From IMG/VR virus record IMGVR_UViG_3300037584_000573, positions 1-22,063 of that record: a DNA stretch of 22,063 nucleotides. The stretch is one strand, 5' to 3'. This DNA is from a virus. Positions 1 to 22,063 of the stretch are shown here, piece after piece (the stretch's first letter is position 1; each line of letters opens with the position of its first letter). The position numbers and the translations under genes were made by a program. The notes beneath the pieces are model-generated. The model did no database searches and was not told the DNA's origin. It saw only the letters and a list, made by a program, of their open reading frames with translations.

Positions 1-1
1 A

Positions 2-481
2 ATAAAAGGAACAATGAGTGTTCAAGATGCCTTTAGAAATATGTTAGGTCGAATAGCGGATCATTTCTTAGATACTGCTGCGAGATTAGCTGCTGCACAA
101 TTACAAAAAGGATTTTTAGGTTTATTTACCAATCTGTTTAGTTTTGGTGAGATAGGAGATACAGGTTTAACGAGTGGTGATCGGATGTTAGGTTCAAGGA
201 GTATGGGTCGAAGAGCAAATGGAGGAGTAGTAAATGCTGGTAAAAGTTACATTGTAGGAGAACGTGGTGCAGAAATGTTTGTACCAAATGCAGGTGGTCG
301 TATAGTTCCTAATTCTGATTTAGGTGGAATGGGTAGTACAAATATTGTAGTAAACGTAGATGCTTCTGGTTCTAACGTAGAAGGAGATGAAGATGAAGGT
401 AGAGCATTAGGTATTGCATTATCAGCAGCTATAGAGACAGAATTAATTAAACAGAAAAGACCTGGAGGTTTACTTGCATAA
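2..481 (+). CDS. Tail tape-measure protein, C-terminal end (5' partial)
   Basis: This is the C-terminal end of a phage tape-measure protein (the lambda gpH position), which sets tail length and scaffolds tail-tube assembly. The frame is open to the left edge with no stop, so the ATG at 14 is probably internal and the gene continues upstream. Visible features are an amphipathic N-terminal stretch (SVQDAFRNMLGRIADHF), a Gly-rich linker, and the motif YIVGERGAEMFVPN, which matches the 'GE.GPE...P' motif common near tape-measure C-termini. An acidic Ser/Gly-rich end follows. The next gene overlaps by one base (TAATG) and has an upstream GGAGG. The lambda-like M-L-K-I-J order downstream supports the call. 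Confidence 0.8.
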   Translation: MKGTMSVQDAFRNMLGRIADHFLDTAARLAAAQLQKGFLGLFTNLFSFGEIGDTGLTSGDRMLGSRSMGRRANGGVVNAGKSYIVGERGAEMFVPNAGGRIVPNSDLGGMGSTNIVVNVDASGSNVEGDEDEGRALGIALSAAIETELIKQKRPGGLLA

Positions 482-1047
482 TGGCTACTTTTCCATCAAT
501 CACACCAACATACGGACAGCAGAAAAGATCCGCACCAAATACTAGAACAGTTCGTTTTGCTGATGGCTATGAACATAGAATATTATTTGGACTTGCTGCT
601 CATCAAAATCCTAAGATATTTAATCTTACTTTCAACGTATCGGAAACAGATGCAGACACCATAGAAGGCTTTCTTGATAGTCGTGCAAATGATAGTGCCA
701 GTTTTACTTTTACCCCACCAGGAGAAGGTTTTACAAAGACAGGAACTTACTCTCAATCAGGCACTACAGTAACAATTACGATTTCAAGTCATGGTGTAGC
801 TGTAGGAGATGAACTTACTATTGATTACACTTCTGGATCTGCAACCGATGGTACTTTTCTTGTCGCTTCGGTTACTGATTCAAATGTTTTTACTGTCACT
901 GCTGCTGCCAGTGCTACAAATAGTGGCAATGTCTCGATTACTTTATCTGGTGCTGGTCAATATGTTTGCGAGGCTTGGAATAAATCTATACCATATAACA
1001 ATAGAGCAACAATTCAAGCAACATTTAGAGAGGTGTTTGAACCATGA
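481..1047 (+). CDS. Minor tail protein, lambda gpM-like, with inserted beta domain
   Basis: Minor tail protein of the lambda gpM type, acting in the tail-tip complex beneath the tape measure. The fold-specific parts are the start (FPSITPTYGQQKRSAPNTRTV, first 20 residues FPSITPTYGQQKRSAPNTRT, then a strand with FADGYEHR) and the end (AWNKSIPYNNRATIQATF), which resemble the start and end of that family. At residues 87-152 an extra beta-rich segment (QSGTTVTIT, SSHG, ATDGTF, FTVTA) is inserted. It makes the protein, at 188 residues, clearly longer than lambda gpM (about 109), and it recurs in the J-like protein. A GGAGG lies about 11 bases before the ATG; the stop overlaps the next start as ATGA. 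Confidence 0.75.
   Translation: MATFPSITPTYGQQKRSAPNTRTVRFADGYEHRILFGLAAHQNPKIFNLTFNVSETDADTIEGFLDSRANDSASFTFTPPGEGFTKTGTYSQSGTTVTITISSHGVAVGDELTIDYTSGSATDGTFLVASVTDSNVFTVTAAASATNSGNVSITLSGAGQYVCEAWNKSIPYNNRATIQATFREVFEP
739..942 (+). repeat. Shared beta domain, copy A (inside gpM-like gene)
   Basis: This encodes a segment of about 66 residues with the pattern TYSQSGTTVTIT, SSHG, ID.TSG.ATDG.F, FTVTA..SAT. It aligns almost without gaps to copy B in the J-like gene. By eye about 38 of 66 positions are identical. The pattern resembles the small beta domain that profile searches often label 'ubiquitin-activating enzyme E1 FCCH' in phage tail proteins. That name is recalled, not tested here. Confidence 0.75.
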
Positions 1048-1622
1048 GCAGTTCTGCTATTGTTAGCAATCTTCAGAATACAAACCCATCAGCAATAATT
1101 GAACTTTTTACCTTACAACTTGATAGTAGTTTGCATGGTGCTACTACTATTTACAGGTTTCATGCAGGTAGTAGTCTTAAAGACAATGGAGAGATAGTTT
1201 GGGCTGGTAATAGTTATCAAAGATTTCCGATAAAAGCTGAAGGTTTTGCTTTTAGACAAGGACAGCTACCTAGACCTACATTAACTGTCAGTAATGCACT
1301 AGGAACTATCACAGCTATTTTGCTTAGTGTAAATACAACAACTGCTGGTAATGATCTTACAGGTGCAACTGTTACTCGTATAAGAACCTTGGCAAGATTT
1401 TTAGATGCTGTTAATTTTCCTGGAGACATAAATCCTTATGGAACACCAGATAGCACAGCAGAATTTCCGCAGGAGATATATAAGATAGATAGAAAATCAG
1501 CAGAAAATAGAGAGGTAGTTCAGTTTGAATTGGCTTCTGTTTTTGATCTTGCTGGTATTCGTGCTCCTAATAGACAATGTACTAGAGCCGAGTTTCCTTC
1601 TATTGGTACGATTGCTTCATGA
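1044..1622 (+). CDS. Minor tail protein, lambda gpL-like, lacking the Cys-rich end
   Basis: Tail-tip protein at the lambda gpL position (Phage_tail_L family). Supporting segments are the start (NPSAIIELFTLQLD), the middle (GNSYQRFPIKAEGFAFRQGQ, PRPTLTVSN) and 'FELASVFDLAGIRAPNRQC', which matches the family pattern where the C-terminal metal-binding part normally begins. Lambda gpL is about 232 residues and binds an iron-sulfur cluster through C-terminal cysteines. This protein is 192 residues, has one cysteine and ends at once in EFPSIGTIAS. The cluster-binding part therefore seems absent, probably through an internal deletion. Its ATG overlaps the previous stop (ATGA), and its own stop overlaps the next ATG. 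Confidence 0.75.
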   Translation: MSSSAIVSNLQNTNPSAIIELFTLQLDSSLHGATTIYRFHAGSSLKDNGEIVWAGNSYQRFPIKAEGFAFRQGQLPRPTLTVSNALGTITAILLSVNTTTAGNDLTGATVTRIRTLARFLDAVNFPGDINPYGTPDSTAEFPQEIYKIDRKSAENREVVQFELASVFDLAGIRAPNRQCTRAEFPSIGTIAS

Positions 1623-2320
1623 ATTGGAAAGATGCTGCACTTAATCATGCTGAAACAGAAGATCCAAAAGAATCTGTTGGTCTTTTGTTAAATATTCGAG
1701 GAAAAGAAAGGTATTATCCTTGTCGTAATCTTTCAATGACAGCACATCAATGTTTTATTCTCGATCCAGAAGATTATGTAAAGGCTACTAATGTAGGAGA
1801 AGTCACTGCTGTTGTTCATAGTCATCCGACAACACCTCCAGAAGCTAGTCAGGCAGATAAGGTTGCCTGTGAACAAAGTGGACTTCCTTGGCATATTGTT
1901 AATCCTAAGACAAAAAAGTGGGGATATTATGAGCCACAGGGATATGAAGCACCTTTGCTTGGTAGGCAATGGGTATGGGGTATTACAGATTGTTGGAGTT
2001 TGGTAAGAGACTATTACAAACAAGAAAAGGGTATAGAATTGAAAGATTATGAAAGAACCATTACTCCAGAAGAGTTTATGAAAGATCCTTTATTTGAAAG
2101 TTATGCTTGGCGAACAGGATTCAGAGAACTTAGACCAGATGAAAAATTACAAACTGGAGATGTTTTATTGATGAGTATTTTAGATTCAACTTTAAATCAT
2201 GTAGCTATTTTTCTTGGAGATGAGGTATTACATCATTTAACCGATAGACTATCTTGTAGAGAACCATATTCTCCGTGGTTGTTAAAATGTACAGGAAAGA
2301 GGTATCGTTATGCTTCGTAA
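1619..2320 (+). CDS. Tail assembly protein, lambda gpK-like (JAMM + NlpC/P60)
   Basis: Two-domain tail-tip protein of the lambda gpK type. The N-terminal half carries a JAMM/MPN metalloprotease motif, HSHPTTPPEASQAD, which fits H-x-H-x7-S-x2-D exactly (His67, His69, Ser77, Asp80), with Glu18 in ESVGLLL as the likely catalytic acid. The C-terminal half is an NlpC/P60 cysteine-peptidase fold with Cys125 (GITDCWSLVRDYY) and His194 (LNHVAIFLGD); His205 or His206 may be the third residue. Such proteins are thought to cut peptidoglycan cross-links or trim tail proteins during assembly or DNA entry. Both active sites look intact. It overlaps the gpL-like gene by 4 bases and the gpI-like gene by 11. 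Confidence 0.88.
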   Translation: MNWKDAALNHAETEDPKESVGLLLNIRGKERYYPCRNLSMTAHQCFILDPEDYVKATNVGEVTAVVHSHPTTPPEASQADKVACEQSGLPWHIVNPKTKKWGYYEPQGYEAPLLGRQWVWGITDCWSLVRDYYKQEKGIELKDYERTITPEEFMKDPLFESYAWRTGFRELRPDEKLQTGDVLLMSILDSTLNHVAIFLGDEVLHHLTDRLSCREPYSPWLLKCTGKRYRYAS

Positions 2321-2933
2321 AATAAAATTATATGGAGAACTTGCAAAGTTTGTAGGACATAAAGAATTTGAGGTAAAGGCAGATACTTTAGCTCATGCTG
2401 TTAGTTTTCTGATAAATAATTTTGAAGGTGTAGAAAAATATATGAGTCCAAAACATTATCAAGTAAAAGTTGGTAATTATGCAGTAGATGAATCAGAGTT
2501 ATCTCATCCTATTGGACAGGAAGATATACATTTTATTCCTGTTATAGCTGGTGCTGGTAGAGGTTTTGGAAAGGTATTATTAGGGGCAGCACTAATAGGT
2601 CTAGTATTTTTAGGTGGTGGTATAGGATTTAGTAACGGAGCATTTACGTTTGGTGGAGAAGCTGCAAAAGGTATTTTTAAATCGGCTTTTTTATCAAAGT
2701 CACTTAGTTATGTAGGGGCATATTTAGTTTTAACAGGTGTTAGTGAAATGTTATTTCCAATGCCTAAACCTCCTAAATTTGAATCAGAAGAAGATCCTAG
2801 ATTGTCATTTAGTTTTGGTGGAACGCAGCAGACAGGAAGAGCAGGAACTCCTGTTCCTCTAGTTTACGGAGAAATATTTACTGGTAGTGTTGTAATAAGT
2901 GGTGGTATTGATACTGAACAGGTACAAGCATGA
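2310..2933 (+). CDS. Tail assembly protein, lambda gpI-like
   Basis: Lambda gpI-family tail assembly protein. Residues 1-78 look like a beta-grasp (ubiquitin-like) domain (IKLYGELAKFVGHKEFEVKA, ending IHFIPVIAGA). A Gly-rich hydrophobic stretch follows (residues 81-106, including VLLGAALIGLVFLGGG), then a second hydrophobic segment at 133-148. The C-terminal part (SFSFGGTQQTGRAGTPVPL, VYGEIFTGSVVISGGID) is the strongly conserved end of this family. Together with the JAMM-containing K protein next door, it recalls a ubiquitin-like/JAMM pairing already discussed for phage tails. A GAGG lies about 9 bases before the ATG, inside the previous gene; the stop overlaps the next ATG (ATGA). Confidence 0.82.
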   Translation: MLRKIKLYGELAKFVGHKEFEVKADTLAHAVSFLINNFEGVEKYMSPKHYQVKVGNYAVDESELSHPIGQEDIHFIPVIAGAGRGFGKVLLGAALIGLVFLGGGIGFSNGAFTFGGEAAKGIFKSAFLSKSLSYVGAYLVLTGVSEMLFPMPKPPKFESEEDPRLSFSFGGTQQTGRAGTPVPLVYGEIFTGSVVISGGIDTEQVQA

Positions 2934-5900
2934 TTGAAAAGAAACATCTTATTAGGGGTGCAAAAGGTAATGATCCACCTCCATCTCCTCCGCAACCTAC
3001 AAGAGAACCTGATACTTTACATAGTAGACAGTTTGCAACTTTTCTTGATCTTGTTTCAGAAGGAGAGATAGAAGGTTTTGCAACAGCATCAAAAGAAGGT
3101 AGAACAAAAGGTACAACTGCATATAATAATGCTGCATTAAAAGATGTTTTTCTTAATGACACTCCAGTATTAAGAGCATCGGCAGATTCTACTAATCCAG
3201 ATACAACTGATTTTAATTTTCAAGATGTAAAGTTTACTCCTCGATTTGGTACTGGAGATCAGACAAAAATATCTGGAATTGAAAGTAGTGTATCGACAAC
3301 AGGTGTAGGAACAACTGTAACTGCAAGTACTCCTGTTACTCGTCAGATAACAAATACAAATGTTGATGCTGTAAAAGTATCTATTACATTTCCTCAGTTG
3401 CAGAAAGCTACTGATGCTGGAGACTTATTAGGCTCTTCTGTTCAATTAAAAATTGCTGTTCAATATAATTCTGGTGGTTTTACTGATGTTATTACTGACA
3501 CCATCAGAGGTAGAAGTGGAGATGCGTACCAAAAAGATTATCGTGTAAATATCACTGGTGCGTTTCCTGTTGATATAAGAGTTAGCAGAGTTACAGCAGA
3601 TAGCACAGATACTAATTTAAGAGATAGTTTTCAATGGACAAGTTTTGGAGAGATTATTGATGATGCTTCTACTTATTTGAATAGTGCATATAGTTCGATA
3701 AGACTAGATTCGATGCAGTTTAGTTCTATTCCTGCTCGTAAATTTAGAATTAGAGGAATAAAAGTAAGGATTCCAGGTGCAGGTGCATCTAGCTCTGGTT
3801 CTCCTACTGTTGACACTACAACTGGTCGTATTGTTTATCCTGATGGATACATATTTAACGGAGTAATGGGTGCTGCTGTATGGACTTCGTGCCCTGCAAT
3901 GGTGTTACTGGACTTGCTCACGACTTCAAGGTACGGATTTGGAGATCACATAACAGATAGTTCTCTTGATCTTTTCAGCTTTGTAAATGCCAGTAAGTTT
4001 GCTAATACTCTTGTTGATGATGGTGCTGGAGGACAAGAAGCTAGATTCAGTTGCAATGTAAATATTCAAAGTCCTAAAGAAGCATTTGAACTGATAAATG
4101 ATTTGTCAGGTGTTATGAGATGTATGCCGATATGGTCTGCTGGAACAATAACAATTACTCAAGATAAGCCTACAGATCCCAGCTATTTATTTAATCTTTC
4201 AAACGTAACAGAAGATGGATTTTCATATTCTGGAAGTAGCTTGAAAACAAGACATAGTGTTATATCTGTTTCATATTTCAACATGGATAGTCAGGAGGTT
4301 GACTTTGAAGTAGTAGAAGATGCGACTGCAATATCTAAAATTGGTACTGTTGTAAAGCAGGTAAAAGCATTTGCCTGTACTTCAAGAGGTCAAGCTAGAA
4401 GATTAGGTAAGGCAATATTATTTGGGGAACAAAATGAGTCAGAGGTTGTTGCTTTCAATACTTCTGTTGATTCGGGTGTAGTAGTTAGACCTGGTGCGAT
4501 TATTGAAATTCAAGATCCAGTAAGAGCAGGAGTAAGAAGAGGTGGAAGATTATCTGCTGTTACTTCTACAACTGTTGTTACTGTTGATGATACCTCTGCA
4601 ACTGATTTAGCTGTAGATGCCAGTGGTAATCCTGTCGGTGATGCGACATTAGCTGTAATTTTACCTGATGGTACTTTTGAAAGTAAGGCAATCTCATCTG
4701 TATCAGGCGGGACTATTACTGTAAGTTCTGCTTTCTCTCAGACTCCTAATGTAAATGCAAACTTTCTCATATCTAATGTCACTACTCAATCTCAATTATT
4801 CAGAGTAATTACAGTAGAAGAACAAGATGGAATAAATTATGCGATTACAGCTTTATCTTATGTTGAAGGTAAATATGCGTTTATTGAAGATGGCGAAGCG
4901 TTAACAGCAAGAACTGTATCTAAATTAAACTCTCTTACTGAACCTCCTTCTGCTCTAAATGCTGTAGAAAGAATATTTCCTATTAACAATCAGGCTGTAT
5001 CAAAGATTGTTATTAGTTGGCAACCCATTGTCGGTGTTGTGCAGTATCAGGTTAACTACAGATTTGAAGATGAAAACTTTATAAGTGAAAAGGTATCAAG
5101 ACCTGATTTTGAAATAATGAACAGTAGAAAGGGAACTTATACGATTCAAGTATTTTCATACAATGTTTTAGATCAATTATCAGCAACTTCTACTAATTTA
5201 ACCTTTGAAGCTGTTGGTAAGACAGCAGTTCCACAGGATGTTACGGGATTACTTGTCGAACCAGTATCAGATCAGTTTGTGAGACTACGTTTTGATAAGG
5301 CTACAGATATTGATGTTACCCATGGTGGAAACGTAGTTGTCAGACACAGTAACCTTACAGATGGAACGGGTACATTTACTAATTCTGTTGATATTATTCC
5401 TGCTCTACCAGGAAACGTATCTGAGACATTAGTGCCAGCAGTAGATGGAGAATATATTCTTAAATTTAGAGATGATGGTGGCAGATTAAGTTCTGGAGAG
5501 ACTTCTGTTGTTGTAACAACTCCTGATCCTGTACCCAAGTTACTTGTATTAGCAGATAGAGAAGATACAGATGCGACACCTTTTGCTGGAGATAAAGTCG
5601 ATTGTTTCTTTAGTGATGATGTAAATGGTCTTGTTCTTGGATCGTTAGAAACATTAGATGATGTAACTGACTTTGATGCTATTGCTGATTTTGATTTTAT
5701 CGGTGCTGTTGATATTACTGGTGGTCATTATGACTTTGCTTCCAAGCTGGATCTTGGTGGTAAGCAACCACTTAGATTGAAACGTCATTTTGTTACACAA
5801 GGTTTTTATCCTAATGATCTGATTGATAAGAGAACAGCAAATATAGATACTTGGACAGACTTTGATGGTGCTACTGCATTTGATGTCAACGCAAAACTAT

Positions 5901-6577
5901 TAGTAGCAACAACTGACAGCGATCCAGCTACATCTGATTCTGCAACTTATACACAATCTGGAACGACAATAACAGTAACAAAATCTAGTCATGGATTTAG
6001 TATTGGTACTTTTGTCGATATTGATTTTACAAGTGGTGGTGCAACTGATGGATATTTTGAAGTTCAATCCGTGCCAAGTAGCAGTACTTTCACTGTTACC
6101 GCATCATCCAGTGCAACAATATCAAGTAGCAACTGTAATATCGGAGCAGGATTCACTAAATTTAACACACTTGCTAATGGAACATTTATTGGTCGAGGAT
6201 TTAGGTTTAGATGTGAAATGGATTCAAACGACCCTGCACAATCTATTGAGATAGATCAGTTGGGTTACACAGCAGAACTTGATAGCAGAACTGAAACTGT
6301 AAATACTGCGATTGCATCTGGTACGTCAAGTAAGGCGGTTACGTTCCAGCATCCTTTCTTTACAGGAACCTCTGAACTTGGAGGATCTACTTCTGCCTTC
6401 TTGCCTAATATTGGAATTACGATAGAAAATGCCCAGGCTGGAGACTTTTTTACTTTGTCTAGTATTTCTGGTACAGGATTTACAATTAATGTAAAAAATA
6501 GAGATACTTCAAATAATGAGACTTTTGTTAATAGAAATTTCAAATATGCTGCAACGGGATTTGGGCGTGGTAGTTAG
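2930..6577 (+). CDS. Tip attachment / host-specificity protein, lambda gpJ-like
   Basis: Large central tail-tip protein of the lambda gpJ type (1215 residues; lambda J is about 1132), forming the tip that contacts the host receptor. The start has the family hallmarks: a Pro-rich lead (PPPSPPQPTREPDTLHS) followed by FLDLVSEGEIEGF. Residues 250-340 include the conserved IRLDSMQFSSIPARKFRIRG and GAAVWTSCPAMVLLDLLT. A fibronectin-III-like segment lies at about 665-770 (PPSALNAVERI, VVQYQVNYRFED, YTIQVFSYN). Residues about 1004-1072 carry the beta domain shared with the gpM-like protein. The extreme C-terminus is variable and likely surface-exposed. It starts at an ATGA overlap. A 42-base gap separates it from the fibre gene. 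Confidence 0.88.
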   Translation: MIEKKHLIRGAKGNDPPPSPPQPTREPDTLHSRQFATFLDLVSEGEIEGFATASKEGRTKGTTAYNNAALKDVFLNDTPVLRASADSTNPDTTDFNFQDVKFTPRFGTGDQTKISGIESSVSTTGVGTTVTASTPVTRQITNTNVDAVKVSITFPQLQKATDAGDLLGSSVQLKIAVQYNSGGFTDVITDTIRGRSGDAYQKDYRVNITGAFPVDIRVSRVTADSTDTNLRDSFQWTSFGEIIDDASTYLNSAYSSIRLDSMQFSSIPARKFRIRGIKVRIPGAGASSSGSPTVDTTTGRIVYPDGYIFNGVMGAAVWTSCPAMVLLDLLTTSRYGFGDHITDSSLDLFSFVNASKFANTLVDDGAGGQEARFSCNVNIQSPKEAFELINDLSGVMRCMPIWSAGTITITQDKPTDPSYLFNLSNVTEDGFSYSGSSLKTRHSVISVSYFNMDSQEVDFEVVEDATAISKIGTVVKQVKAFACTSRGQARRLGKAILFGEQNESEVVAFNTSVDSGVVVRPGAIIEIQDPVRAGVRRGGRLSAVTSTTVVTVDDTSATDLAVDASGNPVGDATLAVILPDGTFESKAISSVSGGTITVSSAFSQTPNVNANFLISNVTTQSQLFRVITVEEQDGINYAITALSYVEGKYAFIEDGEALTARTVSKLNSLTEPPSALNAVERIFPINNQAVSKIVISWQPIVGVVQYQVNYRFEDENFISEKVSRPDFEIMNSRKGTYTIQVFSYNVLDQLSATSTNLTFEAVGKTAVPQDVTGLLVEPVSDQFVRLRFDKATDIDVTHGGNVVVRHSNLTDGTGTFTNSVDIIPALPGNVSETLVPAVDGEYILKFRDDGGRLSSGETSVVVTTPDPVPKLLVLADREDTDATPFAGDKVDCFFSDDVNGLVLGSLETLDDVTDFDAIADFDFIGAVDITGGHYDFASKLDLGGKQPLRLKRHFVTQGFYPNDLIDKRTANIDTWTDFDGATAFDVNAKLLVATTDSDPATSDSATYTQSGTTITVTKSSHGFSIGTFVDIDFTSGGATDGYFEVQSVPSSSTFTVTASSSATISSSNCNIGAGFTKFNTLANGTFIGRGFRFRCEMDSNDPAQSIEIDQLGYTAELDSRTETVNTAIASGTSSKAVTFQHPFFTGTSELGGSTSAFLPNIGITIENAQAGDFFTLSSISGTGFTINVKNRDTSNNETFVNRNFKYAATGFGRGS
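5939..6148 (+). repeat. Shared beta domain, copy B (inside gpJ-like gene)
   Basis: Second copy of the beta domain found in the gpM-like protein: SATYTQSGTTITVT, SSHG, IDFTSGGATDGYF, STFTVTASSSAT. It lies at residues about 1004-1072 of the J-like protein, after the fibronectin-like part. The protein copies are well over half identical, but the DNA has drifted, so the duplication is not recent, or the domain was acquired twice from related sources. Confidence 0.75.
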
Positions 6578-6619
6578 TATTGAATTAAGATATACTTAGT
6601 TAAAAAATTGGATTAGGTA

Positions 6620-9600
6620 ATGGCTACTCACGATTATGTTATAGATAACTCCACTGGAGCTAATGTCCGAACTGATTTAAATAATGTACTGCAAGCGATA
6701 TTAACAAATAACAGTTCTGGTTCTGCTCCCAGTACCACTGCAAGTTATATGCTTTGGGCTGATACAAGTAATAATATATTGAAGATGAGAAATACAGCTA
6801 ATGATGGCTGGATTGATTTAAGAACACTTACTGGTGGTATAACTTCTAGTGCTGATGCAACAATAAATTCTGTAGCTATTGGTAAAGGAGCAAACTCTGT
6901 TGCTGGTAACACAGTTCTTGGAGAAAGTGCTTTAGATGCTTCTGTTACAGGGGATCAAAATACTGCTATTGGAAAACAAACTTTATCAGCTAATACTTCT
7001 GGTGCAAAAAATAACGCATTAGGATTTCAAGCATTAAGAGCAAATACAACTGGTTCTAAAAATAATGGTATAGGATATTTAGCACTTACCACAAATACTA
7101 GCGGTGCTAATAATGTTGCTATTGGTGATGAAGCAATGCAAAACAACACCACAGCAAATGATAATACAGCAGTTGGAAGGCGATCGTTAAAAGCGAACAC
7201 AACTGGAACGCAGAACGTTGCATTGGGATCTGATGCTTTACTAGTAAACACAACCGCAAGTAGCAATACAGCCGTTGGCTATAATTCACTAGGAGCAAAC
7301 ACAACTGGGGCATTAAACACTGCTTTTGGAGCCGAATCATTAAAGACAAATACAACTGGACAAATAAATACTGCTTTGGGTTATCAAGCATTATATAGCA
7401 ATACAACTGGCGAACAAAATGTTGCAGTAGGACATCAAGCTTTATACAGCAATACAACAGCAGATCATAATACAGCCGTTGGTAAAGATGCGTTGGAAGC
7501 AAACACTACTGGAGCCGATAACACAGGAATTGGTTATCATGCTTTAGATGTAAACACAACTGGAGGATTTAATACTGCTGTTGGATCTGGTGCTTTAGAC
7601 GCTGCCACTACTGCTAATAACAACACAGCTATTGGCTATGAGTCTTTAGGAGCTAATACAACTGGAGCTACTAACACAGCCGTAGGAGCTAATGCCTTAG
7701 ATGCAAATACAACTGCTAATGCAAATACTGCTATTGGTTTTGGTTCTTTAGGAGCTAATACAACTGGTGCTGCAAACTCTGCTTTAGGGTCAAACGCACT
7801 AGAAAATAATACTACAGGTGGTAGTAACGTAGCAGTAGGTCAACAGGCACTTACGAACAATACAACAGCATCTAACAATACTGCTGTTGGTAAAGACGCT
7901 TTAGCAGCAAACACAACTGGAGCAGCCAGCACTGCGGTTGGATTTAGTGCTTTAGATGCTAACACCACTGGCGATCAAAATACTGCCTGTGGAAATAATG
8001 CTTTAGGAGCTAATACAACTGGACAATACAACACTGCATTAGGTACCCAAGCTTTAATAAACAACTCAACCGCTTCAAATAACACTGGTCTAGGAGCATT
8101 TACTTTATTAACAAACACAACTGGAACAAATAACGGAGCAGCTGGATACAGTGCATTATATAATAACACCACAGGAAGTGCTAATAATGCGTTTGGATAT
8201 TTTTCTTTGTACTCTAATACAACTGCTGGTAACAACAGTGCTTTTGGACACGCTTCACTAAGATTAACTACGACTGGTGCAAATAATAGTGCTTTTGGTA
8301 TGGAAGCACTTAGAAATAATACAACTGGAACAAAAAATACTGCTGTAGGCTCTAATTCAGCAGATGCAAACACAACTGGTGACTTTAATGTTGCTCTTGG
8401 ATCAGATTCATTAACTGCAAATACAACTGGTAGCTCAAATACAGCATTAGGTGTTGAAGCATTAAAAGCAAATACTACTGCAAGTAATAATGTTGCCATC
8501 GGAAAAGATGCAATGATAGCAAACACAACTGGAGAAGAAAACACCGCCGTAGGTGCTAGTACAATGGATGCTAATACAACTGGAAGTTTCAACGATGCTT
8601 TTGGAAGAGATGCTTTAGGTAGTGGATCTGGATTCACTAAATGTTGTGCTTTTGGTAATAGTTCTTTAAAATTCAATACAGCAGATTTTAATAGTGCTTT
8701 TGGTTTTTCTGTATTAGCAGGAAACACAAGTGGGACTTCTTTAACTGGTTTAGGTGCTCTTGCTCTTCTTAGTAACACAACGGGTTCAAATAATACAGCA
8801 GTTGGAAGGAGTGCTTTAGAAGCAAACACAACTGGACATTCCAATACAGGAATTGGTAAAGATGCTTTATTTTCCAACACAACTGGAACTTCAAACACCG
8901 CTATAGGCAGATTAGCTTTAGAAGCAAACACAACTGGAATACAGAACTCAGCGTTAGGATTTGAAGCTTTAGATGCCAACACAACTGGTGAAAATAATGT
9001 CGCAATAGGTGATAGTTGTTTAAGTTCTAATACTACAGCTAGTAATAATACTGCGGTGGGTAGAGCTTCTTTAAATGTATGCTCAACTGGAGCAAAGAAT
9101 ACTGCTTGTGGAAAAGACTCTTTACAAAATCTTACAACAGGAAGTGATAATACTGCTGTTGGTATTTTTTCTGGTTACGAAGTTACAACAGGAGATAATA
9201 ATTTGCTGTTAGGTAATGATGCTGGAAGGCCAGGTAGTCCACTTCATGTAACAACAGGAAGTAATAGAATTGTTTTAGGAAATAATAGTATTACTGACTG
9301 TCATATTAAAGTTGATTGGACTGTAAGTTCAGATCAAAGAGATAAGACAGATATACAAGATATTACAACTGGATTAGATTTTGTTAATCAACTAAAACCT
9401 AAATCATTCTGGTTTAGAAAAAATCGTAGTTCAGATTTAAAACATGGCAATAAAAAGTATGGATTTTTAGCACAGGACATTCTTACATTAGAAGGATCAG
9501 ATCCTGTAATTATTGATAATCAAGAGGAAGATTATTTAAAATATCAAGGATCACATTTAATACCAATACTTGTTAACGCAATAAAAGAGTTATCCGCAAA

Positions 9601-9625
9601 AGTCACAGCCCTCGAAGCAGGGTAA
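6620..9625 (+). CDS. Tail fibre/adhesin: YadA-head-like repeats and S74 chaperone domain
   Basis: Probable trimeric tail fibre, 1001 residues. Residues 1-96 are a non-repetitive attachment part with a phage-fibre-like stretch (YMLWADTSNNILKMR, NDGWIDL). Residues 97-860 are 45 tandem 17-residue repeats with consensus NTAxGxxALxANTTGxx, resembling the head repeats of trimeric autotransporter adhesins such as YadA. Residues about 901-1001 form an intramolecular chaperone (Peptidase_S74) domain with VSSDQRDK (Ser904, Lys909 as probable self-cleavage dyad), YGFLAQDI, and a C-terminal coiled coil (LVNAIKELSAKVTALEAG). In that family the domain trimerises the fibre and then cuts itself off. A weak GGATTAGG precedes the ATG. 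The role in host binding is inferred from position and architecture. Confidence 0.88.
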   Translation: MATHDYVIDNSTGANVRTDLNNVLQAILTNNSSGSAPSTTASYMLWADTSNNILKMRNTANDGWIDLRTLTGGITSSADATINSVAIGKGANSVAGNTVLGESALDASVTGDQNTAIGKQTLSANTSGAKNNALGFQALRANTTGSKNNGIGYLALTTNTSGANNVAIGDEAMQNNTTANDNTAVGRRSLKANTTGTQNVALGSDALLVNTTASSNTAVGYNSLGANTTGALNTAFGAESLKTNTTGQINTALGYQALYSNTTGEQNVAVGHQALYSNTTADHNTAVGKDALEANTTGADNTGIGYHALDVNTTGGFNTAVGSGALDAATTANNNTAIGYESLGANTTGATNTAVGANALDANTTANANTAIGFGSLGANTTGAANSALGSNALENNTTGGSNVAVGQQALTNNTTASNNTAVGKDALAANTTGAASTAVGFSALDANTTGDQNTACGNNALGANTTGQYNTALGTQALINNSTASNNTGLGAFTLLTNTTGTNNGAAGYSALYNNTTGSANNAFGYFSLYSNTTAGNNSAFGHASLRLTTTGANNSAFGMEALRNNTTGTKNTAVGSNSADANTTGDFNVALGSDSLTANTTGSSNTALGVEALKANTTASNNVAIGKDAMIANTTGEENTAVGASTMDANTTGSFNDAFGRDALGSGSGFTKCCAFGNSSLKFNTADFNSAFGFSVLAGNTSGTSLTGLGALALLSNTTGSNNTAVGRSALEANTTGHSNTGIGKDALFSNTTGTSNTAIGRLALEANTTGIQNSALGFEALDANTTGENNVAIGDSCLSSNTTASNNTAVGRASLNVCSTGAKNTACGKDSLQNLTTGSDNTAVGIFSGYEVTTGDNNLLLGNDAGRPGSPLHVTTGSNRIVLGNNSITDCHIKVDWTVSSDQRDKTDIQDITTGLDFVNQLKPKSFWFRKNRSSDLKHGNKKYGFLAQDILTLEGSDPVIIDNQEEDYLKYQGSHLIPILVNAIKELSAKVTALEAG
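6908..9199 (+). repeat. 45 tandem 51-bp coding repeats in the fibre gene
   Basis: There are forty-five consecutive 17-residue units (51 bp each), all in register except one 16-residue unit (CCAFGNSSLKFNTADF). The most constant DNA is the block coding ANTTG, often 'gcaaacacaactgga' or 'gctaatacaactgga'. Units vary mainly at positions 6, 7, 10 and 16-17, the likely exposed faces. Cysteines appear only in scattered units in the second half. Confidence 0.95.
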
Positions 9626-9650
9626 ACTGTAAACAAATCTATTTCTAATT

Positions 9651-9899
9651 ATGGAAGAAAGAACCGCAGATGAAATCGCAGCAATCTACTCTGCTGCTGG
9701 CGATAGCGTAACTGTTATCGGTACTGCTCAAGGATCAGATGAAACTGATGCTGATTTTAAAGATAAAATTCAACGTAATGTAGAGCATCTTGAACTTATC
9801 AAGGACTACAAAAAACTTGATGGAACGACTTCTATCTGGACATCTGAATCTTTTACAGATATAGATGCTGCTATCACTGCTGGTAAAAAACTCTACTAA
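9651..9899 (+). CDS. Conserved hypothetical protein, 82 aa
   Basis: Small acidic protein (starts MEERTADEIAAIYSAAGDSV, ends FTDIDAAITAGKKLY). No catalytic motif, signal peptide or membrane segment is visible. The middle (DFKDKIQRNVEHLELIKDYK) looks helical. I recall similar short proteins just after tail-fibre genes in marine cyanophages, but cannot assign a role. It starts 25 bases after the fibre stop without an obvious Shine-Dalgarno sequence, so it may be read through from the fibre transcript. The next gene begins 3 bases after its stop. Confidence 0.7.
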   Translation: MEERTADEIAAIYSAAGDSVTVIGTAQGSDETDADFKDKIQRNVEHLELIKDYKKLDGTTSIWTSESFTDIDAAITAGKKLY

Positions 9900-9902
9900 A
9901 TT

Positions 9903-10094
9903 ATGAATTTACAGGAAAGATTACAACAACTAGCTGTTGAAAGGCAAAATCTTACTATTGCCTTACACGAAGTTAACGGTGCGATGAAGATTTTGGAACA
10001 ACAGATTCTTGAGATTCAAGAGACATCCGAAGCAAACCAGCCATCAGATACAGAGGCATCAACCCCACAAGAAGCAATAGCACCATCAGAGTAA
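9903..10094 (+). CDS. Small coiled-coil protein, 63 aa
   Basis: Residues 1-42 form an amphipathic helix with heptad-like hydrophobics (LQERLQQLAVERQNL, VNGAMKILEQQILEI), likely a coiled coil. The rest is a disordered acidic Ser/Thr/Pro tail. No signal peptide or membrane segment is visible. It starts 3 bases after the preceding stop, suggesting translational coupling. The function is unknown; small coiled-coil proteins at this position could be fibre or tail accessory factors, which is inference only. Confidence 0.65.
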   Translation: MNLQERLQQLAVERQNLTIALHEVNGAMKILEQQILEIQETSEANQPSDTEASTPQEAIAPSE

Positions 10095-10131
10095 GTGGTG
10101 CTACCATTTTGTTAACTACTTCTTTAATCAT

Positions 10132-10350
10132 ATGCTAAATCGTGTTTGTCAAATTTTGAGTATTGTCTCATTTCTAATGGTAACTTCTGTCATCGGTGGA
10201 GGATACTTTGGATATAAATATGTAACATCGGAACAGTTTCAAACAAAGATGATGAATAAAGTTCTTAGTGGTGTTCAAGGAATGATGCCTAAAGTATTAG
10301 ATAAATCTTTACCAAGTCAAACAGGTGTATCTATTCCATTCAAAAAATGA
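10132..10350 (+). CDS. Small membrane-anchored protein, 72 aa
   Basis: The protein has one clear N-terminal hydrophobic segment (residues about 8-28, ILSIVSFLMVTSVIGGGYF), then an amphipathic Met-rich stretch (MMNKVLSGVQGMMPKVLDK) and a short basic end. The segment could be a signal anchor that places the rest in the periplasm or keeps it in the inner membrane. I recall this sequence type from cyanophages; its function is not known to me. A lysis accessory role is possible but unsupported. Its stop overlaps the start of the next short gene (ATGA). Confidence 0.72.
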   Translation: MLNRVCQILSIVSFLMVTSVIGGGYFGYKYVTSEQFQTKMMNKVLSGVQGMMPKVLDKSLPSQTGVSIPFKK

Positions 10351-10514
10351 ATTGTTGGCATTGTAAGACCGAATTAATTTGGGGTGGAGATCATAGTATG
10401 GATGAAGAAGATTATCCTTGTTCGTCTGCTGAATACAGTATGGTGACTAATCTTTCCTGTCCTAAATGCTATTCCCATGTAGAGGTTTATCTTCCTAGAA
10501 ATGCCTATGACTGA
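10347..10514 (+). CDS. Small zinc-ribbon protein, 55 aa
   Basis: This short gene starts in an ATGA overlap with the preceding stop. The protein begins MNCWHCKTELIWGGDH and ends with NLSCPKCYSHVEVYLPRN. Two Cys-x2-Cys knuckles (Cys3/Cys6 and Cys38/Cys41) separated by 31 residues are the classic zinc-ribbon pattern. A nearly identical small protein (MNCWHC.TELIWGGDH...) is, from memory, widespread in marine cyanophages, which supports both the gene and the host guess. Its job is unknown. Its last 14 bases overlap the following gene. Confidence 0.85.
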   Translation: MNCWHCKTELIWGGDHSMDEEDYPCSSAEYSMVTNLSCPKCYSHVEVYLPRNAYD

Positions 10515-11136
10515 GATACCTGATATTGGTATTCCCGAAATATATATTCCAGACGTTCCAGAAATCTATAGTCAGTATTATATTGATATACCTAATCCCA
10601 ATGATATAGATGTTCCTGGTTGTACTTATCAGCATCGTGATATAAAAAATACTGGTAATCGTAATTTATTATTGGATGATCCTAATGGTGTATATACAAC
10701 GTGCGATGTACCATTTCCTAGTTTTATTCCTCTTGACTATACACCTGAGAATCTTGTCATTACAGAAGAAGTTCCTGTTACTAATGAAACCCCACCCTTA
10801 CCAGAAACAAAGCAACAGAATATACCAGAACTACCAAAAGATAAAGATATTGAACTAGAACCCTGCCCTGGTAAAAAAGATCAGAGGGTTGGAGACTTTC
10901 GTAACGAAAAACGATTGGAACGTGTTATTGGTCATAAAAGAGGAGATGATGGGATTGAGTGCATAACTTTGTATGAAAAAGTCGCTTTTGTGGAACAATA
11001 CATTCCAGAAGTTTCTACTATTGTATCTACTGCTGTTATTGGCTTGGTCGCTGCCAGTAGTCCACTTCTTCTTAACGCAGTAAAACCATTAGTGAAGCAG
11101 ATAGTGAAAAAACTAACAAAGAAAAAAGGAAAGTAA
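10501..11136 (+). CDS. Pro-rich protein with C-terminal membrane anchor, 211 aa
   Basis: Likely structural or envelope-associated phage protein. The N-terminus repeats Ile-Pro units (DIGIPEIYIPDVPEIY). The core (GCTYQHRDIKNTGNRNLLLD, TTCDVPFPSFIPLDYTPENL) is a pattern I recall from conserved cyanophage proteins of unknown function. A Pro/Glu-rich linker follows (residues 85-120), then four spaced cysteines overall (41, 68, 122, 154), a hydrophobic segment (about 171-192, STAVIGLVAASSPLLLNAV) and a very basic tail (KQIVKKLTKKKGK). The topology suggests a C-terminal membrane anchor. The ATG at 10501 and the ATG at 10507 are both possible; the 14-base overlap with the zinc-ribbon gene favours coupled translation. 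Confidence 0.78.
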   Translation: MPMTEIPDIGIPEIYIPDVPEIYSQYYIDIPNPNDIDVPGCTYQHRDIKNTGNRNLLLDDPNGVYTTCDVPFPSFIPLDYTPENLVITEEVPVTNETPPLPETKQQNIPELPKDKDIELEPCPGKKDQRVGDFRNEKRLERVIGHKRGDDGIECITLYEKVAFVEQYIPEVSTIVSTAVIGLVAASSPLLLNAVKPLVKQIVKKLTKKKGK

Positions 11137-11164
11137 CATTGTTACGGATTGAAAACATACTCAA

Positions 11165-11189
11165 AGGTATATACCTCTCATGCTATAGT
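11165..11189 (+). promoter_or_regulatory. Candidate extended -10 promoter with palindromic operator
   Basis: A perfect 12-bp palindrome, AGGTATATACCT (11165-11176), is followed 4 bases later by TGCTATAGT (11181-11189), which fits an extended -10 element (TGnTATAAT). The site lies in the 80-base gap before the acidic-protein/ParB-like/RHH gene set. No good -35 is present, as expected for extended -10 promoters. Binding and activity are inferred. Confidence 0.5.
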
Positions 11190-11216
11190 AAGTAGGCAAT
11201 AAACAATTTCATTCTT

Positions 11217-11531
11217 ATGAAACATAAATACGAACAAAGAACTGAACACACTCTTGAAAAAGATGACAGATTCTATTTTTACTTCGATCAGTTTGATAAA
11301 GAGATTAATCTCAATTTTCATTCTGCCAGAAATGATGTAACAGAGTATTCAATGTCTGTTGATAAATTCATTAAATCATTGCAAATATCTATTTCAGATT
11401 TTGACAAAAATGAACTAGAAGTAATGAAAACACTCGCTGCTGTTCTATTTACAAAAATAAGAGAGATAGAAAAAGCCGAAGCTGAAGCAGAGCTTGAAGA
11501 AACTGAAGAAAAAGTAACTCAAGCAGCATGA
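11217..11531 (+). CDS. Acidic hypothetical protein, 104 aa
   Basis: The protein begins with a charged stretch (MKHKYEQRTEHTLEKDDRFY), has a mixed core (FDQFDKEINLNFHSARND, then SMSVDKFIKSLQISISDF), and ends in a long Glu/Ala-rich helix (residues 78-103, with EAEAELEETEEK), probably a coiled coil. No known motif is seen. It is first in a short rightward set; its stop overlaps the ParB-like start (ATGA), so the two are probably made together. The candidate extended -10 promoter and palindrome upstream would drive it. Confidence 0.65.
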   Translation: MKHKYEQRTEHTLEKDDRFYFYFDQFDKEINLNFHSARNDVTEYSMSVDKFIKSLQISISDFDKNELEVMKTLAAVLFTKIREIEKAEAEAELEETEEKVTQAA

Positions 11532-12484
11532 CTTCACAAATAGAAAATGCCCTCTCAACTTTATATGAGGGCATAGACTATTCTCTAGAATTTATTACTC
11601 CAGAAAAAGCACAATTTTATCTGGAGAAAAATTTTGAGAATAACCGCAAGATTAGTACAAATAATCTTGAAGAATTAAAAAGAGAGATGAAAAATAGTCG
11701 TTTCATCTTATCTGACTCTGCCATTTGTTTTGATGTAGATGGGACTTTGGTCAATGGTCAACATAGATTACTTGCTGTTGTTCAGACAGGAATGACTCAA
11801 CCATTTCTTGTTGTCAAAAATATGCCTAGCAAATCCAAACAAATAATGGATGTTGGTAAGTCTAGGTGTATGTCTGATCGTATTACTGTTAGTGGTGTCA
11901 GGATCAGTAGAAGAGATTGTGCAACCATAAGACACGCTATGGCTAGTCTTGGACAAACAACTGGTACTGAGCAATATGCCAGACCATGCCATGATGCCAT
12001 AGTTGCAGAAACTTATTTAAAACATAATCAGTTTCTTTTTCTTATGAGTAAAGTCTGTCCTACTAATACAACGAGGGTCAGATCATTTTTTCTTGGAGCA
12101 GCATTAAAAATCTATGCTGAAATGACTTATAACAGTCAAATTACAAGAAATAAAAAGTATAACCATACGATGAACCCTAAAGAAAGGGCATTACATTGGT
12201 TAAATATTGTCACTACAGGTATGGCAAGTCCTATTGATGGTATTGATAGAGATATTAAGCCATGCGATAGAGCAGCACAGATTATTTTTACAAAGTCTTG
12301 TGACAGTCATCTTAAGAGATCTTTCTGGAGTAGTGCTGAAGCCTTTGCTCTTACTGTTAGAGCAGCCCATAACTTTATGATTGGATTAGATACTCAATAT
12401 CTAAAAATTCCAAAAGATGATCCATTTAGAGATTTCATAGAGTTACCTTCCACCAATAAGATAATGACTATGGCATCAAATTGA
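11528..12484 (+). CDS. ParB/DGQHR-like protein, paralogue 1
   Basis: 318-residue protein with a ParB/sulfiredoxin-like N-terminal domain. Residues 23-123 contain ITPEKAQ, FDVDGTLVNGQHRLLAVVQTG and VVKNMP...MDVGKSRCMSD. The GQHRLLA block is the nucleotide-binding ParB/Srx motif, seen also as DGQHR in several phage and DNA-modification proteins. The C-terminal 195 residues are mostly helical with no known motif; residues 194-250 include a basic stretch (NKKYNHTMNPKERALHWLN). A second copy lies at 19400-20266 on the other strand. ParB-family domains act in DNA segregation with CTP, in nicking nucleases or in DNA modification; which applies here cannot be told. It overlaps the preceding gene by 4 bases, and an RHH gene follows 30 bases later. 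Confidence 0.8.
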   Translation: MTSQIENALSTLYEGIDYSLEFITPEKAQFYLEKNFENNRKISTNNLEELKREMKNSRFILSDSAICFDVDGTLVNGQHRLLAVVQTGMTQPFLVVKNMPSKSKQIMDVGKSRCMSDRITVSGVRISRRDCATIRHAMASLGQTTGTEQYARPCHDAIVAETYLKHNQFLFLMSKVCPTNTTRVRSFFLGAALKIYAEMTYNSQITRNKKYNHTMNPKERALHWLNIVTTGMASPIDGIDRDIKPCDRAAQIIFTKSCDSHLKRSFWSSAEAFALTVRAAHNFMIGLDTQYLKIPKDDPFRDFIELPSTNKIMTMASN

Positions 12485-12514
12485 CGTTACAATGTTTTTA
12501 ACCACTTTTAACCA

Positions 12515-12778
12515 ATGAATGAGAATCTACAGCGATTATCAATTCAAATAACAAAACATCAGTACAATTTGTTGAAATATCATCAAAAACCAGGTGTTTC
12601 AATATCTCTTCTTGTCAGACAAGCTCTTGATAAACATTTTGCTGAAGCCGACCAGATTCTTGGAGAACAGGCTATAGAAGATGCTAAATATGAAGAGTAT
12701 GAAAAATATATGCTTGCTCAAGAGGCAGCAGGTGTAAAAGAAGATTCAGTAATGGCTGATGCAAGTTGTCTTTTTTGA
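12515..12778 (+). CDS. Ribbon-helix-helix (CopG/Arc-like) protein, 87 aa
   Basis: Probable DNA-binding repressor or accessory protein. Residues 1-45 fit the ribbon-helix-helix fold: a strand (NLQRLSIQIT), helix A (KHQYNLLKYHQK), a Gly turn (PGVS) and helix B (SLLVRQALDKHFAEA). The C-terminal 40 residues are an acidic helical extension. A paralogue with the same MNxNLQR start and the same helix pattern lies at 21314-21460. As the last gene before the terminator at 12830 and next to a ParB-like gene, it could be a centromere-binding or autoregulatory partner, as RHH proteins are in some plasmid partition systems; that is inference. No Shine-Dalgarno sequence is obvious. Confidence 0.75.
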   Translation: MNENLQRLSIQITKHQYNLLKYHQKPGVSISLLVRQALDKHFAEADQILGEQAIEDAKYEEYEKYMLAQEAAGVKEDSVMADASCLF

Positions 12779-12792
12779 TTTACTGCTATACT
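12766..12792 (+). promoter_or_regulatory. Candidate promoter for a short RNA
   Basis: TTGTCT (12766-12771), a 15-base spacer, and an extended -10 TGCTATACT (12784-12792). Transcription would start near 12799 and meet the terminator at 12830-12869 after about 70 bases. The spacer is shorter than ideal but the extended -10 compensates. Confidence 0.4.
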
Positions 12793-12829
12793 AAATGTGA
12801 TTCATCCAAGAATCCCATTGCAACATAAG

Positions 12830-12869
12830 AAATAGGTAAGATGTTTGGAAGGGTCTTACCTATTTTTTT
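12830..12869 (+). terminator. Intrinsic terminator of the rightward block
   Basis: A perfect 12-bp stem, AAATAGGTAAGA (12830-12841) pairing with TCTTACCTATTT (12854-12865), has a 12-base loop and runs straight into further Ts. It lies 52 bases after the RHH stop and is the cleanest rho-independent terminator in the window. Confidence 0.9.
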
Positions 12870-12892
12870 ATGGGTTGTTATAAAATAGAAAT

Positions 12893-12957
12893 ACCCTATT
12901 CGACATGGCGATGGATAGGGTGTCTAGGTAGGCAAGTTTCAACCAGTGCTTGTCTAC
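12893..12957. other. Two consecutive hairpins in the junction
   Basis: Hairpin 1 pairs ACCCTAT (12893-12899) with ATAGGGT (12915-12921). Hairpin 2 pairs GTAGGCAAG (12928-12936) with CTTGTCTAC (12949-12957), nine pairs with one G-T. A TATAAA at 12879-12884 precedes them and could start a transcript near hairpin 1. No credible protein is encoded here. They may be structured RNA, cruciform DNA or recognition sites. Confidence 0.6.
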
Positions 12958-12977
12958 TGCAAAATTCTGTGTATAAT
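12950..12977 (+). promoter_or_regulatory. Sigma70-type promoter of the structured RNA candidate
   Basis: TTGTCT (12950-12955), a 16-base spacer, and a consensus TATAAT (12972-12977). It is one of the best sigma70-like pairs in the window. Its -35 box lies within the right arm of hairpin 2, so a cruciform there could hide it. Confidence 0.6.
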
Positions 12978-13000
12978 AAACAATACAAGGAGAGTAAGGT

Positions 13001-13057
13001 ATGTTCGGAAGCATTGCGTGTGCCACGATCCACTGCCCTTCTATTATCCCTTGTTAA
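13001..13057 (+). CDS. Possible 18-residue leader peptide
   Basis: An AAGGAG (12988-12993) sits 7 bases before an ATG, an unusually good ribosome site for this genome. The frame encodes MFGSIACATIHCPSIIPC and then TAA. The codons near its end include CCTTGT, which can pair with ACAAGG over the ribosome site. A translated leader inside a structured RNA is plausible, but an ORF this short may be chance. Confidence 0.25.
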   Translation: MFGSIACATIHCPSIIPC

Positions 13058-13123
13058 GCAACCAGACCTGATAAAGAGTGGGTTAAGTTCCACCTCCTCA
13101 CTGTCAGAGCGTCAGTTGCTTTT

Positions 13124-13194
13124 AAGCATCACTTACCTGACAGCCTCTACTCCAACGAGTAGGTAGTGAGCCCAGGGCTGATGCTTATTTTTTT
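13124..13194 (+). terminator. Possible terminator of the structured RNA
   Basis: AAGCATCA (13124-13131) pairs with TGATGCTT (13179-13186), enclosing the CTACTC-CAAC-GAGTAG hairpin. It is followed by A and seven Ts (13188-13194). The large branched loop is atypical for an intrinsic terminator. On the minus strand the same stem lies just after the stop of the exported-protein gene, but without a T run. Confidence 0.45.
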
Positions 13195-13772
13195 GTCTTG
13201 ATTTCGTGCGTGTGTGGGATAACTTGACCTGGTGGAACTGTAACTACAATATCTTCACAAGTAACAGCACTAGGAGTATTAGGTTTGAAAGTAACACCTA
13301 ATCTCGCCTGCTCGGCACATATTTTGAGTCTATGGAGGGAAATTTCAAGCAAGGTTTTCTTGTACAGTAGTTCCTGATTTTTGATATTTATTTCTGTTGC
13401 TCTATGACAAAGTTGTGGAGATTTTCCTAATGGAATATTCAGTTGAGCAGAGATACCATAATTTAAATTAAAATTCTCTTTTTCAAATCTTGGAGTTTCT
13501 TGTACATATAATATTTCTCCAGTATTTTCGTTATAAATATTCTGTCTGGTAACAGTTTCTCTAGGTAAAGAAAATGTGTGAGAGTCAGTTACATATGGAG
13601 TAATCGTAAGACTAGGTGAAGCACAGACAATACCTTGACTCATCCTAAAACTCGGCATACTAGATGGTGTAATCATTGTGGCATTGTTGTTAACTACCCC
13701 CTGTGCGTTGGAACTTGGGGATGCTACGGTTGTATTAGCCAAAACCCTTGCAGGGCAAAGGATTAGAGCTAT
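13185..13772 (-). CDS. Predicted exported cyanophage-type protein (start uncertain)
   Basis: The protein carries a signal-peptide-like segment (WAIALILCPARVLA, then a likely cut before NTTVASP) and a mature part of about 185 residues with NAQGVVNNNAT, GIVCASPSLTITPYVTDSHT and FNLNYGISAQLNIPLGKSP, ending in a helical Cys-containing region. I recall cyanophage proteins of this kind with SNA-x-GxVxN near the start; their function is unknown. No ATG, GTG or TTG precedes the signal segment except a TTG at 13940, which would add 54 residues read inside the upstream gene. The coordinates given use an ATA at 13772 that overlaps the upstream TAG (ATAG, where an ATGA would be usual). A TTG at 13742 would remove the signal segment. 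Confidence 0.6.
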   Translation of the reverse strand: MALILCPARVLANTTVASPSSNAQGVVNNNATMITPSSMPSFRMSQGIVCASPSLTITPYVTDSHTFSLPRETVTRQNIYNENTGEILYVQETPRFEKENFNLNYGISAQLNIPLGKSPQLCHRATEINIKNQELLYKKTLLEISLHRLKICAEQARLGVTFKPNTPSAVTCEDIVVTVPPGQVIPHTHEIKTKK

Positions 13773-14206
13773 TGCCCAAACGTAGTTGAAGTTTCTACTG
13801 TAGTTGTTGTATTTATTGTCCTGGTTATAGTTGTGACTGTATCCAACCCTGGAGTGATTAGAGTTTCTTGAAGAGAAAAAGATGCCCCTGGATTTGTGAT
13901 TGTGAACCTTGGAACGGTTTCTAAGTTTGGTGAAGTCCAACTAAAATTTACTCCTCCAACTGTTTGTTCATTTGTATTCGTAGGAGTAGGGTTGATGTAT
14001 TTATTTGTATCGGTGCTTTCAATATTATGTCCTGATGCAGAGTAAGAGTATCCTGTTCGATATTGATGGCTTGTAATAGTTTCATTGATTACTGATTCTG
14101 AGGTACTTGAAGTTTGAGAACTTCCAGATCGGAATTGAGGCACTACGGGGACTGCTAATGTCCTATATGGTAATGCTAATAAAACTAATAGCCAAAGTCT
14201 AGTCAA
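13769..14206 (-). CDS. Predicted exported cyanophage-type protein, 145 aa (TTG start)
   Basis: The protein begins with a signal peptide (MTRLWLLVLLALPYRTLA, cut likely before VPVVPQF), followed by a Ser/Thr-rich, beta-type mature part: TSESVINETITSHQYRTGYS, NFSWTSPNLETVPRFTITNP, GASFSLQETLITPGLD and a Thr-rich end closing in FGQ. I recall cyanophage proteins with VTNPG.AF...E...GPGL and an FSQ end; the match is strong in pattern. The role is unknown and may be a virion or envelope protein. The start codon is TTG (TTGACTAG), overlapping the previous gene's stop. It belongs to a run of three exported proteins. Confidence 0.7.
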   Translation of the reverse strand: MTRLWLLVLLALPYRTLAVPVVPQFRSGSSQTSSTSESVINETITSHQYRTGYSYSASGHNIESTDTNKYINPTPTNTNEQTVGGVNFSWTSPNLETVPRFTITNPGASFSLQETLITPGLDTVTTITRTINTTTTVETSTTFGQ

Positions 14207-14714
14207 TCGTAATACGAACAGTAGTAGATCCTATACAGCTAGTGCCTGATCCTCCAGCAGTACAGGTATGAACTCCAGATGAAAGGCTAGTCATAGCAAG
14301 GTTTCCAGCAGTACCACCTGATCCCACTGTTGTCTGTCCTGATAGATGAGGTATCGTAGCAATTCCACTAGAAGGAGTAATTGCAGAAGGTGTGGCATCT
14401 CCCATTGTTAATGATTCTGTGAGACTAAAGGCTGACCCTGCACTTGTAATAGCTTTATCAGTTTGTATTAAAGCTGGAACGCCATCTGTTAATGACCCAA
14501 CATTTAAAGCACCAATTTGACCAGCAGTTGTTGATCCTCCAGAAGTTACAGATGGAGTAATATTATTACCTGATATAGAATAAGTCGTTCCAAGTTTATT
14601 GGTAACGCTATATGGCATATCAACAGTAATCTGTGCAGAGGTTACAAATTCCTGTTTTATATCAGCATAAACTGGTGCTGACATAAGAAATAAAAATGGA
14701 AGTAGTTTTTTCAT
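14199..14714 (-). CDS. Predicted exported cyanophage-type protein, 171 aa
   Basis: A clear signal peptide (MKKLLPFLFLMSAPVYA, cut before DIKQEF) precedes a Gly/Ser/Thr-rich beta-type protein. Segments ITVDMPYSVTNKLGTTYSIS, GALNVGSLTDGVPAL and SAFSLTESLTMGDATPS resemble a cyanophage family I recall (starting ADI..., with 'GSSYSVSGSNI' and 'GEAFSFSQSYTQGD'). There are two cysteines near the end. The function is unknown; abundance of small residues suggests a fibrous or surface protein. It starts in an ATGA overlap with the upstream membrane-protein stop and runs into the next gene by 8 bases, so the set is translationally coupled. Confidence 0.75.
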   Translation of the reverse strand: MKKLLPFLFLMSAPVYADIKQEFVTSAQITVDMPYSVTNKLGTTYSISGNNITPSVTSGGSTTAGQIGALNVGSLTDGVPALIQTDKAITSAGSAFSLTESLTMGDATPSAITPSSGIATIPHLSGQTTVGSGGTAGNLAMTSLSSGVHTCTAGGSGTSCIGSTTVRITID

Positions 14715-15163
14715 GTGTCTAGTTTTCCGTTGTTTTTAATATTTTTCCCAGTAATGGGATCAACTCTAATAACATCAGGTTTACTTGTAACTAATTCTAT
14801 TGGCTGTTTTATTATTATAGTTTGTTGCCCACTAGAGTTTGTATTGAAGTTAGCCGTTTCATCCTCTTTCTTCTTTTTTTTAGCTCCCTGTGCTGCATTA
14901 ACAGAAATACCTAATCCACCTAATATGTTTCCTAAAAGTCCAGCAGCAAAAGTTGAATCAACTCTAGGTTGGTCAGGAATATCTACACCAAAAAGTTTAT
15001 TAGGCAGTTTTATATATCCAAGAGATAAAACTACTAAACACCAAGTTAATATAAATCCTTGGGCAAAAGTAGAAACTAAAAAGGTAATTTTTTCCTGATA
15101 ATCAGGTTTATCATCATCTGTTTGTTTTACTTTCTTTTCTGGTTCTTTTACCTTGTCTGCCAT
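14711..15163 (-). CDS. Membrane protein, 150 aa (possible holin)
   Basis: The charged N-terminal 23 residues are followed by one strong membrane segment (about 25-51, ITFLVSTFAQGFILTWCLVV plus LSLGYI) and a weaker hydrophobic, Gly-rich segment (70-90, STFAAGLLGNILGGLGISV). A run of five lysines follows, then an Asn/Ser-rich tail. Small cyanophage proteins with this two-segment layout exist next to the exported-protein cluster. A holin role is possible from topology, size and basic tail, but no lysis enzyme is seen nearby. The segment order fits type II holins loosely; the long soluble C-terminus does not. A candidate promoter lies just upstream. Confidence 0.68.
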   Translation of the reverse strand: MADKVKEPEKKVKQTDDDKPDYQEKITFLVSTFAQGFILTWCLVVLSLGYIKLPNKLFGVDIPDQPRVDSTFAAGLLGNILGGLGISVNAAQGAKKKKKEDETANFNTNSSGQQTIIIKQPIELVTSKPDVIRVDPITGKNIKNNGKLDT

Positions 15164-15181
15164 AATTAGGATTTATTAGTC

Positions 15182-15210
15182 ATACTAAACATAATTGTAT
15201 ATCTAAGCAA
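15182..15210 (-). promoter_or_regulatory. Candidate leftward promoter for the exported-protein set
   Basis: Read on the minus strand, TTGCTT (15210-15205), a 17-base spacer, and TAGTAT (15187-15182) lie 19 bases before the membrane-protein ATG. The pair is a fair sigma70 match. The site sits in a 46-base divergent gap and overlaps the first base of the rightward gene at 15210. Confidence 0.4.
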
Positions 15211-15371
15211 TGTCTGAGATCTATCCTGTATTAATTGGAGTAGCAGCAACAGCTTTTGTAATGGTTTTATCTAATATTAGTAGTCGAAGAGATAGAGATA
15301 TTATCGAATTGTTCCGAAGAGTAAATCAACTCGAAAAGGAGGTAAGTAGGCTAGAAGGCCAGAATCGTTAA
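15210..15371 (+). CDS. Small membrane plus coiled-coil protein, 53 aa
   Basis: The short frame reads MSEIYPVLIGVAATAFVMVL, a single membrane segment (about 5-21). A basic stretch (SSRRDRD) and a charged amphipathic helix (IIELFRRVNQLEKEVSRLE) follow. This one-segment layout with a cytoplasmic coiled coil is common in small phage membrane proteins, including holin-like and spanin-like ones; no specific role can be given. It is divergent from the membrane protein at 14711 and first of a three-gene rightward island. A TGTATATCT just before the ATG could be an extended -10, which would leave almost no leader. Confidence 0.6.
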   Translation: MSEIYPVLIGVAATAFVMVLSNISSRRDRDIIELFRRVNQLEKEVSRLEGQNR

Positions 15372-15405
15372 TCTTTGGTATGTTTGGGAAAGAACATAAA
15401 ACATC

Positions 15406-15567
15406 ATGTCTAAATTTCTAATCAATCTATTTATCAAATTTGGTAAATCTGTATCTTTGCGTAGAGCAGCTTTAAGTTTATTAAAAGATCTTGCAGCTAA
15501 ATCAGACAATGATGTTGATGATGCAATCGTCAAGATGATTGAAGAGAAATTGTTCCCAGTAAAATGA
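15406..15567 (+). CDS. Small helical protein, 53 aa
   Basis: The frame reads MSKFLINLFIKFGKSVSLRR at the start and DNDVDDAIVKMIEEKLFPVK at the end. The first half is a basic amphipathic helix that could lie on a membrane; the second is acidic. I recall cyanophage proteins ending in similar 'DDAIV' motifs, but not their role. It lies 34 bases after the previous stop, and its TGA overlaps the next ATG (ATGA), which supports it as a real gene despite its length. Confidence 0.6.
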   Translation: MSKFLINLFIKFGKSVSLRRAALSLLKDLAAKSDNDVDDAIVKMIEEKLFPVK

Positions 15568-15839
15568 ACATAAAAAAATTTCTCAACATAGACATAGAAC
15601 CAGCACCTATAGAAATGCAATTAGATGTTGAACTGCGTTGTAGAGAAATTATGAAAAGCAATGATGTCGTTAATATTAAAAGATATTGTACGCATCTTGT
15701 AAGGCATAAACTGGAACAGGATGTATTTTTAGCTTCTATGTTAAATAGATTGATTGAACTGGAAGCTGCTGCTGTAGTAAAAGAAGTTAGAGAAAAAAAG
15801 AAAACTAATCCTGTGAAGAAATTTTTTCATATTCCTTAA
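15564..15839 (+). CDS. Conserved hypothetical helical protein, 91 aa
   Basis: Mostly helical protein: MNIKKFLNIDIEPAPIEMQL, then a core with CREIMKSNDVVNIKRYCTHL and LEQDVFLASMLNRLIELEAA, and a very basic tail (KEVREKKKTNPVKKFF). Three cysteines are present in the core. I recall similar 'IMKS.D...VKRYC' proteins in cyanophages without a known function. It is the last gene of the rightward island and overlaps the convergent leftward gene by 35 bases at their 3' ends. Confidence 0.65.
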   Translation: MNIKKFLNIDIEPAPIEMQLDVELRCREIMKSNDVVNIKRYCTHLVRHKLEQDVFLASMLNRLIELEAAAVVKEVREKKKTNPVKKFFHIP

Positions 15840-16098
15840 TTTCATCATCAGAAAAATCTCTTATGAATAATTTATCAATCTTGTCAATTTCATAATTAAA
15901 TTTAAGAATAGCTGTTTTTATATGTTCACTAATCCAATTACCTTTGTTAGAAACAATCTGAGCTTTACCTCTTTCATTGATAAAAACATAATGGTCTTGC
16001 CCTTTAAGCTGAACATCTAATAAATTCTTCTCTAATCTTTTACGTCTTAACTCTTTGAGTTTGCGTAATTTAACAACAGAAGCTCTAGGATTACTCAT
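15805..16098 (-). CDS. Basic hypothetical protein, 97 aa
   Basis: The N-terminal third is strongly basic (SVVKLRKLKELRRKRLEKNL), suggesting nucleic-acid binding. The middle looks like a small beta unit (KGQDHYVFINERGKAQIVSN), and the end is helical and acidic. No family is recognised. The start overlaps the stop of a 43-residue gene (ATGA). The 3' end overlaps the convergent gene at 15564 by 35 bases, so the two transcripts can form an antisense pair. Confidence 0.6.
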   Translation of the reverse strand: MSNPRASVVKLRKLKELRRKRLEKNLLDVQLKGQDHYVFINERGKAQIVSNKGNWISEHIKTAILKFNYEIDKIDKLFIRDFSDDEIKEYEKISSQD

Positions 16099-16226
16099 TT
16101 TTCATAATCAGGAGGAGGTGGTGTAAGCCAGTAGCGAACACCATTTATTATTTTAAAATGAATATTTAAATTAGGATCTAATTTTAAATATTCGTTTTGT
16201 TTACTGTTAGAAAGGTAATTCTTCAT
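16095..16226 (-). CDS. Small hypothetical protein, 43 aa
   Basis: The frame begins with ATG at 16226, inside the end of the SSB-like gene, and stops in an ATGA overlap with the next gene. It reads MKNYLSNSKQNEYLKLDPNL and then NIHFKIINGVRYWLTPPPPD, ending YEK. The overlap at both ends matches the pattern of the whole leftward block, and the alternative would be an odd 108-base gap. The ending with RYW and four prolines resembles short hypothetical phage proteins. Function unknown. Confidence 0.6.
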   Translation of the reverse strand: MKNYLSNSKQNEYLKLDPNLNIHFKIINGVRYWLTPPPPDYEK

Positions 16227-16524
16227 TTACCTGTTTTTCAAGCTTCTGTGGATTGATATTGCCAAAGACTCCGAACTGCCCATCCAACGCTTTAGAGTAG
16301 ATTGATATACATTGAGTTTTAACTTTCTCTTTTTTGTTAAAATCGTAGACTTCTCCATCTTTAGCTTTTTGATCTACTAGGTTTTGTAAATGATCTATTA
16401 AATGAGTAACAGAGTCAACAGGAATTGTTAAAGTCAAGACCTGTTGGCCTTCATTAAAACGATCATCGCCTATAGCCCATTTGATAGGAAGTGGAAGTGC
16501 TGGATTAAATTGATTGTCAGCCAT
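16207..16524 (-). CDS. Putative single-strand DNA-binding protein-like, 105 aa
   Basis: The small protein starts MADNQFNPALPLPIKWAIGD, has a beta-type stretch (QQVLTLTIPVDSVTHLIDHL) and a second part (DFNKKEKVKTQCISIYSKAL, DGQFGVFGNINPQ), then a charged linker ending in NEELPF. The acidic tip closing in Pro-Phe is the hallmark of SSB proteins, where it docks recombination and replication partners. The body is shorter than an ordinary OB-fold SSB and I do not recognise it, so the call rests on the tip and on the nearby annealing recombinase. The start overlaps the RHH-like stop by 8 bases. Confidence 0.5.
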   Translation of the reverse strand: MADNQFNPALPLPIKWAIGDDRFNEGQQVLTLTIPVDSVTHLIDHLQNLVDQKAKDGEVYDFNKKEKVKTQCISIYSKALDGQFGVFGNINPQKLEKQVNEELPF

Positions 16525-16732
16525 AATTAAAATAGTCTTTTAGTAAGTTGTTTAGAAATGAATTGATAGAGACATTGTTCGACTTACAATGCTCTCTGAT
16601 TAAAGAAGCAAGATCATCATTGGTACGCACCCCAAATACGTTTCTGTTCCAATCTTTACGCTGATCTGCCCGTCTTTGTTCAAGTTGTCTCATAATCTCT
16701 TGACCAGAGAACTCAGCTTCTTCTGTTGTCAT
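16517..16732 (-). CDS. Small RHH-like protein, 71 aa
   Basis: The N-terminal 30 residues are charged and helical (SGQEIMRQLEQRRADQRKDW). The C-terminal 40 (VFGVRTNDDLASLIREHCKS, then NNVSINSFLNNLLKDYF) fit strand, helix A, turn, helix B of a ribbon-helix-helix domain, here placed C-terminally. It could regulate the recombination genes or assist DNA binding. The ATG overlaps the recombinase stop as TAATG, so the two are co-translated. The RHH call is from pattern only. Confidence 0.55.
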   Translation of the reverse strand: MTTEEAEFSGQEIMRQLEQRRADQRKDWNRNVFGVRTNDDLASLIREHCKSNNVSINSFLNNLLKDYFNYG

Positions 16733-17460
16733 TAGTTGTCAGCTATCTTTGATATAGCATGACTGAGAAACTCACCATGTCGAGCTTCTGTAATAAATCC
16801 AGAAAGTCTAGGAACGTTGAACTCTTTACAGAAAGAAGCAACAATTTCTTTTGCTTTATCAGGATTAGTTTCCATTAACTGCTTAAGCTGATCTGTAATA
16901 AGATTTCTAGCTTGAGTAGTGATTGGGGGATTTTTCTTGGCTTGTTCTGATACAGGCTCAAGTTTTTGCTTGGCTTTAGTTGGTGTTCTACTAGAACCTG
17001 GTTCAGTTGGAGGAGGAGTTTTATCCTCTTCTTCCGATTCTTTTACTTCTAAACCTGCCCAAAGTTCAAAAGCATCTCCAAATGAATAACATCCGCAAGC
17101 ACAAAGACATCTTCTATGAGCTTTTAAAACATCATTTGAAGAAATCTTTTCATAAATAATGGGATTGTTTCTAAAATCTGTTATTGCATAAGGATATAAA
17201 GGTAATTTAATACCTGATTCTATGTTGTAAAAATAGCCCATCAAATAACCTGTATTATTAGGAGCTATCCATACGATTTGCCCATTTGAATCAGGTTCTA
17301 ATGCAAAGAACCAATTAGGTGCATTTTCTCTTATCCTTTGTGCTGTCTTAGCCCAAGAGCAATAAGGAACTTTACCCTTGTAATAGAGGTCATCTTCTGT
17401 AATAAGACCTCCTAAATTAGGAATTTTAATTTGAGGCAATTCGCCTTCAGTTGTGGTCAT
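16732..17460 (-). CDS. DUF1071/Sak3-like single-strand annealing recombinase
   Basis: Residues about 33-140 match the DUF1071 (Sak3-type) phage recombinase pattern: an aromatic-rich start (CSWAKTAQRIRENAPNWFFA), a core strand pair (GYLMGYFYNIESG) and the family signature region (SSNDVLKAHRRCLCACGCYS, FGDAFELWAGLEV), normally 'AiqRclvKaialhGLGlyiYaGE'. Such proteins anneal complementary single strands during phage recombination and replication. A Pro/Glu/Lys linker (140-180) is followed by a helical C-terminal domain (about 181-242) that is not part of the minimal family. It is preceded by its own promoter-like sequence and followed by RHH-like and SSB-like genes in overlapping frames. Confidence 0.7.
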   Translation of the reverse strand: MTTTEGELPQIKIPNLGGLITEDDLYYKGKVPYCSWAKTAQRIRENAPNWFFALEPDSNGQIVWIAPNNTGYLMGYFYNIESGIKLPLYPYAITDFRNNPIIYEKISSNDVLKAHRRCLCACGCYSFGDAFELWAGLEVKESEEEDKTPPPTEPGSSRTPTKAKQKLEPVSEQAKKNPPITTQARNLITDQLKQLMETNPDKAKEIVASFCKEFNVPRLSGFITEARHGEFLSHAISKIADN

Positions 17461-17484
17461 TAGTTTATTGTACTAAACTATTAA

Positions 17485-17514
17485 ATTATATACCTTATGT
17501 AATGTTTACTGCAA
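17485..17514 (-). promoter_or_regulatory. Internal leftward promoter before the recombinase
   Basis: Read leftward, TTGCAG (17514-17509), an 18-base spacer, and a consensus TATAAT (17490-17485) lie 25 bases before the recombinase ATG. The -35 box lies over the last two codons and part of the stop region of the resolvase-like gene. This is the only real gap (45 bases) between 16.1 and 19.4 kb. Confidence 0.6.
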
Positions 17515-17841
17515 TGCTGCCTGTAACAAAGTGTTGAATTGTTCTGGGGTCAACACCATTCGCCATTGTCCTCCTCTAAACCTGACCATACTCGCAACAA
17601 AGTCTACACCTGCATTTTCTCTCTGCACTTCTACTTCTCTAGGCTTAACAAGACAAGCTTTATTTTTATCTTTCCAATCAGCCACCTGTATCACGCAGTT
17701 TGGTACTCCATGAATATCTCCAACATCTCCAGGAATCCCTGCTGATAGATTTCTTTGACATTCAAAACCAGTAACTTCTGTTAAAAGTTCTGCTGCCTCT
17801 CTTTCAGCTTTATCTCCTTTTCGTTTCTGTGGGTTAGTCAT
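17506..17841 (-). CDS. Holliday-junction-resolvase-like nuclease, 111 aa (atypical site)
   Basis: Small PD-(D/E)XK-type protein resembling phage Hjc/RecU-like resolvases. KRKGDKAEREAAELL supplies the N-terminal Glu (Glu14), IPGDVGDIHGVPNCVIQVAD the acidic Asp (Asp42), and PREVEVQRENAG then FRGGQWRMVLTPEQF the remainder. In this fold the third motif is usually Glu-x-Lys; here the matching position reads VIQVADWK, with Gln52 where Glu is expected and Lys57 further on. The enzyme may use a shifted residue or be inactive. Its place next to recombinase and exonuclease supports a recombination role. ATGA overlap with the upstream 56-residue gene. Confidence 0.65.
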   Translation of the reverse strand: MTNPQKRKGDKAEREAAELLTEVTGFECQRNLSAGIPGDVGDIHGVPNCVIQVADWKDKNKACLVKPREVEVQRENAGVDFVASMVRFRGGQWRMVLTPEQFNTLLQAALQ

Positions 17842-18008
17842 CCTTGTAAATCTGCAATACGTTTATCTAATTCTTGAATCCTAATATTATATTGCTGATC
17901 TGTTATTTCTTGTCTAAACCAGCTATCTCCAAGAGCAGCTACTTCATTATGCAGTCTTGTTATTAAATATTTTTTTCTCCTATCGAGTTCTCTGTAAAAA
18001 CATTTCAT
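17838..18008 (-). CDS. Small coiled-coil protein, 56 aa
   Basis: The frame begins ATG at 18008 in an ATGA overlap with the upstream stop and ends in an ATGA overlap with the resolvase-like gene. It reads MKCFYRELDRRKKYLITRLH at the start and IRIQELDKRIADLQG at the end, an almost continuous charged helix typical of a coiled coil. No family is recognised. It may be a small partner of its neighbours or a translational link in the operon. Confidence 0.68.
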   Translation of the reverse strand: MKCFYRELDRRKKYLITRLHNEVAALGDSWFRQEITDQQYNIRIQELDKRIADLQG

Positions 18009-18211
18009 TTTTTACTACCCCATTTTCTTTTGATTTTATTGTTTAACTGTTCTTTTTTCATCATTGATAATTTAAAAAATAAAATATCAAGTTCATCTAT
18101 CAGCCCATCAAACTCTGCCTGTTCTGACATCTCTAATGATCTTTGAAAGTTAACAATGGAAGCTCTTAATAGTTTTAAGTCTCTACCTGAGACATCAAGT
18201 ATATATCTCAT
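18005..18211 (-). CDS. Small helical protein, 68 aa
   Basis: All-helical pattern: MRYILDVSGRDLKLLRASIV, then QAEFDGLIDELDILFFKLSM and a basic tail (KIKRKWGSKK). Probable coiled coil with a nucleic-acid-binding tail; the family is unknown. It overlaps both neighbours by four bases (ATGA), which strengthens the gene call. Confidence 0.6.
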   Translation of the reverse strand: MRYILDVSGRDLKLLRASIVNFQRSLEMSEQAEFDGLIDELDILFFKLSMMKKEQLNNKIKRKWGSKK

Positions 18212-18291
18212 CTTTTAGTCCATTCATCAATAAGTTTTCTTAACTCAGCTATACGTTTCTGAGCAGCTTCTATTCTTTGTTCTTTAGTCAT
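18208..18291 (-). CDS. Possible 27-residue peptide
   Basis: The frame starts at ATG 18291 and ends in an ATGA overlap with the 68-residue gene. The sequence MTKEQRIEAAQKRIAELRKL and then IDEWTKR is a single amphipathic helix. Its start overlaps the stop of the 47-residue gene by 8 bases. Without it there would be a 72-base gap in an otherwise gapless set of genes. Its small size keeps confidence modest. Confidence 0.45.
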   Translation of the reverse strand: MTKEQRIEAAQKRIAELRKLIDEWTKR

Positions 18292-18427
18292 TGTAATTAA
18301 TTAACATTTGTTCTCTACAAAATCCTTGTCTTAATAAGGCTTGATAATCTTCGAGATTCGTTACAAGTACTTTCCATTCGTTATCTACAGGAAATGCAAT
18401 AAAACGACCATTAGTTCTAAGTTTCAT
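18284..18427 (-). CDS. Small hypothetical protein, 47 aa
   Basis: The frame begins ATG at 18427 in an ATGA overlap with the upstream stop. It reads MKLRTNGRFIAFPVDNEWKV and LVTNLEDYQALLRQGFCREQ, ending MLINYND. It looks like a compact alpha/beta protein. Family unknown. The ordered overlap on both sides suggests a real gene in the leftward operon. Confidence 0.58.
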   Translation of the reverse strand: MKLRTNGRFIAFPVDNEWKVLVTNLEDYQALLRQGFCREQMLINYND

Positions 18428-18702
18428 TGTTTTAACTCTTCCATGAGATCAGTAATCTGTTCTTTGGTATAACCAAACTGGTCTATAAGTTTGTTATAGG
18501 CAAAGTACCTGTTTTTTCCATTTTTTGAAAACAAACCACTTACACATTCACTTTCAAAACTTTTCACGATCCATTTAGGTTTAATCTTTAATTTTTTACA
18601 AAACTCATCATCTTTTCTTGGTATCCAAAATTCATATGTTGTTTCAGACTCAGGATCATAAAAAACCTGACCTTCATATGGATCACTTGGAAATTGTGGC
18701 AT
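18424..18702 (-). CDS. Hypothetical protein, 92 aa
   Basis: The protein begins MPQFPSDPYEGQVFYDPESE, then TTYEFWIPRKDDEF, resembling the beta unit 'P..P..GQ.f.d...g.ty.w' found in phage tail-fibre and other phage proteins, where it is often followed by Trp. The C-terminal half (RYFAYNKLIDQFGYTKEQIT and a helical end) is different. Here it sits between nuclease and small helical genes, so a virion role is not implied. No catalytic residues are seen. The start overlaps the exonuclease stop as TAATG. Confidence 0.6.
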   Translation of the reverse strand: MPQFPSDPYEGQVFYDPESETTYEFWIPRKDDEFCKKLKIKPKWIVKSFESECVSGLFSKNGKNRYFAYNKLIDQFGYTKEQITDLMEELKQ

Positions 18703-19394
18703 TAAAATAACTCCTGTTTTGATTCAAACTTTGTCCATGCTTCCTGCCATGCAGCTTCGCATCTTTCAGTAGGTTGGTCATTATTTAAAATACACCTACC
18801 TTCATAAGCCCAGATCGTATTACATACATCTGGTACTAATCCATAGTTTAATTTCAACATTTCAATGTAACAACCAAGTTGCTTATCAGTTGAATATGGT
18901 TCTTTCCAATACATATCAACATCTTCAAGATGAATCATTCCATCTCTACCTCGTTTTCTAATATCGTATTTGGAATTACCTTTAGTCTTTAAATCAATCA
19001 ATCTGATCTTGTCAGCCTTTGAATCATATCCAAGTAAATCAAGCTGACCTCCAACTGATTTATCTGGTATAGACATCATAAGTTCAACAGCCATAGGCTC
19101 AAAATGTGTAAACAATTCATGTTCCAGTAGAGGTGTAACCCATGCTTCGTAATCTTTGGGATCAATCTCTCCACTACCAAGCATTTTCTCCTGCAAACAT
19201 TCATGTACTGTTTCTCCTCTGGGCTGCCAGATGTATCTATAGGCTTCAATATTTTCTTTGGCTTCTTCTGTCAGTTCATTACAAACTTCAGTTGTAGAAA
19301 AAGCAAGCCATCTCTGATGAGTCTCATCAAAGTATTTGTGAGTCTCCTGATCTCTGAAGATAGCGAGTGGTTTAAGCAATTCAATCGTTTTCAT
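18702..19394 (-). CDS. PD-(D/E)XK exonuclease (Cas4/RecB-like)
   Basis: 230-residue nuclease with the full RecB/Cas4-like motif set: RGETVHECLQEKM (His64), Glu104 in AVELMMSIP, GGQLDLLGYD (Asp119), IRLIDLKTKG (Asp134, Lys136) and the downstream DKQLGCYIEML (Gln172, Tyr176, the RecB QxxxY motif). These make a metal-dependent active site that degrades DNA ends to give single strands for the annealing recombinase, like lambda Exo with Beta. There is no Cys cluster of the Cas4 iron-sulfur type. A ParB-like gene ends 5 bases before its start; the stop overlaps the next gene by one base. Confidence 0.8.
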   Translation of the reverse strand: MKTIELLKPLAIFRDQETHKYFDETHQRWLAFSTTEVCNELTEEAKENIEAYRYIWQPRGETVHECLQEKMLGSGEIDPKDYEAWVTPLLEHELFTHFEPMAVELMMSIPDKSVGGQLDLLGYDSKADKIRLIDLKTKGNSKYDIRKRGRDGMIHLEDVDMYWKEPYSTDKQLGCYIEMLKLNYGLVPDVCNTIWAYEGRCILNNDQPTERCEAAWQEAWTKFESKQELF

Positions 19395-19399
19395 TGTTC

Positions 19400-20266
19400 T
19401 TAGTATGTGTGATGAGGTAATGGTTTTTGTATTTGTAACACTTCAGAAATATCTGCTGGTGGAGCCATAAATTTTGTTTTTCTTATATCGTTTAAATACA
19501 TATTGAATAATCTGATAAAACAATTCAGTAAGAATCTTTGTGTATTAGATCCTCTATTCCTAAATGCTTTTTGCATTAGTTGGTTTCTAAAAGACAGCAT
19601 TGGATTATCAATATCTAAATTTGATCCTTCATAAAATTTATTTAAGAACTCTTCGATCTCACGTTTCGAATAATCTTTTTCAAGAGCTAGTTTATAAAAA
19701 ACAATAGCGACACTTTTATTGAAGAAATGAAATTTACAATGATGTGAATTAATTCTTGAGGAAATCTCATCCCAAAGTTCTCTTTGATCGTTATATGTCT
19801 CTAAAATCTCAAAGTGAGATGGTTTAGTTACACCGTTTGCTGACCAGCTACCAGATGGATATTTTTTATAAAATATATAGTTTTTGATAGCAGCAGCGAT
19901 TGTTTTAGAACTGTTACCACAGCCAGAGATATGCAAGACATCAGATGCCATTCTTGCTGTACCAGTATCTACAACATTAAATATTTCTGGGTGCATATTT
20001 CTAGCAACCATAATCTTTAATGTCTGACCAGTTTTTACTATCGCTAATAATCTATGCTGACCATCAAGTAGATTTCCTTCACGATCAAAAGCAATTCCTT
20101 GATTTGTTACTTGCCATTCATCATTATCAATAGCTTTTACAAGCCTGTTTAGATTGGTTTGTTTAATAGTTCTATTATTATTATTTCTTTGATCCAGAAT
20201 CTCTTGTGCATATTCTGGAGTAATCTCCTCTACATTGAAAGAAGGTTGGAAGGTTTCATAGTTCAT
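19400..20266 (-). CDS. ParB/DGQHR-like protein, paralogue 2
   Basis: 288-residue protein with the same ParB/Srx-like N-terminal domain as the gene at 11528. Residues 15-115 contain ITPEYAQ, FDREGNLLDGQHRLLAIVKT and VARNMHPEIFNVVDTGTARM. It aligns to paralogue 1 over 101 residues without gaps, with 41 identities by eye. The C-terminal part is helical and differs: SSRINSHHCKFHFFNKSVAI, SKREIEEFLNKFYEG and a Pro-rich end. This copy has the exact DGQHR signature. Its place just after the RHH-fusion gene and before the exonuclease suggests a DNA-processing role, perhaps nicking, segregation or base modification; none is proven by sequence. Confidence 0.8.
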   Translation of the reverse strand: MNYETFQPSFNVEEITPEYAQEILDQRNNNNRTIKQTNLNRLVKAIDNDEWQVTNQGIAFDREGNLLDGQHRLLAIVKTGQTLKIMVARNMHPEIFNVVDTGTARMASDVLHISGCGNSSKTIAAAIKNYIFYKKYPSGSWSANGVTKPSHFEILETYNDQRELWDEISSRINSHHCKFHFFNKSVAIVFYKLALEKDYSKREIEEFLNKFYEGSNLDIDNPMLSFRNQLMQKAFRNRGSNTQRFLLNCFIRLFNMYLNDIRKTKFMAPPADISEVLQIQKPLPHHTY

Positions 20267-20271
20267 TTTTT

Positions 20272-20553
20272 TTAATTTGTAATTGGAAGGTCTTTAGGAT
20301 CAATAATTTCTATTTTCTCCTGTTGTTTAGGGGGTTCTTTTACCCTAGCAAGATTTCTGTATTTGACACCTTGATAACCTTGCGGAAAGGCTTTATTGCC
20401 TTTGGTGTTGTTAATACATTCTGTCCATCCTGGAGGTGGCTTATCTAAATCTTCAAGAGTCCACATCATACGATCAGGATTTTTAGGATTAGGTTTTTTT
20501 AAACCATCTTGAAGTGTTTTTATCAGGGATGTTTGGTCAAATAATCTTTCCAT
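20272..20553 (-). CDS. Hypothetical protein, 93 aa
   Basis: The protein begins MERLFDQTSLIKTLQDGLKK, then has MWTLEDLDKPPPGW and NKAFPQGYQGVKYRNLARVK, and ends Pro/Lys/Glu-rich. Two Trp-containing segments and the TECINN stretch stand out, but I do not recognise a family. The start overlaps the stop of the RHH-fusion gene (TAATG), so the two are co-translated and may work together, for example in replication initiation near the control region. That is inference. Confidence 0.6.
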   Translation of the reverse strand: MERLFDQTSLIKTLQDGLKKPNPKNPDRMMWTLEDLDKPPPGWTECINNTKGNKAFPQGYQGVKYRNLARVKEPPKQQEKIEIIDPKDLPITN

Positions 20554-21023
20554 TATTCAAAACCTCTCTCTGCTGTAAATACTCTTGATGCTGGATGATT
20601 ATTTTTTTGCTCTTCTGGTTTGAAGGATTGCTTAACTGGAAATAAGTCCCTCCAGCCACCTGCTATGGCGTTCTCAAGAGCTTGTTTCCTGTCTTGTGTA
20701 GGAAATGACCTTAACTTCTTAAAGATGCGGTTAGCAACGCTTGTAGAGCAAGTTCCTTTATTTTTATATCTGATACTCCACCATTCAACTAAAAGATCAG
20801 CATATTCTTTCAGATCATCAGGTATTAAATCTGCTGTAATTGTTGGAGAACTGAAAACATCTGTAGATAACACAGGAGCATTTTTTCTTCTGGATTTAGT
20901 TTTCATATCCTTTCTAATCAAGATCCTGAGATAAGCTGACCTTGAAGTTTCTTCATCTCTGTTCTGATCGAGCCATTCAATAAGGTCTGGATCAAGAAAC
21001 ATAGTAATTTTGGTTTTTGCCAT
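20553..21023 (-). CDS. RHH-domain fusion protein, possible replication initiator or regulator
   Basis: Residues 1-42 form a ribbon-helix-helix domain: strand (AKTKITMFLDP), helix A (DLIEWLDQNRD), helix B (TSRSAYLRILIRKDM). Residues about 66-128 form a second helical domain (PDDLKEYADLLVEWWSIRYK, VANRIFKKLRS, ALENAIAGGWRDLFPV). The 'A...I..GW..LF' end recalls the C-terminal part of many phage replication initiators and primosome proteins. A disordered tail follows. As first gene of the leftward block, beside an AT-rich tract and 9-bp repeats, it may bind the origin or its own promoter. One repeat copy overlaps its start codon. Confidence 0.65.
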   Translation of the reverse strand: MAKTKITMFLDPDLIEWLDQNRDEETSRSAYLRILIRKDMKTKSRRKNAPVLSTDVFSSPTITADLIPDDLKEYADLLVEWWSIRYKNKGTCSTSVANRIFKKLRSFPTQDRKQALENAIAGGWRDLFPVKQSFKPEEQKNNHPASRVFTAERGFE

Positions 21024-21045
21024 TCATGCTGACTAACTATTATTC

Positions 21046-21075
21046 ATTATTAGAGCATGACATTAGATGTGTCAA
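21046..21075 (-). promoter_or_regulatory. Strong leftward early promoter
   Basis: On the minus strand a perfect TTGACA (21075-21070), an 18-base spacer, and AATAAT (21051-21046, five of six to consensus) lie 22 bases before the RHH-fusion ATG. This is the best -35 in the window and probably drives the leftward replication/recombination block. Confidence 0.7.
21058..21074. promoter_or_regulatory. Operator-like inverted repeat in the early promoter
   Basis: TGACATTAGATGTGTCA has arms TGACA (21058-21062) and TGTCA (21070-21074); TGACAT/ATGTCA also pair if one G is skipped. It fills the spacer and overlaps the -35 box, the usual place for a repressor site. Confidence 0.55.
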
Positions 21076-21129
21076 GAGGTTGTTACTGATGCTATATAAT
21101 TAAATTCCTGGAAAATCTTTTCCTTATTC

Positions 21130-21253
21130 TTTATTAAATATAAATATATAATATATATATATAATATTATTATATATATCTAATAATTAATAATAAATAT
21201 ATTTATATATATTATATTCTTTTTCTTTTGGTTCTTTTCTTTTTCTTTTTTTT
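21130..21253. other. A/T tract and polypyrimidine tract, candidate unwinding element
   Basis: From 21130 to 21218 only one base (C at 21180) is not A or T, with long alternating TA runs. From 21219 to 21253 the plus strand is almost all T and C (CTTTTTCTTTTGG, then TTCTTTTCTTTTTC). No protein is encoded. The layout, between two divergent promoters and flanked by short direct repeats, is what a phage replication origin could look like. Confidence 0.5.
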
Positions 21254-21281
21254 GCCATTCATACTAAAAGTTATAACTATC

Positions 21282-21290
21282 TGATATACT
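21282..21290 (+). promoter_or_regulatory. Candidate extended -10 for the rightward RHH gene
   Basis: TGATATACT matches TGnTATAAT with one mismatch in the hexamer and lies 24 bases before the ATG at 21314. No good -35 is present. It reads away from the leftward early promoter, giving a divergent pair around the A/T tract. Confidence 0.45.
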
Positions 21291-21313
21291 ACTTATGTAT
21301 ATCGCCATTCATT

Positions 21314-21460
21314 ATGAACAAAAATTTACAAAGAATCTGTGTAGCTGTTGATGTAGACGAATATGAAGAGCTAAAAAAATTTTCAAAATCTGGTTTATCT
21401 ACAGGTTTTTTAATCAGGGAAGCTATACATGATTTATTAGTAAAACTTAGAAAAGATTAA
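21314..21460 (+). CDS. Small RHH protein, 48 aa, paralogue of the 12515 gene
   Basis: The short frame reads MNKNLQRICVAVDVDEYEEL and KKFSKSGLSTGFLIREAIHD, then LLVKLRKD. It is a minimal ribbon-helix-helix (Arc/CopG) protein: strand (LQRICVAVD), helix A (VDEYEELKKFSK), Gly turn (SGLS), helix B (TGFLIREAIHDLLVKL). The start MNxNLQR and the residue pattern match the N-terminus of the 87-residue protein at 12515. At Arc/CopG size it is probably a dimeric repressor and may act on the adjacent operator-like repeats. Its stop overlaps the convergent gene's stop by three bases. Confidence 0.75.
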   Translation: MNKNLQRICVAVDVDEYEELKKFSKSGLSTGFLIREAIHDLLVKLRKD

Positions 21461-21798
21461 TTTATTTCTTCTTTTCTCCTAATTACATATTTATTTAGAA
21501 TATATTTTTGATAATCTTTTTTAAATTGTATAACTCCTTTACCTTCATCAGTTTTATAAAAACTACATCTTTTTAATAAACCACAGCCACCAGAAAGATT
21601 TTCTATTTTTGATCTTTCTGGTACAAATACTGGATTAAATCCATGTTGAATTAAAAATTCTTCTAATTCTTTAAACAAATTAGTTTTATCATCAATTTGT
21701 TTAATTAATTTATTTAGTAATGGATCATCAGGGCAATATTCAGAAATAATATCTGATATAGCTATCCACTCTTTTGAACTAAAACCTTCAATAATCAT
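21457..21798 (-). CDS. Hypothetical protein, 113 aa
   Basis: The protein starts MIIEGFSSKEWIAISDIISE, is helical to about residue 52 (FKELEEFLIQHGFNP), has a Gly/Cys segment (NLSGGCGLLKRCSFYK) and a basic end (KDYQKYILNKYVIRRKEEIN). No family is recognised. The gene is leftward, starts 2 bases after the zinc-ribbon gene's stop, and runs tail-to-tail into the small RHH gene. Its codon use is very AT-rich like the adjacent tract. Confidence 0.62.
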   Translation of the reverse strand: MIIEGFSSKEWIAISDIISEYCPDDPLLNKLIKQIDDKTNLFKELEEFLIQHGFNPVFVPERSKIENLSGGCGLLKRCSFYKTDEGKGVIQFKKDYQKYILNKYVIRRKEEIN

Positions 21799-21800
21799 AA

Positions 21801-21995
21801 TTAAAATTTAGAATACTTACCTTTTTCTATTAACCAATCAAATTTATTTATATGTCTTTCACAGTTTTGGCATCTTTTTACAGTCCATGAAAGATGACCA
21901 GTTCTTGTAATAGTATGACACTCAGGGCATTTTATTACTGCACCTGAGTATCTTTTACATCTTGAGTATCTTGTTATTGGTACAAATTCAGTCAT
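21801..21995 (-). CDS. Zinc-ribbon protein, 64 aa
   Basis: From the ATG at 21995 the protein reads MTEFVPITRYSRCKRYSGAV, then IKCPECHTITRTGHLSW and RCQNCERHINKFDWLIEKGK. Cys23-x2-Cys26 and Cys42-x2-Cys45 form a four-cysteine zinc ribbon, with an extra Cys13. A TTG three bases upstream is possible but the ATG, overlapping the previous stop as TGATG, is better. Small zinc ribbons often bind DNA, RNA or polymerase in phages; no specific role is shown. Confidence 0.7.
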   Translation of the reverse strand: MTEFVPITRYSRCKRYSGAVIKCPECHTITRTGHLSWTVKRCQNCERHINKFDWLIEKGKYSKF

Positions 21996-22063
21996 CAATA
22001 ATGTTGCCAGATCGAATCTTTACCATAATGGATATGAGGGTGGGGAACATAAGCTTTAACTTT
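21995..22063 (-). CDS. C-terminal end of an unidentified protein (5' partial)
   Basis: The frame is open from the right edge and ends at a TGA overlapping the zinc-ribbon ATG by one base. The visible residues are KVKAYVPHPHIHYGKDSIWQ followed by HY. The His-rich start is notable but too little is present to name a family. The overlap and shared strand suggest it belongs to the same operon. Confidence 0.5.
   Translation of the reverse strand, partial: KVKAYVPHPHIHYGKDSIWQHY

Follow-up and report, generated by a model that had tools for sequence, protein, structure and literature searches.

A putative replication origin in the divergent early control region of a Prochlorococcus-type siphovirus, next to a gene for an O-like initiator with an RHH-like head

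The 290 bases that separate a left-reading RHH-like gene (20553-21023) from a right-reading one (21314-21460) in a Prochlorococcus-type siphovirus probably combine a divergent early control region with the phage replication origin. We put the probability of this model at roughly 0.6. Within it, the product of the left gene, here RHH-O, would be a lambda-O-type initiator in which an RHH head has replaced the usual helix-turn-helix head, and the origin would lie upstream of the initiator gene, between divergent promoters, not inside the gene. The structural picture of the region is solid, and we infer its function on good grounds.

The window (the whole stretch of DNA analysed) is a virus record of 22,063 bases, classed as linear. 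Its best DNA matches are to Marine virus AG-345-A17 and, more weakly, to the Prochlorococcus siphoviruses MED4-117 and P-HS2. The same region is present in a Prochlorococcus single-cell contig, AG-418-M08. Prochlorococcus siphoviruses are common in the ocean, and the literature searched contained no described replication origin for this group. The features of the control region are as follows.

20553-21023, minus strand: RHH-O gene, 156 aa, with an RHH-like head (residues ~3-47) and an O-like initiator domain (67-144)
21019-21027, plus strand: GCCATTCAT copy 1, candidate operator, overlapping the RHH-O start codon
21046-21075, minus strand: leftward promoter, with -35 TTGACA (21075-21070), an 18-nt spacer and -10 AATAAT (21051-21046)
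21058-21074, no strand given: inverted repeat TGACATTAGATGTGTCA, candidate RHH-O operator in its own promoter, from its sequence and from flanks that covary with RHH class
21111-21131, minus strand: second purine-rich box AAGAATAAGGAAAAGATTTTC, on the far side of the A/T tract from the 31-nt tract
21130-21218, no strand given: A/T tract of 89 nt, interrupted by a single other base, candidate DNA-unwinding element
21217-21247, minus strand: ultraconserved homopurine mirror repeat AAGAAAAAGAAAAGAACCAAAAGAAAAAGAA, 31 nt, polypyrimidine on the plus strand
21254-21262, plus strand: GCCATTCAT copy 2, candidate operator, adjoining the 31-nt tract
21282-21290, plus strand: extended -10 TGATATACT, probable rightward promoter, from its sequence
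21304-21312, plus strand: GCCATTCAT copy 3, candidate operator, after the rightward -10 and ahead of the start codon of the small RHH gene
21314-21460, plus strand: small gene for an Arc-like RHH protein of 48 aa, probably a repressor (phrog_3180, Arc-like repressor, E 0.004)

Every element named in a previous, sequence-only reading of this DNA is present in the window: the perfect TTGACA promoter facing left, the inverted repeat within it, the 89-base tract, the polypyrimidine tract, the right-facing extended -10 and the three GCCATTCAT copies, the first of which starts 5 nt before the interval (21024-21313) given for the region. The same reading had both flanking genes as RHH genes. Both proteins are indeed RHH-like, with scores under the Pfam cut-offs; the left one is a fusion of an RHH-like head to an O-like domain, and the right one lies below the Pfam RHH cut-off (RHH_1, E 0.015, 15.6 bits against 20.5).

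Elsewhere in the window, two genes (19400-20266 and 11528-12484) have a common DGQHRLLA/NGQHRLLA motif; the first has a match in phrog_5931, a family whose function is unknown (E 4e-62), and the second has no real Pfam match. A further RHH_3-like gene of 87 aa (12515-12778; E 0.003, below the cut-off) lies near a strand switch. The 1001-aa protein encoded at 6620-9625 contains many TAVG-type repeats (NTTGxxNTAxGxxAL) and ends in a domain resembling the peptidase chaperone of tail fibres.

As judged from its relatives, the conserved core of the control region is the polypyrimidine tract, and not the repeats. Eighty relatives were found through the RHH-O protein, and 63 of these have enough upstream DNA for comparison of the tract. 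All 63 carry it in the form AAGAAAAAGAAAAGAA(C50/G11/A2)CAAAAGAAAAAGAA, with 30 of the 31 columns invariant. Conservation ends at both tract edges, with agreement of ~0.4-0.6 in the left flank and of ~0.7, then 0.5-0.6, on the A/T side. Exact 13-nt homopurine mirror arms, AAGAAAAAGAAAA and AAAAGAAAAAGAA, stand around a GAACC centre, and shuffled windows gave no match to the tract within 3 mismatches. In 108 loci the tract is followed downstream by the RHH-O gene, on the same strand; in the family-like tract loci without it, the contigs end too close to the tract to show the gene. AG-345-A17 and the AG-418-M08 phage contig encode the same RHH-O (~75% identical) and carry the exact 31-nt tract; they belong to the same group as the window, have diverged flanks, and are undescribed in this respect within the literature searched. 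MED4-117 and P-HS2 lack the tract (best 8 mismatches). A host chromosomal location was also rejected, the phage contig being the sole match within 3 mismatches in the AG-418-M08 assembly. A literature search for the tract sequence returned nothing relevant.

The order tract, A/T segment, TTGACA is constant in the relatives examined, and all three elements stand on the coding strand of RHH-O. Of all 100-bp segments of the window, that of the A/T tract has the lowest stability, and the next best A/T run in the window is 31 nt (maximum under a first-order Markov null, 33 nt), and the corresponding segment in relatives averages 94.8% A+T. Between this segment and TTGACA, the second purine-rich box is recognizable in 43 of 55 relatives (consensus AAGGATAWRGARAAGAATTTT). 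As in lambda, the region has a candidate A/T-rich unwinding element with strand-biased purines, the asymmetry being that of the 31-nt tract beside the A/T segment.

The assignment of the left protein as an initiator depends on residues 67-144, which match phrog_678, 'replication initiation O-like' (E 2e-8 for the window protein). This domain is present in all 26 relatives tested (alignment A1). The N-terminus displays an RHH sequence pattern in the same alignment, and approximately six distinct RHH classes sit on one conserved C-terminal domain among the relatives. An AlphaFold2 (AF2) model of the left protein, as a monomer, has helices at residues 12-21 and 28-47 (pLDDT ~90) and, with moderate confidence, three helices in the C-terminal part; a fold search of this model against the PDB gave no significant match. 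The head has matches to phrog_4738 repressors and a weak one to AvtR (E 0.37), and is RHH-like, in place of the winged-helix-type N-terminal DNA-binding head of lambda-type O initiators. No helicase-loader (P-like) family was recognized adjoining RHH-O, and the next gene (20272-20553, 93 aa) has no PHROG family as judged from its counterpart in relative G007, the copy scanned. Nothing relevant to RHH-type phage initiators was found in the literature.

A close relative of the C-terminal domain is found in CPKG_00028 of the Synechococcus siphovirus KBS-S-2A (46-48% identical: tblastn 48%; hhalign profile match 46% over 103 columns, E 6e-21), with identity reaching to the NHPASRVFTA tail. This O-like protein itself matches phrog_678 (E 1e-17) and differs from RHH-O in its N-terminal, HTH_36-like head. 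Its gene contains iteron-like direct repeats, CCCCCAAAAGGTGG, at ~24-nt spacing (L251:3829-3972), in a layout that corresponds to the canonical lambda arrangement; these repeats are a candidate origin of a Synechococcus siphovirus. The 31-nt tract was not found within 4 kb in KBS-S-2A (best 10 mismatches). The same C-terminal domain is thus carried there on an HTH head with in-gene repeats; the simplest history would be a swap of the head and a shift of the origin to a place outside the gene.

In lambda, the origin lies inside O, with four annotated iterons followed directly by an 18-nt purine run on the O coding strand. The A+T-rich region of lambda has nearly all of its purines on one strand, and the origin needs transcription, which can activate it even when directed away from it (PMC5043065). 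The minimal unwinding fragment consists of two iterons and the A/T region (PMC7466680). The window resembles lambda in its O-like C-terminal domain, in an A/T segment beside a purine run on the coding strand of the O-like gene, in transcription close to the candidate origin and in the lack of a phage-encoded polymerase. It differs in the place of the candidate origin, upstream of the gene, in the RHH-like head and in that no iteron array was seen for RHH-O, for which a single imperfect operator-like repeat with 5-bp arms was found.

This repeat, TGACATTAGATGTGTCA, lies in the leftward promoter. TTGACA-18-AATAAT scores 11 of 12 matches, although promoter-like matches in general are not commoner than in shuffles (2 vs 5.1), and TTGACA is found 92-151 nt after the tract in 55 of 55 distinct relatives. 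With arms of just 5 bp and a 7-nt spacer, the repeat is weak taken alone, but many relatives that share this RHH class have the TGACA/TGTCA arrangement too, and the repeat probably serves RHH-O as an operator within the promoter of its own gene. The DNA on the two sides of TTGACA covaries with the RHH class of RHH-O (r 0.83 before it and 0.59 after it; Mantel P 0.0005 for the DNA after it), whereas the correlation of these flanks with O-domain distance is much lower (0.27-0.29). Such tracking of the RHH class more than of the O domain is expected if RHH-O regulates its own promoter, and suggests autoregulation; the head and its promoter are neighbours, however, and linkage alone could yield the same covariation. 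Small extra genes stand between the TTGACA promoter and RHH-O in seven relatives (L010, L018, L026, L033, L050, L053 and L055), leaving promoter and tract undisturbed.

The GCCATTCAT repeats occur beyond chance, with four copies in the window (the fourth at 20113-20121) against 0.15 expected; the RHH-O gene contains none beyond the start-codon copy. The tract-adjacent copy is mostly absent from relatives without the small RHH gene (L026, L030, L032, L050, L056 and L057), with L046, which keeps one copy without the gene, and L027, which has the gene and no copy, as exceptions. The 31-nt tract is intact in all loci compared for GCCATTCAT, with or without the small RHH gene. This pattern argues against a role as origin iterons. 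As they mostly follow the small RHH gene, the sites are better read as operators, probably of the 48-aa protein. The arrangement resembles that of Arc/CopG-type RHH repressors, in that a small RHH gene stands opposite another with short repeats at both start regions; unlike in those systems, one of the two RHH proteins is fused to an initiator domain.

An early switch combined with a DNA-unwinding element, as proposed in the sequence-only reading, is still the best interpretation, and is strengthened by the O-like domain of the left gene, the fixed order of elements and the set of replication genes. Searches of the window and of six relatives (28-41 kb) detected no DNA polymerase A/B, DnaB helicase or tyrosine integrase, with controls that came out positive; these records may be incomplete. 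Where that proposal has shifted is in the conserved core, which is the tract, and in GCCATTCAT, which is more operator-like than iteron-like. Together, the initiator, the purine-asymmetric tract, the A/T tract, the outward promoters and the failure to find a phage polymerase or DnaB favour an origin opened by RHH-O. RHH-O would bind operators that lie near the A/T tract, in the promoter of its own gene, while outward transcription from the two divergent promoters would add negative supercoiling. Opening of the A/T tract, beside the 31-nt purine run, could follow; the C-terminal O-like domain would help to bring in the host replicative helicase, and the opened origin would recruit the host replisome. 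The small divergent RHH protein would act as a repressor through the GCCATTCAT sites. Binding, melting, helicase recruitment, origin activity and repression are in this scheme predicted from the DNA and its relatives. Cumulative GC skew, suggested earlier as a check, did not place the origin here: the minimum falls at the contig end in two long relatives and ~5 kb from the tract in a third, in a measure confounded with gene direction.

It is possible that the region is a divergent transcription switch only, in which the RHH proteins repress both promoters, the tracts set promoter strength or DNA structure, and there is no origin. The divergent pair of RHH genes, the repeats at each of their promoters, the tendency of GCCATTCAT to track the small RHH gene, the covariation of RHH class with the promoter and the skew minimum elsewhere would all be consistent with this. 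However, a switch does not account for an O-like initiator domain in the left protein, and 31 fixed bases are left unexplained. The tract is also kept across all RHH classes, and in the six relatives listed above, which lack the divergent RHH gene and its operators.

Allowing for its single variable base at the centre, the 31-mer was also found in ~14 unrelated phages or replicons (loci L118, L139, L142, L161, L191, L200, L201, L205, L209, L214, L220-L222, L225, L226, L229, L230 and L236), where its centre is CC or GC; one 38-kb contig has two copies (L205 and L221). The 31-mer lies inside replication genes in L118 (PHROG replication initiation, E 2e-19) and L139/L200 (PF07261), and 243 nt upstream of a replisome-organiser gene in L225 (PF09681). 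It is near terminase-small-like genes in L161 (PF03592, E 2e-5) and, judged by appearance only, in L220, L221 and L226. In L214, L230 and L236 it lies upstream of structural genes that belong to a single other phage family; phage records contained no relatives of the L230 gene. The same collection contained no match with a base other than C or G at position 17, and viral contigs contained none to a reversed control pattern of the same composition, negatives that filtering of two-letter matches by the search tool could affect. In 395 Lactobacillales and 196 Clostridia genomes, one 3-mismatch match was found besides those known. The tract is in frame in L118, L139/L200 and L205, read as RKRKE(P/A)KEKE, and some of the unrelated matches may be due to chance or to coding bias. 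Because of the possible filtering, and because this peptide in preferred codons could account for some of them, these matches serve only as a lead. It is doubtful that AAGAAAAAGAAAAGAA(C/G/A)CAAAAGAAAAAGAA is a portable, sequence-exact element common to unrelated phages and other mobile DNA, with hosts among cyanobacteria, Firmicutes and probably others, and read by a conserved factor, e.g. a host replication protein, to open or load origins. The exact tract was rejected as a general element of Firmicutes rep genes, as an Oenococcus DnaD-like gene with the same layout has a best match of 10 mismatches. The DnaD-like genes of that Oenococcus phage (L252) and of an Alkalibacterium prophage (L139) have in common an in-gene AATGAC repeat array, translated as ND repeats, and after it repeats of the CGAATCG type; these are probably in-gene origins that shape the protein linker.

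The terminase-small-like neighbours in four of these loci, and the perfect 13-nt homopurine mirror arms, the sequence hallmark of H-DNA, would fit a structural or processing element apart from initiation, such as an intramolecular triplex, a replication barrier or a packaging signal. For the window family this is unlikely. Mirror symmetry alone would permit compensating changes, and none was seen; the constant neighbour of the tract is the initiator gene; and the terminase lies several kb from the tract in relative G007. A packaging or homing role could not be supported for this family. That the 31 nt are conserved as a translated K/R/E-rich peptide, as the in-frame readings in the unrelated loci might suggest, is highly improbable and for the window family largely refuted, as no open reading frame through the tract is common to all 49 distinct relatives (frames open with a start in 31, 34 and 10), ORF lengths scatter, and no synonymous coding in which the proline codon differs turned up in a scan for such variants.

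If the origin model is right, a lambda-O-type initiator can take on a different DNA-binding head and relocate its origin to a site outside its gene. Metagenomes could then be screened for such origins with the tract as a marker, and the tract, being short and invariant, could serve as direct bait for its binding partner.
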